64,000 nucleotides of DNA, from the NCBI RefSeq assembly GCF_023746595.1, contig NZ_CP080572.1, positions 186,001-250,000 on the forward strand, in the 5' to 3' direction. The DNA is from Thermococcus argininiproducens (GTDB lineage: Archaea; Methanobacteriota_B; Thermococci; Thermococcales; Thermococcaceae). Position 1 is the first letter of the stretch; every line of letters begins with the position of its first letter. Positions 1 to 64,000 of the stretch are shown here, piece after piece. The position numbers were made by a program, and so were the translations under genes. Under the pieces are notes generated by a model. The model searched no databases. It was not told where the DNA came from and saw only the letters and a list, made by a program, of their open reading frames with translations.

Positions 1-501
1 TGTGACCAAAGAGAGCATTATTGGTTTTTGTTCGAGTCTTTTCTTGATGAGCTCCCCAAGTTCTTCTACCTGTTCCCTTGGAATCAAGTCTATTTTGTTT
101 ACTACCACAATAATTGGTTTTTCATATCTAAACTTTAAGAGGTGATGAAGCTTTTCCATCCCTCTATGCAAGCCGTATTGAGCGTCTATCATATGTATAA
201 CTACATCAGCTGAAATAATCTCACTCAAAAGTTCTTTGAATTTCTCTTCGCTCAAGACTTTTCCTCTCAATTCATGCTGGGGGTCATATAGTCCAGCTGT
301 ATCTATTAAAACCAATTCATCCACTCCACCAAATGGATTTTTCATGCTTTTTGGTATCTTAACCTTCCCAAAAGCCCTTCTAATAACGCCCTTAGTTGTT
401 CCAGGGATTGGCATAGTCTCAGAAATTTTTCTGCCAAGAAGGGCATTCATGAGAGTAGACTTCCCAACATTCTCAGCACCAATAATCGCAACCTTTATCA
501 T
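1..501 (-). CDS. Era/Der-like small GTPase (3' end cut by window edge)
   Basis: The first 167 codons of a minus-strand gene are visible and the C terminus lies outside the window. The reading frame starts with ATG at 501, preceded by a GGTGGTGAGAT ribosome site. The G1 P-loop GAENVGKS is at residues 8-15, the G3 motif DTAG at 67-70 and the G4 motif NKID at 135-138, so this is a TRAFAC-class GTPase of the Era/Der/EngB type. A 20-odd residue stretch between switch I and G3 is rich in basic residues. Such GTPases act in ribosome assembly or membrane-linked processes (FeoB-like domains are another option). Without the C-terminal domain the subfamily cannot be assigned. The neighbouring plus-strand gene is divergent. 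Confidence 0.85.
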   Translation of the reverse strand, partial: MIKVAIIGAENVGKSTLMNALLGRKISETMPIPGTTKGVIRRAFGKVKIPKSMKNPFGGVDELVLIDTAGLYDPQHELRGKVLSEEKFKELLSEIISADVVIHMIDAQYGLHRGMEKLHHLLKFRYEKPIIVVVNKIDLIPREQVEELGELIKKRLEQKPIMLSLVT

Positions 502-554
502 ATCTCACCACCAAATTATCCTCACGATGACTATATTATAAGGGTGATGGAAAA

Positions 555-869
555 ATGCCCAAACGAGTTAAGTTCGGTCATAACTATTATTATATCCTCA
601 GCATCGATGAATTGAAAGATGGCAAATTTCGCGGGAAGAATATTATGATAGAAGGCATTATAGAGGATAAAGCAACTATAGAATTTCTCCCAATGGAGCT
701 TCCAAGTTATCGAACCACTTTTCATATAGATGGTCTCAAAATAGAATTCTCTGGGACACCAAATATAGGGAAGGGAGAGCTTGTTAAGGTTTATGGACGG
801 TTCATAGGCGATGGAATAATCGCTAGAGCCATTGAAACAGAAAAGGCCCTATACATAACGGAGGAGTAA
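555..869 (+). CDS. small conserved protein, possible OB-fold
   Basis: A 104-residue protein with no signal peptide or membrane segment. It has alternating beta-strand-like blocks (KNIMIEGIIEDKATI; GELVKVYGRFIGDGIIARAIE). The pattern 'G.I....' followed by 'GELVKVYGRFIG' resembles the nucleic-acid-binding OB-fold seen in RPA-like archaeal proteins, but I do not recognise a named family. The start ATG at 555 follows a GGTGAT ribosome site. Only two bases separate its stop from the HD-domain gene that follows, so the two are probably translated from one mRNA. An OB role is inferred from strand pattern only. Confidence 0.6.
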   Translation: MPKRVKFGHNYYYILSIDELKDGKFRGKNIMIEGIIEDKATIEFLPMELPSYRTTFHIDGLKIEFSGTPNIGKGELVKVYGRFIGDGIIARAIETEKALYITEE

Positions 870-871
870 TA

Positions 872-1411
872 ATGCTCGATACGTTCATCGAGGCGGGAAA
901 ATTGAAAAAACTTCCAAGAATGGGATGGCTACTTAGAGGGGTTCCGCATCCAGAGAGTGTTGCAGAACACTGCTTTCGTGTCGCGCTTATAACACTATTC
1001 TTAGCAGATGAACTTAAAAAAGGAGGGGTCTCAATTAACACAGAAAGGGCCCTTAAGATAGCCCTTCTTCACGACCTTGCGGAGGCGAAAATAACAGACC
1101 TACCCCTAGAGGCCCAAAACTACGTGGATAAGAAAAAAGCTGAAAGAAAAGCAATGATAGACATCCTTGGGGCCGAGAAAGTAGAATATTTCGAACTCTT
1201 TCGGGAATATGAAGAAGAAAAAAGCCTTGAGGGAAGGCTTGTAAAGTTTGCTGATAAATTAGAAATGATTCTCCAGGCTTGGGAATATGAAAAGGCCGGA
1301 ATTAAAGGGTTAGATGAATTCTGGAATGCCTTAGAATATCTAGAACAGAACGAATTCCACAAATATTTTGGAGAACTAATTGAAGAACTCAAGGAACTGA
1401 AAGGTTATTAA
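872..1411 (+). CDS. HD-domain phosphohydrolase (YfbR/HDDC2-like 5'-nucleotidase)
   Basis: A 179-residue metal-dependent HD hydrolase. H33 in the AEHCFRVA block, the HD doublet at 67-68, E71 and the later ADKLE aspartate form the metal site typical of the YfbR/HDDC2 family. These enzymes remove phosphate from deoxynucleoside 5'-monophosphates. The length matches the family (about 180-200 residues). The ribosome site GGAG lies in the last codons of the upstream gene, so the pair is an operon. The substrate has not been shown for this protein; the HD chemistry is firm and the nucleotide specificity is inferred from the family. Confidence 0.85.
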   Translation: MLDTFIEAGKLKKLPRMGWLLRGVPHPESVAEHCFRVALITLFLADELKKGGVSINTERALKIALLHDLAEAKITDLPLEAQNYVDKKKAERKAMIDILGAEKVEYFELFREYEEEKSLEGRLVKFADKLEMILQAWEYEKAGIKGLDEFWNALEYLEQNEFHKYFGELIEELKELKGY

Positions 1412-1441
1412 TCTCAAAAGCTATTTTTCGTGGTGGTTGTT

Positions 1442-2314
1442 ATGGCACTTGAAAAGCTTGGGGAAAATTTATATCTTTATCCCGGGAGTCCCTCTACACT
1501 GATAAAAATTGGCGATCGAACTGTAATAGCCGACCCCGGTCATGGAAGCAAGAGACACAAGGAACTTAGAAGAGAACTTAGAAAACTTGGTGTAGAGATT
1601 GGATACATGCTCGCCACCCATGGACACGCAGATCATCTAGCAATTGCCCCAAAACTCAAAAAACCCCTCTTCATTCATAGGTATGAATTCTCAATCGCTG
1701 AGAGCCCTCTTAATAGAGAACTACTAACTTTTGGCTCAAAAGCACCCAAGGGCTTTTTAGTGTACCAGTTTCCTCAAGAGGTTAAAGTTTATGGTGTTTT
1801 TGAATGGGGAGATGAACTCTTTGGACTCAGGACAATCGAACTTCCGGGACATTCTCCAGGAATGACCGGTTTCTTTGATGAGGAAAACGCGGTTCTCTAT
1901 GCTGGAGATAGTTTCTTTGGAGAGAGAGTAATCCAATCTGTTGGCTTACCCTACCTAGTAGAGCCAGACCTCTTCAAAGAGTCCATAAAAAGACTTATGG
2001 AGTACGCTGAAGAGGGCCTCCTCCTGATTCCCTCACATGGAAAAGCTGTAAAGGGAGAAAATGCCACAAACCTTCTTGAGCTGAATCTCAAACGAGTTGA
2101 AGAGGGAGAAGAAAAGATTCTTGAACTCTTAAGAGAAGCAAGAAGTGTAAGCGAGCTTAGTTATGCCCTTGCAAAAGAGTTTGAAGCAAAGATAACTCCA
2201 CAAATATTGGCCTTAAACCAAGTTCCTATAAGGGCAATGATAGCAAGTCTCTACAACAGAGATCTCATAGAACCTGTAGTAGAAAAGGATCTTAAGTGGA
2301 AAACCAAATCCTAG
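1442..2314 (+). CDS. metallo-beta-lactamase-fold hydrolase
   Basis: A 290-residue cytosolic MBL-fold protein. The metal-binding THGHADH motif is at residues 59-65, followed by a GHSPG histidine, an AGDSFFG aspartate and a late PSHGKA histidine, so the binuclear metal site looks complete. I chose ATG 1442 over GTG 1430 because GGTGGT at 1431-1436 fits a ribosome site for the later start. A C-terminal helical extension of about 90 residues, possibly a winged-helix-like tail, follows the hydrolase core. The gene ends 4 bp inside the convergent Cas4-like gene. The family covers glyoxalase-II-like and many orphan thioester/phosphoester hydrolases; the substrate is unknown. Confidence 0.85.
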   Translation: MALEKLGENLYLYPGSPSTLIKIGDRTVIADPGHGSKRHKELRRELRKLGVEIGYMLATHGHADHLAIAPKLKKPLFIHRYEFSIAESPLNRELLTFGSKAPKGFLVYQFPQEVKVYGVFEWGDELFGLRTIELPGHSPGMTGFFDEENAVLYAGDSFFGERVIQSVGLPYLVEPDLFKESIKRLMEYAEEGLLLIPSHGKAVKGENATNLLELNLKRVEEGEEKILELLREARSVSELSYALAKEFEAKITPQILALNQVPIRAMIASLYNRDLIEPVVEKDLKWKTKS

Positions 2315-2925
2315 TCCCCATTAGTGGAGCAAAGGTAATAATAAGGACAGAACTTGCACGTATAGTCTCTCCAGCCCTCTGGTGGAATGTCCCTTTCATA
2401 ATACATTTTTATTTTATAGAATTGCTTTACTGTCTCTTTGAAGAGTTTTTCGTCATATGGTACTTCAAAGGCTTTGAAGTTTCTTCCCTTAACTATCGGA
2501 AATCTCGAAAAATCAATCCCTCCTAAAATTCTTTTGGGCTCTTCATGGAGTTTAACATAATAAAGATACCCATATTCACTCTCGGCCCATCTTAAGTAGA
2601 CATTCAACTGGGCCAAGTGATACTCATATGGGATTCGAGGAAGAGAAGTTTTCCCCTTTATCTCAATGGGAAAATTCCTATAAGCATCTATCCTTCCATG
2701 GATCTCAAGTCCAAGCCTAGGAGACTTCAAGACAATGTGCTTTTCAAGTTCAAAACCAAACCTCCGCTTAAGGACTTCCCCAAGAACATTGTGAGTATTA
2801 ACTCCCTGTTCAAGCCTGACCCTGACAAACTCGGGCCATTTTTCTTTATATCCTTTAAGACGGAAATATATTCTTCTAGGGCATGTCATCGCTTCGCTAG
2901 CATAAAATTCTAGCAGTTCACTCAT
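2311..2925 (-). CDS. stand-alone Cas4/RecB-like Fe-S nuclease
   Basis: A 204-residue PD-(D/E)XK nuclease of the Cas4/Dna2 type. C15 pairs with C190, C193 and C199 (CKFCPYYYLC) to make the four-cysteine Fe-S site. The GxxxH motif (G41, H45), D80, E88 and K90 and the QLN motif near 107 form the RecB-type active site. Length and layout match Cas4. No CRISPR array or other cas gene is in this window, so this is a 'solo Cas4' of the kind found widely in archaea, with an inferred role in DNA repair or replication rather than spacer acquisition. The start at 2925 follows GGGGGAG. A C/D sRNA lies immediately upstream. Confidence 0.85.
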   Translation of the reverse strand: MSELLEFYASEAMTCPRRIYFRLKGYKEKWPEFVRVRLEQGVNTHNVLGEVLKRRFGFELEKHIVLKSPRLGLEIHGRIDAYRNFPIEIKGKTSLPRIPYEYHLAQLNVYLRWAESEYGYLYYVKLHEEPKRILGGIDFSRFPIVKGRNFKAFEVPYDEKLFKETVKQFYKIKMYYERDIPPEGWRDYTCKFCPYYYLCSTNGD

Positions 2926-2961
2926 TCAAGCTCCCCCTAAATTTTAAAGGGCCTTGTTAAA

Positions 2962-3021
2962 CGCGTCAGCTAATACCGACGTCATCATTAACTCAGACTG
3001 GGCAAGGCCCATCATCCGCTA
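2962..3021 (-). ncRNA. box C/D guide sRNA (2'-O-methylation guide)
   Basis: Reading the minus strand: box C ATGATGG (3015-3009), a 12-nt guide (GCCTTGCCCAGT), box D' CTGA (2996-2993), a 4-nt spacer, a perfect box C' ATGATGA (2988-2982), a second 12-nt guide (CGTCGGTATTAG) and box D CTGA (2969-2966). GCG before box C and CGC after box D can pair as the terminal stem. Both guides being exactly 12 nt, with a 4-nt D'-C' spacer, is the canonical Pyrococcus/Thermococcus architecture. A TATA-like ATATTTTAAA lies about 25 nt upstream, at about 3043-3052. Box C differs from consensus only at its last base. The methylation targets, likely in rRNA or tRNA, could not be matched from memory. Confidence 0.85.
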
Positions 3022-3069
3022 ATCAAAATAAGACTTAGAGGTTTAAAATATTTGAGGTAAAAAGAAAAA

Positions 3070-3414
3070 TTAACTTCTACTTTTTAACAGAGAGCCCTTC
3101 CTTATTGAGTAGCTCAGTCCATATGCAGGCCAAAGGCCAGGTGGCATTGAGTAGTGGTGAAGGTTTCTAAGAATCTTTTCTGCATGTTCTCTACTGTCTG
3201 AAATTACTTTAAGTTTATCCTTTGTTAATTCGACTGTACCGTTTGGTAACTTCAGAATAACTCTATTCCCAACTACCTCTGGTTTGGCCCTCATTAAAAG
3301 AGCCCTCAAATCTCTATATGCGTCCTCTGTTATCCTCTGCTCAATGATGCTTTCTTTTCTTTTCGATTTTAAAATCTTGCTCAACCAAAAACTACTCGAA
3401 GATTCATCATCCAT
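3070..3414 (-). CDS. hypothetical protein
   Basis: A 114-residue protein with no signal peptide or membrane segment, a Ser-rich N terminus and basic middle, and a C-terminal block containing HHYSMPPGLWPAYG. I do not recognise the family. The core (residues about 45-75, VGNRVILKLPNGTVELTKDKL) reads as a beta-hairpin domain. Its promoter sits between it and the divergent taw2 gene; CTTAAAAAG at about 3466-3474 (minus strand) is a plausible TATA box. The 5' leader contains a small hairpin at 3437-3461. Confidence 0.55.
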   Translation of the reverse strand: MDDESSSSFWLSKILKSKRKESIIEQRITEDAYRDLRALLMRAKPEVVGNRVILKLPNGTVELTKDKLKVISDSREHAEKILRNLHHYSMPPGLWPAYGLSYSIRKGSLLKSRS

Positions 3415-3587
3415 TGTTAAACTCTACCTCCGGTGAGGTTCTCAAATGATTATGAGGAACCCTTCTTTTTAAGCTTTTTCTATCGTTTTTTGCCGAAATG
3501 ACCAATTTATATCCAAGTTTTGTTTTTCTTCCCTGCCAGAGAACAAAATAAAGAAAACAATATAAACCCCCTTTCAAATTCCCTCTG

Positions 3588-4430
3588 ATGCCAAAGAGAA
3601 CCCAGCTTATAAAACCTAGGATACGAGAGATACTAAGTAGAAAACTCCCTTCAGAGCTAGTTAACCTCCTCCCAAAACATTGGGTCCAGCTAGGAGACGT
3701 TTTAATTCTCCCTCTCAGGGAAGAACTCCTCCCGTACAAGAAGGAGATAGCAAAAGTCTATGCAGAGGTCCTAGGTGTTAAAACCGTCTTAAGAAAAGGA
3801 AGGATAGGTGGAGAGTTTAGAGAGACAAACTACGAGATAATCTATGGAAATGATCCTGTAACAATACACAAGGAAAACGGTATTCTATATAAGTTCGACG
3901 CTTCCAAAGTTATGTTTTCTCCAGCCAATGTAAAAGAACGGGTTAGAATGGCAAGCATAGCCAATTCAAATGAATTAGTGGTCGACATGTTCGCAGGAAT
4001 TGGCCATTTAAGCTTACCAATAGCAAAACACTGTAGAGCCAGGGTAATAGCCATTGAAAAAAGCCCCTACACATTCCAGTTTTTAGTTGAGAACATTGAA
4101 CTTAACAGAGTTCAGGACAGAATGACCGCATATAACATAGATAACCGTGAATTTAAAGGAGAGAATATAGCGGATAGAATCCTCATGGGATACGTTGTTA
4201 AAACTCACGAATTTATTCCAAAGGCTTTAGAGATAGCAAAAAATGAAGCAATAATCCACTACCATAACACAATCCCAGAGAGATTGATGCCAAGAGAACC
4301 CTTTGCAACTTTTCAAAAAATAGCCAATGAACAGGGATATGAAACAGAGCTCTTAGAAAGTAGAATACTAAAGCGTTATGCTCCAGGAGTTTGGCATGTT
4401 GTTTTAGACGTTAAAGTGTTTAAGAAATAG
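3588..4430 (+). CDS. taw2: tRNA wybutosine biosynthesis aminocarboxypropyl transferase Taw2/TYW2
   Basis: A 280-residue class I SAM-fold enzyme that transfers the 3-amino-3-carboxypropyl group of SAM to the imG-14 base at position 37 of tRNA-Phe. The SAM-binding loop VVDMFAGIGHLSLP is at residues 131-144. The acidic strand AIEKSPYT and the late HYHNTIPE segment match TYW2 rather than Trm5, which has a conserved NPP-type catalytic motif missing here. The N-terminal D1/D2-like region is present, so the length is normal for the archaeal enzyme. The gene is divergent from the hypothetical protein upstream, with a TATA-like ACAATATAAAC at about 3558-3569. Confidence 0.88.
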   Translation: MPKRTQLIKPRIREILSRKLPSELVNLLPKHWVQLGDVLILPLREELLPYKKEIAKVYAEVLGVKTVLRKGRIGGEFRETNYEIIYGNDPVTIHKENGILYKFDASKVMFSPANVKERVRMASIANSNELVVDMFAGIGHLSLPIAKHCRARVIAIEKSPYTFQFLVENIELNRVQDRMTAYNIDNREFKGENIADRILMGYVVKTHEFIPKALEIAKNEAIIHYHNTIPERLMPREPFATFQKIANEQGYETELLESRILKRYAPGVWHVVLDVKVFKK

Positions 4431-4485
4431 AGCTTTCACAAGTGGCAAAGATAGTATAACACCCTTTTTCATCCTCTTCTATTCT

Positions 4486-4660
4486 GACCTCCTCCCCGCC
4501 TTGAATGGCGAGGGTTCCAACGGGTGAATCGCCGGCTACTTTTCAAATTGTCAAACCACTCATTACTACCAGCAAGAGCATTTAAACTTTTCAGTGCCCC
4601 CCCCTTTAAAGTGTTTACATCCCCCTCCCTCTCGGAAGAAGTTTTCCCACCCAAAATAAA
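4486..4660 (+). mobile_element. IS200/IS605-type left-end remnant (solo end or MITE)
   Basis: The gap between taw2 and the radical SAM gene holds no credible gene. It starts with the hairpin block GACCTCCTCCCCGCC-TTGAA-TGGCGAGG and continues with GGTTCCAACG, GAATCGCCGGCTAC, a TATA-like TTTAAAC and a TCTCGGAAGAAG block. The segment from about 4516 aligns colinearly with 50836-50955 in this window, with many shared words. The hairpin followed by an internal promoter but no transposase is what a solo left end of an IS200/IS605 element would look like. Family assignment is by resemblance only. Confidence 0.55.
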
Positions 4661-4724
4661 ACCACCATCTCATCAAAAACGTCAACTTTTTAATGCTTTT
4701 CTATAAGGTTTCTTCGGTGAGAGA

Positions 4725-5864
4725 ATGAAATATAGCTGGGAAGAATTTGCGAGAAAAATGGGTGTAGAACCCCAAATTTTGGAAAATAGAGAGGCTAGGT
4801 TATTAAAAAAATTCGTGGATGATTTAGTACCTCCCACTCATTGTATAGGGTGCCAAGGGCTAGATTTGAGTATAGAAAATCCCGTTCACCATCCGAGTTA
4901 TGAGCTTACTCCAGCATGCAATCACGACTGTATCTTTTGTTACTCAAATGTGGCCCTAAAGCTGGGGAAAGCACCAAAGTCAGGTTATTATGGATGGGAA
5001 AACCCATATGCAATTACAGTTTCCCAGTATGGAGAACCCCTCATAAGTCCGAAAATAATAGAAGTTAACCGGATGCTCCGTGAAAGATTTCCAAATGCGA
5101 GATTGGATTTACAAACAAATGGCTCACTTTTAACGGAAGAACTGTGGGAAAAGCTTGATTTTGATTTGGTGATGATTAGTTTGGATGCTGCTTCAAGGGA
5201 GAAGCATAAAATGATAACCAATTCTGATACCTTTGATAAAGTCGTGAATGCCCTTAGGATAGTGGGAAGGGATAAGAGCGTTCGTTCTATCGTAAGAACT
5301 ATCTTTATGCCAGGTATAAACGATGAAGATATTCCAAAAATAGCAGAATTAGCAGCTTCTCTAGGCATAGATGAAATGATGCTTCAACCTTTGACAATTC
5401 ATGAACTTAACGAAGAAAGATTAAAAAAAGCAGGGCTTGACTTTGAAAAAGCAGAAAGCATAAAGGAATATCTAAAAACTGCCATGGAAGCAAAGAAATA
5501 TATTGACGTTAGAATAAGTGGTTGCCAACTGGCCATTTACAGAACTATGGATCCCCTTACACTCTTCAGCGCAAAGAGAATCGGAAGAGATGTTGCCCCA
5601 ATAGTAAAGAGGAAAAGAGTTGAGCTTGAAGAGACCTGTGATGGAGCGTTTAGAATGAATTTAAGCAAGATAAGCCTTAAAGAACTTGTTTTGAAGCTAA
5701 AACGTTTAAATATTCCCTATAAATTCAGAAAGGATCATGTGCGCTTCTCGGATGGTAGAGCTGAGATAATCGTCTTTAAAAGTGGAAAAATACTAATAAA
5801 GGGCACTACGGAGAAAGAAGCAAGAGAACTTTATACTAAGTACTTTGTTGATCTTTCTTCCTAA
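4725..5864 (+). CDS. radical SAM enzyme with C-terminal accessory domain
   Basis: A 379-residue radical SAM protein. The cluster motif CNHDCIFC (C65, C69, C72) binds the SAM-cleaving 4Fe-4S centre. Two further cysteines, C40 and C43, precede it (CIGCQGLDL), and later cysteines at about 267 and 305 might support a second site. The barrel motifs (GEPL, LQTNG, ISLDA) are all present. A basic alpha/beta domain of about 60 residues closes the protein. It lies downstream of taw2 but is not Taw1, whose sequence differs; the remnant between them also argues against one operon. The substrate is unknown. The start ATG 4725 follows GGTGAGAG. Confidence 0.8.
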   Translation: MKYSWEEFARKMGVEPQILENREARLLKKFVDDLVPPTHCIGCQGLDLSIENPVHHPSYELTPACNHDCIFCYSNVALKLGKAPKSGYYGWENPYAITVSQYGEPLISPKIIEVNRMLRERFPNARLDLQTNGSLLTEELWEKLDFDLVMISLDAASREKHKMITNSDTFDKVVNALRIVGRDKSVRSIVRTIFMPGINDEDIPKIAELAASLGIDEMMLQPLTIHELNEERLKKAGLDFEKAESIKEYLKTAMEAKKYIDVRISGCQLAIYRTMDPLTLFSAKRIGRDVAPIVKRKRVELEETCDGAFRMNLSKISLKELVLKLKRLNIPYKFRKDHVRFSDGRAEIIVFKSGKILIKGTTEKEARELYTKYFVDLSS

Positions 5865-5912
5865 AGAACGAGAGTTTCAGAAACAAATATCTTTTTAATT
5901 TTCAGCAGTTTG

Positions 5913-5951
5913 GTGGCCTACCCTGCCCTGAAGGACGAGATTTTCAAAAAA
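5913..5951 (+). repeat. short IS200/IS605-like hairpin fragment
   Basis: The sequence CCTACCCTGCCCTGAAGGAC followed by GAGATTTTC repeats the pattern of the other hairpin remnants in the window (CCTNCCTGCC-TGAA-GGCGAG). It sits directly upstream of the TATA-like AAAATATAAATAC of the next gene and so may shape that promoter. It is short, and identification rests on similarity to the longer copies. Confidence 0.35.
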
Positions 5952-5991
5952 TATAAATACTTGAGGTCTAAAAATTGCTTAATGGGAACTC

Positions 5992-6567
5992 ATGACGATA
6001 GTAAAACATGAAGTTTTGGCAAGAATCGTTATCATCATTCTGATGTTGCTTGGGATGATAAACATTGGATTTATTGTAGATTATCATTTTCATACAAGAA
6101 CAGTTAATAAAGCATGCGAAGCTCTTAAATACATCAGACTAAATGAATCGTATTTCTATAAACCAAATGGGAGTTATTATGCACATGTCTTTATTCAGGA
6201 TTATAAGGATGCAGAGAGACTAACAAAAGCATTCCAAAAGTATAGGCCCCTAATAGCAGAGGATGCTTCATGCAACGAGAAAAGAGGAGTGTTTGAAATC
6301 TTTGTGAAGAGTAAGGAATACAAAGAGTTTGTAAAAGAAGCGGGAGGTCTCATTACTTGGCCAATTGAAACTTCACAGAAATCCCTAAGACCAGTCTTAA
6401 ATAAAACAGGCAACATGACATACCTACGCCTTGAATACGATATTCACACCCCCTACGATTACAATAACTTTGCAATATCACTTATAAAGGCAAATGCAGT
6501 AGGTCTCGTAGTCAGTTTAACATTACTTCTCAGAAGATACAGGATTAGAGACATTCTTAAAATCTGA
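5992..6567 (+). CDS. hypothetical two-pass membrane protein
   Basis: A 191-residue protein with an N-terminal hydrophobic helix (about residues 9-30, ARIVIIILMLLGMINIGFIV) and a second near 163-181. Between them is a soluble, probably extracytoplasmic domain with N-glycosylation-type sites (NES, NGS, NKT, NMT) and one cysteine near residue 97. No family is recognised. TATA-like AATATAAATAC at about 5949-5959 sits some 40 bp upstream of the start. It is not obviously linked to the PP-loop gene downstream, which has its own AT-rich leader. Confidence 0.6.
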   Translation: MTIVKHEVLARIVIIILMLLGMINIGFIVDYHFHTRTVNKACEALKYIRLNESYFYKPNGSYYAHVFIQDYKDAERLTKAFQKYRPLIAEDASCNEKRGVFEIFVKSKEYKEFVKEAGGLITWPIETSQKSLRPVLNKTGNMTYLRLEYDIHTPYDYNNFAISLIKANAVGLVVSLTLLLRRYRIRDILKI

Positions 6568-6608
6568 ACATCCCAGAAATTTTTAAACTTCTAAATCTCT
6601 CTTTAACC

Positions 6609-7418
6609 ATGCTCAAATGTTCACTTTGCATATATGATGAAAGAACAGCAAAGATCAGAATTGTAGATGGAAAGCCTCTATGCAAAGAATGCATACACTA
6701 TCTCGCCCATAAGCCTGATAAGAATAAGATAAGGGGAGAACTAGAAGCACTAATGGCAAATGTAGATAGGGCAATAGTCGCTTTTTCTGGAGGAAAAGAC
6801 AGCACTGTTGCTCTTTATCTTGCAAAAGAATTTTATAACATTGAAGCTGAGGCTGTGATGGTTGATCATGGCTTCATAGCAAAAGAGGCTATAGCAAATG
6901 CTAAAAGAATAGCCCAGTACTTAGATGTTCCTTTAACCATTCTCCGATATGATTACTCTGATATCTTTAAAGAAGCATTCCTCAAAGCTAAGTCCCCATG
7001 TAGGAAATGTTCATCCAGAACTATGAGAAGACTTAGAAAATATGCTCTAAAAAAGGGAATCAAGTATATAATCACAGGGCATGAACTTCCCTTTGGTCAT
7101 CACCCCTACAGATTAATGAGTGATGGAATTATTCAGATCCGGCTGTTAAGCCTTATGACAGAGAAAGAAAGGTTTAAGATTCTTGAAAAACTCCCCTTCA
7201 AGTTTCCAGAGTTAGCGGGCTATACAACAAATTGCCTTGTTCTAGGACCTGCTCTCAAGAAATATTATGAGAAACACGGCTACAGCTTTGAGATGCGGAG
7301 GATAGCAGCACTGGTGAGGTACGGATTGATCAGTAAGGAAAAAGCTCTAAAAAAGATCAGCAAACCAGAAGTTCCTGAAGAAATTGAAAGGAAGATTTAC
7401 AAATGTTTGAATATTTAG
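6609..7418 (+). CDS. PP-loop ATPase, TtuA/TtcA-like (tRNA thiolation type)
   Basis: A 269-residue N-type ATP pyrophosphatase. An N-terminal zinc ribbon (C4, C7, C25, C28) precedes the PP-loop SGGKDST at residues 60-66. The central SPCRKCSSR block and a late TTNCLVLGP cysteine correspond to the catalytic/Fe-S cysteines of TtuA/TtcA/Ncs6-type enzymes, which adenylate a tRNA base and replace oxygen with sulfur. It is shorter than classical TtuA and lacks the usual C-terminal zinc finger, although a lone cysteine remains at the C terminus. The fold and chemistry are clear; the tRNA position (U34, U54 or C32) is not. Confidence 0.78.
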   Translation: MLKCSLCIYDERTAKIRIVDGKPLCKECIHYLAHKPDKNKIRGELEALMANVDRAIVAFSGGKDSTVALYLAKEFYNIEAEAVMVDHGFIAKEAIANAKRIAQYLDVPLTILRYDYSDIFKEAFLKAKSPCRKCSSRTMRRLRKYALKKGIKYIITGHELPFGHHPYRLMSDGIIQIRLLSLMTEKERFKILEKLPFKFPELAGYTTNCLVLGPALKKYYEKHGYSFEMRRIAALVRYGLISKEKALKKISKPEVPEEIERKIYKCLNI

Positions 7419-7503
7419 GATTTGAAGCAATTATTTTGAGCTTGAAACCTTCACATCCTAACTACCTTTTTGAAACGAAAACACTGCTATAACCTCAATT
7501 ATT

Positions 7504-8424
7504 TTAAGGGGCGATTATTTTATATGTTCCAACGCTTCCATTTCTAAATTTTATGTAAACCATTCTATCTTCAAGCTTCATGGCATCTGGAGTCTTGTCA
7601 AGCCTTTTGCATGCTATCTTAACCAAATGTTTGCTTGTAAAGACACAAAGCCCATTTTTCTGCTTTCCCCCTTCATTCGCAAGGAAGTAGGCAACAGCAA
7701 CGTATTTATCATTCGCATCAACCCAAAAGCCTGCGCCAAGGGCACTACCATCAATGCTTGCAACACGAGCTTTTCTAACATTACTTTCTTCGATAAGATA
7801 CAAGTCTCCATTGGTTCTAACCCATAAAAATTTAGTTTCAACATATGTTGCTACAAAATAAAGCCCATCCTCAATAATTTTGACATTGGATATTACGAAT
7901 CCTCCCGGAATGCTGGGACATATTTCAGTGATAACCCCTCCAGTAGTAGCATTTACCACATAGATACAGGATTTAACTCCTTGCTCATAACTTCCATGCT
8001 TAATGAAGAAAAGAGTGTCATTTTCGTAGTATTGAGGTAAAGTCATGCCACTAAATTTTCTCTCCCATACCTTAGTAAGGTTGTAGTCCAAAAACAACAT
8101 CGAAGTATCTCCAAGAGGATCACCCGGATAATAAGCGTACAGCAGGATTCCATCCGAAAGACAAAGATACTCACCAGTAACACCCTCCAATGTAAAATTA
8201 GCCAAAATTGTATTGCCCCCAACTATAGTGAAACTCACGTAGTGGGCAAGACGATACTGGTAGGAACTGACTTTCACTTCAAACGGGCACTGTTTAAAGA
8301 GAGCGTTATAGTCCTCAAAACTACGATTTGATGCGTCTTTTGACTCTATTATTAAGCCTTTAGGAGAAAGATAAAAAATTAGAGAAAATAAAAATACAAA
8401 AATTAAAAATCCTTTTTTATTCAT
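7504..8424 (-). CDS. secreted/anchored beta-propeller-like protein, cassette 1
   Basis: A 306-residue protein with an N-terminal hydrophobic signal/anchor (residues 6-21) followed by beta-rich repeats with propeller-type words: LLYAYYPGDP, YVVNATTGGVI, LWVRTNGDLYLI, NDKYVAVAYF. It carries several N-glycosylation-type sequons and cysteines spaced along the chain. I start it at ATG 8424, with a GGTGATTTT ribosome site, rather than the longer upstream codon that would overlap the previous gene. It follows the coiled-coil gene by 14 bp, so the two form an operon. The same order of gene types recurs at 16334-19366, although the propeller partner there is longer and carries PEGA repeats. Function unknown. 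Confidence 0.65.
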   Translation of the reverse strand: MNKKGFLIFVFLFSLIFYLSPKGLIIESKDASNRSFEDYNALFKQCPFEVKVSSYQYRLAHYVSFTIVGGNTILANFTLEGVTGEYLCLSDGILLYAYYPGDPLGDTSMLFLDYNLTKVWERKFSGMTLPQYYENDTLFFIKHGSYEQGVKSCIYVVNATTGGVITEICPSIPGGFVISNVKIIEDGLYFVATYVETKFLWVRTNGDLYLIEESNVRKARVASIDGSALGAGFWVDANDKYVAVAYFLANEGGKQKNGLCVFTSKHLVKIACKRLDKTPDAMKLEDRMVYIKFRNGSVGTYKIIAP

Positions 8425-8438
8425 CAAAATCACCCGGT

Positions 8439-9875
8439 TTAACCAAACTTGATTATCCAATCCCACCCACACTGACTCCCATATTCATCTCTTGTACATA
8501 TTACAAAATTTTGAGATTTCGACTCATCCGGAGCGAAACATCCTCCACAGTGTTTATTTGCCCATTTACAAAAACTTCCAACATCTCCATTTTTACAACA
8601 GGATAATACCCCAGCATAGACATAAAGCTTATAGTATTCGGCATAGTGACCTAAATCGGGTTCTGAAAGTAGTTTCAACCGATAATTTATTACCCAACAT
8701 CCAGTTTTGTTGCATTCAAATTGCCAAATAATATTGCTTTCTTGATATGTGCCTTCTTTTGGATTATAGGCGGACCCATCGTAGAATAGCTTTACTTGTA
8801 TTGACCCCGCATCTTTAAAGCTATAGAACCCCCTAGAATTCGCTTTTTCTACAGCCCAGTCCCAATACTTCTTTACATCTGTACTAGTAGAGGGAAACTC
8901 ATAAGTACAATACTCTCCCCAGAATTTAGTAGCATTAGGGGAACTAGAATCATAAAGCCCGACCCAAACTGCTACTGGGTAGAAGAATGAGTAATACACT
9001 AACGGTGCTGATTCAGCGTTGCTTGGATCATTGACTCCTGGTAATGTGTCTTTATCTCCATAATCAAAATAACATGTTACACTCAAACATGAACTTCCCT
9101 CGTTTATTCCCCCGAAGTTGTAGGCAAGTGACTGTATTCCTGCTGTTTTCATGATTATTTGTTTTCTTCCAAGTTCTTTAAGCTTTTTGAGTGTTTGCAG
9201 TTTATCCCTCTCCTCTAAGTAAGCATAAATTCTATCCCAAATCTGCTTCTTCTTTTCTATTAGCCCTAAAGCATCTTCAACTGTAGCATTACCAGCTTTT
9301 ATTTCCTTAATTGTTTCCTTAAGCTCCATATCAGTCTCAATATGCTCGTCAAAAGTCAGCTCACCACCCTGCCTGTAAAAAGCAATAAGCCAATCCAAGT
9401 CAACGTCTTTCCTAACAGGATGAACCTTCTCTATGTATTGCCTAACCAACACATCCTCCCTAGGAAGCCTGTAATAAAGAACCTCAACACCATAAGGCGT
9501 TTTCCTCGTATACTTTTTAACTAACTCTAAGCTTAGCTTTTGCCTTTTATAAGCCTCAAGTTCACTCTTCAAAAGCTGTACCTCATCCTCAAGCTTGACG
9601 ATTTTCTCAAGGGTTTCAACGCTTTTAGTTCTGTTGAGTTCTGTATAAAGCTTTTGCAACTCTGCTTCATTCTGATTAATCAACCTTGTCAAATTCTCAA
9701 TTTTTAAGTTAATCTCACTCAAAGCCTTGTCAACATCAAAACCCTGACAAGAACTGCAAGCACTGCAAATCCCAGAGCGAACCGGAACTCTTTCAACCTC
9801 CTGAAATTCTTCAGCAAAAGCAAAACTACTCAAAAACAACACTCCAACCACGAACAACACTACCCACCTTTGCAT
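8439..9875 (-). CDS. secreted coiled-coil/Cys-rich protein, cassette 1
   Basis: A 478-residue exported protein. The signal peptide (1-21, ending FAFA) is followed by a Cys cluster CSACSSCQG, a long heptad-rich coiled coil (about residues 45-105), a helical middle with the conserved YTRKT.YGVEVLYYRLPRE block, and a beta-rich C-terminal domain with about ten cysteines (CCKNGDVGSFCKWANKHCGGC). Start ATG 9875 is preferred because the signal peptide then begins correctly and a GAGGAGGGGG site lies upstream. It is a clear paralogue of 17954-19366: same Cys positions, same CFAPD.S.SQNF block near the end, same downstream partner type. I recognise no described family; a cell-surface or extracellular role is inferred. 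Confidence 0.75.
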   Translation of the reverse strand: MQRWVVLFVVGVLFLSSFAFAEEFQEVERVPVRSGICSACSSCQGFDVDKALSEINLKIENLTRLINQNEAELQKLYTELNRTKSVETLEKIVKLEDEVQLLKSELEAYKRQKLSLELVKKYTRKTPYGVEVLYYRLPREDVLVRQYIEKVHPVRKDVDLDWLIAFYRQGGELTFDEHIETDMELKETIKEIKAGNATVEDALGLIEKKKQIWDRIYAYLEERDKLQTLKKLKELGRKQIIMKTAGIQSLAYNFGGINEGSSCLSVTCYFDYGDKDTLPGVNDPSNAESAPLVYYSFFYPVAVWVGLYDSSSPNATKFWGEYCTYEFPSTSTDVKKYWDWAVEKANSRGFYSFKDAGSIQVKLFYDGSAYNPKEGTYQESNIIWQFECNKTGCWVINYRLKLLSEPDLGHYAEYYKLYVYAGVLSCCKNGDVGSFCKWANKHCGGCFAPDESKSQNFVICTRDEYGSQCGWDWIIKFG

Positions 9876-9908
9876 TCGCCCCCTCCTCAAACAGACCACT
9901 CAATAATA

Positions 9909-9939
9909 CTATAAACAAAAGTAGTATAAAAACATTTTG
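9909..9939 (-). promoter_or_regulatory. promoter of cassette 1, conserved with cassette 2
   Basis: On the minus strand, CAAAAT + GTTTTTATA + CTACTT (9939-9919) matches the sequence at 19428-19408 upstream of the paralogous gene in 19 of 21 positions, at nearly the same distance from the start codon (44 versus 42 bp). The TTTTTATA core is a TATA box. A second TATA-like GTTTATAGT follows at 9917-9909. Conservation beyond the TATA core suggests shared regulation. Confidence 0.55.
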
Positions 9940-10060
9940 CCTTCATAATATCCATTAATTACACAATAACAATCCAAACTAAATCTAGAATAGTAAAAAT
10001 AAGGACACAGCAGAAACCTAAATATATCCCCTCCGCCCAATCTAATTAAAGGGAGAGCAC

Positions 10061-11047
10061 ATGAAGACAGAAGAAGTTATATGGGGAGCTGTTGCCCTTA
10101 TAATCCTCTACCTTGCATGGAAAACAATAGGCCCTCTGCTGTCAGCAATATTCTTCGCTGGAGTTTTAGCCTATGCGGTGCTGCCCCTTCACAGGCGTCT
10201 TATACAGAAGACAACACCAAAAAACTCTGCTTTACTGCTAATAGCATTCGTTATTGGGATCTCTGCTTTGATAACAGCCGAGCTTGTCCTGATTATAAAA
10301 AATCTTATCATATCTTTTTACGAGGACATAATGACCTTTGTCTCATGGAGCCTGGAACTTGAACTTCCCTTCGGAACACACGATGTTCTCCAGAAACTGT
10401 ACAGCCAGATTACGCCAAAACTGACTGAATATGTTCAGAACTACGCCTTTTCAGTTCCCAAATATCTCCTCCAGCTTGTGGTTTTCTTGGCAACGTTCTA
10501 CGCTTTCCTCTCAAACTCTGAAGAGATAAAACAACAAATACATGCCCTAATCCCTGGGGGGCATGAAGACTTAGGAAAGAAGCTCTTAAAAAGAGCTGAC
10601 GTTACTTTACAAGCCCTCATCCGAGCGTGGCTCCTCCTTAACATTGCTAAAGGGATTTTCATGACCCTAGGGTTTTGGGTATTTGGGATTACAGACTTCT
10701 CAACCGCCCTGCTACTAGGATTACTAACCATGCTCTTCAGCTTTATTCCCCTATTCGAAGGGTGGATGATATGGCTTGTTGGGGCGTTATACCTCTTTAA
10801 AAGCGGGATGCTTCTTAAAGGCATAGTACTTTCAATCTACGGTGCAGTTTTAGTATCACCTCTCCCTGACTTTACTATAAGACCCAGATTGGTGGCTAAA
10901 GAGGCAAAACTAGATGAAACAATGGTACTTGTAGGAATGATTGGCGGAGCATGGAGTTTTGGAATAAAGGGACTAATAATCGGCCCCATAGTACTAAATT
11001 TAGTAGTAGCTCTATTAAAAGAGTGGAAAAGACTCAAAGCTCTGTAG
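10061..11047 (+). CDS. AI-2E-family transporter (UPF0118)
   Basis: A 328-residue polytopic membrane protein of the AI-2 exporter/TqsA (UPF0118) family. There are about seven or eight hydrophobic segments. The middle soluble section, with a helical hairpin at 90-130, and the C-terminal PxxxxxxxxxPxLxxxxxxL-like helices (IIGPIVLNLVVALLKEW) fit the family. Members have been linked to export of small molecules or Na+/H+ antiport; the archaeal substrate is unknown. The start ATG follows AAAGGGAGAG. Its 3' end overlaps the convergent nicotinamidase gene by 14 bp. Confidence 0.82.
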   Translation: MKTEEVIWGAVALIILYLAWKTIGPLLSAIFFAGVLAYAVLPLHRRLIQKTTPKNSALLLIAFVIGISALITAELVLIIKNLIISFYEDIMTFVSWSLELELPFGTHDVLQKLYSQITPKLTEYVQNYAFSVPKYLLQLVVFLATFYAFLSNSEEIKQQIHALIPGGHEDLGKKLLKRADVTLQALIRAWLLLNIAKGIFMTLGFWVFGITDFSTALLLGLLTMLFSFIPLFEGWMIWLVGALYLFKSGMLLKGIVLSIYGAVLVSPLPDFTIRPRLVAKEAKLDETMVLVGMIGGAWSFGIKGLIIGPIVLNLVVALLKEWKRLKAL

Positions 11048-11579
11048 AATCAATAATATTTGCCCCTCTTTCTCTTAACTCTCTTAGGGCTCTTTTTTCG
11101 TCTTCCGCATTTATACCTTTTATTGCGTCTTGAAGAAGATAAACTTCAAAGCCCTCTTTCAATGCATCTAAGGCCGTTGCTCTAACACAGTACTCAGTTG
11201 CAACCCCACAGAGATAGACTTTTTTAACTCCTCTCTCGTTGAGGATTTCAGCTAAGTTCGTTCCTTCAAAGCCTGAATAGGCCTCTTTATCTGGCTCATC
11301 TGCTTTCGAGATTATTATCGCATCCTCGGGAAGTTCAACTACTATCTCTGCCCCTTCAGTGTTTTGGACACAGTGCCTAGGCCATGGTCCCCCTCTCTCC
11401 TTGAAACTCACGTGATTGGGTGGATGCCAATCTCTGGTGGCAACTATTAGTGATCCCCTTTTCTTAAACGTTTTAACAAGATCTTCAATCTTTGGGATTA
11501 TCTTGTCCCCTTCTGGCACTGCTAATGCTCCTCCAGGCATAAAATCCCTCTGCATATCAACTATTATCAAAGCCTCCAT
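11034..11579 (-). CDS. pncA: nicotinamidase (pyrazinamidase/nicotinamidase)
   Basis: A 181-residue isochorismatase-fold amidase that hydrolyses nicotinamide to nicotinate in NAD salvage. The catalytic triad D8, K92 and C131 (CGVATEYC) is in place, and D50, H52 and H69 form the metal site (ATRDWHPPNH, PRHC). The length and motifs closely follow the structurally known Pyrococcus horikoshii enzyme. It begins two bases after the stop of the upstream small gene, so both are cotranscribed. Confidence 0.92.
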   Translation of the reverse strand: MEALIIVDMQRDFMPGGALAVPEGDKIIPKIEDLVKTFKKRGSLIVATRDWHPPNHVSFKERGGPWPRHCVQNTEGAEIVVELPEDAIIISKADEPDKEAYSGFEGTNLAEILNERGVKKVYLCGVATEYCVRATALDALKEGFEVYLLQDAIKGINAEDEKRALRELRERGANIIDSTEL

Positions 11580-11581
11580 CT

Positions 11582-11992
11582 CTATCCCTCCAGTTTATCT
11601 TTAAATCTAGACATATCAATTCCCTTATCAATCCCATAAAGATATCCAAGAATCTTTTTGTCTAACTCTCCGTACCTCTCAGAGAATTTCTCTAAATCCT
11701 CAAGAACCTCAAGGTGACTCCACCCTAACTGTTGAGCAATGTAATTTATCATCTCACCAAATACATCTTCATGAGTCTCTACTTTTTTAAGAGCCTCTTC
11801 ATTAATTATAAGTTTCTCTCCTCTTTGCTCAATTATCCCTCTTTTTATCGCCTCATCAACGAGGTTTTTAGCCTCAATGTAATCCATAAGACCAAGCTTG
11901 AGCACGAGCGTGCCGATTAACTCAGGCTTTGAGAATTCATTTGAACCCTTATAGAGAATAGCATGTCTCAAAGCTTCCACGGATTCCACCAA
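11582..11992 (-). CDS. archaeal DUF2240-like protein
   Basis: A 136-residue helical protein, without signal peptide, that reads as two small helix-turn-helix-like modules (SKPELIGTLVLKLGLMDYIEAKNLVDEAIKRG in short blocks, then a GWSHLEVLEDLEKF region). This arrangement matches my memory of the archaeal DUF2240 family, for which no function is known. It is the first gene of a two-gene operon with the nicotinamidase, but this is a weak hint of function. Confidence 0.6.
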   Translation of the reverse strand: MVESVEALRHAILYKGSNEFSKPELIGTLVLKLGLMDYIEAKNLVDEAIKRGIIEQRGEKLIINEEALKKVETHEDVFGEMINYIAQQLGWSHLEVLEDLEKFSERYGELDKKILGYLYGIDKGIDMSRFKDKLEG

Positions 11993-12033
11993 TTATAAAT
12001 AAGAACTCAAAAAATAAAAAGTTTTGCAAATTG

Positions 12034-12066
12034 ACCTCCTTCCTGCCCTAATGGACGAAGTCTGAT
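12034..12066 (+). repeat. short IS200/IS605-like hairpin fragment
   Basis: GACCTCCTTCCTGCCC-TAATG-GACGAAG repeats the core of the other remnants, with the same GACCTCCTNCCTGCC start and a degenerate stem. It lies in the gap between the DUF2240-like gene's upstream region and the membrane protein's 3' end. Assignment is by similarity to the longer copies in this window. Confidence 0.4.
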
Positions 12067-12072
12067 TATATA

Positions 12073-12708
12073 TCACGGACCAACTCCACCTCCACCCCAG
12101 AAAAACATTTCAAATGGGAAATCAAAGAGTTCTGAGAGTCTCCCGCCAGGGGACTGGGGATAGAAAAGGTAGGCTGTTTTAAGCTCTTTTACGCGTTTTC
12201 CTTCCATTTCATAAATATAGAGTTTTACCACTGGCAAAAACGGATATCCCTGAGCGATTACAACCTGATCAACTCTTCTGACTATTAGGCCCTCCTTTTT
12301 TGAATCTAATAGTTTGTAACCTTTTAACAGTCCAGTTGAAGGAGTACCAAGCTTTTGAATTCCTTCGATATCAAACCTGTAAAATTCATCAACTTTCATA
12401 TCTTCAAAAACTTCTGTAGAAGTTAGATGGGTTTCAGTCATGGTGAATGAATACAGAGAGAGATAGTAGTCCGTTGCCTTAAACGCTGAAACGGACCAAA
12501 CCAAAAGGCCTATGAAAAGCCAAGGGAGAAAACGCTTAAAAAATGGCCAAAGGCCACCTCTTATATCAGTAAATTTAAACTCCTTTTTGAGTAAATAATT
12601 TCTATTAAGATAAGCGCCATAGAGTATTATTCCCAAGCCACCAATATAATAAAATGCTATCGTGATAAGATAAGCCCCATATTCCGGACCATGCTCAAGG
12701 TACACCAT
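12073..12708 (-). CDS. hypothetical membrane protein
   Basis: A 211-residue protein with two hydrophobic helices in the first 85 residues (about 9-32 and 57-75) and then a soluble C-terminal domain of about 130 residues ending in a Phe/Gly-rich tail (FFWGGGG). ATG 12708 is chosen over GTG 12717 because GAGGTG then lies at a proper distance. No family recognised. Its promoter region is shared with the divergent thioesterase gene. Confidence 0.6.
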   Translation of the reverse strand: MVYLEHGPEYGAYLITIAFYYIGGLGIILYGAYLNRNYLLKKEFKFTDIRGGLWPFFKRFLPWLFIGLLVWSVSAFKATDYYLSLYSFTMTETHLTSTEVFEDMKVDEFYRFDIEGIQKLGTPSTGLLKGYKLLDSKKEGLIVRRVDQVVIAQGYPFLPVVKLYIYEMEGKRVKELKTAYLFYPQSPGGRLSELFDFPFEMFFWGGGGVGP

Positions 12709-12809
12709 TTTTCCCACCTCAGATAATAAAATCCTATAAAATTTAAAAACTTTTTCAACAATGTAAAAGTTTATATTTCAGTGGATTAAAATGGACTGGG
12801 GTGATACAA

Positions 12810-13196
12810 ATGGAACAAAGAACCCACCGTTTAACTTCAAAAGATCTCGTTGGAAAAGTGAGAAAGATTGGAGAGGGATACGCAGAAGTTGAGCTTAAGG
12901 CCATAGAAGAAATGAGAGTAGATGAATACGGATTAATTCATGGAGGTTTTACATTTGGCCTTGCAGACTACGCAGCGATGCTTGCAGTTAACGAGCCCAC
13001 TGTAGTACTGGGAAGGGCAGAGGTAAAGTTTACCAAACCCGTTAAGATTGGAGACAAACTCTTAGCAAAGGCAAAAATAACGGAAGACCAAGGAAGGAGA
13101 AAAATAGTATTCGTTGAGGTTTTTAACCAAGAGAATGATAAAGTTTTCGAGGGGACGTTTTACTGCTACGTTTTAGAGAAGCATGTCCTCGACTGA
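12810..13196 (+). CDS. hotdog-fold thioesterase (PaaI-like)
   Basis: A 128-residue single-domain hotdog protein. The HGGFTFGLADYAAM block carries the helix and Asp typical of PaaI/YdiI-type acyl-CoA thioesterases, and RAEVKFTKPVKIGD is the typical central strand pair. The start ATG 12810 follows GGGGTGA. TATA-like AGTTTATATTTC is at about 12767-12778. The acyl-CoA substrate is unknown. The downstream region ends in a hairpin fragment. Confidence 0.8.
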   Translation: MEQRTHRLTSKDLVGKVRKIGEGYAEVELKAIEEMRVDEYGLIHGGFTFGLADYAAMLAVNEPTVVLGRAEVKFTKPVKIGDKLLAKAKITEDQGRRKIVFVEVFNQENDKVFEGTFYCYVLEKHVLD

Positions 13197-13236
13197 CCTA
13201 CTTTCGCTCTAAAGAGTGAAGCTTCCAGCCCATAGG
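13193..13236 (+). repeat. hairpin fragment resembling IS200/IS605-type remnants
   Basis: CTGACCTACTTTCGCTCTAA followed by AGAGTGAAGCTTCC shows the same layout as the other copies: GACCTNCTT, a stem with an AA loop, then GAAGCTTCCA in place of GAGGCTTCCAAC. It overlaps the end of the thioesterase gene and precedes the PadR promoter. The copy is degenerate. Confidence 0.35.
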
Positions 13237-13263
13237 AGACGTGAACTTCCATCTTACAAAACT

Positions 13264-13307
13264 TTTTTATATGATAATATCGAAACTCGATATCGTGATC
13301 CGATATG
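13264..13307 (+). promoter_or_regulatory. PadR-MFS operon promoter with two overlapping operators
   Basis: A TATA box (TTTTTATATG, 13264-13273) is followed by ATATCG (13277-13282), five bases, CGATATCG (13288-13295), five bases and CGATAT (13301-13306). This makes two copies of the dyad ATATCG-N5-CGATAT that share their central ATAT. The last half-site overlaps the ATG at 13305. The site covers the expected transcription start, so a bound PadR dimer pair would block initiation. There is almost no leader, so the mRNA is probably leaderless. Confidence 0.75.
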
Positions 13308-13616
13308 ATGAGACGTCTCATTCTCGGCTTTATGGGTCTACATATTCTCCACCATGCAAGCAAAGAGCCTATAAGTGGAAGTTTTATGATGGAAGAACTC
13401 AAAAAACATGATTATAATGTCAGTCCTGGGACAATGTATCCCTTACTCCAAAAAATGGAGAGATTAGGCCTCTTAAAAAGCCACTGGGAAATACGAAATG
13501 GCAGGCGTGTTAGGTTCTACGAAATAACCCCCAAAGGTCTTCAAATGCTTGAAGAAGGAAAAAAGAGAATAAAAGAGCTCTGTATGGAGATCTTGGGTGA
13601 TCCACATGAGCAATGA
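13305..13616 (+). CDS. PadR-family transcriptional regulator
   Basis: A 103-residue winged-helix protein. The PadR pattern is clear: an N-terminal helix (ILGFMGLHILHHA), recognition region SPGTMYPLLQKMERLGLL and a wing followed by FYEITPKGLQMLEEGK with a C-terminal dimer helix. PadR proteins usually repress an adjacent transporter and release it on ligand binding. Here the gene overlaps the MFS transporter by 11 bp, so the two are cotranscribed. A second ATG at 13308 could also serve as start; the double operator overlapping the start region implies autoregulation. Confidence 0.88.
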   Translation: MMRRLILGFMGLHILHHASKEPISGSFMMEELKKHDYNVSPGTMYPLLQKMERLGLLKSHWEIRNGRRVRFYEITPKGLQMLEEGKKRIKELCMEILGDPHEQ

Positions 13617-14787
13617 ACAAAAGAAGATCTTTGGAATAAGCTGGAACGTATTCCTCCTTGGTCTTGTAAGTTTTTTAAATGACATGAGCAGTGAAATGAT
13701 AGCACCAATAGTCCCTACATATTTGACAGACGTTCTTGGGATTGGAAAGGCCATAAGTGGTTCAATAATGGGACTCATAGAGAGTTTAAGTTCACTATTT
13801 AAAGTTCTTTTTGGTTACATAAGTGATGTTTTTAGGAAAAGAAAAGTATTTGTTGCTCTTGGTTACCTACTATCAACAATATCAAAAGGTGCTTTAGCGT
13901 TTACACGCTCATGGTGGGATTTTTTAACTCTCAGAGTTCTTGATAGAGTTGGAAAAGGCATAAGAACGGCCCCTAGGGATGCCCTTATAGCTGAATCAAG
14001 TGAAAAGGGAAAAAGCGGAAGATCATTTGGTTTTCACAGAATGATGGATACTCTTGGAGCCGTGGCTGGACCATTAGTTGCAATAGGTTTGTTAGCTCTC
14101 CTAAAGAATTACCCAATACGAGTAGCATACCAATATGTATTTTTGCTTTCAGCCATTCCAGGTATTGTAGGCATCTTACTAGTGGTGTTTTTGGTTAAAG
14201 ACAAGGGTGAAGAGGTTAAGAAAAAGATAAAGGGAATATCTGCTCTTAAAAGCCGAAATTTGCGGATGTTCTTAGGGATAGTCGCTCTTGGGGCTCTTGG
14301 GAGATACAGCTATGCATTTACACTTTGGAAGGCTAAGGAACTTGGCTATTCTGTCGTCCAAGGTCTCGGGTTTTATGCAATTTTCAATGCAATTTATGCT
14401 TTCTCAGCATATCCCATAGGATACTACTCAGATAAGGTCAGTAAAAAAAGTATCATAACTCTTGGCTTCGGAGTAGCAGCCCTAGCTTCACTTTTATTTG
14501 CGTATTCAAAAAACCTACCTATGCTTTTGGCGGCATTCATATTTTATGGCGTTTATATAGCCATTGAAGACACAATCCCAAGGGCTTATATGGCAGATCT
14601 TGCAAAGGATTTTGAAAAAGGAACTGTGATTGGAGCGTATCATACCATTTTCGGGATCTTCGTATTCCCTGCATCAATAATAGTGGGTTATCTTTGGCAA
14701 GAGTATTCCCTTAAGATAGGCTTTCTCTATGCAGCAATCATTAATACCCTTGCCATGATATTGATGGTGAGCTTTGTACGGGACTAA
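13606..14787 (+). CDS. MFS transporter (drug/efflux type) under PadR control
   Basis: A 393-residue major facilitator with about 12 hydrophobic segments. The loop 2-3 signature region (GYISDVFRKRK) and the DRVGKGIRTAPRDALIAES block place it with the archaeal/bacterial 'MFS_1' efflux-like proteins that share this RxGKGxRTxPRDA motif. Start ATG 13606 lies inside the padR gene with GGTGAT as ribosome site. The operon suggests PadR senses the exported compound; the substrate is unknown. Confidence 0.85.
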   Translation: MSNEQKKIFGISWNVFLLGLVSFLNDMSSEMIAPIVPTYLTDVLGIGKAISGSIMGLIESLSSLFKVLFGYISDVFRKRKVFVALGYLLSTISKGALAFTRSWWDFLTLRVLDRVGKGIRTAPRDALIAESSEKGKSGRSFGFHRMMDTLGAVAGPLVAIGLLALLKNYPIRVAYQYVFLLSAIPGIVGILLVVFLVKDKGEEVKKKIKGISALKSRNLRMFLGIVALGALGRYSYAFTLWKAKELGYSVVQGLGFYAIFNAIYAFSAYPIGYYSDKVSKKSIITLGFGVAALASLLFAYSKNLPMLLAAFIFYGVYIAIEDTIPRAYMADLAKDFEKGTVIGAYHTIFGIFVFPASIIVGYLWQEYSLKIGFLYAAIINTLAMILMVSFVRD

Positions 14788-14810
14788 GCCTGTCACTTCT
14801 CTATTATTTC

Positions 14811-14831
14811 CATTTGTAGTAAAAACAAATG
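14811..14831 (+). promoter_or_regulatory. perfect 7-bp inverted repeat upstream of asparaginase gene
   Basis: CATTTGT at 14811-14817 and ACAAATG at 14825-14831 are exact inverted copies around a 7-base spacer. It sits in the 126-bp gap after the MFS gene and about 80 bp before the asparaginase start. It could be an operator or the end hairpin of the MFS transcript. Confidence 0.3.
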
Positions 14832-14913
14832 ACAATAACACATCTCATCTTCAAAAGACTATTGTCAGAAAGACTAAAAAAGGAGTACACAAACAAAAAT
14901 GGGAGGTCAAAGA

Positions 14914-15909
14914 ATGAAAAGAATTTTAATCATTGGCACCGGTGGTACAATTGCAAGTACAAAGACTGAAGCAGGCTATAAAAGTGTCCTTAGTGTGGAC
15001 GAGATTCTCAATCTAGCCGGAATAAAACTAAGAAATGGATATAAAATAGACAGAGCCAATGTTCTGAACCTAGACAGCACTTTAATACAACCTGAAGACT
15101 GGGAAATTATAGCTAAGGAAGTTTTCAAAGCTCTTGACGAATACGACGGAATAGTTATAACCCACGGGACTGATACTCTAGGATATACGGCTTCAATGCT
15201 AAGTTTCATGTTAAGAAACGTTAACAAGCCAGTTGTGTTAACCGGTTCTATGCTACCGATCACAGAAAAGGGGAGTGACGCCCCCAGGAATCTCAAGGCT
15301 GCCATAAAGTTTGCAATGGAGGAGGTTGCAGGAGTTTTCGTTGCTTTCATGGACAAAATAATGCTTGGATGCAGAGCTTCTAAAGTTAGGGCTTTGGGAC
15401 TAAACGCTTTCATGAGTATAAACTATCCCGATGTTGCCTATGTAAAGGGTGAAAAGATTTTGTATAACATTTCCAAGGAAAAATTCAGACCAAATGGTGA
15501 GCCTCAACTGGATATAAAATACGATCCACGCGTTGTGTTTTTAAGAATCATTCCTGGACTAGGCGAGGAGGTTATAGAGGCTATCATTAACACAGGATAT
15601 AGAGGGATAGTTCTAGAAGGATACGGGGCTGGAGGTATTCCATATAGAAAGAGAAACCTACTGGATAAAATAAAAGAAATTGCTCCAAAAATCCCAGTGG
15701 TGATGACAACTCAAGCCATCCACGATGGGGTTGATATGACAAAATACGAAGTAGGACGAAAGGCATTAGAGACTGGAATCATCCCTGCAAAAGATATGAC
15801 AAAGGAAGCAACTGTTACAAAACTTATGTGGGCACTTGGACACACAAAAGACGTGGAAGAGGTAAGAAAAATAATGCACACGAACTACGTAAATGAAATA
15901 GAAGGTTAA
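14914..15909 (+). CDS. ansA: type I L-asparaginase
   Basis: A 331-residue cytosolic asparaginase that hydrolyses L-asparagine to aspartate and ammonia. The first active-site Thr lies in IGTGGTIAS (about residues 7-15), the second in THGTDTLGYTA, with the supporting KGSDAPRN segment. Length and motifs match the thermostable Pyrococcus/Thermococcus enzymes. ATG 14914 is preferred to the upstream ATG 14899 because GGGAGGTC lies just before it. The gene ends 4 bp inside a convergent small gene. Confidence 0.92.
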   Translation: MKRILIIGTGGTIASTKTEAGYKSVLSVDEILNLAGIKLRNGYKIDRANVLNLDSTLIQPEDWEIIAKEVFKALDEYDGIVITHGTDTLGYTASMLSFMLRNVNKPVVLTGSMLPITEKGSDAPRNLKAAIKFAMEEVAGVFVAFMDKIMLGCRASKVRALGLNAFMSINYPDVAYVKGEKILYNISKEKFRPNGEPQLDIKYDPRVVFLRIIPGLGEEVIEAIINTGYRGIVLEGYGAGGIPYRKRNLLDKIKEIAPKIPVVMTTQAIHDGVDMTKYEVGRKALETGIIPAKDMTKEATVTKLMWALGHTKDVEEVRKIMHTNYVNEIEG

Positions 15910-16124
15910 ACCTTTTCTAGCATCTCCACCATTTCTGGGGTTATCGTGAGAGGTTTTTTCACCTCATATACGTCTGCAACTTCCCAGATAACATCCCCTT
16001 TGTTAATTGCTTTAACATAGCGCTCTGCAAGCTCTTGAGCTTTCTCAAGAGAATCAGCCTCAATGACCCTTCTTACATACCATTTTCTTGAACCATATCT
16101 AAGTTTAAACTCGGCCATGTACAT
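15906..16124 (-). CDS. small conserved hypothetical protein
   Basis: A 72-residue alpha/beta protein: strand (AEFKLRYGSRKWYVRRVIEA), helix (SLEKAQELAERYVKAINKG), strand (VIWEVADVYEVKKP), short helix. This is a ferredoxin-like half-fold, as in several small archaeal proteins, without a known function. GGGTGGT sits before ATG 16124; ATG 16118 is an alternative. It is convergent with the asparaginase gene. Confidence 0.6.
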   Translation of the reverse strand: MYMAEFKLRYGSRKWYVRRVIEADSLEKAQELAERYVKAINKGDVIWEVADVYEVKKPLTITPEMVEMLEKV

Positions 16125-16182
16125 GGTTACCACCCATAAGAAGTTAACTTTAAGAATATAAAAGGTTTAAGTCCAATGAAGA

Positions 16183-16257
16183 CTGACCCCCTCCCTGCCG
16201 TGAACGGCGAGGGTTCCAACGAGTTAACCCCTCGCCACGGACGGGACTTTCAAAAGG
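16183..16257 (+). mobile_element. IS200/IS605-type end remnant
   Basis: GACTGACCCCCTCCCTGCCG, then TGAACGGCGAGG, GGTTCCAACGAGTTAACCCC, and ACGGGACTTTC. The stem GCCGT-GA-ACGGC is clear. The segment aligns with the reverse complement of 44980-45078, sharing GGCGAGGNTTCCAACGANTT, AACCCC and GGGACTTTC. There is no transposase nearby. The stretch to 16333 holds nothing else that I can name. Confidence 0.55.
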
Positions 16258-16333
16258 TAAAAGATGACATCTCTTCCTGTTGATCATATGGATGACGCCT
16301 CTGCGTTCCAGTGATTATTTTGTTATTTAAAGA

Positions 16334-17944
16334 CTATCTTTTGTGCATTAAGATGATTATTAATATAACAACAACTAATAAAGGAACCAAAAATAGTAGG
16401 TTATTACTTATACTCGACTCCATTTCTGGGACGTTCGAAGTATTATCTATTTTTGGTTCTGAGTTTTTCGAAAATAGGGGATAAAGAGTGGCGTTAATAA
16501 CCTCGTGTTCACACGAAGCTACGAGAACCTCTTGAGTATAATTTTTGTATCCTTTAGCTACAACCTCAATATAATATTTACCTTCTGGCAGTTCATATTG
16601 CAAAAGAGGTACTATTCCTACACTTGTTCCATTTACATAAACTTCTGCATTAGAGACATTTGAAAATACATTCAAATAGCCTATTCCTTTAATCTTAACA
16701 ATTTTAACTTCTCCAGACCCAAGAGAGATGTTCTCAACATGATTAATGCACCCATCCCTAGTCACTCTAACTTCATATCTTCCAGGAACTAGAGTAATGT
16801 TGTTAGGGGCGTCTGCAATATATGTACCATTCAAATGAATTTCCCCATAGGGTGCAAGTATCATGAGAGTTGAGGGCTCATATGACAATGCTTTAAAAAC
16901 ATAAAACCCGTTCCCACTTGCAATTACATGATTATCTACATAGATGGTATGCCTAATAGTTTTTCCAGTTTCAAACGCGAGATCTCTCTTTCCGCTCTCA
17001 TTAAAAACATATATCTTCCCCCTCTTTGTTGCAACTATTAAACTTTTATCAAACAGTGAAACATCAGCGATATCTTTAATATTTTTACTCCACAGAAGCT
17101 TTCCGTTCATATTCAAAAAGTATAATTCAGAGGGAGTTATGACACCAATGTATTTACCATTATTTGATATCTCAACATCCACAAGTGATCTGAATTTTCT
17201 TTTCCAAAAGAGAGTACCATTTCTACTAAAAAGTAAAATACTTGCATTTTTCTTAAAATAGAGTTCTTGATAAGTATCAAAGCTTACAACAAGTGAACTG
17301 TTTCCACCTATCAAAACTTTGTAGACATAATTAGTCTGGTACTCCCATAACATTTTAGTATTGTCATCTATGAGTCTAATAAAATAAACTGTACCATTAC
17401 TTGAACTTCCAGTTATCATGTATTCACCATTTACAAACAATCTATCTCCAAGTTTTAATTTCCATAATAATCTCCCTTCTCTATTGAAGAGATAAACATA
17501 ACCCCTAGAATCCCCAGCAATTACATATCTTCTCATCACAAAAACATTATTGACCCATGGGCACTCTTTTTTCCAGAGTATTTTGCCATCATTCCTAATG
17601 AGATATACATATCCAGTTGAATTTTCTTGAACGGCGAGCGCTATTGTAGTGTTGTGATACGAAATTGAAAGTATAAAATCCCCTAACATCTCCTTACTCC
17701 ATAAAATCTCCCCATTTCTAAAGAAGTATACACTCGCATTTCCATCACATACCTCATACATTCCCCTATTTACCTCAGATTCATAATAACATTTGGCATT
17801 AATTCCAACTACCACAAAACTTCCATTCCCAGAAATTCCAGAAACATTGCGAGTAAACGTGTAACCCCACCAAAAACCTAAATAAGCAAATGAATTACCA
17901 GTGAAGAAAAGCATGGAAAATAAAAACAAGATTAGACGCTTCAT
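16334..17944 (-). CDS. secreted beta-propeller protein with PEGA repeats and C-terminal anchor, cassette 2
   Basis: A 536-residue exported protein. A signal peptide (1-20) leads into about seven PQQ/WD-like beta-propeller repeats with the words 'VYLFNREGRLLWKLKLG', 'LFSRNGTLFWKRKF' and 'LYFLNMNGKLLWSKNI'. Next come two PEGA-type repeats at about 370-490 (YEVRVTRDGCINHVENISLG; VYVNGTSVGIVPLLQYELPE) and a C-terminal transmembrane helix (about 513-531) with a basic tail. The propeller would lie outside the cell, tethered to the membrane. It starts 9 bp after the coiled-coil gene; the ribosome site GAGGGAGGT overlaps that gene's stop. It is the larger counterpart of 7504-8424. Ligand unknown. Confidence 0.75.
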   Translation of the reverse strand: MKRLILFLFSMLFFTGNSFAYLGFWWGYTFTRNVSGISGNGSFVVVGINAKCYYESEVNRGMYEVCDGNASVYFFRNGEILWSKEMLGDFILSISYHNTTIALAVQENSTGYVYLIRNDGKILWKKECPWVNNVFVMRRYVIAGDSRGYVYLFNREGRLLWKLKLGDRLFVNGEYMITGSSSNGTVYFIRLIDDNTKMLWEYQTNYVYKVLIGGNSSLVVSFDTYQELYFKKNASILLFSRNGTLFWKRKFRSLVDVEISNNGKYIGVITPSELYFLNMNGKLLWSKNIKDIADVSLFDKSLIVATKRGKIYVFNESGKRDLAFETGKTIRHTIYVDNHVIASGNGFYVFKALSYEPSTLMILAPYGEIHLNGTYIADAPNNITLVPGRYEVRVTRDGCINHVENISLGSGEVKIVKIKGIGYLNVFSNVSNAEVYVNGTSVGIVPLLQYELPEGKYYIEVVAKGYKNYTQEVLVASCEHEVINATLYPLFSKNSEPKIDNTSNVPEMESSISNNLLFLVPLLVVVILIIILMHKR

Positions 17945-17953
17945 CTACCTCCC

Positions 17954-19366
17954 TCAGCTGTTTTCTTGGGGAATATAGATCCAACCAGACCTATCTTCAT
18001 GTGGAAAGTTTTGGGAAGCTGAGTCATCTGGAGCAAAACATGCCTCACAATGTCTATTAGACCAATGACATCCATAAGGATTATCATGAGAACTGCTACT
18101 TCTGCAACAGTTAGACCTTAAAGCTCTTGAAAAAACTCTAATTACGTATTCTCCATTGGGGATTGTGAGTGGATTGTTAGGATATGGGAGTCTGGGTCGA
18201 TAACTTGTTACCCAGCAGTTGGTGGCAGAGTTACATTCAAACTGCCATATTAAGTTCGCGATTTGGTATTCTCCTGTGGATGGGTTGTACGCCATTCCAT
18301 CGTAGAAGTATTTTATCTGAACAGACTTTGCTCTGGTATCGTAGTATCTTGCTAATTCCCAATATTCATGTAATCTACTTTCTTCTTTGAATGTATAAGT
18401 GCAAAATTCCCCCAAGTAATAGTCTCTGTTTGGTTCACTTGAAGAGTACACTCCAACCCACACTGCAATTGGAGTCAGATCTTCAAAAAATGGTGTTCCG
18501 GGATAATTATATGACGGAAGAACTTGTTTCAGCGAGTTAACTCCACAATATGGAGTACCATCAATATTCGTTTCTGTACAAGGGTACCTGAGTCCAAGCT
18601 CACTATGATAAATAACTTCATCCTCTCTATATGATACTATTCCCCATGCCTTCATGATTGTTTGCCGTCTTCCTAGTTCTCTAAGAGTCTTTATTGTTTG
18701 GAGTTTATCTCTCTCCTCCAAGTATCTGTAAATTTCACTCCAAAGTTTTCTTTTCTCTCGAATAAGCCTTAATGCATCCTCGATTGTACCATTGCCAGCT
18801 TTAATCTCCTTAAGTATATCCCTAAGCCTCATATCAACCTCAATGTAGTCATCAAAAGTCAACTCACTAGCTTGCCTATAAAACGCAATAAGCCAATCCA
18901 AGTTAACATCCCTCTTAACCGGATTGAGTTCCCTAACATACTTCTCTACTAGTTTACTCTCCCTAGGAAGTCTGTAATATAGAACCTCAATACAATAGGC
19001 TGTTTTACGAGTATACTTTTTAATCAATACCAAATTAAGCCTTTGACGCTTGTAAAGCTCAAGTTCACTCCTCAAAAGCTGAACTTCCTCCTCAAACTTA
19101 ATTATTTCTTCAAGAGTCTCAATATTCCCAGTCCTATTAAATTCATTATAGAGCGTGTACAATTCCACTTCTTTCTGGTTAATCACACTGCTCAAATTTG
19201 CAATTTTTGCATTTACCTCATTTAAAGCCCTATCAAAGTCAAAGCCTCGACAAGAGCAACTCTCACACTCTTCACTCCCAACTTGCAAATCCCCGAGTTC
19301 CTGAGCAGTAACAAACACACTCAAAAACATTATCTCAATCACGAACACCATTATACACTTTTGCAT
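17954..19366 (-). CDS. secreted coiled-coil/Cys-rich protein, cassette 2
   Basis: A 470-residue exported protein, paralogous to 8439-9875. The signal peptide ends about residue 21, then CESCSCRGFDFD, a coiled coil from about 42 to 102, the block YTRKTAY.IEVLYYRLPRES, a helical middle (ELTFDDYIEVDM; RYLEERDKLQTIK) and a C-terminal beta domain with paired cysteines (NCCRSSS, CHWSNRHCEACFAPDDSASQNF). Helical segments are more conserved between paralogues than the C-terminal loops, which suggests a common scaffold with a variable binding end. GGGGGGGC precedes the ATG. No known family recognised. Confidence 0.75.
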   Translation of the reverse strand: MQKCIMVFVIEIMFLSVFVTAQELGDLQVGSEECESCSCRGFDFDRALNEVNAKIANLSSVINQKEVELYTLYNEFNRTGNIETLEEIIKFEEEVQLLRSELELYKRQRLNLVLIKKYTRKTAYCIEVLYYRLPRESKLVEKYVRELNPVKRDVNLDWLIAFYRQASELTFDDYIEVDMRLRDILKEIKAGNGTIEDALRLIREKRKLWSEIYRYLEERDKLQTIKTLRELGRRQTIMKAWGIVSYREDEVIYHSELGLRYPCTETNIDGTPYCGVNSLKQVLPSYNYPGTPFFEDLTPIAVWVGVYSSSEPNRDYYLGEFCTYTFKEESRLHEYWELARYYDTRAKSVQIKYFYDGMAYNPSTGEYQIANLIWQFECNSATNCWVTSYRPRLPYPNNPLTIPNGEYVIRVFSRALRSNCCRSSSSHDNPYGCHWSNRHCEACFAPDDSASQNFPHEDRSGWIYIPQENS

Positions 19367-19407
19367 CCGCCCCCCCCAATAATAATCCTCATGATTATAA
19401 TGAAGAG

Positions 19408-19428
19408 AAGTAATATAAAAATATTTTG
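19408..19428 (-). promoter_or_regulatory. promoter of cassette 2, matching cassette 1
   Basis: CAAAAT + ATTTTTATA + TTACTT on the minus strand, 42 bp before the start codon. It differs from the cassette 1 promoter at only two of 21 positions. TTTTTATA is the TATA box. Confidence 0.55.
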
Positions 19429-19476
19429 TTGTTCTATCAATCAGACCATGATAAACAGAAAAAAACAGAAACTATA

Positions 19477-21702
19477 TCATAAACCCTTTTTTAATTTCAC
19501 CACTTGTTTTGCAAATTCCTCAAGAACCTCCTTTCTTTTGCCCTCAAAGAACTTTATTGAACCTGCAAAGCTGTGACCACCACCTTCAACCCCAGCATCA
19601 GGTAGTTTTTCCTGAAGTACTTTTATTATGAGATTTAAATCAAAATTATAAACCTGCATCCCGTCACTTGCCCTAACTACTGCAAAGTCTGGCCCATATG
19701 CAAGGGTTAAAATCGGGCTATCCTCACCATGCTGCTCTTTGAAATAGTCATGGATTAGTCCACTGAGCTTTCCTGGAGCAGGATACTCAAACTTCGGAGC
19801 GTACAGCTCAATATCTATTGTGTTAAACCTTATTCCATTTGGTAGCACAATGCTCTTAACATGAGGTAATGACGCTTTCAATGCTTTTTCTTGCTTTTCC
19901 ACTACCTCGGGGTAGATAGAGTCTATTAACTTTCTATGCCTTTGTAGATTGCCTGTGAGAAGAAGTATTTCATCTATGATACCGTGTCCATCCATAAATT
20001 TCCAGTAGTATGATTCATGATCAATGACTTCTGCTATCTTCTTGAGGTCCTCTTCTTCGAGACCTTTTACCTCTTTCGCAATTTTCAAGTATTGTTCAAA
20101 CTCTGGAGCATCACTCCTATCTCCAGTTCCAGCTATTGCTGGAAGATGACGGATTTTCTCCTCAACTGGAGGATATATAAAGCGTGCTAATTCAGTAGCA
20201 AGCATACCAGCTGTTAGTTCATAATAACCCCTCTTCACTAGGTGGGGGTTCACATGAACATCTACATATTCATCAACAGCCGCCTTATCTTCACTTATGA
20301 ATTCTCTCGGATCATGATGATCAACGACAACTATTGGGACCCCATAAGCCTTTATACGCTTGTATGCCGGAATATCCTCTACTGTTCCTCCGTTATCTAC
20401 TATAACAAGAAGTGGAAGTGGATCGCCAAACCTCTCATGGTCCTCAATCATGAAAATTATGTCTTTAAGCACGTCCTCAAGTTCATAAAAGGGGGCCCTG
20501 CTCGGTCTTCTCTTAAAGAACTTCCATTTTGCCTGCGGATCTGGCGAAAATTCCTCCAGAAGAGGTACGATGGCATATTCAAGTGCAAGGCCAGCGGTAT
20601 ATCCATCTGTGTCAGCATGATGTCTCACAATTATTGGCCTCCCTTCAAAAACGGCCTTTCTGATTATAAACGCGGCTTCCATAATCTTGGGCTTTAACTT
20701 CTCTAAAACTTCACTTTTAATAAGAAAGCCAACATCTGCAGGTTGTGCTCTTTTGTTAAGCTCTTCTTCAATCTTCTTCTTAACCTCTGCTGCATCAGGA
20801 CCCCAAAGGCGGGACATATCGCTAGTTTCTATTTGAATTTCTCCTGCATGGAAGGAAACCTTCCCAATTATTTCAACTATGTCTCCCACTTCAATATTTG
20901 GATACGCTCTCACTCCAGGAGCCTCGAAGGCAGCCGCCCACGTTACACCCGTTCCATCGGTTATCGTGAAAACTGTTGGACCTCCAGTAACCTGAATTTG
21001 AGTCACTTTCCCTCTAATCCTGATAGTTTTTCCGGCCATTTCCTTGGTTAACTCTCCAATCTCTGTAATTGGAAGCTCTTTTCTTACGTAGACCTCTTTA
21101 TAGTGTCTTAAAGCAGACTCTATGAGATCCACCTCTTTTTTCTCTGGCCTTACGTCCAAAACTTGGATTAGTATCTCCTCTCCTGGTTTGTACTCTCGTC
21201 TGCCGAGGAGATCTTTTTTCTTTATTAAACCTGTTACATGTGGATTAAGGCCTACAAAGACTCCAAAACGTTCCACTCTCTCAATAACACCTTTGTAGAC
21301 CTTCCCAACTTCTACATCTTCATAATCACAGGTCTTGTCTAGAATATAAACTACTTTATATCTCCTTTCACACTCAGAACATACCCAAGAAGACTCCATA
21401 CCAGGTTCCCAAGGCTCTTTGATTTTCCCACAGATGTCACACGCTAAAACTCTTCCTGTTCCCCCGCATGTAGGGCATGTATCATAGACAGGTACAACAC
21501 CTTTTCCATGACATTCAGGACATGGAATTTCATCCACTTCATCCTCTACTCCGAAGTACTCAAGATTACGATAACCTTTAAGCTTATCCCCCACTTTGAA
21601 ATCCGCAGATACATATCCCCACCCATTACAAATTTCACACTCTTTCTCACCGCTCTTTACCTTCCCGCTTCCATGGCATTCGGGACAATCTTTAACCACC
21701 AT
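19477..21702 (-). CDS. archaeal RecJ-like DHH phosphoesterase with DnaJ-type zinc fingers, S1 and OB domains
   Basis: A 741-residue multidomain protein of the archaeal COG1107 type. DnaJ-like zinc repeats (CPECHGSG, CEICNGWG, CPECHGKG, CPTCGGTG) and a further CDICGK...CSEC ribbon cover residues 1-115. They are followed by an S1 domain (about 125-200), an OB-fold (about 215-310), the DHH domain with HADTDG and VVVDHHDP, and a DHHA1-type end with GVEGGGHSFAG. This suggests a single-stranded nucleic acid 5' nuclease acting on DNA or RNA. It is distinct from the shorter GINS-associated nuclease. The start follows GAGGTGTGAGAG. The gene is monocistronic. Confidence 0.88.
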   Translation of the reverse strand: MVVKDCPECHGSGKVKSGEKECEICNGWGYVSADFKVGDKLKGYRNLEYFGVEDEVDEIPCPECHGKGVVPVYDTCPTCGGTGRVLACDICGKIKEPWEPGMESSWVCSECERRYKVVYILDKTCDYEDVEVGKVYKGVIERVERFGVFVGLNPHVTGLIKKKDLLGRREYKPGEEILIQVLDVRPEKKEVDLIESALRHYKEVYVRKELPITEIGELTKEMAGKTIRIRGKVTQIQVTGGPTVFTITDGTGVTWAAAFEAPGVRAYPNIEVGDIVEIIGKVSFHAGEIQIETSDMSRLWGPDAAEVKKKIEEELNKRAQPADVGFLIKSEVLEKLKPKIMEAAFIIRKAVFEGRPIIVRHHADTDGYTAGLALEYAIVPLLEEFSPDPQAKWKFFKRRPSRAPFYELEDVLKDIIFMIEDHERFGDPLPLLVIVDNGGTVEDIPAYKRIKAYGVPIVVVDHHDPREFISEDKAAVDEYVDVHVNPHLVKRGYYELTAGMLATELARFIYPPVEEKIRHLPAIAGTGDRSDAPEFEQYLKIAKEVKGLEEEDLKKIAEVIDHESYYWKFMDGHGIIDEILLLTGNLQRHRKLIDSIYPEVVEKQEKALKASLPHVKSIVLPNGIRFNTIDIELYAPKFEYPAPGKLSGLIHDYFKEQHGEDSPILTLAYGPDFAVVRASDGMQVYNFDLNLIIKVLQEKLPDAGVEGGGHSFAGSIKFFEGKRKEVLEEFAKQVVKLKKGL

Positions 21703-21770
21703 CTCTCACACCTCTCACAAACTTAGAAGGGACTATTCAATGAGACCAACCAAAACTTATAACTCTTTCC

Positions 21771-22937
21771 TTAATCTTCCTTGGCAAACAATACCCAGAA
21801 AGTTACCATGGAAAGCGCATAGAGCCCCCCAGTTATGAAAAACGGCACTGTTAAAGAGAGATCGAATATTCTCCCCCCAATAAGTTGGCCTATACCGAAA
21901 GTAGCTGTCCAAGATAGGTTCCTCAAGGCCAAAGCTGTTGCTCTCTCTTCTTTGGTAAAGAAACGCATCATAAAGGCATCCCATATTGGATTAACAATGT
22001 TCATAAAGATCGTTCTAATAGTATATATGACCGCGGCCACAGGGAAAGTTGGAGACAAAGGCATCATCAATATCAAAGCAGTTGCGCTGCCATTGAAGCC
22101 CACTATTGTCTTCACACTTCCAAACTTATCCGCGATCATTGGAAGGGTAAATGTTCCAATTCCCATTATAAACTGTTGAAGTGCAAAAAGTCCACCAATA
22201 CTTTCCAAGCTAGTCCCAAATCGCTTGTTGAACCATAAACCCATGTAAGGAATCGTAACTCCAGCACCAAGACCTATTAAAGCCGATGGAAGGGAGAATT
22301 TAAGGATCTTGACCATGAGTTCTCTCTCAAGCTTAAGTTTCTTCTCCTCTCTTCCCAAAACTGGTGAAACAAGGAAAATAAAGATCCCTTGGATTGGGAT
22401 TAATAAAGCAACAAATAAAAGAGTCATCTTATAGGGGTTCGAACCATCTAGGAGCTTTGGTAACAAGCCACCTAGATACATACCTAGTGCTGCCCCAATT
22501 GTTCCCAGCGCAGCATTCAAGCTAAAAAGATAATGTCTTTTCTCTTCACTTACCTCTTCGCTTAAGAGAGACATTAATGCAGGGCCTTCTAATGCCATGC
22601 CAATACCAAATATTGCCGACGCAAGGGCAAAAGCCCAAAATTGAGGCACAAAAACCTGGAGGAGCCTACCAATAAAGAATAGACCCACTGCTACTAAAAT
22701 TGTCCTTCTATACCCCAACTTAACACTTATTTGTCCCGAAGCTAAAAGCAAGGAGGCCTGGAATATTGTTGAAATGGAGAAGAGAACACCAATTTTAGAG
22801 AAGTTCATTCCAAGGGAGGAGTAATAAAAAGGGAGTATAAACCACGCTATATTCCCACCTAACCAGCCCATAAAGGAATAAACTATGACAAGTTTTGCAT
22901 CTCTGCTAAAACCACGATAGTTCTGAATCGACATCAT
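21771..22937 (-). CDS. MFS transporter, paralogue A
   Basis: A 388-residue 12-TM major facilitator. It shares with the next gene the N-terminal 'NRDAKLLIA/SRDAKLVIV' start, the KILKFSLPSALIGLGAG.TIPYM block in the centre and the MRFFTKEERATA loop, so the two are tandem duplicates. The central soluble loop is rich in charged residues. The substrate is unknown. Two adjacent ATG codons are possible starts; GGAGCAATC precedes them. It has its own promoter in the 40-bp gap rather than reading through from the upstream paralogue. Confidence 0.85.
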   Translation of the reverse strand: MMSIQNYRGFSRDAKLVIVYSFMGWLGGNIAWFILPFYYSSLGMNFSKIGVLFSISTIFQASLLLASGQISVKLGYRRTILVAVGLFFIGRLLQVFVPQFWAFALASAIFGIGMALEGPALMSLLSEEVSEEKRHYLFSLNAALGTIGAALGMYLGGLLPKLLDGSNPYKMTLLFVALLIPIQGIFIFLVSPVLGREEKKLKLERELMVKILKFSLPSALIGLGAGVTIPYMGLWFNKRFGTSLESIGGLFALQQFIMGIGTFTLPMIADKFGSVKTIVGFNGSATALILMMPLSPTFPVAAVIYTIRTIFMNIVNPIWDAFMMRFFTKEERATALALRNLSWTATFGIGQLIGGRIFDLSLTVPFFITGGLYALSMVTFWVLFAKED

Positions 22938-22954
22938 GATTGCTCCTATTTATC

Positions 22955-22974
22955 CGTTTATAAATCTATCGAAA
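22955..22974 (-). promoter_or_regulatory. promoter element of MFS paralogue A
   Basis: On the minus strand, TTTCGATAGATTTATAAACG. It differs by one base from the element upstream of paralogue B. TTTATAAAC is the TATA box and the CGATAGA in front is the BRE region. Confidence 0.6.
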
Positions 22975-22977
22975 CGC

Positions 22978-24150
22978 TCAAACTTTGTTATACCTAGCAA
23001 AGAAGAGATAAAAGATTAGGGTGGCAGTAACGTAAAGAGTTGCTGTTGTATAGAAAGGATAACTTAGAGAGAGGGAGAAAAGAATGCCTCCAATGTAGTT
23101 CCCCAATCCCCTCATAAATGTTGAAAATGCCCGTCTAATACCTGCAGCTGTTGCTTTTTCTTCTGTTGTGAAGAAACCCATCATAAAAGCATCATTTATT
23201 GGCCAGACTATATTCATTAGAATTGATCTTATGATATAGATAGCAGCAGCGAGCAAGAAAAGACCTATCGATGGGAAAACCCCAAATAGGAGGGCTGCAA
23301 TGCTTTGAAAAACTGCAATTGTTTTTACCGGCCCAATTCTGTCCACAAGTTTTGGGAGAACAAAGGAACCAAAACCCATAACAAGTTGCTGAGCAAAGAA
23401 GACTCCACTTATAACGGCTAATGTTTGCCCAAAACGAAGATTAAAATAGAGACTCATATAAGGAATTGTTATCCCTGCACCCAAACCAATCATAGCCGAA
23501 GGGAGTGAGAATTTGAGAATTTTTACTACAAGTTCTTTTCTCCAATTTATATGCGGATTTTTTACTGGAACATCACTAATTATTATAAGAACTGGAATTA
23601 CAAGAGCAAATTGAAGCAATGCCAGAGCTATAACAAGCCTATATGCGAGTTCCGAGGTTATGCCAAAAGTTTCTATAAGAAAATTAGGAGCAAAGCCTGC
23701 AATAAGAACTCCCACAGCATTCAAGATTGTCCCAATGCCAAAACTTATTGAAAATGCATGGTGTCTAAGTTTTTCTCCTACCTCTTCACTTAATAAAGCA
23801 TAGAAATTAGGTTGCCTTATCCCCATATTAGCACCAACCAAGAAAAACCCTAATGCAAGAACGTAGAAATTAATAGCCAAAACTTGAAGTACTCTTCCTA
23901 AAAGACCCAGAAATGCTCCAAGGATCAGAGTCTTCTTATATCCCAATTTTAGAGAGACTTGACCAGCAAACAAAAAGAAGACCCCACCAACAAAAGTCTG
24001 AATTGAGAAGAAGATTCCCATCTGATCCATCCCATATCCCAAAGCGCTGAGATAAAATGGCATTATGAAAATCGAGAATTGAAGAAACAACTGGCCTGCT
24101 GCATTAGCAGCTATTAGGAGCTTTGCGTCTCTGTTGTACCCTCCAAGCAT
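22978..24150 (-). CDS. MFS transporter, paralogue B
   Basis: A 390-residue 12-TM major facilitator, tandem paralogue of 21771-22937. It has the same KILKFSLPSAMIGLGAGITIPYM-type centre (in split blocks) and GFFTTEEKATAAG loop. Differences concentrate in TM4-6, which may change specificity. The short soluble loop after TM6 carries NPHINWRKE. It is transcribed from its own promoter, whose 20-bp core it shares with paralogue A, so both are probably induced together. Substrate unknown. Confidence 0.85.
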   Translation of the reverse strand: MLGGYNRDAKLLIAANAAGQLFLQFSIFIMPFYLSALGYGMDQMGIFFSIQTFVGGVFFLFAGQVSLKLGYKKTLILGAFLGLLGRVLQVLAINFYVLALGFFLVGANMGIRQPNFYALLSEEVGEKLRHHAFSISFGIGTILNAVGVLIAGFAPNFLIETFGITSELAYRLVIALALLQFALVIPVLIIISDVPVKNPHINWRKELVVKILKFSLPSAMIGLGAGITIPYMSLYFNLRFGQTLAVISGVFFAQQLVMGFGSFVLPKLVDRIGPVKTIAVFQSIAALLFGVFPSIGLFLLAAAIYIIRSILMNIVWPINDAFMMGFFTTEEKATAAGIRRAFSTFMRGLGNYIGGILFSLSLSYPFYTTATLYVTATLIFYLFFARYNKV

Positions 24151-24170
24151 GGTTGAATTATAAATCGTAG

Positions 24171-24190
24171 CGTTTATAAATTTATCGAAA
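24171..24190 (-). promoter_or_regulatory. promoter element of MFS paralogue B
   Basis: On the minus strand, TTTCGATAAATTTATAAACG. It is 19/20 identical to the promoter of paralogue A, more than a TATA/BRE alone would require. Confidence 0.6.
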
Positions 24191-24321
24191 TGGGATTCGG
24201 AAGATTTAAATACTCTCTTAAAATGCTTTTAATGGTTAAAATCAGTTGATAAATACCCCCATAGAGGTCCAATCAGAGGGGCTAAAATAAGTCCTCAAGT
24301 CTTTTATTTCCTTCACTATTT

Positions 24322-25059
24322 CTAAAGCAGCAGTAATTCTTGTAAAATCTTAAAAACAGTTAATAAAACCGTTATGAAAAATACTACTTTGAGCTTCTTT
24401 GGGCCAATTTTTATTGCAGTTTTAGCACCAACCCATGACCCTATAATGATGGGAAAAGATAGCAGAATACCAAAGGAATAGTTAACACTGTCTTGGGAAG
24501 CATAATTCAAAAACGCAATGAAATTATTGACGAAAATGATAATCTTAGCGACAGCATTTGCCTCTAGCATATCCAGAGAGAAAAATAAGTGAATTGCAGA
24601 AATTAGTATAAGGGTAGATGCTATTCCCAAGACCCCAATATAAAACCCAATTGTTAATCCCACTACTGCCTGCCACAGATTGCCCTTAAGTCTCGGACCT
24701 TTCTCTTCTTCTCTACTTAAGGTAAAATACGCACCAATCAAGAGGAATCCTGCTACAACGATCTTAGCAGGTTCCTCTGGGATAGCAAGCAAAAAGAAAC
24801 TTCCTAAATAAGAGCCCAAAATGGAAGAGAATGTCAATATGTAAACAGACCTCATATTTTTTAATACTCCATTCTTGAGGTAAATTATCGAAGAAACAAG
24901 AGTTAAGATAGCTATCGCCATTTTTAATGTCCCCACAGCCATTTTAATAGGCACTTCTAAAAGAGTAAGAATAAATAGCGTGATTAAACTCCCACCGCTC
25001 ATCAAAGATCCCACAAAGCCTCCAAAAAGTGCAAGCAATAAGAATACTATTTCCTTCAT
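24322..25059 (-). CDS. TauE/SafE-family membrane permease
   Basis: A 245-residue protein with about eight hydrophobic segments. It has the repeated glycine-rich halves typical of TauE/SafE (GGFVGSLMSGGSLITLFIL at the start; SFPIIIGSWVGAKTAIKIGPKKLK near the end). These permeases are assigned to export or uptake of sulfite, sulfonates and related anions. The gene ends next to a 170-bp gap in which I see only MFS promoter DNA. Its substrate is not indicated by neighbours. Confidence 0.8.
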   Translation of the reverse strand: MKEIVFLLLALFGGFVGSLMSGGSLITLFILTLLEVPIKMAVGTLKMAIAILTLVSSIIYLKNGVLKNMRSVYILTFSSILGSYLGSFFLLAIPEEPAKIVVAGFLLIGAYFTLSREEEKGPRLKGNLWQAVVGLTIGFYIGVLGIASTLILISAIHLFFSLDMLEANAVAKIIIFVNNFIAFLNYASQDSVNYSFGILLSFPIIIGSWVGAKTAIKIGPKKLKVVFFITVLLTVFKILQELLLL

Positions 25060-25130
25060 TCAAACTCGCCATTGTCTTTATTTTGCTAGGAGGATAAAAA
25101 GATTTATATGAGTACCACTAATTCACATAA

Positions 25131-25187
25131 AGCGATGATGAATGAATCCAATGCTGAAAGGATGATTGACCCCAAATAGCTGAGCGT
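25131..25187 (+). ncRNA. box C/D guide sRNA (2'-O-methylation guide)
   Basis: Box C ATGATGA (25135-25141), 12-nt guide ATGAATCCAATG, box D' CTGA (25154-25157), a 4-nt spacer, degenerate box C' ATGATTG (25162-25168), 11-nt guide ACCCCAAATAG and box D CTGA (25180-25183). GC before box C can pair with GC after box D. A TATA box GATTTATATG at 25101-25110 lies about 25 bp upstream of box C, placing the transcription start at the sRNA's 5' end. Spacing is canonical for Thermococcales. Targets unknown. It lies between the divergent TauE-like gene and the TOPRIM-like gene. Confidence 0.85.
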
Positions 25188-25216
25188 GAGAATTTGGAGC
25201 ATGTATGGTGAAGTGA

Positions 25217-26266
25217 ATGATAATAATAACTGGAAACAAGTATGAAAACATTCTAAGAGAGAAAAACTCTGAAAAAATACTCTTTCCCGAATACGGAAAA
25301 AATAGAGACACTCTCCAAGCCTTTGTTGCAAGTCTTAAAGGAGATGAAATAATAGTAACCGCAAGCTTGGAACTTATTGACCTCATTCTAAGAAGGTTTA
25401 GAGGAGAAGAACACATTCTAATACACTCCAACAGTGAAAAGGCCCTCAACTTTAAAATAGCTTACCAATTGAGAAAATACCTAGACTTCGACTTGAGAGG
25501 AGGGGAAATAAAAGAAAATGAACGAGTAAGTATTCTCTTGTGTGAGGGTAAAACTGATTCAAAATTCTTCAAAGCAAGCTACAAAAAGATTTTTGGATTC
25601 CGAGAAAGTCGAAAAGTCCCAGAAAACCTTAAGTTTATTGAAAAACTCTTTGAACGAGATAACTATGAACTTATTAAGAAAGAAAACAGTTATCTAGGAA
25701 TCATCCCAAGTGAAGGCAACGCTGGCGTAATCAGAAATTTAGGAAACTTTCTCAGAGCAATGGATGTTTTCAATTTCCATGTGGAAAAAATAGGGGTAGC
25801 AATAGATATAGACGAAAGTGAAAAAGCAGTGCTGGAATCAATAAAAGGGAAACTTTCTACTTTTGGTTATGAAGCCACTCAAGAAGGCTTTAAAGTTGAG
25901 AAAACATTAATAATCCCCCTCTTAATCGGGGCAAAAATAGACCTTGGGCCATGTGTGGAGTGGCAAAAACCTGCTGTTGAAGATTTTATGTTAGCGATTC
26001 TTGAAGAGGACCAGACTTTCAAAAAACTGGAAAGAGCAATTAATATACTATGCATAGACTTAAAACGAAAATTAAAGCCAAAGGAAGTTATTTATCTTAC
26101 AATGGCTGCAAAAAAGTTCTGGGGAAATCTCGAAGGATTCTACGAGATGAGCATAATGAGAACTCCTAGGTGGAAAGTTGAAAAAGTGTTAAAGAAGAGT
26201 GGGCTTTATGAAAATATGAAGGCCTTATTGCCTTCGCCAACTGTTCTTTTTGAGCAAAACGTTTAA
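25217..26266 (+). CDS. TOPRIM-like protein (DUF3226-type), function unknown
   Basis: A 349-residue soluble protein. Two TOPRIM-type hallmarks are visible: [14 protein letters not shown] (Glu in an EGKTD turn, about residues 105-118) and GVAIDIDES (DxD, about 194-202). [10 protein letters not shown] may be a supporting motif. This matches what I recall of the DUF3226/OLD-like TOPRIM group. An N-terminal domain of about 100 residues precedes it. TOPRIM domains cut or bind nucleic acid; no partner ATPase is adjacent. The stop codon is the last native sequence before the IS607 element, so the C terminus may have been altered by that insertion. Confidence 0.6.
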
Positions 26267-26292
26267 AAGTTTTTGTGATTAAATGTGAGTGT

Positions 26293-26919
26293 ATGGTAGT
26301 AAAGGAGAAACTCTACACGGTCAAACAGGCGAGCGAAATACTCGGAGTTCATCCCAAAACAATCCAGAAATGGGATAGAGAAGGGAAAATCAAAGTCATC
26401 AGAACGCCCGGTGGGCGGAGAAGAATACCAGAGAGCGAGATAAAACGACTCCTCGGAATAAAAACCCAAGAAGGCCTCATCATCGGCTATGCAAGAGTCT
26501 CCAGCCACACACAAAAGGACGATTTAGAACGACAAATTAAGACGATAGAGGAGTATGCAAGAGAAAGAGGGTGGCAAATCCAAGTCCTCAAAGACATTGG
26601 CTCAGGATTGAACGAGAACAGGAAAAACTACCGCAAACTCCTCGAATTAGTCGCCAAAGGAGAAGTCTCCAAAATCATCATCCCTTACCCCGACAGGCTC
26701 ACCCGTTTTGGGTTTAAAACACTTGAATTCTTCCTCCAGCAATACGGTGCAGAAGTAATCACGATTCACGAGAAGGATAAAACACCAAGAGAAGAACTCA
26801 TTGAGGATTTAATAACCATAATCAGCCACTTTGCTGGAAAACTCTACGGAATGCGTTCACACAAGTACAAAAAACTCAAGGAAGGCGTGAAAAAACTAAT
26901 CGAGGAGGTTGAGGGTTGA
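26293..26919 (+). CDS. tnpA: IS607-type serine recombinase TnpA
   Basis: A 208-residue transposase. A MerR-like helix-turn-helix (residues about 6-52, [20 protein letters not shown] and [19 protein letters not shown]) is fused to a serine resolvase domain with GYARVSS holding the nucleophile and the DRLTRFG arginine motif (about 137-143). The arrangement of HTH in front of the catalytic domain defines IS607 TnpA. ATG 26293 fits the usual start; GTG 26275 upstream is possible. It overlaps tnpB by 4 bp. Confidence 0.88.
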
Positions 26920-28040
26920 AAGTCGTCCTCACATACAAGATGACGCACGAGTGGAACGTTCAGGAACTCCTCACCGAGTACCAAAAACTCCTTCAGCGGG
27001 CGATTGACGAGATTTGGGCGAACACAACTTGGAAGGAAAAGAAAGTCAAACACTGCTACTCTATAGGAAAGAGAAGATACAAGTATTACGAAACAACTCG
27101 CTTAATCCCTTACTTCCCAAATACAAAAGAGTTCAAGAAGAAATTAAGGGACGAACTTCTCAAGAACTGGTCTTTCGCCAAACACTATGCTGATTCGGCG
27201 ATAAAAGCAGCCTACTCAATCCTTGAGAGCTGGAGGCAGAATTATCTCAAGGGAAGGAGGAAGAGAAGGAAACCAGTAGTTAAGAGGAAGTTCGTGCGAG
27301 TTAAAACTACCCTGATGAGAGTTGAAGGTTCAAAAATCAGAATAACGGTTAGACCAAGGGAAGAATACCTCAAACTCGATTATTCTGGCGAGTGGTTCTA
27401 TGAGAGGATTAAGGACTGGAAAGTTGGAGAGTTGATAATAAGGGAGAATGACGTTTACCTTACCTTTTCAAAGGAAGTGGAGTTTAACGGGCGGGTTAAA
27501 ATCGGGATTGATAGTAACCTGATGAGTCTCGACGTTTACCACCCTGAACGTGGCTGGATTAAGGTGGACTTGAGCGAACTCCACAAGATTGCGGAAACCT
27601 ACGATGGGATTATTGATAAACTCAAGAGTATTCAACGGAAGGCTCCGAAGAGGATTGGAATACTCTTAAAGAAATACTACACCCGCAGGAGGAACCGGAT
27701 TGAGGATTTTCTCAACAAGCTGACAGTCCAATTATCGAGAGAGTTTCCCGATGCGCTTTTCGTCTTCGAGGATTTGAACAAGTTTAAAATGTTCAACGGG
27801 AATGGCAGGAAGTTCAACCGAAAGTTATCCCGCTCGACTTGGAGTAAAATCGCTCAAAAACTCTCTTACCGTGTTCCAATCGAGTTTGTGAATCCTGCTA
27901 ACACTTCCTCCACCTGCCCGACGTGTGGGAGTAAGTTAGAGTCCCGAAACGGGCTGGTGGTTTGCAGGTGTGGTTTTAAATCAGATAGGCAGTTTCTCGG
28001 AGCGTTCAATGTTTTTGTGCGGGACTTGGGGTCGCCCTAA
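26916..28040 (+). CDS. tnpB: TnpB RNA-guided nuclease of the IS607 element
   Basis: A 374-residue TnpB starting at TTG 26916, translationally coupled to tnpA. The RuvC-like acidic residues are in GIDSN, FVFEDLN and [11 protein letters not shown], and the zinc ribbon CPTCGSKL...CRCG sits between the last two. All catalytic positions appear present, so the protein should be active. TnpB proteins cut DNA at sites specified by an RNA encoded at the element's right end and favour retention of the element. The basic N terminus carries the RNA-binding region ([15 protein letters not shown]). Confidence 0.88.
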
Positions 28041-28158
28041 GCGGGGGTGAGGTCGATGATTTACTCTCCAATGAACTCGGAGGGGAGTTGAGGCTGATGA
28101 AGCCCAAGTCCATCGTGAGGGTGGATTTAAGGGGGAGGACGTTCACTCACGTTCCCCC
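27960..28158 (+). ncRNA. predicted TnpB guide RNA (omega/reRNA) region
   Basis: The 3' end of tnpB and the 118 bp after it contain structured, G-rich, noncoding sequence. The blocks include GGGGGTGAGGTCGATG, GAGGGGAGTTGAGGCTGATG and a final hairpin at 28131-28158. By analogy with studied TnpB elements, the RNA scaffold overlaps the gene's 3' end and the guide begins at the right boundary, here the end of the glycosyltransferase gene. The limits are estimates. Confidence 0.5.
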
Positions 28159-29322
28159 CTAAAAACTCACGACGGACAGACCCCATCTTTCTAGGAGATA
28201 GTCCTTTTCTCTTAGGAAGATTTCTGCTCTCTTCAATACAAGCTTTTCTGCTTCTTCCGTTGTCATGTCTTTGGTTTTCTTAACGAAATCTGCAGTTTTA
28301 GCAAAATACAGTGGCATTAAAGGCTCCACATTTTGTAGAATGCCATTTTTATAGGCTATTGCTCCATCAAAAAGAACATGGCTCCAGAGAATATCATCGA
28401 AATCAAAGGTCTCTAATGCCTTTTTAACCTCTTTAAATGTTTCCTCTGAAAGGGCCTTCTTTAGAATTTCCTCATTCTCCACGAAAAGTTCCCTTGATTT
28501 CTTTTCTAGAAGTTCAAGTGTAACGTTAACATGTTCTGGCTCTACAATCTCCATTTTACCAAAAACTGGGACCTCCTTTAGCTCTTTTACGTTTTTCCAC
28601 TTCTCTTCATACTTCTGCATCAACATGAAAAGTGTCCCAACAACTTGATTAAACATTGGGCCTAGAGAGGCTGCCGGATCTTTAGGATCATGTATCTTAA
28701 CACCCAAGGCAGTTTGGATTATTCTAAATCCCTCTGCTATTGCGGTAGTTGTTAAGAATATATCCACTCCAAATTTTGCCACATCCCTCTTCCAGACTTC
28801 TTCATCTTTGAGATAAACATCGATAATCTCCGCACTGATTCCAAAGTCTCCTCCTATTGGTTGCCTAACGTTATAACCATAGAGAGATGCTGTCATTGGG
28901 TAAGCTATATTGTTTGTGATTGTCCCATCGTACTTATGCCTTAGATAAAGGGGAGCAACAAAATGATAGCCCTCCTCCAGAGGTTTAGCAAATTTATAAA
29001 TCCACTCTGGAGTAATACTTCTTAAATCACTATCTACAAATACTATAGCATCTGCTCCCTCATCCTTTGCTATTTCAAGTACTTCCTTCATCGCACTACC
29101 TTTTCCGGGAATTGGCCACTTATAAATAGTACTTCTTACCTCTACTCCCTCAGGAACCCTAGTCTTCATAACAACTTCTCTGGTTCCATCAGTACTGCCA
29201 CCATCCGAATTGACAATCAAACCCCCACCAAAGTACTTTTTTAACCCTTCCGCGGCCTGTTTAACTACATACTGGATCGTGTCGGCGTTGTTATAACTTG
29301 GGATTCCTACGATGACCTTCAT
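28159..29322 (-). CDS. GT-A glycosyltransferase, GT81/GpgS-like
   Basis: A 387-residue family-2-type glycosyltransferase. The N terminus (VGIPSYNNADTI), the SDGGSTDGT motif, the FVDSDLRSITPEW DxD and the GGDFG block near residue 155 resemble glucosyl-3-phosphoglycerate synthase and related GT81 enzymes, which use NDP-sugars to make compatible-solute precursors or glycolipids. A C-terminal helical part of about 150 residues follows. No phosphatase lies beside it. The stop codon abuts the IS607 right end, so the last residues may come from the insertion. Start ATG 29322 follows GGTGATGAA. It is divergent from the dehydrogenase operon. Confidence 0.75.
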   Translation of the reverse strand: MKVIVGIPSYNNADTIQYVVKQAAEGLKKYFGGGLIVNSDGGSTDGTREVVMKTRVPEGVEVRSTIYKWPIPGKGSAMKEVLEIAKDEGADAIVFVDSDLRSITPEWIYKFAKPLEEGYHFVAPLYLRHKYDGTITNNIAYPMTASLYGYNVRQPIGGDFGISAEIIDVYLKDEEVWKRDVAKFGVDIFLTTTAIAEGFRIIQTALGVKIHDPKDPAASLGPMFNQVVGTLFMLMQKYEEKWKNVKELKEVPVFGKMEIVEPEHVNVTLELLEKKSRELFVENEEILKKALSEETFKEVKKALETFDFDDILWSHVLFDGAIAYKNGILQNVEPLMPLYFAKTADFVKKTKDMTTEEAEKLVLKRAEIFLREKDYLLERWGLSVVSF

Positions 29323-29340
29323 ATTTCATCACCAAAATAC

Positions 29341-29357
29341 AACCATTTACAGTGGTT
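29341..29357 (+). promoter_or_regulatory. 17-bp dyad in the glycosyltransferase/dehydrogenase divergent promoter
   Basis: AACCATTTACAGTGGTT: half-sites AACCA and TGGTT are exact inverted copies. It lies 20 bp before ATG-proximal TATA-like CTTAAATAT (29372-29380) of the dehydrogenase gene and close to the opposite start. A related dyad stands in front of the ABC operon at 31465. Probable operator for the TrmB-family regulator of the island. Confidence 0.5.
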
Positions 29358-29413
29358 TAAAATGAAAAATGCTTAAATATCTTTTGGTATGTAATGGATA
29401 TGAGGGGTCCCCC

Positions 29414-30439
29414 ATGGGAAAGTTAAAAGTCGGGATAATAGGATGTGGGAACATTTTTAATTTGGCCCACAAAAATGCATTAAAAAATCTAAAAGAGATA
29501 AAAGTAACCGCATGCATGGATATCAAAGAGAAAAAAGCCAAAGAGGCTGCAAAAGAGTTTAACACAAAGTTTTATACTAATCTAGATGAGTTTCTTGATC
29601 TGAATTTGGATGTAGTTGAAATATTGACCCCAACTTATACACATGCAGAATTGGCTATAAAGGCCTTAAAAAGCGGAAAACATGTTATAGTTGAAAAGCC
29701 AATTGCTCTCACAAGTAAACAGGCAAAAAAGATGATTAAAACTGCTGAAAAAGAAGACCTACACCTTTTAGTTGGACACACAAGACGTTTCGACAAACGG
29801 TGGATACAAATAAAAGAAGTCATTAAAAAAAGGAACGTTCTTCCAATGCAAATAAGGAAAGCAGAGGTTCAGAGATTACCTTTTCCTGAGACTGCATGGT
29901 ACTGGAAACCCAACAAAGGTGGAGGGGTGGCAATAGATTTAGGGGTTCATGTTACAGATTTCCTCCGCTGGTATTTTGAAAGTGAACCCATTAAGATTCT
30001 TGGAATTGGAAAAGCCATAAGAAAAGAAGCTAAAATAAACAATACATATGATCACTTTCTGATGATGATACAATTCGAAGGGAATAAGACCGGACTGGCA
30101 GAAGTAAGCTGGGCATATTCTTATCCAGCTCGATATGGAGTTTTCTACCATCATCTAGACGTATTAGGAAAAAACGGAAGGATAAGATATACTCCTTTAG
30201 ACACTCCTGTAGTAGGGGTTGTAAAAAGTCACTTTGAAATGCCACGATTCTCACCATTACTCTCAGCTTTTCCAGAGGCATTTGAAACAGAATTAAGGCA
30301 TTTCTTTAGAGTAATAATAGGCCAAGAAGAACCCGTGATAACAGCAAATGATGCGTTAATAGCACTTCAAATGGCAGAAACTGCAATAGAATCTGCAAAA
30401 AAAGGAGACTCTTTAGAGTTTAAGGGGGTGGTAGAATGA
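29414..30439 (+). CDS. Gfo/Idh/MocA-family NAD(P)-dependent sugar dehydrogenase A
   Basis: A 341-residue oxidoreductase. The Rossmann loop GIIGCGNIFN is near residues 8-16, the EKP motif (VEKPIALTS) near 92 and the catalytic-type DLGVHVTDFLRW near 178. The family oxidises or reduces inositols, glucose, uronates and amino sugars. ATG 29414 is chosen because GAGGGGTC stands before it and the Rossmann strand then starts at residue 4. The next gene overlaps by 4 bp (ATGA). Substrate unknown, but probably the sugar carried by the ABC importer downstream. Confidence 0.85.
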   Translation: MGKLKVGIIGCGNIFNLAHKNALKNLKEIKVTACMDIKEKKAKEAAKEFNTKFYTNLDEFLDLNLDVVEILTPTYTHAELAIKALKSGKHVIVEKPIALTSKQAKKMIKTAEKEDLHLLVGHTRRFDKRWIQIKEVIKKRNVLPMQIRKAEVQRLPFPETAWYWKPNKGGGVAIDLGVHVTDFLRWYFESEPIKILGIGKAIRKEAKINNTYDHFLMMIQFEGNKTGLAEVSWAYSYPARYGVFYHHLDVLGKNGRIRYTPLDTPVVGVVKSHFEMPRFSPLLSAFPEAFETELRHFFRVIIGQEEPVITANDALIALQMAETAIESAKKGDSLEFKGVVE

Positions 30440-31437
30440 TAAATATCGGGATAATTAGTTATGCTCACCCCCACGCATTAAGATATGGCACTACATTTGC
30501 CTCTAATCCCAAGTCAAGACTTTATGCAATTTCTGGAGATGGTTCGAACAGTGATGTAGCAAAAGCCGAATCAGAGAAGCTCAAGGCAAAGTTCTACTCA
30601 AATCATGAACAACTCCTAAGAGATAAGAAAGTTGACGCAGTTTATATAGCAATTGAGACCTACAGGCACAAAGAAATTGCCATAAAGGCTGCAGAAGAAG
30701 GCAAACACATACTTCTTGAAAAACCCATTGCTTTGACCTTGAAAGATGCCGATGATATCATTAAAGCAACGAAGAAAGCGGATGTAAAGCTAATGGTACC
30801 TTTTAACCCGAGATTTACAATTCCCCTTAGAAAAGCCAAAAACATGATAGAGGCAGGGGAAATCGGTGATCTTGAATACATATATGCAATTTCAGAATAC
30901 GTTAAACCACCAACATTCTTAGAGGGACTTGATATGAGCTGGTTCCTAGATGTAAATAAAGCTGGTGGCGGTGGCTTTATGGACACTGCACCCCATGGGA
31001 TAGACTCCCTGTTATGGCTCACAAGAAGTGAGCCAAAAAGAGTATATGCCGAGATAGGTTCAAAAATATATGGTTTCCCTGTGGACGATATAGGTACTGT
31101 AGTCCTAGAATTCAAGAATGGAGTTATTTCGGTCCTCAACGCTGGGTGGGGTAACCCCAGAGGGTATTCTTATGGCTTGGAAATTAAATATTATATCTTA
31201 GGAAAGGAAGGATTTCTAGATATTAGAACCGCCTATCCAGATTTTACAGTCTACCAAGACAGAGCAGAGAAAATTTATTGGGAAAGAGCAGATGTTAACA
31301 CCATCGTGGATTCCTTTTTGGAATCTATAATAAAGGATAAGGAGCCCCCCATAACGGGAGAAATGGCCAAGAAAAACTTAGAAATAGTTTTAGCAGCATA
31401 TGAATCATCAAGAACCGGCAAAACAATTAAATTATAA
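30436..31437 (+). CDS. Gfo/Idh/MocA-family sugar dehydrogenase B
   Basis: A 333-residue oxidoreductase related to but distinct from its neighbour. GIISYAHPHALRYG replaces the usual GxGxxG: the first turn carries His and Ala in place of glycines, while LEKPIALTLKDAD and DTAPHGIDSLLWL are kept. The unusual Rossmann turn may change cofactor preference or affinity. It is coupled to dehydrogenase A by an ATGA overlap, so the pair could catalyse sequential or opposing steps on one sugar, as in epimerising double-dehydrogenase pairs. Confidence 0.82.
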   Translation: MINIGIISYAHPHALRYGTTFASNPKSRLYAISGDGSNSDVAKAESEKLKAKFYSNHEQLLRDKKVDAVYIAIETYRHKEIAIKAAEEGKHILLEKPIALTLKDADDIIKATKKADVKLMVPFNPRFTIPLRKAKNMIEAGEIGDLEYIYAISEYVKPPTFLEGLDMSWFLDVNKAGGGGFMDTAPHGIDSLLWLTRSEPKRVYAEIGSKIYGFPVDDIGTVVLEFKNGVISVLNAGWGNPRGYSYGLEIKYYILGKEGFLDIRTAYPDFTVYQDRAEKIYWERADVNTIVDSFLESIIKDKEPPITGEMAKKNLEIVLAAYESSRTGKTIKL

Positions 31438-31464
31438 CTTCTCTATTCAAACTTTTTTAGATGC

Positions 31465-31481
31465 AACTACAAAAAGTGGTT
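31465..31481 (+). promoter_or_regulatory. 17-bp dyad upstream of the sugar ABC operon
   Basis: AACTACAAAAAGTGGTT, with half-sites AACTAC and GTGGTT around five A bases. It matches the dyad at 29341 in 12 of 17 positions, with the 3' half nearly fixed. The TATA box GATTTATATATT follows at 31492-31503. Confidence 0.5.
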
Positions 31482-31547
31482 TATATCATAAGATTTATAT
31501 ATTTTGAGTTAGCAACAATATGGTGAACACTTCAGAGGTGATAGGCC

Positions 31548-32852
31548 ATGAGCCGAAAGATGAGTTTTGGAGGAGTTTTAATTTTAGTTCTTTTGGGAGC
31601 AATAGTAAGTGGATGCATTGGGGGAGAAAAGACCACTACACCAACAACTACTGAGCAAGTTACATTAACTTGGCTTTCAACACAACTGAACCCCCCAGAA
31701 GAGAGAGCTTTTGTGCAAGAGCAGTTGCTCACAGAATTTAAAGATCAAACTGGAATTGAGGTAAACTTTATACCCATAAGTTATTCCGATATGGCCACAA
31801 GACTTGAGGCTGAAGAACAGACTGGAGAAGTCACAATTAATCTTATCGCTGATCTCCACGGTGGACTCGACTTCTTTGCATCAAAAGGTTGGCTTGAAGA
31901 CCTAAGTGGAAAAACTCTCGAAGGAAGAACCTTCATAAGCACCTTTGAGAAATATGCAACAATTGGAGGAAAGAAGGTTTACATACCATGGATGAGCGCT
32001 ACCTATGTTATGGTTGTTAATAAAAAGGCTTTTGAATACCTCCCAGACGGCCTTACCCAGGAAGATGTAATGAAAGGAACCGAGAAATGGACATATGATG
32101 CTCTTCTTGAATGGGCTAAGAACCTAAAAGAAGCCACTGGACAACCACAACTTGGCTTCCCTGCTGGGCCAAAGGGGCTCTTACACAGATTCCTTCATGG
32201 ATATATCTATCCAAGCTTTACTGGATACCAAGCAAAGAACTTTGACAGTCCAGAGGCTGTGGAAATGTGGAAGTATCTCAGAGATCTTTGGCAATACGTT
32301 AATCCAGCAAGCACCACATGGGATGCCATGGGTGAACCACTCCTTAGAGGAGAAGTTTTAATTGCATGGGACCACACTGCAAGAATTAAGAACGCAATCG
32401 AGACTAATCCAGACCAATTTGTAGTGGTTCCAGTTCCAAGGGGACCAAAAGGAAGAGGATTTATCCTTGTAGTCGCTGGATTAGCAATTCCAAAAGGTGC
32501 TCCAAACGCTGATGAAGCTTGGAAGCTTATTGATTATCTCACAAAACCAGAAACCCAGGTGAAGATCCTCGAGAACGTTGGATTCTTCCCAACAGTTCAA
32601 GAAGCCACTGGGGCGATCCCATCAGGACCCCTTAAGATTCTCGCAGAGGGTGTTGCAGCACAATCAGCCACACCCGATGCCGTTGTGGCTATGATACCTA
32701 ACCTCGGTGAAAAGGGAGGACAGTTCACAAACGCCTATAGAACCGCCTTTGAGAGGATCGTACTTAAAGGCGAAGATCCAGAAGCGGTCGTGAAGGAACT
32801 TGGTCCACAAGTCCGCAAGCTCTTCGAAGAAATGGGACAAGAAATACCATGA
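31548..32852 (+). CDS. sugar ABC transporter substrate-binding lipoprotein
   Basis: A 434-residue extracellular solute-binding protein of family 1 (CUT1 type). The signal peptide ends in a lipobox (VSGC, C24) and a Thr-rich linker follows, usual for Thermococcales anchored binding proteins. The Venus-flytrap core shows TWDAMGEPLLRGEVLIAWD in short blocks and a C-terminal hinge region near GAPNADEAWKLIDYL. It begins the importer operon with GAGGTGAT before the ATG. The ligand is presumably a mono- or oligosaccharide handled by the adjacent dehydrogenases. Confidence 0.88.
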   Translation: MSRKMSFGGVLILVLLGAIVSGCIGGEKTTTPTTTEQVTLTWLSTQLNPPEERAFVQEQLLTEFKDQTGIEVNFIPISYSDMATRLEAEEQTGEVTINLIADLHGGLDFFASKGWLEDLSGKTLEGRTFISTFEKYATIGGKKVYIPWMSATYVMVVNKKAFEYLPDGLTQEDVMKGTEKWTYDALLEWAKNLKEATGQPQLGFPAGPKGLLHRFLHGYIYPSFTGYQAKNFDSPEAVEMWKYLRDLWQYVNPASTTWDAMGEPLLRGEVLIAWDHTARIKNAIETNPDQFVVVPVPRGPKGRGFILVVAGLAIPKGAPNADEAWKLIDYLTKPETQVKILENVGFFPTVQEATGAIPSGPLKILAEGVAAQSATPDAVVAMIPNLGEKGGQFTNAYRTAFERIVLKGEDPEAVVKELGPQVRKLFEEMGQEIP

Positions 32853-32862
32853 GGGAGGTGCC

Positions 32863-33717
32863 ATGAAGATAAAATCATCCTACCTTCCTTATTTTTTAGT
32901 TTTACCGGCATTTGCATACCTATTGTTTTTTGTAGGGTATCCTCTTGTTCAAGCTTTGTATATTGCATTTACCCAAAACGGACAACTTTCTCTTGCAACT
33001 GTTAGAAAAACTTTTGCCGATCCCTACTTCTGGGAGGCCCTAAAATATACTATTGCTCTTGCGGGTGTGATTGTCCCAAGCCAAGTTGGATTGGCCTTAA
33101 TTTTAGCTTTAGGTGTTAATAGAGTGTTTAAAGGTAAGGATTTTACAATCTACGCTCTTACAATCCCTCTTACTATAAGTGATGTTGCTGCCGGTTTGAT
33201 ATGGTATTCTATGCTCTCTCCAAGCGGATTTTTAAACAAACTTCTTCTAAATATTGGCATTATCAACAACCCAATATATTTTTTCGGTTATCAATACAGA
33301 CATATGGAGTTTCTGGCTATTGTTTTAGCTGAACTCTGGAGAGCAACTTCAATAGTCTTTGTTATAATCCTTGCCGGACTTCAAATGATAAGTCGAGAGT
33401 ACCTAGAAGCAGCAGAAGTATTTGGAGCAGACTATTGGACACGGCTAAAGAAGATAGTAATACCCCTCCTAAAACCAAGCATTCAAAGTGCTTTAATAAT
33501 CAGAACACTTTTTGCAATGCAGATTTTTGGTATTGTATGGATACTTGCAGGAAGGGATATCCCCATACTGGCTGGAGAGGGATTTTATAGGCTAACAGAG
33601 CTCAAAGAGTATGATGTAGCATCAATCTATGCCCTAGTAATTGCCGGGCTGTCAATTCTCCTTGGAGCACTATATATTAAGTTCATGAAAGCTGAATACT
33701 TGGAGGTGAAAAGATGA
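32863..33717 (+). CDS. sugar ABC transporter permease (MalF-like)
   Basis: A 284-residue binding-protein-dependent permease with six hydrophobic helices. The EAA loop (EYLEAAEVFGADYWTRLKKIVIPLLKP) contacts the ATPase. The start is ATG 32863, right after GGGAGGTGCC; the longer frame upstream overlaps the lipoprotein gene. It lies 10 bp from the previous gene and overlaps the second permease by 4 bp (ATGA), consistent with a MalF/MalG heterodimer. Confidence 0.88.
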   Translation: MKIKSSYLPYFLVLPAFAYLLFFVGYPLVQALYIAFTQNGQLSLATVRKTFADPYFWEALKYTIALAGVIVPSQVGLALILALGVNRVFKGKDFTIYALTIPLTISDVAAGLIWYSMLSPSGFLNKLLLNIGIINNPIYFFGYQYRHMEFLAIVLAELWRATSIVFVIILAGLQMISREYLEAAEVFGADYWTRLKKIVIPLLKPSIQSALIIRTLFAMQIFGIVWILAGRDIPILAGEGFYRLTELKEYDVASIYALVIAGLSILLGALYIKFMKAEYLEVKR

Positions 33718-34547
33718 ACGAGGAAACCAAATTTATGCTCAAAAGGATAACATTTTATACATTTATTTTCACGGTAGTGGCATGGATAATTATTCCAATA
33801 ATAATCTCGACTCTCTACGGATTTTCCATTAAGGAAGATTACTACAATCCTGAAAAGATACTCCCAACAACCTTCACAGTTAAATACGTTAAAACCCTCC
33901 TCATAACACTAGGGGCTCTGGAGGGCATAAAAAATAGCGTTATTGTGGCAGTTATGACGATCGCTATAAGCTTTATCCTTGGGATTCCCGCTGGATATGC
34001 AGTTGCAAAGTTCATCTTCCCAGGAAAAGATACAATAAAACTCTCAATAGTAGCTCTAAGGATGTTCCCAATTCCTGTAATGGCAATCCCTCTGGTGATT
34101 TTATACATACGGCTTAACCTTATCGATACACTATTTGGAGTAGCCTTAGCTCATACAGCAATGGCACTCCCATTTGTAGTATTGATAACCTCAAGCATCT
34201 TTGCTGGAGTGTCAAAAGAACTTGAAGAGGCCGCTATGGTGTTTGGACTAACAAGACTGGGCTCATTTTTCAAGATTACTTTACCCTTAGCTTTACCAGG
34301 ACTGGCTGCTGCAGCAATGTTTACCTTTGTTATGTCTTGGAATGAAGTATTCGTAGCTTCAATCTTAACACTCTCCCAGAGAACTCTCCCCGCACAGATA
34401 TTATCCATAATGGCTGGAGCAAGCGGAGGAGCAGCACCAGATTATTATAAGTTCGCAGCTGCATTCATCATGATACTCCCAGCTATCACATTCATATTCT
34501 TTGCAAGAAAGTACTTGGTCACCATGTGGGGTATAACACTCAAATGA
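33714..34547 (+). CDS. sugar ABC transporter permease (MalG-like)
   Basis: A 277-residue partner permease. It has six membrane helices and the EAA loop in KELEEAAMVFGLTRLGSFFK with a following LPLALPGL helix, as in MalG. The coupling overlap with the MalF-like gene suggests stoichiometric translation. Its C-terminal tail is short, with no extended regulatory region. Confidence 0.88.
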   Translation: MNEETKFMLKRITFYTFIFTVVAWIIIPIIISTLYGFSIKEDYYNPEKILPTTFTVKYVKTLLITLGALEGIKNSVIVAVMTIAISFILGIPAGYAVAKFIFPGKDTIKLSIVALRMFPIPVMAIPLVILYIRLNLIDTLFGVALAHTAMALPFVVLITSSIFAGVSKELEEAAMVFGLTRLGSFFKITLPLALPGLAAAAMFTFVMSWNEVFVASILTLSQRTLPAQILSIMAGASGGAAPDYYKFAAAFIMILPAITFIFFARKYLVTMWGITLK

Positions 34548-34557
34548 GGTGTGAAAG

Positions 34558-35673
34558 ATGGTGGAAGTTAGGCTTGAAAATCTCAAGAAATATTTTGATA
34601 ATGGGAAAGTTAAAGCAGTTGATGGTATTGACCTAACTATAAAGGATGGAGAATTCCTTGTACTCCTTGGCCCAAGTGGATGTGGAAAAACTACGACACT
34701 TAGAATGATAGCTGGTCTGGAAATCCCAACTGGTGGCAAAATCTGGTTTGGAGACAAGGATGTGACTTATTTCTCCCCCAAAGACAGAAACATCTCTATG
34801 GTTTTTCAGAGTTATGCAGTATGGCCCCATATGACAGTTTATGACAACATAGCATTCCCATTAAAAATCAAGAAATATCCCAAAGCAGAGATAGATAAGA
34901 AAGTAAAATGGGTTGCAGAACTGCTTCAAATAGAAACTCTTCTCGATAGGTACCCAGCCCAGCTTAGTGGTGGACAGAGACAGAGAGTAGCTGTTGCCAG
35001 GGCAATAGTAGTTGAACCAGCCGTTTTACTAATGGATGAGCCCCTCTCAAATTTAGATGCAAAGCTTAGAGTTGCTATGAGAGCTGAAATTAAAAAACTC
35101 CAAACAAAACTCAAGGTAACAACAATATACGTCACTCATGACCAGGTAGAGGCAATGACAATGGGAGACAGGATAGCAGTAATGAATCAGGGCAAGATTT
35201 TACAAGTAGGACCTCCAACAGAAGTTTATCTGAAACCAAATTCAGTATTTGTGGGCACTTTTATAGGAGCCCCAGAAATGAATCTACTTGAAGTAAGTAT
35301 TAAGGAAAAAGATAGAAACCTCGTCCTTGAAGGAGAAGGGTTTGAAATACCTCTTTCTGAGGACTTTAGAGAACTTCTTAAAGATTATATAGACAAAACC
35401 GTTCTCTTTGGGATAAGGCCCGAGCACATGACAGTTGAAGGTGTTTCAACCCTTGAACATGTTAAAAAGATCACTACAATAGAAGGTCTTGTAGACTTTG
35501 TTGAGGCATTAGGAACTGACACCATAGTTCACGCCAACATAGGAGAAGGGAATCTCATAAAAGTAAAACTTCCTGGCCATATACCATTAGAGATTGGTAG
35601 CAAAGTTAAAATAGTAATTGATTTAGAAAACATTCATGTGTTTGATAAAAATACTGAAAAAGCCATAATTTGA
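34558..35673 (+). CDS. sugar ABC transporter ATPase (MalK-like)
   Basis: A 371-residue ATPase with Walker A GPSGCGKTT (about residues 38-46), Q-loop VFQSYAVWPH, signature LSGGQRQR, Walker B LLMDEPLSNLD and the H-loop VTHD. The C-terminal third is the MalK-type regulatory beta domain (GIRPEHM and the TOBE-like strands), typical for CUT1 importers. It follows the MalG-like gene by 10 bp. It likely powers uptake of the island's sugar. Confidence 0.92.
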   Translation: MVEVRLENLKKYFDNGKVKAVDGIDLTIKDGEFLVLLGPSGCGKTTTLRMIAGLEIPTGGKIWFGDKDVTYFSPKDRNISMVFQSYAVWPHMTVYDNIAFPLKIKKYPKAEIDKKVKWVAELLQIETLLDRYPAQLSGGQRQRVAVARAIVVEPAVLLMDEPLSNLDAKLRVAMRAEIKKLQTKLKVTTIYVTHDQVEAMTMGDRIAVMNQGKILQVGPPTEVYLKPNSVFVGTFIGAPEMNLLEVSIKEKDRNLVLEGEGFEIPLSEDFRELLKDYIDKTVLFGIRPEHMTVEGVSTLEHVKKITTIEGLVDFVEALGTDTIVHANIGEGNLIKVKLPGHIPLEIGSKVKIVIDLENIHVFDKNTEKAII

Positions 35674-35684
35674 GGGACGTTAAG

Positions 35685-37372
<1,688 letters not shown>

Positions 37373-37413
37373 CTACAACCACCTCTTAAATTCTAAATCA
37401 GATAATTAAAAAA

Positions 37414-39378
37414 TCAAACCACCCAATCAACACTTAAGAGTCTGCTGTATTCTCTAAGAACTCTTCTTAGGTACTCTTTTGCCGTTGCGACTTTCTCTTT
37501 CTTGAAGCGTTCGGCCCATCTTTCGTTTCCAAACTCCTCTGCACCCTTTGCAATCAAGTCTATAACCCTCATTGAATCCCAGAAAACTGGTTCATATCCA
37601 GCCTTCTTTGCAAAGTTTATGAGCTTTCGTATCATTTTCTTAGCATGCTCCTCCATTTCGACATTTTTTCCGTAAGCTTCCATAAAAAGGGCTTTTAATA
37701 CTGGCTTTGCCCAACCACGGTGGAATCTACACCAGCCTATATTGTCATACCAGTATTCATAAAGAGCACTTGCCACAATTTTATTTGCCAGTTCCTCTGG
37801 TTCAAGGAAAACTCCAAATTGATAAAACGTCCAGTATCTACCTTGAATTGGCAGTGGTATATAGTTTCCTATGGCCCAGTACATGGTTGGCACAATTTCT
37901 CCATTAGATCCAAGTGGAGTATAAACCCCATAATCCTTAAAGCTCTCTCCATAGCCAAGTCGGTCTTTGAATCTTTCATCAAACACTTCGCCGGCTCTTC
38001 TTATTCCTTCTCCAATTATCTTTGCCACCTCTGTCTCAGCAAAAGCCACTCTATGAGCCAGCTCTGCTACAAGCTTTGCGTTCTTTTCACTAGCTTCAAC
38101 TGGTTTTAGCAGTAAGGATTCTTTGTCAAAATCTGGCTTATCACTCAATCCAACCTCTTCAGGCTGTAACAAGCCTTTGTAAACAAGCTCTAAGACCCAA
38201 GCCGCAGTACCTCCAAAGCTTATAGCATCAAATCCCATAGCATCAACCGCGTGAACACTTATATCACTTGCATAAATAGCTATGCTTCCGCTTAGTGGAC
38301 CATTAGCCTCATAAGGCTCATATTCTACATGATGGCCTTTTCTAAACTTCTTACATACTACAGGACATGGTTCTCCACAATTGGTCCAGTTTTTAGTTTC
38401 AATGGCTTCTTTGTTAAAGGGTTCCCAATAGTACTTCATAATATTCTCATGTATCTTAATACGGTCCTCTTTTGGAATATACGGCATCTGCCAGTTTAAA
38501 ACGGGGACAAAATCCCCCTCTGCTGGATAGTTTCCTCCAAAAGTCCCACCAGTCTTAAGTTTTGGATTATACTTGTACTTGACTGTTTTCTCCGATATAA
38601 CTTCATTCATGGGTTTTTTATGTACGCCCTCAACTATTTGTTTTGTGACTTTTATACTTCCTATATCTTCCTTTGGAAATTTTTTCTTAGCTTTTCCTCC
38701 AAACATTATAGCAGCTACATTATGCGCCCTCATTAAAACACTGCCTGTACCTCCTCTAGCTGCCCAATCATCACTACCTACGACTCTTTCCCCTTTTCTG
38801 AGAGTTTGAGAGAACACAGCCCCCATATTGCTATTTAGAGAAGCAGGTCCAACACAGGCGATTCTATATTCCATCCCATTAAACTTATCCGCAAAATTAT
38901 CAATCAAATATTGAGTGAATGCATAAACCCCTTCTTCCTCTTTGTAACCTCTCCAAATTTCAATGAGTTTCTCAAGTTCTATTTCATGAAACTCAACTCC
39001 CAACCTTTCCCCATCATTGGTAAGGAGTATTACTGTAGGCTTTTCTCCCTTTCCTTCAATAACTACAAAATCAACTCCTACTTTTTGGAACTGATAAGCA
39101 GCTCCACCCATTGTAGATGGAAATAAACCCCCATAGAGAGGTGATTTATAAACGAAAACTAGTCTATGAGTCCCAGGAAGAATAGATCCAGCGAATGGGC
39201 CCTTTCCAAAGACCATGACATTATTAGGGTCGTATGGATCATCGAATTTATAAGTTCTATAAACCTCATCATGAAGATATAGTGCGTAATCAATGATACC
39301 ATAAACATCTTCTCGCTCGAACTTTTCAATTTCTACATTTTTTCCGTCTAGGTTGATCTTAAGGACTGAAAATTCCAT
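37414..39378 (-). CDS. gor: glyceraldehyde-3-phosphate:ferredoxin oxidoreductase (GAPOR)
   Basis: A 654-residue tungstopterin aldehyde oxidoreductase. It replaces GAPDH/PGK in the Thermococcales glycolytic pathway by oxidising glyceraldehyde-3-phosphate to 3-phosphoglycerate with ferredoxin. The cluster cysteines C334, C338 and C342 (NCGEPCPVVC) and a later cysteine near GWCRFH bind 4Fe-4S. The GxxAxxGGTGSVL segment near residue 205 belongs to the pterin-binding N domain. The start MEFSVLK fits the family and the 653-residue P. furiosus length; GGGGGG precedes it. The promoter carries a TGM-like site downstream of the TATA box. Confidence 0.9.
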   Translation of the reverse strand: MEFSVLKINLDGKNVEIEKFEREDVYGIIDYALYLHDEVYRTYKFDDPYDPNNVMVFGKGPFAGSILPGTHRLVFVYKSPLYGGLFPSTMGGAAYQFQKVGVDFVVIEGKGEKPTVILLTNDGERLGVEFHEIELEKLIEIWRGYKEEEGVYAFTQYLIDNFADKFNGMEYRIACVGPASLNSNMGAVFSQTLRKGERVVGSDDWAARGGTGSVLMRAHNVAAIMFGGKAKKKFPKEDIGSIKVTKQIVEGVHKKPMNEVISEKTVKYKYNPKLKTGGTFGGNYPAEGDFVPVLNWQMPYIPKEDRIKIHENIMKYYWEPFNKEAIETKNWTNCGEPCPVVCKKFRKGHHVEYEPYEANGPLSGSIAIYASDISVHAVDAMGFDAISFGGTAAWVLELVYKGLLQPEEVGLSDKPDFDKESLLLKPVEASEKNAKLVAELAHRVAFAETEVAKIIGEGIRRAGEVFDERFKDRLGYGESFKDYGVYTPLGSNGEIVPTMYWAIGNYIPLPIQGRYWTFYQFGVFLEPEELANKIVASALYEYWYDNIGWCRFHRGWAKPVLKALFMEAYGKNVEMEEHAKKMIRKLINFAKKAGYEPVFWDSMRVIDLIAKGAEEFGNERWAERFKKEKVATAKEYLRRVLREYSRLLSVDWVV

Positions 39379-39393
39379 GCTAACCCCCCTCCA

Positions 39394-39410
39394 TACCACT
39401 CTGAGTGTTA
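39394..39410 (-). promoter_or_regulatory. glycolytic-motif (TGM)-like operator of GAPOR
   Basis: TACCAC-TCTGA-GTGTTA fits the Thermococcales glycolytic motif TATCAC-N5-GTGATA, with one mismatch per half-site. It lies between the TATA-like TTAAATAATT (about 39433-39424, minus strand) and the start codon, the position in which TrmBL1/Tgr represses glycolytic genes. Confidence 0.6.
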
Positions 39411-39460
39411 TGTAAAAGGGCAAATTATTTAAGATTTTTGGGTACAGAAATGTGACTTTT

Positions 39461-39492
39461 TCTCAAGCTTCGTCCTTTAGGCTGAAAAGACT
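39461..39492 (-). repeat. hairpin fragment resembling IS200/IS605-type remnants
   Basis: On the minus strand the core CAGCCTAAAGGACGAAGCTTG resembles CTGCCCTAATGGACGAAG at 12046. It is short and degenerate. It lies between the FBP aldolase/phosphatase 3' end and the GAPOR promoter. Confidence 0.3.
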
Positions 39493-39543
39493 ACAAACTA
39501 CTTACTCAAAAAAGAAGATTTCTTAAAAAAGGAAGAAAGAATT

Positions 39544-40668
39544 TCACACTGGCTCAAATCTATCCCTAAGCTTTTCTAGAACACTGGGTAAGGTTGTGTA
39601 TTCCATATCCTCTAGTGGGAGACGGTGTGGTTCAAATGGTCCATGCCTTCTTAAGTAATCAGCAACTTCTAAAGCCTTGTTCCTTGCATGTTCAAAGGCC
39701 ACGTCTTCAAATAGGTCAACAGGACCTATTAACTTACCATCTTTGTTGATCTGCCATCCTAAAGCTACAACTCTTGGAGGCCCATCAAATCTTGATGGGG
39801 TTGCATACTTAAGGGGAACAGGCATTATTGGACCGTTGTGACTTCCTCTCATCCAGCCACTCACGAGATGTGGGAATGCAAACGGCTCCAAAACTTCTCC
39901 AAGAGCTGGTAGGCCACTTTGGGCTCTAACTATTGCCACTGGATCATCTTTTCCTACGTATTCTCCCGCAATTTCATAAAGCTTCTCAGTGCTTATAACT
40001 GCAACCGGCTCATCTTCTGGAAGTTTGTGACCTTTCTTTGGATAAACACGCTTTATAACGTATCTTGATTTCGCACCAATTAATGCTAAGATATCATACA
40101 GCTCCTCAGGTGAATTGAGTATAACTTTTTTATGTTCTTTGATATCCCAAACCTCAAACCTAAAGCCCATGTGCATGTTAGGATCAATAACAAGGCCTGC
40201 TGTGTTGAAAGGATCCCCAAACATCCTGAAGATTGGTAAATTAAATGCTCCAGGTTCAGTTTTGTCCATATGGAATGTGACTATCGGTTCGCTCTTTCTT
40301 AGGGTGATTTCCATCTCAGCCACTCCAGGACCCATTCCTCTGATGTTCCCACTAAATGCGTCCTTAAGTAGATCCTGCCCAGCACCATAAAGGCCAAGTT
40401 CTTTAGCTATCTCTGTAGCTTCTTTAAAGATGTGCCAAGCCAAGCTATGAATTTTCTCACTATCTACTCCATGGTTATGTGTCATAATAAGCTGAAGATC
40501 GTCTCCACAATAAGTTGCATAGAAATCGAGTATTATGCCTTCTTCTTTTGCCTGTTTTAAAAGTTCGTTAGCCTTCTCTATAAGGTCTGGATGAACCTTG
40601 CAATGGCCTGGCCATCCTCCAATGTCTGCTTTTATCACACTAATGGTTATTTTTTCACCAATCGCCAT
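39544..40668 (-). CDS. fbp: bifunctional fructose-1,6-bisphosphate aldolase/phosphatase
   Basis: A 374-residue FBPA/P enzyme that makes fructose-6-phosphate irreversibly from triose phosphates in gluconeogenesis. The family signature is complete: KADIGGWPGH at residues 13-22, CGDDLQL for metal binding near 54, MHMGFRFEVWD near 166, and EYVGKDDPVAIVRAQ near 237. Length and order match the archaeal enzyme exactly. It ends the TPI-GAPOR-FBPA/P group. GGTGATGAG precedes the ATG, and the promoter has a TGM upstream of TATA. Confidence 0.93.
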   Translation of the reverse strand: MAIGEKITISVIKADIGGWPGHCKVHPDLIEKANELLKQAKEEGIILDFYATYCGDDLQLIMTHNHGVDSEKIHSLAWHIFKEATEIAKELGLYGAGQDLLKDAFSGNIRGMGPGVAEMEITLRKSEPIVTFHMDKTEPGAFNLPIFRMFGDPFNTAGLVIDPNMHMGFRFEVWDIKEHKKVILNSPEELYDILALIGAKSRYVIKRVYPKKGHKLPEDEPVAVISTEKLYEIAGEYVGKDDPVAIVRAQSGLPALGEVLEPFAFPHLVSGWMRGSHNGPIMPVPLKYATPSRFDGPPRVVALGWQINKDGKLIGPVDLFEDVAFEHARNKALEVADYLRRHGPFEPHRLPLEDMEYTTLPSVLEKLRDRFEPV

Positions 40669-40727
40669 ATCTCATCACCAATAATACGTTCATTTTCGAG
40701 CTTATAAAATTTTACTACTGTAAAATA

Positions 40728-40744
40728 TATCACTCCGAATGATA
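40728..40744 (-). promoter_or_regulatory. glycolytic motif (TGM) upstream of FBP aldolase/phosphatase
   Basis: TATCAC-TCCGA-ATGATA matches the TGM consensus TATCAC-N5-GTGATA in 11 of 12 defined positions. It lies upstream of the TATA-like TTTTATAAG (about 40710-40702, minus strand). That order is the one found at gluconeogenic promoters activated by TrmBL1/Tgr. Confidence 0.7.
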
Positions 40745-40769
40745 CCACTTTAACTAAAAATAAAAGGAT

Positions 40770-41009
40770 TCAACAGATATCAGTCCACCCAAATTCCTCT
40801 TTTACCACCTTTATCAGTTCTTTCAGTTCATCTTTCTTTATGTTCACACTACTAACTGCTCCAACTACTGCTATTATACCATGAACCTCTTCTTGTACTT
40901 GAATAACCTCATCACCTATCTTTGTCACCTTAAGCTCTCTTCTGGCAATTTCCTCTTCTGTAATTTTAAATTTATCCTCCCCAATCTTTATATGTTTAAC
41001 CTCTGGCAT
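40770..41009 (-). CDS. small conserved hypothetical protein
   Basis: A 79-residue protein. The first half is beta-rich (VKHIKIGEDKFKITEEEIAR), followed by a hydrophobic Ala/Val segment (HGIIAVVGAVSSVNI) and an amphipathic C-terminal helix ending in Cys. No signal peptide. No family recognised. Its ribosome site GAGGGACGTCA lies before ATG 41009. Confidence 0.55.
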   Translation of the reverse strand: MPEVKHIKIGEDKFKITEEEIARRELKVTKIGDEVIQVQEEVHGIIAVVGAVSSVNIKKDELKELIKVVKEEFGWTDIC

Positions 41010-41081
41010 TGACGTCCCTCAAAATAACTACGTTCTCTAATTTGATAAACTTTATCCCAAAATTAGATATAAAAAGAGCAA

Positions 41082-41435
41082 TCAAAAAACAAAATTGTAA
41101 AGCGCAAAGAGGATTTGAAGTACAAGCAAGGTCACTGCTGTGATAGCCAAGAATTTGTGCTGGTTTCTAGTTATTTTCTTTGCAAAGAAAAGCCTCCCAC
41201 TTAATGCTGTAAAAAGAACATAAAAGTAAACAAAAAAGCCTACTTTCCCATGGATCGAAGGAAATCCTCTCACGTTGTATACCATGTAAGCAATGCCTAC
41301 AGTTAGGAGAGCAACTCCCATGTAAATAAATCGATGATGCGTTTGTAGTCTATGCATTCTAGCATAATAAATGGCTAGTATAAAACTAAGCAATGCAGAT
41401 ATCTGGACTATCGCATGCAACTGAAATGGCTCCAT
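41082..41435 (-). CDS. four-helix membrane protein, cytochrome b561-like
   Basis: A 117-residue integral membrane protein with four hydrophobic helices and six histidines (H7, H28, H33, H34, H62, H93) near helix ends, a pattern fitting haem b ligation as in cytochrome b561 or DUF420-type quinol/haem proteins. It follows a DOMON lipoprotein gene by 11 bp, and DOMON-b561 pairs are well-known transmembrane electron carriers. ATG 41435 is preferred to the earlier TTG. Haem binding is inferred from the pattern and the neighbour. Confidence 0.6.
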   Translation of the reverse strand: MEPFQLHAIVQISALLSFILAIYYARMHRLQTHHRFIYMGVALLTVGIAYMVYNVRGFPSIHGKVGFFVYFYVLFTALSGRLFFAKKITRNQHKFLAITAVTLLVLQILFALYNFVF

Positions 41436-41446
41436 ACCTATCCCTC

Positions 41447-42061
41447 TCAATCAAGGATTAATTCACCGTACCCTCTTGCTATGTTGTGCCTAGTTGTGAA
41501 CTCATCAACATCGGCAAGTGCAAAGATAAATTTAACCTTTTGTCCCGGAGTGAGGACTTTATCATACTCATCATTGGTATTGAGCTTTCGTTTAAACTCA
41601 ATTACTGTGTATCCATTTTCTTCTCTTCCCCCGAACTCTAAAATATCATTACTTCCACCTAATTGTTCATCTGGGGGATGAGGCCCAGTAGTACCTGTAG
41701 AATAGGCATCAATTAGTTTCACTTCTCCATTTTCGACCCACCCAAAAACCATGTCAGCATCTTTCATTTTATCTGTTGGCTCAAATCCTATAGCAACCCA
41801 CCCAAGGGTTTGTCCCTTTAGGGCTACATAAAGAAATTCTTCATCATTCCTCCAGTATACCACTAATTTCCCGCCCGCAAGGGAAACATTATGCGCATAT
41901 TCTTTTTCTCCAATAACTCCATCTGCCTTCCACTCTTCAAGTTCCGTAGGAGATCTGCTTGAGGTTTCAGAAGACGTGGAAGTTGTTTCATACCCTCCAG
42001 TGCATCCGCTGACAAAAACTACAAAAATCAACCAAACGGTCAATACAACAAACTTTTTCAT
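41447..42061 (-). CDS. DOMON-domain lipoprotein
   Basis: A 204-residue exported lipoprotein with lipobox cysteine C20 (FVSGC), a Ser/Thr-rich linker and a DOMON domain at about 45-195. The family blocks LYVALKGQTLGWVAIGFEP, MKDADMVFGWV and HPPDEQ..GSNDI are present, which in haem-binding members hold the axial ligands. DOMON proteins bind haem or sugar outside the cell. Coupling with the b561-like gene suggests an electron-transfer module across the membrane. Confidence 0.78.
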   Translation of the reverse strand: MKKFVVLTVWLIFVVFVSGCTGGYETTSTSSETSSRSPTELEEWKADGVIGEKEYAHNVSLAGGKLVVYWRNDEEFLYVALKGQTLGWVAIGFEPTDKMKDADMVFGWVENGEVKLIDAYSTGTTGPHPPDEQLGGSNDILEFGGREENGYTVIEFKRKLNTNDEYDKVLTPGQKVKFIFALADVDEFTTRHNIARGYGELILD

Positions 42062-42131
42062 CCAAATCCCTCCATGCTATAGAGCATGTCTTACCTAAAA
42101 GATAAAAAAGTAAGGATTCACCTAAATAATA

Positions 42132-42656
42132 TCAAAAGTTGAAGTTTATATCCTTCATAAGCTGATCGTAGAGCTCTTCCTTATATACATCAGGATACTG
42201 CATGAGATACTCATACTGCTTTTTGATAATGTTAAAGTGGTGCTTCTCCATATCTGCTAGCATGTTCAAAATGACTCTCGTTCTTTCATTCGCAGCATAC
42301 TCAGCAAGCTGGGTGTAAAGCTTCTCACTCACCAATTCAGCCTGCATGGCTATTTCATAAACTTCATCAAGATTTATTTCTGGTTTTTCAATCGCTTCGG
42401 CCATTTTCTCAGCAATAACCTTAAACTCGCCCATAACTTCAATTTCAATCTTCTTTGGTCTCCCTCCACTTTCCTTAAACTTTTCAGCCATTTTTTCTAC
42501 TATCTGCCTATGTTTATCTTCCTCCTTTGCCAAAAAAAGAAGTTCATCTTTTATTATGTCACTCTTTACAAGAGATGCCATTTTCTCATACGCTTCCTTC
42601 GCTTTTATTTCTGCATTTATAGCAATCTCAAAAACTTCTTTATCCGTTATCTCCAT
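42132..42656 (-). CDS. ferritin-like/rubrerythrin-type di-iron protein
   Basis: A 174-residue four-helix bundle. Each half carries the di-iron pattern: an early Glu in EIAINAEIKAKEAY and EIAMQAELVSEKLY, and an ExxH motif in KEEDKHRQIV and DMEKHHFNII. The rubredoxin tail of classical rubrerythrin is missing. Proteins of this type reduce peroxide or store iron. It lies upstream of the DOMON gene on the same strand but with its own AT-rich leader. TATA-like ATATATTTT is at about 42677-42669 (minus strand). Confidence 0.82.
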   Translation of the reverse strand: MEITDKEVFEIAINAEIKAKEAYEKMASLVKSDIIKDELLFLAKEEDKHRQIVEKMAEKFKESGGRPKKIEIEVMGEFKVIAEKMAEAIEKPEINLDEVYEIAMQAELVSEKLYTQLAEYAANERTRVILNMLADMEKHHFNIIKKQYEYLMQYPDVYKEELYDQLMKDINFNF

Positions 42657-42807
42657 ATAATACCACCATATATATTTTGTCTTCAGGGTTATTAATATTT
42701 TCGAAATAAATTGGGTATTTTGAAAGCTCTAATCGAATAAAACTTTGCAATTTGATCAAATAAATACTTATATAGTATTGTGCATAAATGGATAATGGTG
42801 GTTAAAA

Positions 42808-44328
42808 ATGAATAATTTAGTCCAGCATAGGATTTTTAATGAGATATACCAAATTGGAAAAGATGGCATCCCTGAGTTCAAAACTTACATAGCAGGAGAG
42901 TGGACTTACGGAGAGAGTTTTTATGAAGTTAAAAGCCCTATAGATGGAAAAGTAATAGCAAGAGTCTCAAAACTTAGTGAAGAACAAGTAGAAGAAGTCA
43001 TGAAACGAATTTATGAGTATGGTCGCGAGAAAATAAGAGAGTATCCCGGAGAAAAGAGAATAGAAAGCTTTCTAAAAGCAGCTCAACTTATGAAAGATGC
43101 CTTTGAAGACTTTGTAAACGTCCTTATTTTGGACGCAGGAAAACCAAAAACAAATGCAATTGGAGAAACAAAAGCCACAATTGAAAGATTAGAAAAAACC
43201 ACATTTGAGTCACGACGTATGCTTGGTGATTACGTTCCAGGAGATTGGAGTGAAGAAACACTTGAAAGTGAGGGAATTGTAAAACGAGAGCCATATGGTG
43301 TGATTTTAGCCATAAGCTCATTTAACTACCCCTTATTTATATCTGCAACAAAAGTCATACCTGGACTCTTTAGTGGAAATGCCGTGATACTGAAACCCGC
43401 TTCAATAGATCCACTAGCGGCAATTCTTTTCATAAGAGTTCTTGAGTTAAGCGGGTTTCCAAAAGAAAGCTTTGCTCTCCTAACGATTCCCGGCAAACTA
43501 ATGGATGTAGTTGTAAAAGACAAACGCATAAGAGCCATTACATTCACAGGAAGCACTGAAGTGGGAGAACACATCATAAAAACTGGGGGAATAAAAGCAT
43601 ATCATTTAGAACTCGGTGGAAAAGATCCAGCAATAGTTCTTGATGATGCTGACTTAGAATTAACAAGTGAAAAAATAATCAAGGGGATGGTAAGCTACTC
43701 TGGACAGAGGTGCGATGCTATAAGACTTATCTTGGCCCAAGAAGAAATTTATGAGGAACTCAAGACTAAGATAATAGAGAAACTCAAAAAAATAGAGCCA
43801 AAAAACCCACTTGAAGATGAAGATACCATAATGGGACCCCTTATTGATAAAAAGACCGCAGATTACATTGAAGAAGTTTACAAGGATGCTATTAGAAAAG
43901 GAGCAAAGCCATTAACTCGATTCAAGAGAAAAGAAAACTATGTATGGCCTATTCTTCTAGAAGCTGATAAAAAGATAGTTAAAGACCTAAGAGCGTTTCA
44001 AGAAGATGTCTTTGGACCATTAACACTTATAATTAAAGTCAAAGATGAAGATGAAGCTGTTGAAATTGCAAACTCTTCCCGCTTTGGATTAGATGCCTCA
44101 GTATTTAGCGAATGCGAGAAGAGAGCAAGGAAAGTTGCACGAAAGCTTGAGGTGGGGAGTGTTTTCATAAATGAGTACCCTAGGCATGGAATTGGTTATT
44201 ATCCTTTTGGAGGTATGAAAGATAGTGGTATTGGGAGAGAAGGAATCGGCTACTCTGTAGAACAATTAACAACCACAAAGACAATAGTCCACAACTTTAA
44301 GGGCTATGGTGTTTGGGAGTATATTTGA
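42808..44328 (+). CDS. gapN: non-phosphorylating glyceraldehyde-3-phosphate dehydrogenase (GAPN)-type aldehyde dehydrogenase
   Basis: A 506-residue ALDH-superfamily enzyme. The catalytic Cys is in YSGQRCDA and the general base Glu in HLELGGKDP; the FTGSTEVGE NAD(P) loop and the FGGMKDSGIGREG end motif are intact. Its sequence resembles the Thermococcus/Pyrococcus GAPN that oxidises glyceraldehyde-3-phosphate to 3-phosphoglycerate with NADP+, complementing GAPOR 3.4 kb away. GGTGGTT precedes the ATG; TATA-like TACTTATATAG is at about 42765-42775. The 3' end overlaps the convergent ferritin-like gene by 25 bp. Confidence 0.82.
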   Translation: MNNLVQHRIFNEIYQIGKDGIPEFKTYIAGEWTYGESFYEVKSPIDGKVIARVSKLSEEQVEEVMKRIYEYGREKIREYPGEKRIESFLKAAQLMKDAFEDFVNVLILDAGKPKTNAIGETKATIERLEKTTFESRRMLGDYVPGDWSEETLESEGIVKREPYGVILAISSFNYPLFISATKVIPGLFSGNAVILKPASIDPLAAILFIRVLELSGFPKESFALLTIPGKLMDVVVKDKRIRAITFTGSTEVGEHIIKTGGIKAYHLELGGKDPAIVLDDADLELTSEKIIKGMVSYSGQRCDAIRLILAQEEIYEELKTKIIEKLKKIEPKNPLEDEDTIMGPLIDKKTADYIEEVYKDAIRKGAKPLTRFKRKENYVWPILLEADKKIVKDLRAFQEDVFGPLTLIIKVKDEDEAVEIANSSRFGLDASVFSECEKRARKVARKLEVGSVFINEYPRHGIGYYPFGGMKDSGIGREGIGYSVEQLTTTKTIVHNFKGYGVWEYI

Positions 44329-44933
44329 GTATATGAATCTTTTTCAGTGTTCTGCTTTTTTTCTTTTTCCTTTTCCCTAGCAATTTCACTAATTAGTTCC
44401 TTTAACTCACTCTCCGCTTTAAGTTTTCTATAAAAATCATACTCCTTTGCTACAAACATATAATGCTCTTTTTCATCGTTTGCAAGTCTCATAAATATTC
44501 TTTTATGCTCCAAGTTTTCAGAATGTTTTTGTAATATCAGATACATCTCTTCTGCTAACTTTTCTGATTCCATTGCAATTTTAAGAATATCGAGATAATC
44601 TTTTACTGTCTTCAGTTTCCTCTCAAATAGTTTCCTCCACATACCAGACTCTACAATCTTAGGCTCCTCGTTTGGGAACAATGTTTTGAATATTCTCTCA
44701 ACCTTCTCATCATGAGAACGTTCTGTATCAATAAATTGTTTAAAGTACTCCTTTTGATACTGAGTAGGAACATTTTCATAAAGGAACATGTATAATTTTG
44801 TTGCTTCTTTTTCACAGCTAATTGCATAGGCCAAAATATCTTTAAGAGACAAACTCGCAATTCGTTTTAACCTCTCTCTAATCTGCTCTTTTACATCTAC
44901 CTCTCTCATAAACTCCTCTATTGGAGAGCCCAT
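44304..44933 (-). CDS. ferritin-like/rubrerythrin-type protein 2
   Basis: A 209-residue helical protein related to the 42132 gene. The di-iron pattern is AISCEKEATKLYMF with TERSHDEKV in the first half and KIAMESEKLAEEMY with NDEKEHYMFV in the second. A charged C-terminal tail (EKEKEKKQ) is unusual. Start ATG 44933 follows GGTGA and is better than the upstream alternative at 44945. Role inferred: iron or peroxide handling. Confidence 0.75.
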   Translation of the reverse strand: MGSPIEEFMREVDVKEQIRERLKRIASLSLKDILAYAISCEKEATKLYMFLYENVPTQYQKEYFKQFIDTERSHDEKVERIFKTLFPNEEPKIVESGMWRKLFERKLKTVKDYLDILKIAMESEKLAEEMYLILQKHSENLEHKRIFMRLANDEKEHYMFVAKEYDFYRKLKAESELKELISEIAREKEKEKKQNTEKDSYTQIYSQTP

Positions 44934-44979
44934 GGAATTCACCAAATGAAATATCTTTCAGTAAATTAATAAGGATTAC

Positions 44980-45078
44980 GGCTGGAGTCTCGGCGTTACC
45001 CCTTCTGAAAGTCCCATTCTTTAGGGTGGGGAAGGGGTTAATTCGTTGGAAGCCTCGCCCTTCAAGACGGGAGGAGAG
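44980..45078 (-). mobile_element. IS200/IS605-type end remnant (minus strand)
   Basis: On the minus strand: CTCTCCTCCCGTC-TTGAA-GGGCGAGG, CTTCCAACGAATTAACCCC, TTCCCCACCCTAAAGAATGG and GACTTTCAGAAGG. It matches 16187-16257 over most of its length. It fills much of the 275-bp gap between the ferritin-like and HTH genes. No transposase or gene is seen in it. Confidence 0.55.
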
Positions 45079-45151
45079 CAGAAGCATCACTGCTCCTAAA
45101 GGGTAAAAGTTTCAAGATCATGAAGAACTGTACTGCCCCTAACTCTCCCGC

Positions 45152-45195
45152 TAAATTTATAAATTCGAACTTATTAATGTTTAATACCGAACTTA
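45152..45195 (+). promoter_or_regulatory. HTH-gene promoter with a direct repeat
   Basis: After the TATA-like AAATTTATAAA (45154-45163) come two identical CGAACTTA boxes at 45166-45173 and 45188-45195, 22 bp apart, which is two helical turns. The second merges into the ribosome site region of the HTH gene. Possible operator for that small regulator. Confidence 0.4.
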
Positions 45196-45208
45196 AGAGG
45201 TGAATGAC

Positions 45209-45385
45209 ATGAGTGAAGAAATTGTTTTCAAAGTTTTGAAAGAAGCTGGAAAACCTCTGAGACCCGGAGATATAGCTAAAATTGCCGGGCTAGATAAAAA
45301 AGAAGTTAGTGAAGCAATCAAAAAGCTCAAAAAAGAAGGGAAGATCATATCTCCAAAGAGATGCTACTATGCCCCAGCTGAGTGA
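45209..45385 (+). CDS. small winged-helix DNA-binding protein
   Basis: A 58-residue HTH protein. The pattern VLKEAGKPLRPGDIAKIAG-LDKKEVSEAIKKLKKEG-KIISPKRCYY forms three helices and a wing, typical of compact archaeal MarR/ArsR-like winged helices. Its lone Cys (C52) lies in the wing and could sense redox or metal. ATG 45209 follows GAGGTGA. It precedes the ferritin-VIT1 fusion by 54 bp, which may be its target. Confidence 0.72.
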   Translation: MSEEIVFKVLKEAGKPLRPGDIAKIAGLDKKEVSEAIKKLKKEGKIISPKRCYYAPAE

Positions 45386-45439
45386 GTCTTCCGTTTATTT
45401 TATTAACTCAAAGCTCTTCTATATCTTTTGGGGGTTGAA

Positions 45440-46528
45440 ATGGAGGAAATGTTAAAAGAAGCAAGTAATTTTTATGAGGACGAATATAGCGACTCAGTAC
45501 TATACGCTTTCCTCAGCAGAGGAGAGAAGGATCCAAAGTTAAAAGAAGAGTTTTTAAGATTATCCCAGATAGAGTCAAGCCATGCAAAGTTCTGGTATGA
45601 TTTCCTAGTTAGAAGGAAGATTGTACCAAAAAAGGTCAAAATCAGCAAGTTTAAGCTTTTCTATGTAAAGTTTCTTAGAAAATTGCTAGGCCCAGGTACA
45701 ATGGTTTCACTTCTCGAAATGGGTGAGAACTCTGCCATTCAAAAATACTTCAAATTTCTCACAAAATACAAACTCAATGATGAAGAAAAAAAGATAGTCT
45801 CAAGCATAATTCTAGATGAACTCGAGCATGAGCGCTTTTTCTATGAAAGCAAAAAACGTTTTCACGTTGAGCACGTAAGGGACTTTGTCCTCGGAATGAA
45901 CGATGGACTTGTTGAGCTTTTAGGAGCAGTTACAGGACTTTCAGCAGTTTACCTCTATAATCCCAAGATAGTAGGAATAAGCGGCCTAATAGTAGGGGTT
46001 GCTGGAGCCCTTTCCATGGGAATAGGAGCTTTTATTTCAGTTCGCTCCCAGCGACAGGTAAACGAGAGCGTAAGACAGAGACTGGAAGTTCTTTTCAAAG
46101 TTTCCCCAGAAAGGGCTAAGGAGGAACTTATGACAAAGTTGCTCGAAAGTGGAATGCCAAAAAATATTGCAACAGAAGTCGCGGAAAAACTCTCTTCAAA
46201 TGAAAATGCAATCATCAACCTTCTTGTGCAGGGAGGAGAAGAAAATGAAATCCGTTCTGCCATCTATACAGGTCTAGCATATCTAACCGGAGTTGCCTTC
46301 CCAGTGGTTCCCTATTTTCTCGCTTCATCCTCCCTTATTGCATTGCCATTCTCAATCCTATTAGCTGGTACAGCGTTAGCTCTTGTTGCAACTGCAATCT
46401 CAATCCTTTCAGGAATTTCAATAAGAAAAAAGATAGGAGAGATGGTAACAACTGGACTGGGAGCAGCGTTTTTGAGTTATCTCTTCGGAAGATTGATGGA
46501 GAGCATATTCCACATCTCAACTCTTTAA
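45440..46528 (+). CDS. ferritin-like domain fused to VIT1/CCC1-type iron transporter (MbfA-like)
   Basis: A 362-residue fusion. An N-terminal erythrin/ferritin-like bundle (about 1-135) carries E and ExxH motifs (QIESSHAKFW; LDELEHERFFYE). Its C-terminal five-helix VIT1/CCC1 domain begins HVRDFVLGMNDGLVELLGAV and includes MGIGAFISVRSQRQVNE. In bacteria MbfA proteins of this build export iron and manganese. The combination suggests iron binding coupled to transport out of the cytoplasm. Start ATG 45440 follows GGGGGTT. Confidence 0.85.
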   Translation: MEEMLKEASNFYEDEYSDSVLYAFLSRGEKDPKLKEEFLRLSQIESSHAKFWYDFLVRRKIVPKKVKISKFKLFYVKFLRKLLGPGTMVSLLEMGENSAIQKYFKFLTKYKLNDEEKKIVSSIILDELEHERFFYESKKRFHVEHVRDFVLGMNDGLVELLGAVTGLSAVYLYNPKIVGISGLIVGVAGALSMGIGAFISVRSQRQVNESVRQRLEVLFKVSPERAKEELMTKLLESGMPKNIATEVAEKLSSNENAIINLLVQGGEENEIRSAIYTGLAYLTGVAFPVVPYFLASSSLIALPFSILLAGTALALVATAISILSGISIRKKIGEMVTTGLGAAFLSYLFGRLMESIFHISTL

Positions 46529-46536
46529 ATCTTTGC

Positions 46537-47301
46537 CTATGGCAGAGAATGTTTATGAAGTGGAATAACCACTGGGACACCAGAGACTTCGTGAATAACC
46601 ACCTTTACTCCATAAACTTCTTCAAAGAGTCTTGGTTTGAGAATCTCTTTACCTCCATCAGCTACTATTTCTCCATTTTTCATGAAAATAAATCTCTCAG
46701 CAAAACGAAGAGCTAGATTTACATCATGCATAACGATTATTGATGTTCCACCAGATGACACAAAATTTTTTGCTATTTCCATGACATCTAATTGGCTTTT
46801 TAAGTCAAGATTGTTAGTTGGTTCATCCATTAGAAGGATTTTCGGTTCTTGAGCCAAGGCCCTCGCTATACTTACTTTTTGGAGTTCTCCACCACTCAAC
46901 CTATTGCTATGTTTTAAAGCAAGATGTGAGATGTCGAGCTTTTTGAGGGTACTAGTCACCACCTCTATATCTCTTCTAGAAGGTCTAAGACCCATATATG
47001 GCCTTCTACCTAGAAGAACCATGTCAAAAACTGTCATAAACCCAGGAATAATCCTCTGTGGGACGTATGCAAGAAGTTTTGCCAGTTCATCTCTAGAATA
47101 TTCTTGAATAGACCTCTCCAAGACTTCAACTCCAGAACACTGAAGAAGCCCTGCAATGCACTTTAATAGAGTACTTTTTCCAGCACCATTCGGCCCAAGG
47201 ATAGCAACAAATTCTCCCTCCTCAACCTCAAGAGTTATCCCCTTTAACACATCAGAACCATTGTATGTGAAATAAAGTCCCTTAACTTTCACAGCTTTCA
47301 T
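46537..47301 (-). CDS. FecCD-type metal/metallophore ABC transporter ATPase
   Basis: A 254-residue ATPase with Walker A GPNGAGKST (about 38-46), signature LSGGELQ, Walker B LLMDEPTNNLD and H-loop VMHD. The family is FepC/BtuD/FhuC-like. It overlaps the permease gene by 4 bp. The last gene of an importer operon that starts at 49471. Confidence 0.9.
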   Translation of the reverse strand: MKAVKVKGLYFTYNGSDVLKGITLEVEEGEFVAILGPNGAGKSTLLKCIAGLLQCSGVEVLERSIQEYSRDELAKLLAYVPQRIIPGFMTVFDMVLLGRRPYMGLRPSRRDIEVVTSTLKKLDISHLALKHSNRLSGGELQKVSIARALAQEPKILLMDEPTNNLDLKSQLDVMEIAKNFVSSGGTSIIVMHDVNLALRFAERFIFMKNGEIVADGGKEILKPRLFEEVYGVKVVIHEVSGVPVVIPLHKHSLP

Positions 47302-48338
47302 CGCCGTCCCTCCATCCTTATAAGAAGGTAAATGAACATGGGGGCACCAAGAAAAGACGTTACAACACCAACAGGTAGGGTCATTGGTGAAAAGACTAAC
47401 CTTGCAACAGTATCAGCCACAAGGAGAAGAAGACCTCCTGCTAGAGCCGATAATGGAATTAAAAAGCGATAATCCCCTCCGACTAAGAGTCTAATAGCAT
47501 GTGGGGCTATCAACCCCACAAATCCTATAACTCCCACAAAAGCTACACTCACTGCCGTAATCATGGCCGCAAGGAAGGTAGAGATCAATCTAACTCTCTC
47601 AACATCAACACCAACTGATTTAGCCACATCATCTCCTATAGCAGAGGCATTTAAATCCCAGCGTTTTATAATGAAGTACGTGAGCACGGGAATAAAGACA
47701 GCTAAAAGTATCATATCTTCCTGCCATGTTGCTCTACCAAGATCTCCAAAGCTCCAATAAACCATGGCAGCAAGTTGCAACTCATTAGCAAAATACTGGA
47801 CAAGTGTTGTTAGGGCAATAAAAAGGGAACTCATAGCAACCCCGGCTAGAATTATTGCCTCAGGACTCAGACCTTTTAGCTTAGCAAGAGCTAGGATAAC
47901 TATTGTAGCACTTATTGCTCCAAAGAAAGCAAAGAGAACAACTGTATAAGGATTGTCTAGGATTATCCTGCCTGAACTTTCTGCATAACCTGCCCCTAAT
48001 AATATAGCAAAGGATGCGCCAAACATAGCCCCATGAGAAACCCCCATTGTAAATGGGGTCGCCAGAGGGTTTCTAAGAAAGCCCTGCATAACTGCTCCTG
48101 CTATGGCCAGAGATGCTCCCACAATAATTCCTGCGATCACCCTAGGAAGACGAATATTCCAAATGACAAGATGGGCACTTTCACTTCCTACTCCAACGAG
48201 CGCATTGAAAACCTCTTCTAAGGAAAGTCTATAACCACCACGCGCTATGGAATAGAGACTAACAAAAACAAGAAGAAAAGAAAGAAAAATACCAACCAAC
48301 ACTTTTCTAGCAATGTAATGCTCATAGTTCATATGCAT
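47298..48338 (-). CDS. FecCD-family ABC permease
   Basis: A 346-residue integral membrane protein with about ten helices. The BtuC/FecD motif blocks GASLAIAGAVMQGFLRNPLA and VAFVGVIGFVGLIAPHAIRLLVG (in short) are clear. The usual substrates are vitamin B12, iron-siderophores, haem or molybdate/tungstate-type complexes. The start at 48338 gives a TGATG overlap with the binding-protein stop; ATG 48332 is an alternative. Confidence 0.9.
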   Translation of the reverse strand: MHMNYEHYIARKVLVGIFLSFLLVFVSLYSIARGGYRLSLEEVFNALVGVGSESAHLVIWNIRLPRVIAGIIVGASLAIAGAVMQGFLRNPLATPFTMGVSHGAMFGASFAILLGAGYAESSGRIILDNPYTVVLFAFFGAISATIVILALAKLKGLSPEAIILAGVAMSSLFIALTTLVQYFANELQLAAMVYWSFGDLGRATWQEDMILLAVFIPVLTYFIIKRWDLNASAIGDDVAKSVGVDVERVRLISTFLAAMITAVSVAFVGVIGFVGLIAPHAIRLLVGGDYRFLIPLSALAGGLLLLVADTVARLVFSPMTLPVGVVTSFLGAPMFIYLLIRMEGRR

Positions 48339-49471
48339 CACGGTGAAGTGGGTAAGGAATATTCAACAGTCCCATTTGCCAATTCAATTCTACCAAATCC
48401 GCCAAATTGAGTGGCCATTTCTTTGTAAACTGGCTTTCCAACTAGGAATGTATATATTTCATCAGCCCTTTCTACTGGATCCACATCCCTAAAACGCTCC
48501 GGGTATAGTATTTTCCCAATGAAATACGTGTCTGCTAGAGCAGTCCCAATATTGGTTGTGTAAAAGTTGTATGGTAGTATACCATAGATGTTACCCTCTT
48601 TTACAGCAGTTAATGAGTTATAGAACTCTGGATTCTTGTTGTAGTCATCAAGCACGAGGCTTAACCCGCCTTCATCAAGAAATAGATATTCTGGGTTCCA
48701 CTCAAGGAGCTTTTCTTTGTCTATAAACTTATGACCTTCGCCAAGCTCCTCGGCCACATTATTGGCATGTAATACGACAAAAGGCGGGTATTTGGCTTCG
48801 GTGCTCTCTATCCCATGTGCTCCCTTATAACCTATACCCCCAATGTAGACACTGGGACTTTTAGTGTTCTCAGTACGCTTTATGAGGTCTTCCTGTATAG
48901 ACCTAATGAAGTTCAGAACGTCTTCAGCACGCTTCTCATTTCCAAGGATCTTACCTGCTAATTCAATAGATCTAAATAGCTCTTCATCTTCAAATGTGGT
49001 CAATTGGCCATAACTAAGGACAATTACTGGGATACCGGTCTTCTCCTGTATTTCATCGGCTGTTTTGCTATCAACATAGGTTATGAATATAACATCTGGT
49101 TTGAGATTAATCAATGCCTCGAGATCAGGAAGCTTCCCTGGTCCCCCGGGTCCTATAATAGGGAGATTTTTAAGTTCCGGATGAGCCATTATGTAGGGCC
49201 TACCATAAGAATAACGCTTCTCAAACTCTTCGACACCTACCACCTTATCAGTGGCATTTAGGTAAACCACTAGTCTTAAAGCACCAGGTCCTGTCGCAAC
49301 AACTTTAGTGACCTCTGATGGAACCTCAACGTTTCTTCCCAGCAAATCAGTGACAGTGATGTATTGAGTACTTGTAGAAGTGCTGCTAGTTATTGAGCTT
49401 TGTGAGCTATTTATACATCCACTGATTAAAAGAATCAACAACATACCGAGCAAAAGTGGAATCTTCTTCAT
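48338..49471 (-). CDS. metal/metallophore ABC transporter binding lipoprotein
   Basis: A 377-residue periplasmic-binding-type lipoprotein with lipobox ISGC (C19) and the FepB/BtuF two-lobe fold: [32 protein letters not shown] and the [21 protein letters not shown] end block. A Ser/Thr linker follows the lipid anchor. Related proteins bind iron-siderophores or B12. It follows the FmdE-like gene by 4 bp, so that protein may act on the imported metal. Confidence 0.88.
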
Positions 49472-49475
49472 TTTA

Positions 49476-50189
49476 TCACCTCCTAAAACTATTAACCTCC
49501 ACTATCCCCCTCCCAATTACGGCATAATATCTTTCTCCCGCGCATCTCAAACAAACTTGCTCACTATCGAAAGATACTGCCCTTGTAGACATTACAAGCT
49601 CATTGCACTTAGCACAGCGAACACTTTCAAATATTGGAGCTTGTTCAACTGGCGGAACCCTAACTTTTTCAATCTTAAATTCATCTTTTGGGAGTTTTAA
49701 CATGGCCCTTGCCGCCTCTTCCCAAAGTTCCCAAAGGCGTTTTCTTTCCTCAGGTGTTCCTTTCCTTTCTCTGACAACTTTAGTGAAGAGTTCCACAGCG
49801 CCCGAGGGATAGTGCTTTCTCAATTTTTCTGCATCAGCATAAACTCTAACTCCTTCCCAGGTTGAGCGTTTGACAAGCGTGAGAGCAGTTTTTCCGAGGT
49901 CCCAATATATAAGAGAATTGTTTCCCAATGTACAGCCTGTTGTCACTTGAACACCATCTGTGAAGCAACTATTAATCTCAACTATTGCCAAGATGCTTTC
50001 ATCAACACTTTCAGAATGATCAACTCTTCTAACGCCAAGCTCTTCCATAGCTATTAATGAAGCCCTAATGCCAAGAGCAAGATACGGACAGACATGTCCA
50101 TGAAATTGCCTAGCGTATTCAAGGATTTCTTCAACTTTTCCTTCCTTAATAAGTTGATTGATCATGAACACGGTATCACCAAGAGCCAT
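49476..50189 (-). CDS. FmdE-family metal-binding protein
   Basis: A 237-residue protein. The FmdE-type domain (1-150) shows [15 protein letters not shown] and [16 protein letters not shown], whose Cys and His could ligate a metal. A C-terminal zinc ribbon ([12 protein letters not shown]) is attached. FmdE is named after subunit E of tungsten formylmethanofuran dehydrogenase. Members without the dehydrogenase are often near FecCD-type importers, and are thought to handle Mo/W or similar metals. Start ATG 50189; the gene begins the importer operon. Confidence 0.8.
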
Positions 50190-50252
50190 TATAGTGACAC
50201 ATTTTTAATATTTTTTAAATATTAGTGTTACTAACCAAAGGTTCACAAAAAA

Positions 50253-50266
50253 TGTGCATATGCACA
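50253..50266 (+). promoter_or_regulatory. perfect 14-bp palindrome between FmdE and NifX-like genes
   Basis: TGTGCATATGCACA is a perfect palindrome directly upstream of the NifX-like gene's TATA box (AGTTTATATTTG, 50269-50280). The divergent importer promoter (TATTTAAAAAAT, about 50224-50213, minus strand) lies on its other side. It could control both. A further imperfect dyad TAGTGACAC / GTGTTACTA spans about 50191-50233 in the importer leader. Confidence 0.55.
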
Positions 50267-50308
50267 AAGTTTATATTTGAAACCTCTTTCATTATTTTGG
50301 TGGTGTAA

Positions 50309-50710
50309 ATGAGAATAGCAATACCTGCTGAGGATGACAAAGGCCTAGAAAGCAACGTAAGTAGGCATTTTGGAAGAGCTAAATACTTTGTTTTTGTTGA
50401 TCTTGAAAATGGTAAAATTAAAAATACTGAAGTTGTGGAAGTGCCTTTTGATAAACATGGACCTGGAGACTTGCCAAATTTCATCAAGGAGAACGACAGC
50501 AAAGTAATTTTAGCTTATGGAATGGGAAGGAGAGCAATAGAATATTTCAACAACCTCGGTATTGAAGTTATTACTGGAGCTCATGGCAAAATCAAAGATA
50601 TAGTTGAGGCATTTATTCACCAAGTTCTTGAAATTGATCCCTACTGGAAAAAGAAGATTGAAGAAGACAAAAAGAGAGAAGGACACCACGAACACAGTTG
50701 TCATACCTAA
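50309..50710 (+). CDS. NifX/NafY-like dinitrogenase cofactor-type protein with His-rich tail
   Basis: A 133-residue protein with the NifX/NifB-C fold: MRIAIPAEDDKGLESNVSRHFGRAKYF at the start (in separate blocks AIPAEDDKG and SRHFGRAKYF), then VVEVPFDK and a Gly-rich ILAYGMGRRA turn. The tail GHHEHSCH looks metal-binding. Relatives bind Fe-S/Mo precursors, but no nitrogenase is present. Divergence from the FmdE-importer operon across a palindrome suggests a role in metal-cofactor handling. GGTGGTG precedes the ATG. Confidence 0.8.
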   Translation: MRIAIPAEDDKGLESNVSRHFGRAKYFVFVDLENGKIKNTEVVEVPFDKHGPGDLPNFIKENDSKVILAYGMGRRAIEYFNNLGIEVITGAHGKIKDIVEAFIHQVLEIDPYWKKKIEEDKKREGHHEHSCHT

Positions 50711-50731
50711 ACTTCTCTCTACCTAAGTGAA

Positions 50732-50956
50732 CTACCTCGCCCTTACGGACGAGGCTTCGTGAGAGTTCATTTGGCATCCCGTTACCGGTAGCCTCACTCT
50801 CACGGGCCGGTTCACGCGGCCACTACCAGCTATCCTCCCAACGGAGGAATCGCCGGCTACCTCTTAAATCACTGAACCAGTCGTTACTATTGGTAAGAGT
50901 ATTTAAACCTTTCGGCCTTTTATCCCTTTCCGAAAGAGGTCTTCCCGCCCGATTAT
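50732..50956 (+). mobile_element. IS200/IS605-type left-end remnant (long copy)
   Basis: The 321-bp gap after the NifX-like gene contains no gene. It has hairpins CCTCGCCC-TTA-CGGACGAGG (50736-50754), GTGAGAGT with ACTCTCAC, and GGGCCGG with GCGGCC, followed by CCCAACGG, GAATCGCCGGCTAC, GTATTTAAAC and a CCGAAAGAGGTCTTCCCGCC block. The second half aligns with 4516-4655. The whole looks like a left end of an IS200/IS605-family element with promoter but no downstream transposase. Confidence 0.55.
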
Positions 50957-51031
50957 AAACATACTTTGAAACAGAGGCCCTCATATCACTATTGAAACAA
51001 AAATACAGGGAGGAGAAAAGTTCAATGAGTT

Positions 51032-51380
51032 TCACTTTTTATAAGCCACATAAATATCTGCTTCTATGATTTTCATATTTTTTGTGACATAATGATGCAC
51101 AAAATATAAGTTCCCCTGCGCATCCAGCACCGGCTCCCCAGCAAAGTTAGAAACTATTTCCTCTGGCTCCCTCCATCCGTCTTTTGTTTTCAAAGATCTA
51201 AATATTGCAGGGCCGGGATATCCAAGCCGACTTTGCCCGGTGAACCATAATTCATTGCCCTCTGGAGTTATGAAAGGCTGATCCTCATTAAGTTCGCTGT
51301 TTATATTTGGGACCTTTCTCGGATTCACCCATAACCCGTTTACATAATCCATCATGCATATGTCCCCACCACATCCCTGA
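51032..51380 (-). pseudogene. truncated TolB/WD40-like protein, 3' part only
   Basis: About 105 codons of a beta-propeller repeat protein: SELNEDQPFITPEGNELWFT and GYPGPAIFRSLKTKDGW are typical TolB/PD40-type repeats. Propellers need several such repeats, but only one and a half remain. Reading upstream, the frame runs into a GC-rich hairpin remnant (51381-51475), which supplies the apparent N terminus. The 5' part is not found in the window. Most simply, an element insertion or deletion removed it. Confidence 0.6.
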
Positions 51381-51475
51381 CCTCCTCCCTGTTTTTTAAG
51401 GTGGGGAGGTTTGAGGAGCTTCATTAAAGCCCATTTTGATTGGGCTTTTCAACCCCTCCGGGAGGGTCTTCCCTA
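51381..51475 (-). mobile_element. small hairpin element next to the truncated gene
   Basis: It contains GACCTCCTCCCTGTTTTTTA, AGGTGGGGAGG, then the perfect hairpin AAGCCCA-TTTTGAT-TGGGCTT (about 51426-51446) and CCCCTCCGGGAGGG. The GACCTCCTCCCTG start is shared with the other remnants. Its junction with the truncated TolB-like gene suggests involvement in that gene's loss. Confidence 0.45.
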
Positions 51476-51508
51476 AATGATAAATATCTTTGTTGTTATT
51501 CTTAATAC

Positions 51509-52420
51509 ATGGAGAGAAAACTCAAAGTTGCCTTGCTCCTCTCACTACTGTCACCTTTCTTCGGTGAAGTAATGAGTGGATCAACTCCCCCTCTGGAAAT
51601 CATAAACCCCTTCAGTCTCCTCTTTTTATGGGCCTTTTATGGAGGGGGTGTTCTTTTAATTAGAGAAGCATGGATACGATGGGACAGAGGTTATCTCCGA
51701 CTTATGCTCCTTGGAATTGCATATGGCATCATAGAAGAAGGCTTGGCTGTTAAATCCTTTTTTGACCCAAACTGGATGGATTTAGGAGTTTTGGCAACCT
51801 ATGGTAGAATCTTCGAGACAAATATGGTATGGGCAGTTTGGCTCTCCATTTTTCACGCAGTCTTCAGTATTTCCATCCCAATTCTCTTAATTGAGATTTT
51901 TTATCCAGACTTTAAAGAAAAATCATTATTAGCAAAAAGAGGATTGAAAATAACGTTTGTAGCTTTTGTATCTGCTTTGATAATAACGTTTTTCCTGTTG
52001 AACCCCTATTCACCCCCATTGATTCAGTATTTCCTAACTTTTCTGCTTGCTCTTTTTTTGATTTTCGAGGTAAAAAGAATAAGAAAAAACCTATCCATAG
52101 AGTGGGAGTTTGTCCAAAGACACCCAATGTTATATGGAACATTCTTTACTATTTCCCTTTTTATTCTCTATTTGATCATACCAAATACAAAAATTCCTTT
52201 TGTAATTCCATTGCTTTTAGGCCCTGTAATCACTGTCCATTTATACGGCCAAATGAGGAATTTAAACACAAAACAACTACTTGCGCTTGTGCTGGGGCTC
52301 TTAGGCCCATTTCTTCTTTTTTATGATATAGTACTAGAACTTAATGGAATTTTTGGTATGTCCATTGTTGGTATCGGAACATTCTTAATTTTGCTCAAAA
52401 AATACCTAGAGTTGAAATAG
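51509..52420 (+). CDS. hypothetical polytopic membrane protein
   Basis: A 303-residue membrane protein with about eight or nine hydrophobic helices. A polar segment GIIEEGLAVKSFFDPNWMDL between TM helices 2 and 3 carries two adjacent Glu residues, distantly like the EExxxR motif of CPBP-type intramembrane proteases, but the pattern is not convincing. No family assigned. The TATA-like GATAAATATC (51479-51488) is about 21 bp upstream of the ATG and no ribosome site is seen, so translation may be leaderless. Confidence 0.6.
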   Translation: MERKLKVALLLSLLSPFFGEVMSGSTPPLEIINPFSLLFLWAFYGGGVLLIREAWIRWDRGYLRLMLLGIAYGIIEEGLAVKSFFDPNWMDLGVLATYGRIFETNMVWAVWLSIFHAVFSISIPILLIEIFYPDFKEKSLLAKRGLKITFVAFVSALIITFFLLNPYSPPLIQYFLTFLLALFLIFEVKRIRKNLSIEWEFVQRHPMLYGTFFTISLFILYLIIPNTKIPFVIPLLLGPVITVHLYGQMRNLNTKQLLALVLGLLGPFLLFYDIVLELNGIFGMSIVGIGTFLILLKKYLELK

Positions 52421-52451
52421 GGGGTTAAAAGAGGATAAGAGGAACAAGTTC

Positions 52452-52814
52452 TCACTCCAATTCAGAAGCTTCATAAAGTGCTATTTCCTCACTTTCATCA
52501 ATGAATTTTGCCTCGTACGTTTTAGTTTCCCCATTAGTTGTGACTTCCATAATAACCCTCTTGGGGGAAAGTTTCTCCCCAGTGGTGACTTCCTTAGTTT
52601 CTATGGCCTGAGTAAAGAAATCTCCTTTTCTTTCAAATTTAAAAACAAGCGTGTCTTCTCGCATCTCATAACCCTTATAAATAGCCCCTCCCATTCGAAA
52701 GGTAGCTTTAAGTTTTATTATTCTTTCTTTATTTTCCCTAGAAGAATTCTGGAAATACACTAAACCTGCAACTGCAATGAAAATTAAAATTAAAATAACA
52801 ATTGGCTTTCTCAT
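52452..52814 (-). CDS. hypothetical membrane-anchored protein
   Basis: A 120-residue protein with an N-terminal hydrophobic anchor (about 4-22) and a beta-rich exported domain. The charged strands (VFKFERKGDFFTQAIETKEV) suggest an all-beta fold. ATG 52814 follows GGTGAACATT. It lies downstream of the copper genes on the same strand, 68 bp from the thioredoxin gene, and could belong to that region. No motif for copper is seen. Confidence 0.55.
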   Translation of the reverse strand: MRKPIVILILIFIAVAGLVYFQNSSRENKERIIKLKATFRMGGAIYKGYEMREDTLVFKFERKGDFFTQAIETKEVTTGEKLSPKRVIMEVTTNGETKTYEAKFIDESEEIALYEASELE

Positions 52815-52882
52815 AATGTTCACCAATTTAGGATTCGTTTAAAAATATAAAAGCTTGGCGAAAGGTTCAAACTCGTTTGAAG

Positions 52883-53194
52883 TTAAACTTTGAGTAGCTT
52901 TTTTAGTCTTTCTTCCACTTCCTCTTTTCTCCTCACTAAGTTTTGCCTGTCAACTTCTCCACCTTTCTTTAGATAAACTAACGTTGGAACATTCAATATC
53001 TCAAAAGTCTGGGCCACCCTAGGATATTTCTCTATATCAACTTCCCAAAATTCTACTTCCTTGTACTTCTCACTAAGTTCATGCATAAATGGTTCAATCA
53101 TCTTGCATGGAGGGCAGCCGGGAGAAGAAAACCAAAGGAGGGTATATTTAGCCCTCTTGATCACTTCAAAATCTCCATCAAATTCTTTAATCAT
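52883..53194 (-). CDS. thioredoxin-like protein
   Basis: A 103-residue thioredoxin fold. The active site GCPPCK is at about residues 26-31 and the cis-Pro is in NVPTLVYL. PP between the two cysteines is unusual compared with WCGPC thioredoxin. Coupled with the copper ATPase gene by 11 bp (its ribosome site GAGGTGG overlaps the end of copA), it may reduce thiols or help deliver copper. ATG 53194 is preferred to the upstream ATG 53209. Confidence 0.85.
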   Translation of the reverse strand: MIKEFDGDFEVIKRAKYTLLWFSSPGCPPCKMIEPFMHELSEKYKEVEFWEVDIEKYPRVAQTFEILNVPTLVYLKKGGEVDRQNLVRRKEEVEERLKKLLKV

Positions 53195-53205
53195 TCTTAA
53201 CCACC

Positions 53206-55611
53206 TCAAATCCTAGTCCTCTTTAATAAGAGGGAGTTACTCACAACGCTCACACTACTTAATGACATTGCACCTGCAGCCCACTCTGGCTGGAACTGGA
53301 TTCCAAGTAAGATATAACCCAGTCCTGCAGCTATTGGGATTAGGACTAAGTTGTATATCATTGCCCAGAAGAAATTCTGCTTGATCTTTGAAAGGGTCTT
53401 TTGACTAAGCTTTATTGCCTTGACAACATCCCTTATGTCATTTTTCATAAGGACTATCTCACCACTTTCCATTGCTATATCGGTTCCTGAGCTTACTGCT
53501 ATGCCTATGTCTGCTTGAGCAAGTGCTGGGGCATCATTAATACCATCTCCAACAAAAATGACCACTTCTCCCTTTTCTTGGAGCTTCTTGACCTCGTTGG
53601 CTTTGTCTTGCGGAAGGACCTCGGCAAGGATGTAGTCTATGTTGAGTTGCTTTGCTATTGCATTTGCAGTCCTCTTATTGTCCCCAGTAATCATGCCTAC
53701 TTTCTTGCCCATTTTGTGCAGTTCCTCAATAGCTTCCTTTGCATGCTCCTTTATTGTGTCTGCAATTCCAATGATGCCGACTATCTCATCGTCTATAGCT
53801 ATTATTATGGCAGTTTTCGCTTCATCTTCGAGCTTGTGGAGCGTCTTTTCAATGCGCTCTATTGAGTATCCGTTCTCTCTGAAGAGCTTTCTGTTTCCAG
53901 CTAAGACTTCTCTTCCATGCACCTTAGCCTTAACACCTTTTCCAGTAATTGCCTCAAACTGTTCAGGCTCTTCCAACTCCAAGCCAAGCTCTTGGGCTTT
54001 TCTAACGATTGCTTCTCCCAAGGGATGCTCTGAGCGCTTTTCGGCAGATGCCACCAATTCTAAAAGCTCCTTCTCGTCTATGCCAAAAGTCACTATATCC
54101 GTAACCTCTGGCTTTCCTTTAGTTAGGGTTCCTGTCTTGTCAAAGAGCACTACTGTGGCCTTTCTCGCTATCTCCAAGACCTCACCGTTCTTAATTAAAA
54201 TTCCCATCTCAGCCCCTTTGCCCATTCCAACTGTTAGGGCCGTTGGAGTTGCCAGTCCAAAGGCACATGGGCATGCTATCACTAAGACGCTGATCAGCGT
54301 AGTGAATGCAAAGATAAGAGGTTGCTTTGCTATGAATCCCCAATATGCAAAGGAAATTAAGCCTATTGTCAATACTACAGGAATAAAGTAAGTCACTATC
54401 CTATCAGCTATCCTTTGTATTGGTGGTCTAGTGTTCTGAGCTTCCTCAACGAGTTTAATTATTTGAGCTAAAACCGTGTCTCCTCCAACTCTTTTTGCCT
54501 CAATCTTTAAGACAGAGTTTCTGTTTATAGTTCCACCAATAACTTCATCATCTTTCTTCTTCAAATTTGGAATCGGTTCTCCTGTAATCATAGATTCATC
54601 AACATAGCTTTCCCCTTCAAGGACTATACCATCGACCGGTATTTTCTCCCCAGGTTTAACAATCACAATGTCTCCAACTTTAACTTGACTTACAGGTATC
54701 TCAATTTCCTTTCCATCCCTGATTACAGTTGCTTTCTTGGCCTGCAGACCCATGAGCTTCTTAATTGCCTCGCTAGTTCTGCCTTTTGCTACGTGTTCCA
54801 AATACCTACCCAAAAGCAAGAATGCTAATAAGAGCACACTAGCTTCATAGAAGTTGTATTCTCTGGGCAAAATACCAAGTGTTGCAAGCACACTAGCAAT
54901 GTACGCTGAGCCTACACCCATTGAGTACATCACATCCATGTTGAGCGTCTTATGTCTTAAAGACCTAACTGCTTTTAGGAACATTTCTTTTCCTGAGTAT
55001 GCTATGACTGGCGTTGCTAAGGCAAACTGTATCCAAAGCATGTAAGGAATCTCAAAGTCAAAGCCCAAAAGCCATCTATAAGTCATTAGAGTTATAATTC
55101 CGCCGAATGTCCAAGCGACAATAAGCTTTTTCTTCATATCTTTTAGATGTCTATCTCTTGCTTCTTTTTCAATATCCACACTCTCTTCCCCTTCAACACC
55201 CAAGAATTGATAACCAAACTCTTCTATGGTCTTTTGAATATCTTCCATATCCACTAATGTTGGATCATAACTGACAGTTGCCTTCTCAGTGGCAAGGTTT
55301 ACTTTAACATCCAGTACTCCTGGCAACTCCTTTAGAGCAACTTCTATCGTTTTTACACATGAGGCGCAGGTCATGCCGCCGATTTTAATTACTGCATCTC
55401 TCTTTTCTCTTACGACACCATAGCCAACACTCTCTATTGCTCTAATGATTTGAGTTATATTAACCATAGATTCGTCGAATTTAACATACGCACTTTCTGT
55501 CGCTAAGTTTACTTTAACATCCTTTATACCCTCTAATTCTCTAAGCGCTACCTCTATAGTTTTAGCACAGGAAGCACAACTCATTCCGGTAATTTTAATA
55601 TTCACGTCCAT
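53206..55611 (-). CDS. copA: copper-exporting P1B-type ATPase CopA
   Basis: An 801-residue P-type ATPase with two N-terminal HMA domains (GMSCASC near 8-14; GMTCASC near 81-87), eight membrane helices, CPCAFGLATP as transport-site motif, DKTGTLTKG phosphorylation site, SEHPLG and GDGINDAPALA. Duplicate HMA domains favour Cu+ as substrate. ATG 55611 follows GAGGTGA. It is divergent from copR, and thioredoxin-like and anchored protein genes follow. Confidence 0.94.
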   Translation of the reverse strand: MDVNIKITGMSCASCAKTIEVALRELEGIKDVKVNLATESAYVKFDESMVNITQIIRAIESVGYGVVREKRDAVIKIGGMTCASCVKTIEVALKELPGVLDVKVNLATEKATVSYDPTLVDMEDIQKTIEEFGYQFLGVEGEESVDIEKEARDRHLKDMKKKLIVAWTFGGIITLMTYRWLLGFDFEIPYMLWIQFALATPVIAYSGKEMFLKAVRSLRHKTLNMDVMYSMGVGSAYIASVLATLGILPREYNFYEASVLLLAFLLLGRYLEHVAKGRTSEAIKKLMGLQAKKATVIRDGKEIEIPVSQVKVGDIVIVKPGEKIPVDGIVLEGESYVDESMITGEPIPNLKKKDDEVIGGTINRNSVLKIEAKRVGGDTVLAQIIKLVEEAQNTRPPIQRIADRIVTYFIPVVLTIGLISFAYWGFIAKQPLIFAFTTLISVLVIACPCAFGLATPTALTVGMGKGAEMGILIKNGEVLEIARKATVVLFDKTGTLTKGKPEVTDIVTFGIDEKELLELVASAEKRSEHPLGEAIVRKAQELGLELEEPEQFEAITGKGVKAKVHGREVLAGNRKLFRENGYSIERIEKTLHKLEDEAKTAIIIAIDDEIVGIIGIADTIKEHAKEAIEELHKMGKKVGMITGDNKRTANAIAKQLNIDYILAEVLPQDKANEVKKLQEKGEVVIFVGDGINDAPALAQADIGIAVSSGTDIAMESGEIVLMKNDIRDVVKAIKLSQKTLSKIKQNFFWAMIYNLVLIPIAAGLGYILLGIQFQPEWAAGAMSLSSVSVVSNSLLLKRTRI

Positions 55612-55654
55612 GAGATTCACCTCTGTTATATAGTCTATTAGAAGAATTATTGAA

Positions 55655-55682
55655 GTTATTTCTTAACAAAATGTAAAATAAC
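55655..55682 (+). promoter_or_regulatory. inverted repeat in the copA/copR divergent region
   Basis: GTTATTT (55655-55661) and AAATAAC (55676-55682) are exact inverted copies, 14 bp apart (centres 21 bp apart, two turns). It lies upstream of the copR TATA box (TTTTTATAG, about 55690-55698), so CopR could bind there and regulate both genes. AT-richness makes chance occurrence possible. Confidence 0.4.
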
Positions 55683-55743
55683 ATAGGAAAATTTTTATAG
55701 TTTGATAACCATGATAAATGTGAATACCTGCAGGAGGGTCTAA

Positions 55744-56364
55744 ATGGTAAAGCTTGATGAAATTGACTTAAAACTCATATATCTACTGAGAGACAACTCA
55801 AGGCTTAGCATCTCTGAATTAGCAGAGATTTTAGGAGTAAGTAGGCCCACTGTAAGAGCAAGAATAGAAAAATTAGAAAAAGAGGGAATAATCAGAGGGT
55901 ATACAATAAAAATTTCTCCAGAACTTGAGAGAGCGGAGAATATAGTAATAATGATCATCAAAACCGAAACTCCTGAAAAACTTGAAGAATTTGATGAGAT
56001 TATCGAGATTAATAAGTTTACAAGCAAAAAGTATATTATAAAGATTGCAGTAGAAAACATGGAGCAGCTTAGGCAAGTTGTTGAGAAGGCCGGGTTTGAA
56101 GTAATTGAGATAATGCCAGTACTAGAGATGAGAGAACGAGAGAGACCAATAAAGATAAGAGTCCCATTTAAATGTGATTATTGTGGAAAGGACATTGTCG
56201 AGGAACCTATAGTATATAAGTATCGCAATAAAGTGTACTTCTTCTGCTGCGAAACTTGTTTTAGAGAGTTTAAAAAAGCAAGAGAGAATTTAGAGAAGGT
56301 TAGACTATCCAAGGAACAAAAGATAAAGAATACTCACAGTAACCAAAATCACACCCATGGCTAG
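55744..56364 (+). CDS. copR: copper-responsive regulator CopR (Lrp-type HTH + TRASH domain)
   Basis: A 206-residue regulator. The N-terminal Lrp/AsnC HTH (LIYLLRDNSRLSISELAEIL, SRPTVRARIEKLEKEG) and a RAM-like domain (65-130) are joined to a C-terminal TRASH domain with C144, C147, C168, C169 and C172, a metal-sensing unit. The Thermococcales CopR that represses copA and itself until copper binds has this layout. GGAGGGT precedes the ATG. The 3' end overlaps the convergent CcdA-like gene by 60 bp. The tail HSNQNHTHG is His-rich. Confidence 0.9.
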   Translation: MVKLDEIDLKLIYLLRDNSRLSISELAEILGVSRPTVRARIEKLEKEGIIRGYTIKISPELERAENIVIMIIKTETPEKLEEFDEIIEINKFTSKKYIIKIAVENMEQLRQVVEKAGFEVIEIMPVLEMRERERPIKIRVPFKCDYCGKDIVEEPIVYKYRNKVYFFCCETCFREFKKARENLEKVRLSKEQKIKNTHSNQNHTHG

Positions 56365-57048
56365 ATCCCCTCTTCCGCTCATCTTTGAGAGTTTGTCGAC
56401 TGCTACTCCAAGTTTTGTATACTTATTGCCGTAATGGAACCCTAGGGTGACCAAGACCAGAGGAAAGACTGATATCCCAACAAATATAGCCAAAAGAGCT
56501 GCTCTAACACCTAATGAAAATCCATCCGAAAGGAGAGAAGTCACTAAGAGGTATGAAGGAAGAATACATGAAAGCGAGAAGAAAGACATGAGACCTCCTA
56601 CTAAAAAAGCGCTAGACGGTGAAGTCGCTTTTTCTAGTATCCTATTACTTTTTTCTCTCAAAGGATTGTTAGGAGAGATTTTCACATAGCCAAGTGAAGA
56701 AAGTATTTTATAAATTCCTACTATAATCCCAAAAGCTACTACAAAATACCTTAAAAACAGGAATTTTCCGTGAAGATTCATCAAAGCAGAGGCTATTATG
56801 GTATAACCTAGAAAAGCGCCTGCAGTAAAGGAAAGGCCCACTTTAAGTATTTTATTTTCATCCAGTAGAGCTATCATTGATAAGAGAAATACTATCATCA
56901 AGAAAACAGAAGGCCTAAATGCATTTAGAATCCCAAGTGCTATTACTGAAAAGGTTGTTAGGCTAGTAAACTCATTAACACTTTCTGCTAGAGCACCTTT
57001 TCCCACACCCAATATACCAAACAATATTAAAATAGCCCTATTTTTCAT
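56305..57048 (-). CDS. CcdA/DsbD-like membrane protein
   Basis: A 247-residue protein with about six hydrophobic helices and a predicted short signal-like N terminus. The SFFSLSCILPSYLLVTSL block and GILNAFRPSVFLMIVF resemble paired CcdA/DsbD helices, although only one of the two expected cysteines is present. Such proteins shuttle electrons outwards to thiols. ATG 57048 follows GGAGTGTG. It overlaps the 3' end of copR by 60 bp and is 43 bp from the upstream small gene, in line with a copper-linked operon. Confidence 0.72.
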   Translation of the reverse strand: MKNRAILILFGILGVGKGALAESVNEFTSLTTFSVIALGILNAFRPSVFLMIVFLLSMIALLDENKILKVGLSFTAGAFLGYTIIASALMNLHGKFLFLRYFVVAFGIIVGIYKILSSLGYVKISPNNPLREKSNRILEKATSPSSAFLVGGLMSFFSLSCILPSYLLVTSLLSDGFSLGVRAALLAIFVGISVFPLVLVTLGFHYGNKYTKLGVAVDKLSKMSGRGDLAMGVILVTVSILYLLFLG

Positions 57049-57091
57049 TTTTCCACACTCCTTAAAGAGTAATTTTAGATTAGTGGGCAAT

Positions 57092-57445
57092 TTAGTGCTC
57101 CATTGAGGGTTTACCTACACGTATGAGCCTCAGTGTTGAATCCCCTTCTATAGATATATTAACCTTATCCCCTCTTGAGAGGCATGGCACATCAATAGGG
57201 TGGGTGTAACGTACTTTCAGAATTTCTCCCCCAATATCAATTATCGCAGTGCATGTAAGAGTCGTATACTCTTTATCAGGTATACAATCAGTGTCAGCAA
57301 GAACTATGGCATTTTGAACCTCGACAGGCCTACCTTCAACAATGTATCCAGAAAAAATATATTGGCCCTTAGAAACCAAGCCGTAGTATGAGATGGACAG
57401 AACTAGTACTACTGAAATTAAAATCCCAAAAAGGCCCTTTCTCAT
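57092..57445 (-). CDS. exported small protein of unknown function, copper island
   Basis: A 117-residue protein with an N-terminal signal/anchor (about 5-22) and a beta-rich exported domain bearing three cysteines (DCIPDKEYTTLTC; PCLSRG). The spacing could form disulfides or a metal site. Start ATG 57445 follows AGGAGGAAAG. It lies between the CcdA-like and Met-rich genes on one strand. No family recognised. Confidence 0.6.
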   Translation of the reverse strand: MRKGLFGILISVVLVLSISYYGLVSKGQYIFSGYIVEGRPVEVQNAIVLADTDCIPDKEYTTLTCTAIIDIGGEILKVRYTHPIDVPCLSRGDKVNISIEGDSTLRLIRVGKPSMEH

Positions 57446-57494
57446 GATCTTTCCTCCTAAAAAAGGTTACAAAAATATAAAAATGCTAATCAAT

Positions 57495-57830
57495 TCACTC
57501 ATCTTCTGAATCTTCCTCTATACCCATAAACCTTTCACAGTATTCATGCATCTCTTTCCAGTCTTCACTCATGTACTCCTCCATCTCTTCTTCCATTTCC
57601 TCGTGCATTTCAGCAAAGTTGCCTGTCTCCATGTATTCCTCCATCTCCTCATGTTCATCCATCATGCCATGTCCCATCATTCCACCATGCATAGGACCCA
57701 TCATTGGTCCAAATTTATTCCAAAAACCGTCCCTTTCATCCTCATCAAATGCTCCTGAATGAGCTAAACCATAAGGAAGTGCTATGAGCGCTCCAATTAT
57801 AAACCCGATTAATATTGACTTCCATTCCAT
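57495..57830 (-). CDS. membrane-anchored Met/His-rich acidic protein, putative copper-binding
   Basis: A 111-residue protein with one N-terminal membrane helix (about 5-22) and an exposed tail with 16 methionines and six histidines, for example FGPMMGPMHGGMMGHGMMDE, interspersed with acidic runs. Met/His-rich tails bind Cu(I)/Ag(I), as in bacterial CusF/PcoE-type proteins. Location beside copA/copR supports a copper-binding role outside the cell. The length and repeats make homology hard to trace. ATG 57830 follows AGGTGATG. Confidence 0.7.
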   Translation of the reverse strand: MEWKSILIGFIIGALIALPYGLAHSGAFDEDERDGFWNKFGPMMGPMHGGMMGHGMMDEHEEMEEYMETGNFAEMHEEMEEEMEEYMSEDWKEMHEYCERFMGIEEDSEDE

Positions 57831-57985
57831 TTCTACATCACCTTTTTTATATCCTCACACTCAGATAAGATGGCGATGGATAATAGGCTTATTATTTGCA
57901 TTATGAGAATTAACCATAGTAAAGTTTACCAAATCGAAGGAATAAACTTAATTGAAAGTTTTCATAACTCTAAACTGTGAAGAAA

Positions 57986-58603
57986 ATGGATACTCCAGCA
58001 AAAAAATATGATCGGTTTTCAAAAATTTACGATCTTTTTGAAAGTCCTATGGAAATGAGAGCATTTTCAAAGTATAGAAAGAAAGCTTTAAGCTTAGCTA
58101 AAGGCAAAGTTCTTGAGATCGGTATTGGAACTGGAAAAAATCTTCCATATTATCCAGAAGGTGTTGAAGTAATAGGTATAGATTTCAGTCGAGGAATGCT
58201 TGAAAAAGCTGAAAAAAGAAAGAAAGAACTTGGATTAGATAATGTTAAGTTGCTCTACATGGACGCTCAAAATATGGAGTTCGATGACAATATCTTTGAT
58301 ACTGTTGTAAGCACCTTTGTTTTTTGTACAGTTCCTGACCCAATTAAAGGACTGAAAGAAGCATATAGGGTCCTGAAACCCGGAGGAACTGCCATATTTT
58401 TGGAACATATGAAAAGCAACTCGAGATTTTTAAATATCCCCCTCTATCTCATGGAACCTTTCATCAAAACACTTCTCGGCACTTCGATGCTCAGGGAAAC
58501 TCAAAAAAATATTGAAAAAGCAGGTTTTAAGGTAGAAAAGGTCGAGAATTTATTCTTTGACATCGTGAGGCTCATAATTGCCACAAAACCTACAGAGAAA
58601 TAA
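57986..58603 (+). CDS. class I SAM-dependent methyltransferase (UbiE-like)
   Basis: A 205-residue methyltransferase. The SAM motif VLEIGIGTGKNLPYYP, the DFSRGML acidic loop and the FVFCTVPDPIKGLKEAYRVLKPGG block follow the UbiE/COQ5-like family. The C-terminal helices look hydrophobic enough for a lipid-like substrate. ATG 57986 is preferred to GTG 57977. It may belong with the copper island or the transsulfuration genes, but its 200-bp downstream gap argues for its own transcript. Confidence 0.8.
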   Translation: MDTPAKKYDRFSKIYDLFESPMEMRAFSKYRKKALSLAKGKVLEIGIGTGKNLPYYPEGVEVIGIDFSRGMLEKAEKRKKELGLDNVKLLYMDAQNMEFDDNIFDTVVSTFVFCTVPDPIKGLKEAYRVLKPGGTAIFLEHMKSNSRFLNIPLYLMEPFIKTLLGTSMLRETQKNIEKAGFKVEKVENLFFDIVRLIIATKPTEK

Positions 58604-58808
58604 TCAAGGTAGCATCCTTATATACCATTTTATAATTTGTCTTCAGGATGAATAACATTTCTCCATTCTACATTTATGTCCAAAACCTTTTATTCCAAAC
58701 CTTTTGTTAAATCTAGCCGAAATATTTTCAATTTTTCAAAAAGCGGCTTTGCCACAACCGAAAGATATATATGCATTTTTATTCATTAATGGGTAGGTGA
58801 GGGTTAAG

Positions 58809-59981
58809 ATGGTAGAAAATTACACAAAATTGAGTATTTATGATGACATCGTACAGACTATCGGAGAGACCCCCTTAGTCAGGCTTAAAAAGATAGAGAA
58901 GTACTTCAACGTCAAGAATGAGCTATATGCCAAAGTAGAGTTTTTCAACCCCGGAGGAAGTATAAAAGACAGAATAGGTAAATACATGATTGAAGGCGCT
59001 AAAAAAGAAGGAAAAATAGTTGAAGGCGGGGTTATAATAGAGCCTACTTCAGGGAATACTGGCTTGGGTTTAGCACTGGTGGCGGCAGATGAAGGATACT
59101 TAACAGTTTTCACGATGCCAGATAAAATGAGTCTTGAAAAGGAGTTTCTTCTCAAAGCCCTAGGAGCTTTCGTGATCAGAACACCTACTGCTGTTGCCCC
59201 AGGTGATCCAAACTCTTACTACAAGGTAGCTGAGGCTGTAAGAAACCTCATCTGGAAGAAAAAAAGGCCAGTAACTCGAGAAGAACTTAAAGAGATAGTG
59301 GAATACGTACAAAAGCTTGTAAAAGAGGAGAAGATTGATGAACTTAGGGAAATTCTAGATGAGAGAATTGAAGAAACACCTTACGCTTACATTCCAAACC
59401 AGTACTTCAACAAATACAACCCTCTGGCACACTATGAAACCACAGCAAGAGAGATTTGGAAACAAACAAAAGGGAGCATAAACTATCTATTCGCTGGCAT
59501 CGGTACCGGTGGAACAATCACTGGCATTGGACGCTACATAAAAGAAAAGAGAAGGGACGTGAAGATAATAGGCGTTGATCCTGTCGGTTCAATATACAAT
59601 CTCGTAAAGAAGGGAATGAGCTTAGAAGAGGCTGTGAAAAAAGCCCATCCATATTTGGTAGAAGGAATTGGAGAAGACATTCTCCCAGAAACCGTTGATT
59701 TGAGCCTAGTGGATGATATAGTTGTCGTCAATGATCAGGAAGCCTTTGCAATGACGCGCTTCTTGGCGAGGAAAGAAGGTATCTTAGTTGGCGGCTCTTC
59801 AGGAGCTGCTTTATATGGGACAATAAAATATCTGAAAGAAAATGGAGTAAAAGGAAAAAAGGTCGTTATAATATTCCCAGACACTGGAAGGAACTATTTA
59901 ACAAAGATATTCAATGATAAATGGCTTCTTGAGAACGGTTTTGAGATTGATGACGAAAAAGTTCTGGAGGGATTGAGATGA
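58809..59981 (+). CDS. cystathionine beta-synthase/cysteine synthase-type PLP enzyme
   Basis: A 390-residue PLP-dependent enzyme of fold type II. The PLP lysine is in GGSIKDRIGKYM, the substrate loop in TSGNTGLGLALVAAD and the phosphate-binding loop GIGTGGTITGIG. An insertion of about 55 residues sits between the TPTAVAPGDPNSYY and IPNQYFN segments, not normal for O-acetylserine sulfhydrylase. C-terminal CBS domains are absent. Overlap (4 bp) with a CGS/CGL-like gene points to homocysteine/cysteine interconversion. ATG 58809 follows GTGAGGG. Confidence 0.85.
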   Translation: MVENYTKLSIYDDIVQTIGETPLVRLKKIEKYFNVKNELYAKVEFFNPGGSIKDRIGKYMIEGAKKEGKIVEGGVIIEPTSGNTGLGLALVAADEGYLTVFTMPDKMSLEKEFLLKALGAFVIRTPTAVAPGDPNSYYKVAEAVRNLIWKKKRPVTREELKEIVEYVQKLVKEEKIDELREILDERIEETPYAYIPNQYFNKYNPLAHYETTAREIWKQTKGSINYLFAGIGTGGTITGIGRYIKEKRRDVKIIGVDPVGSIYNLVKKGMSLEEAVKKAHPYLVEGIGEDILPETVDLSLVDDIVVVNDQEAFAMTRFLARKEGILVGGSSGAALYGTIKYLKENGVKGKKVVIIFPDTGRNYLTKIFNDKWLLENGFEIDDEKVLEGLR

Positions 59982-61135
59982 GATTTTCAACTAAAGCTAT
60001 TCATGTTGGTGAAGATCCAAAGGAGATGCAGCATGGAGATGTGGTTTCCCCAATTCACCTCTCAACCACTTTCGCAAAGAAAAGTGTGAGAGAAGTTGAG
60101 GAAGGCTATGTTTACTCAAGAAGCGGCAACCCCACAAGGGATAACCTTGAGAAAAAATTAGCAGCACTTGAAAACGCTAAGTATGGGTTGGCTTTTTCCT
60201 CAGGGTTAGCTGCTGAATCCACAATACTCTTAGCATTACTAAAGAAAGGAGACCATGTTGTAGCTTTCGACGATCTCTACGGTGGCACTAAGAGACTGTT
60301 TAACCAAGTTATGGAGCGCTTTGGGATTGAGTTTACCTACGTTGATGCAAGAGAACCTGAGAATGTTAGAAGTGCAATAAGAGAGAACACAAAGATGATT
60401 TGGCTCGAAACTCCCACAAATCCCCTCTTAAAGCTCGCTGACATCAAGGCAATATCTGAGATTGCTCATGAGAGAGATTTACTCGTGGTTGTGGACAACA
60501 CATTTGCGAGTCCCTACTTCCAAAATCCCCTTGACTTAGGTGCTGACATAGTTCTCCACAGCGTCACTAAATACCTAGGAGGGCACTCCGATGTTGTTGG
60601 AGGAGCCGTGATGGTAAATGGTGATGAGATTTATGAAAAGTTGAAGTTCCATCAAAACGCAGTCGGTGCAATTTTGTCACCCTTTGACTCCTGGCTCGTT
60701 ATGAGAGGCATTAAAACGCTTGCTGTTAGGATGGAGAGGCACGAGAAAAACGCCATGAGGATTGCGAAGTATTTGGAAGAGCACCCATTGGTTGAGAGGG
60801 TTTACTATCCAGGCTTGCCTTCACATCCACAGCACGAGCTCGCGAAGAGGCAAATGCGCGGCTTTGGAGGAATGCTCTCATTCGAGCTTAAAGAAGGATT
60901 GAAGGAAGCAATAAAGTTCGTAGAGAGCTTGGAGATTTTTGCATTGGCTGAAAGCTTGGGAGGAGTGGAATCACTAATCGAGCTTCCAGCTTTGATGACC
61001 CATGCCTCTCTTCCAAAGGAGGAAAGAGAGAAAGTTGGTATAAAAGACTCCCTTATCAGAGTTTCAGTTGGAATAGAGGACATTGAGGATCTCATTGAAG
61101 ACCTGGAGAGGGGCTTTGGGACGGTGAGAAAATGA
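59978..61135 (+). CDS. cystathionine gamma-synthase/lyase-type PLP enzyme
   Basis: A 385-residue fold-type I PLP enzyme. The PLP lysine lies in HSVTKYLGGHSDVVGG, with YSRSGNPTRDNLEKKLAALE near the start and the SLGGVESLIELPA end motif. CGS and CGL cannot be separated from motifs alone; the adjacent CBS-like gene favours gamma-lyase/synthase action on cystathionine. The start codon overlaps the previous gene (ATGA), and the methyltransferase gene overlaps its end by 4 bp. Confidence 0.88.
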   Translation: MRFSTKAIHVGEDPKEMQHGDVVSPIHLSTTFAKKSVREVEEGYVYSRSGNPTRDNLEKKLAALENAKYGLAFSSGLAAESTILLALLKKGDHVVAFDDLYGGTKRLFNQVMERFGIEFTYVDAREPENVRSAIRENTKMIWLETPTNPLLKLADIKAISEIAHERDLLVVVDNTFASPYFQNPLDLGADIVLHSVTKYLGGHSDVVGGAVMVNGDEIYEKLKFHQNAVGAILSPFDSWLVMRGIKTLAVRMERHEKNAMRIAKYLEEHPLVERVYYPGLPSHPQHELAKRQMRGFGGMLSFELKEGLKEAIKFVESLEIFALAESLGGVESLIELPALMTHASLPKEEREKVGIKDSLIRVSVGIEDIEDLIEDLERGFGTVRK

Positions 61136-61863
61136 TACCAAGCATCAGTGAGGTTAAAGGATTCTTGAAAAAGCTCGGTTTTGACGAGAAGTCAGCAAAA
61201 GAGCTCGTTGAGCAGATAGAATATTTCGAGATCGAAGCGCCGGAGAGAGACGACATAGTGCGAGAGTATCTCAGAGACGAGTGCATAGAAACGATAGTTA
61301 ACGACATCGTTAAAGAAATTCTGAAGCTAAACAAGGGGAAAATTAAGCTTCTTGACGTCGCAGCTGGTTCAGGGTTCTTCACGGAGAGAGTCAAGAGGAA
61401 GCTTGAGGAAAAGGACGTAAAAGTCGAGGTCTACGGCTTCGACATAACACCAAGCATGCTGAAAAGGCTTAATGAAAAAGGCATAACCCCCATTTGGGGA
61501 GTTGCCGAGAAAATTAAGGAGTCGATTGAGATTGCCAACGAGCACTACAGCATAAATGCTCCAAAAGAATTCGACATCGTGCTCTCCACTCTGGCGTTCC
61601 ACCACTTCCTCAATCCTAACGGAGTACTAGAAAGTATGAAGAGCGTTTTAAAAGAAAGCGGTAGGGTGATAATAGTTGATGTCCTCAAACATGAGCATGA
61701 GGAGCTCAAAGAAACTTTAAAAGACACCCACCTTGGGTTTTCATTAGAGGAGATAAAAGAGATGGGTTCAAAGATATTCAAGGAAGTGAAAGCCAGCTAT
61801 ATGGATGTCTATTGTGAGGTCGGCGACGCAATAGTTGGATTATACAAAGCAGTGTTTGCTTAA
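61132..61863 (+). CDS. SAM-dependent methyltransferase in the transsulfuration operon
   Basis: A 243-residue methyltransferase: a helical N-terminal region (1-65), SAM motif LLDVAAGSGFFTERV, GFDITPSML loop and VLSTLAFHHFLNPNGVLESM. It shares its stop region with the 5' end of a convergent SRPBCC gene. By eye the first two thirds are clearly richer in G+C than the surrounding DNA. Cotranscription with sulfur-amino-acid enzymes suggests it uses SAM to methylate a sulfur or selenium compound, but this is inference. Confidence 0.8.
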   Translation: MIPSISEVKGFLKKLGFDEKSAKELVEQIEYFEIEAPERDDIVREYLRDECIETIVNDIVKEILKLNKGKIKLLDVAAGSGFFTERVKRKLEEKDVKVEVYGFDITPSMLKRLNEKGITPIWGVAEKIKESIEIANEHYSINAPKEFDIVLSTLAFHHFLNPNGVLESMKSVLKESGRVIIVDVLKHEHEELKETLKDTHLGFSLEEIKEMGSKIFKEVKASYMDVYCEVGDAIVGLYKAVFA

Positions 61864-62417
61864 CTGCGGAGCTTTCTTTTTTCTGCCACTTCTTTTAGCT
61901 TTAAGTGAGCTTTTAAAAGCCTTTTTTTGATGATGCGCTCTGCCATGAGGAGGTTCAAGATTTTTCCCAGAAAACCATAGCGAAGGGAGTAATATACGCT
62001 CTCAATACTTAGGGTCATATTATCCACAGGGATGAAATAGTGTTCATACCTCAATTTCTTTAAAAATGTCTCCTCTTCCATCATCTCCCCGGAATAGAAA
62101 GAGTTTTCCTTGAAGTCTACAATCTGATATTTTGTCCATTTTTCTGCTCCTTTTTCGCGGGTGTGATAGATTAGGTTTTTCCTCAATTTTCCCTCATCCC
62201 CCGATTTAAACTCATATTCCGGCCAGAACAGCGCGTGATTGTTGATGTTGGACACGAGGGAAAAAACCTCCTCAACCCTTGCATCAATAAGCACTGCTAT
62301 CCTGACACAATGAGAAAAACCTCGGGGTGCTTTACACTCTAAAAACTCAACCTGTGTATTTTTAAGGCTCTTAACAATTGTGTGAATCTCCTGCTCGTCG
62401 TATCTTTTAGAATTCAT
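61860..62417 (-). CDS. SRPBCC/START-like protein
   Basis: A 185-residue protein of the polyketide-cyclase/SRPBCC fold: VLIDARVEEVFSLVSNINNHALFWPEY is the typical N-terminal strand-helix, and strands near residues 85-125 and a C-terminal amphipathic helix with a hydrophobic LLMAERIIKKRLL segment follow. These proteins bind hydrophobic ligands. The gene's 3' end is convergent with the methyltransferase by 4 bp. Ligand unknown. Confidence 0.7.
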   Translation of the reverse strand: MNSKRYDEQEIHTIVKSLKNTQVEFLECKAPRGFSHCVRIAVLIDARVEEVFSLVSNINNHALFWPEYEFKSGDEGKLRKNLIYHTREKGAEKWTKYQIVDFKENSFYSGEMMEEETFLKKLRYEHYFIPVDNMTLSIESVYYSLRYGFLGKILNLLMAERIIKKRLLKAHLKLKEVAEKRKLRS

Positions 62418-62516
62418 TTCCCACCGCCTTCATTTATCAAGCAGATTCATCTATATTCTGACAAAATTAGAGGGATAACTTAAAAAATATAAAAATATGC
62501 AAACAAATGGGATGAA

Positions 62517-62816
62517 CTAACTTTCTAGGAGCTTCCTCTTTCTTCTCTCGTATTCTTCGTCGTCTATTTCTCCTCTTGCATATTTCTCGTCAAGTATTTC
62601 AAGTGCTCGATTTTTTGATGTCTTTGTAGCTCCACTTGAGCTCTGCTCGATTATCCACTTAATGAACCATACTACTGCCACTATTATTGCAACCCAGAAT
62701 AAGAGCATGAATATTGCCCCGACGATCCCAAAGTAACCAAATCCCATCATGTCGTGCCACCCCCATTCAAATTCTCCCATGTGAACGAGATAATTTCCAA
62801 AATTTTCAAACATCAT
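62517..62816 (-). CDS. SHOCT-domain membrane protein
   Basis: A 99-residue protein with one or two membrane helices (GYFGIVGAIFMLLFWVAIIV... in short) and a C-terminal SHOCT motif (ALEILDEKYARGEIDDEEYERRKRKL). SHOCT tails are common in bacterial and archaeal membrane proteins of unknown role, possibly oligomerisation modules. Start ATG 62816 follows GTGAGGCG; ATG 62813 is possible. The gap to 63010 shows only a TATA-like region and nothing else I can name. Confidence 0.72.
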   Translation of the reverse strand: MMFENFGNYLVHMGEFEWGWHDMMGFGYFGIVGAIFMLLFWVAIIVAVVWFIKWIIEQSSSGATKTSKNRALEILDEKYARGEIDDEEYERRKRKLLES

Positions 62817-63009
62817 TTTTGCTCGCCTCACTCATTACTTATCTATAAAGAGTTATATCTCTTATTTTTACCAAAGTGCAAAAATAACAACCTACAATTT
62901 CACAAAAAATAAAGTAATATAAGTTTTTTACTTTCAGTCTAGAATCCCTTCCCTCTCTCCTACCTCTTTTTAACCCCACTATCTTCAATGTATTATGAAC
63001 ATCAACCCC

Positions 63010-63573
63010 TCAGGCCTTTCTCCCAGTAAGAAAGATTTCAAGAATTTCCTTTTTCAGATCTCTGATATCAAAATATTCCCCTGCCATTAGATAATGGATG
63101 GTCAAACCATCCAAAAGAGCCCCAAAAAGTATTGCCCTTACCCTTGGATTTAAGACTCCAAGTTCCTCAAAAATACTATCGAAGAGCTCTAAATACTCCT
63201 CATAAAATCCCTTCCACTGTTCCAACTCGTTTCCATGTTTGATACTCTCTTCATAAACCTCTAAGAAAAAACGCGAAAGTTTTGGGTTATTCAAAATAAA
63301 CTCAAATGAATAATCAACCAGCGCTTTAAACTTATCTTCCGGCGACTTTGCACTTAGAATTTTAGGAAATATTGTCTTAGCCCACTGGTCAAATCCATAA
63401 AACAACGCTTCTTTAGCAAGCTCATATTTTGAGGAAAAGTGATAGAAAAGCCCTCCTTTTGAGAGTCCAACTTTTTTCGCAATTTCCTCCATTGAAACAT
63501 TATCATAAGCTCTCTCGCTAAAAAGTTCAAGAGCAACCTCTAAAATCCTCTCTTTAGTTTCTTTCCTCCTCAT
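63010..63573 (-). CDS. TetR-family transcriptional regulator
   Basis: A 187-residue regulator. The N-terminal HTH (TKERILEVALELFSERAYDN, SMEEIAKKVGLSKGGLFYHF) matches TetR, with an all-helical ligand-binding domain after it. It is preceded on the same strand by the MMPL/RND exporter gene with a 32-bp gap, so it probably controls that exporter. The C-terminal helix shows no special feature. Ligand unknown. Confidence 0.88.
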   Translation of the reverse strand: MRRKETKERILEVALELFSERAYDNVSMEEIAKKVGLSKGGLFYHFSSKYELAKEALFYGFDQWAKTIFPKILSAKSPEDKFKALVDYSFEFILNNPKLSRFFLEVYEESIKHGNELEQWKGFYEEYLELFDSIFEELGVLNPRVRAILFGALLDGLTIHYLMAGEYFDIRDLKKEILEIFLTGRKA

Positions 63574-63605
63574 TTTTCAACAACCCCCCCATAATCTCCA
63601 CAACT

Positions 63606-64000
63606 TCAATCACCCCTGTGCCAAAATAACCTCAAGAGAAGTGGTAAAGTTAGTACTGCCCCCACAAAACTGTATATTAATCCAAAGAGCGTTGTAATGG
63701 CGAATTGGGTAATTACTGGTATGGGTATAAGAATAAAAACTCCAAAGGCAACGAGAGTCGTTAGAGCAGAGTACAGCACCTCTTTTCCTGTGCTAGATAG
63801 AGAAATTGCATAACACTCCTCCAGAGTTTTACCTTCTTTTCTTTCAAGTGCCCAGCGATTTGCTATGTGAATTGGATAATCTATTCCTATACCAACTATT
63901 ATTGCTCCAACCATTGCAGTCATCATATTTAGTGGAATTCCCAAGAACTTCATCGTCATAAAGAGCCATCCAATGGTTATGAATGGGGGGAGAGCCGTTA
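63606..64000 (-). CDS. RND/MMPL-family exporter, C-terminal part (5' end outside the window)
   Basis: About 131 codons from the end of a large membrane transporter, running out of the window on the right. It shows several hydrophobic helices and the RND-type block VGIGIDYPIHIANRW with an Asp in the membrane helix, the MMPL/SSD hallmark that relays protons. The end is LLLRLFWHRGD. The TetR gene follows on the same strand. Archaeal MMPL proteins export lipids or hydrophobic compounds; the substrate is not predictable here. Confidence 0.82.
   Translation of the reverse strand, partial: TALPPFITIGWLFMTMKFLGIPLNMMTAMVGAIIVGIGIDYPIHIANRWALERKEGKTLEECYAISLSSTGKEVLYSALTTLVAFGVFILIPIPVITQFAITTLFGLIYSFVGAVLTLPLLLRLFWHRGD

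Follow-up and report, generated by a model that had tools for sequence, protein, structure and literature searches.

The 30-bp double dyad at positions 13277–13306 of the window (the whole 64,000-nucleotide stretch of Thermococcus argininiproducens DNA analysed here) is probably, with a likelihood of about 85%, the operator through which a small Rv3488/ChrI-like PadR protein regulates its own gene, padR, and the adjacent transporter gene. As judged from sequence, the site has the two properties by which an autoregulatory operator is recognised: it covers the promoter of the padR–transporter pair, and it is conserved in orthologs. The comparisons established its position, its conservation, its tie to a PadR clade in Archaea and Bacteria, and its tie to transporter genes. 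The preliminary description had already read the site as a PadR operator, and this reading is supported by all 75 orthologous promoters, by a PadR gene in 61 of the 80 loci found with the motif, and by the motif in 47 of 49 PadR relatives from Bacillales and Thermoplasmatota.

Inspection of the window showed that the site reads ATATCG-AAACT-CGATATCG-TGATC-CGATAT. It consists of two 17-bp dyads with 5-bp spacers, both matching ATATCG-N5-CGATAT exactly: the left dyad ATATCG-AAACT-CGATAT (ATATCGAAACTCGATAT, 13277–13293) and the right dyad ATATCG-TGATC-CGATAT (ATATCGTGATCCGATAT, 13290–13306). The dyads overlap in the ATAT at 13290–13293, their centres are separated by 13 bp, and their common centre CGATATCG occupies 13288–13295. 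The two exact copies, the common ATAT, and the equal spacers had been noted previously and were all found as described. The extent given earlier, 13277–13307, was correct in its start and in the design of the site; however, the symmetric unit ends at 13306, and 13307 belongs to the start codon, as its third base. The placement of the site from just past the TATA box into the ATG was also borne out. A TATA-like box (TTTTTATA, 13264–13271, plus strand) with an A-rich BRE-like stretch 5' of it, both putative in function, ends 5 bp before the operator starts, and the final two bases of the right dyad are the first two of the padR start codon (ATG, 13305–13307). The predicted transcription start region, 13294–13298 on the plus strand, was derived solely from the distance to the TATA-like box that is usual between TATA box and start in archaea. 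The codon at 13296–13298, in the second spacer, is TGA; thus, padR starts either at the ATG at 13305 or at the next one, at 13308. The padR gene (13305–13616, plus strand) is overlapped at its 3' end by an MFS transporter gene (13606–14787, plus strand; MFS_1, 3.4e-59), which starts with GTG at 13597 or ATG at 13606 and is the presumed target within the same operon. A homolog of the transporter is present in 88 of 94 Thermococcales genomes.

The product of padR is a PadR protein of 103 amino acids (PF03551, E = 5.5e-15, 55.6 bits against a cut-off of 27) and is like subfamily 2 in having a winged helix and one C-terminal helix in about 100 residues. In the structure model (pLDDT 91.7), the protein adopts the small PadR fold, with helices at 2–20, 25–33, and 41–53, strands at 57–64 and 67–74, and a helix at 76–97. 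Its best Foldseek match and closest solved structure is Rv3488 of Mycobacterium tuberculosis (NF053635; PDB 5zhc/5zi8; TM 0.86, 42% identity; phmmer E = 1.1e-21). Nevertheless, the score of 108.5 bits with NF053635, the Rv3488 equivalog, lies below the cut-off of 140, so the protein is considered Rv3488-like and not an Rv3488. The mycobacterial relatives differ further in having weaker and more distant sites, and the open-access papers searched gave no operator sequence for Rv3488. The PadR family has two signature DNA-binding tyrosines, represented by Y28 and Y48 in the portions of the LftR report used here (PMC6457526). In the present protein, Y45 is invariant in alignment A3, and G25-S26 stands where paralogs read G-Y (mapping to LftR by eye).

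The motif is rare. Within the window, the two dyads are the sole matches at up to two mismatches (mean of 1.13 in shuffled sequences), and in the genome of 1,946,248 bases the exact pattern occurs only twice, both times at the padR start. Base composition predicts 0.2 exact single dyads and 2.6e-6 double dyads per genome. At up to two mismatches, the dyad pattern occurred at 59 places in the genome and the reversed-pattern control at 64, which means that matches of this quality are noise. Three dyads with one mismatch were found elsewhere in the genome, all within open reading frames and none before a padR-like gene. A one-mismatch dyad on the minus strand of L098 lies inside a reading frame that has a VANGILVSNC-like motif and appears intein-bearing.

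Conservation was assessed in the Thermococcales, where the PadR query P0001 matched 77 of 94 genomes. Alignment on the protein gave 75 readable promoters; the two left out were G012, which has a paralog only, and G010, in which a contig end breaks the region. All 75 promoters keep 16–20 of the 20 fixed bases (20 in 43, 19 in 23, 18 in five, 17 in three, and 16 in one), and the four orthologs without an exact dyad still score 16–17. Retention of the dyads in orthologous promoters had been named beforehand as a check, and no loss was detected. The centre CGATATCG is nearly invariant, with seven of eight columns conserved in 74 or 75 of the 75 promoters and the first C in 71; the right arm is strong and spacer 1 mostly loose. 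The left arm is the most variable part (A 64, T 69, A 67, T 75, C 74, and G 69 of 75), and in some orthologs it is damaged (e.g., AACTCG, GTTTCG) with the right dyad kept. In 72 of the 75 orthologs, the ATG occupies the same place in the right arm, and the start codon by itself dictates part of the conservation of this arm. The predominant sequence of spacer 2 is GTGTT. In 62 of the 75 orthologs, the spacer supplies an in-frame GTG nine bases 5' of the ATG; being near the predicted transcript start, this GTG could serve as a leaderless start in them. Columns -12 to -9 5' of the operator are T in 68–75 of the 75 promoters.

Across the 94 Thermococcales genomes, the exact single dyad was present in 72, at 116 places, 114 of which are padR promoters; the reversed-pattern control was present in three genomes. 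The two stray dyads lie in an open reading frame, within a region that looks CRISPR-associated (G051), and near a cas3-like frame (G068), both labelled by eye. In 13 genomes with the MFS gene and no PadR ortholog, the best score 5' of the MFS gene was 9–11 of 20, which is background. In most of these genomes, as judged by eye, the MFS gene lies close behind the thioesterase gene found 5' of padR in the window. Such an arrangement fits a joint loss of repressor and site; this support is weak because one deletion would remove both padR and the operator.

The exact 20-base pattern was then scanned blindly in 84,980 species (257 Gb), yielding 86 stretches against 0.23–0.34 expected; 80 were treated as loci, six of them from Thermococcus. 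A PadR frame was counted when its profile start lay between -50 and +250 bp from the operator centre and it read away from the operator. Such a frame was found in 61 of the 80 loci, with strong matches in 44 (E < 1e-20) and weak ones in 17 (about 1e-4 to 1e-8), compared with 753 of 20,000 positions drawn at random from these loci. The PadR-adjoining loci include Bacillaceae, Staphylococcus, Clostridia, Syntrophomonadaceae, Chloroflexota, Actinomycetota, Brevinematales, Thermoplasmata, and Nitrososphaera. Among the 19 loci with no PadR start in the given range, at least three are simple tandem repeats (L116, L132, L153), and in others the site is close to the end of the stretch (e.g., L159, L166, L171). 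In still others of the 19, the operator precedes an MFS gene with no padR nearby in Thermofilaceae (L108), and in actinobacteria it precedes an ABC ATPase gene (L113, L125) or chrA (L120, L142). Since a transporter gene takes the place of padR behind the operator in some genomes, the site is not merely part of the padR start. No exact double operator was found in viral contigs.

Several loci deserve separate mention. The genomes of L113 and L125 (G119 and G122, actinobacteria) carry two operator copies 1.3–2.4 kb apart, which suggests that transporter genes linked to padR are controlled separately there. In L169 (G133:C267:6579-6647), the region 5' of a PadR-chrA-like pair holds an array in which the 13-bp step is repeated over more than two overlapping dyads. 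The genome of Mageeibacillus sp. UBA5734 (G120, with locus L118) has 11 double-operator matches at up to three mismatches, several of them within a repeated GGACCGGGTCTCGATATCG context, which possibly represent a larger regulon or a mobile promoter element. In Mycobacterium lepraemurium, an exact double operator (L175:4451-4480) is found in a genome with no PadR match and may be a remnant or a chance occurrence.

The association was also examined from gene to motif. Among 199 genomes from the order to which Bacillus sp. NTK071 belongs, profile A3 matched 72, and the best 30 of these 72 were taken; among 292 genomes of the phylum Thermoplasmatota, it matched 19, all of which were taken. A site was accepted at 15 or more of 20 bases within 250 bp upstream, with the strand set by the profile. 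It was found in 29 of the best 30 Bacillales and in 18 of 19 Thermoplasmatota, at a nearly constant distance to the gene; no control stretch from these loci reached that score (0 of 300 and 0 of 174, or 0 of 474 together). A few of the loci overlap the motif-found set (e.g., L246, L273, L274). The exceptions are L288, a broken frame beside an exact left dyad running into Ns, and L251, which scores 14. In the genus Mycobacterium (118 genomes, 14 with a match, 15 loci), scores of at least 15 were reached anywhere in the locus in seven of 15, by sites that are often degenerate and hundreds of bases away, and in two of 300 shuffled loci. Archaeal relatives of the same class, G097 and G100, score 18 and 17. 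The weaker PadR relatives of the same phylum (L200–L203, E about 1e-18 to 1e-14) showed no operator, which indicates that it belongs to one clade and not to every PadR. A clostridial PadR group with 21–27% identity, located beside DUF2812 genes, also has the operator.

The proteins encoded downstream of the operator are mostly involved in membrane transport. Among 53 proteins scanned, comprising 50 next-downstream frames of the 61 loci and three frames behind operators with no adjacent padR, the domains were MFS_1 (19), ABC_tran (10), DUF2812 (9), chromate transporter (8), sodium/calcium exchanger (2), and TauE (1). The window MFS protein shares 34–40% identity (E at most 4e-51) with nine MFS proteins at operator loci of Thermoplasmata, Actinomycetota, Chloroflexota, Brevinematales, and others. 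A similar pairing has been reported in Bacillus cereus SJ1, where, according to the sections of PMC2936356 used here, the small PadR-like ChrI and the transporter ChrA1 are encoded in one operon induced by chromate, the transported toxic ion. That system differs from the window in its transporter, ChrA versus MFS, and the sections used give no operator for ChrI. The Bacillales PadR-chrA loci carry the double-dyad operator. Together with the transporter neighbours, the chromate induction of chrI-chrA1 makes it plausible that the ligand of the archaeal PadR is akin to the exported ion or compound.

Other described PadR systems share the regulatory logic and differ in the site. LmrR of Lactococcus lactis is a subfamily-2 PadR that represses its own gene and the drug exporter genes lmrCD with two dimers per operator; its operator, as quoted in the excerpts of PMC5428041 consulted, is ATGT-N10-ACAT and lacks the tandem CGATAT dyads of the window site. 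Autoregulation by subfamily-2 PadR beside a membrane protein gene, as in the window, is likewise described for bcPadR1 and LftR; however, their sites, as given in the relevant portions of PMC3506622 and PMC6457526, are degenerate ATGT/ACAT motifs or partial palindromes. The window site does not correspond to the canonical PadR operator ATGT-N8-10-ACAT, and the earlier statement that it is unlike ATGT-N8-ACAT was right by sequence, with the total lengths being similar (17 versus 16 bp). A second PadR type in Thermococcales (L194 in the same genome; L090, L091, L093, L095) also has a double dyad directly upstream of its start codon, built from GATAT half-sites. This second site, ATATC-N4-GATATATC-N4-GATAT, is more degenerate and has a step of 12 bp versus 13.

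In the proposed mechanism, one PadR dimer would fit each ATATCG-N5-CGATAT dyad, because the half-sites are 11 bp apart, or about one helical turn; a winged-helix dimer reaching successive major grooves is modelled in the part of PMC3506622 concerned. Other half-site pairings (the centre alone or the outer arms) do not suit a dimer. Two dimers, which might bind cooperatively as suggested earlier, would be displaced by 13 bp, corresponding to about 44 angstrom and 86 degrees (about a quarter turn), and would have the central ATAT in common; given the precedent of LmrR, occupancy by two dimers is likely. Archaeal repressors can act by binding downstream of TATA boxes. Lying just past the TATA box and running into the start codon, the operator would place bound PadR over the start-site region, where it would block RNA polymerase from the padR–MFS operon. 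PadR may be released on binding a ligand, which could be a toxic ion or small molecule that the MFS pump exports; the pump and the repressor would then be made.

The two dyads overlap by 4 bp, and the recognition helices of two dimers would approach within about 2 bp at the centre; simultaneous binding is therefore sterically uncertain, and alternate binding was kept as a rival. PadR would then occupy the operator with one dimer at a time, and the overlapping dyads would be alternative sites that raise local affinity or permit shifting. The 4 bp common to both dyads, the central half-sites only 2 bp apart, and the orthologs that retain the right dyad beside a damaged left arm all agree with this, yet we regard it as rather unlikely: the double dyad with its 13-bp step persists in distant PadR relatives, two 30-mers are perfectly palindromic, arrays of more dyads occur (L169), and LmrR binds one operator as two dimers.

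The readings that dispense with PadR binding fare worse. The location exactly between TATA box and start codon, and the in-frame GTG of spacer 2 in most orthologs, would suit a conserved core-promoter or initiator sequence of padR. This is very improbable, since only two of the 116 exact dyads in the 94 genomes lie elsewhere, as would not be expected of a general promoter element, both arms are inverted repeats, and the same site is present in bacteria with a different transcription machinery, and also before chrA, ABC, and MFS genes. The link between protein and site comes from comparison, and the operator might instead belong to another regulator travelling with padR; there is little to recommend this, because the PadR gene is the constant partner across phyla, while the neighbours vary (MFS, chromate transporter, ABC, DUF2812, exchanger). 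An RNA hairpin in the padR leader is fainter still: the dyads can be folded on paper, but the folding z-score is -1.67, 15 of 200 shuffles fold equally well, and most of the site is upstream of the predicted transcript start. The hairpin, the initiator element, and the unrelated regulator were accordingly rejected. Chance palindromes in AT-rich DNA have a negligible likelihood; dyads with two mismatches are indeed frequent by chance, but exact doubles are expected at 8e-8 per 64 kb, and the conservation in 75 of 75 orthologs refutes a chance origin.

Small PadR proteins are abundant, and to our knowledge few of their operators have been reported. Autoregulation by PadR is already known; the operator design, the fixed 13-bp double step, and the reach across two domains appear to be new, and the operator was described nowhere among the matches listed in the open PMC literature. 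The system looks like a very old, conserved switch for membrane pumps in many archaea and bacteria. More tentatively, and with odds somewhat short of even, one 30-bp operator with 20 fixed bases may have been kept by a PadR clade across the divide between Archaea and Bacteria, two transcription machineries, and changing ion and drug transporters, even in the distant clostridial PadR. Repressor, operator, and pump would then form a portable cassette, with the double dyad of 12- or 13-bp step being ancestral for small PadR and ATGT-N8-ACAT derived.

The textbook PadR motif does not fit the clade of the window PadR. An operator that is unchanged between Archaea and Bacteria offers a clean test of repressor action under each of the two transcription machineries, and could also tell whether a regulator travels together with its site. 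Owing to the high specificity of the motif, the regulons of many relatives can be found by DNA search alone, and this includes the padR that accompanies chrA on resistance plasmids of enterobacteria. On an Escherichia coli resistance plasmid (L195:2202-2231), an operator matching 16 of 20 bases, with the 13-bp step, precedes chrA, and padR follows chrA. This plasmid module adjoins IS6100 and mphR(A), and related padR genes are present in 1851 plasmid records.
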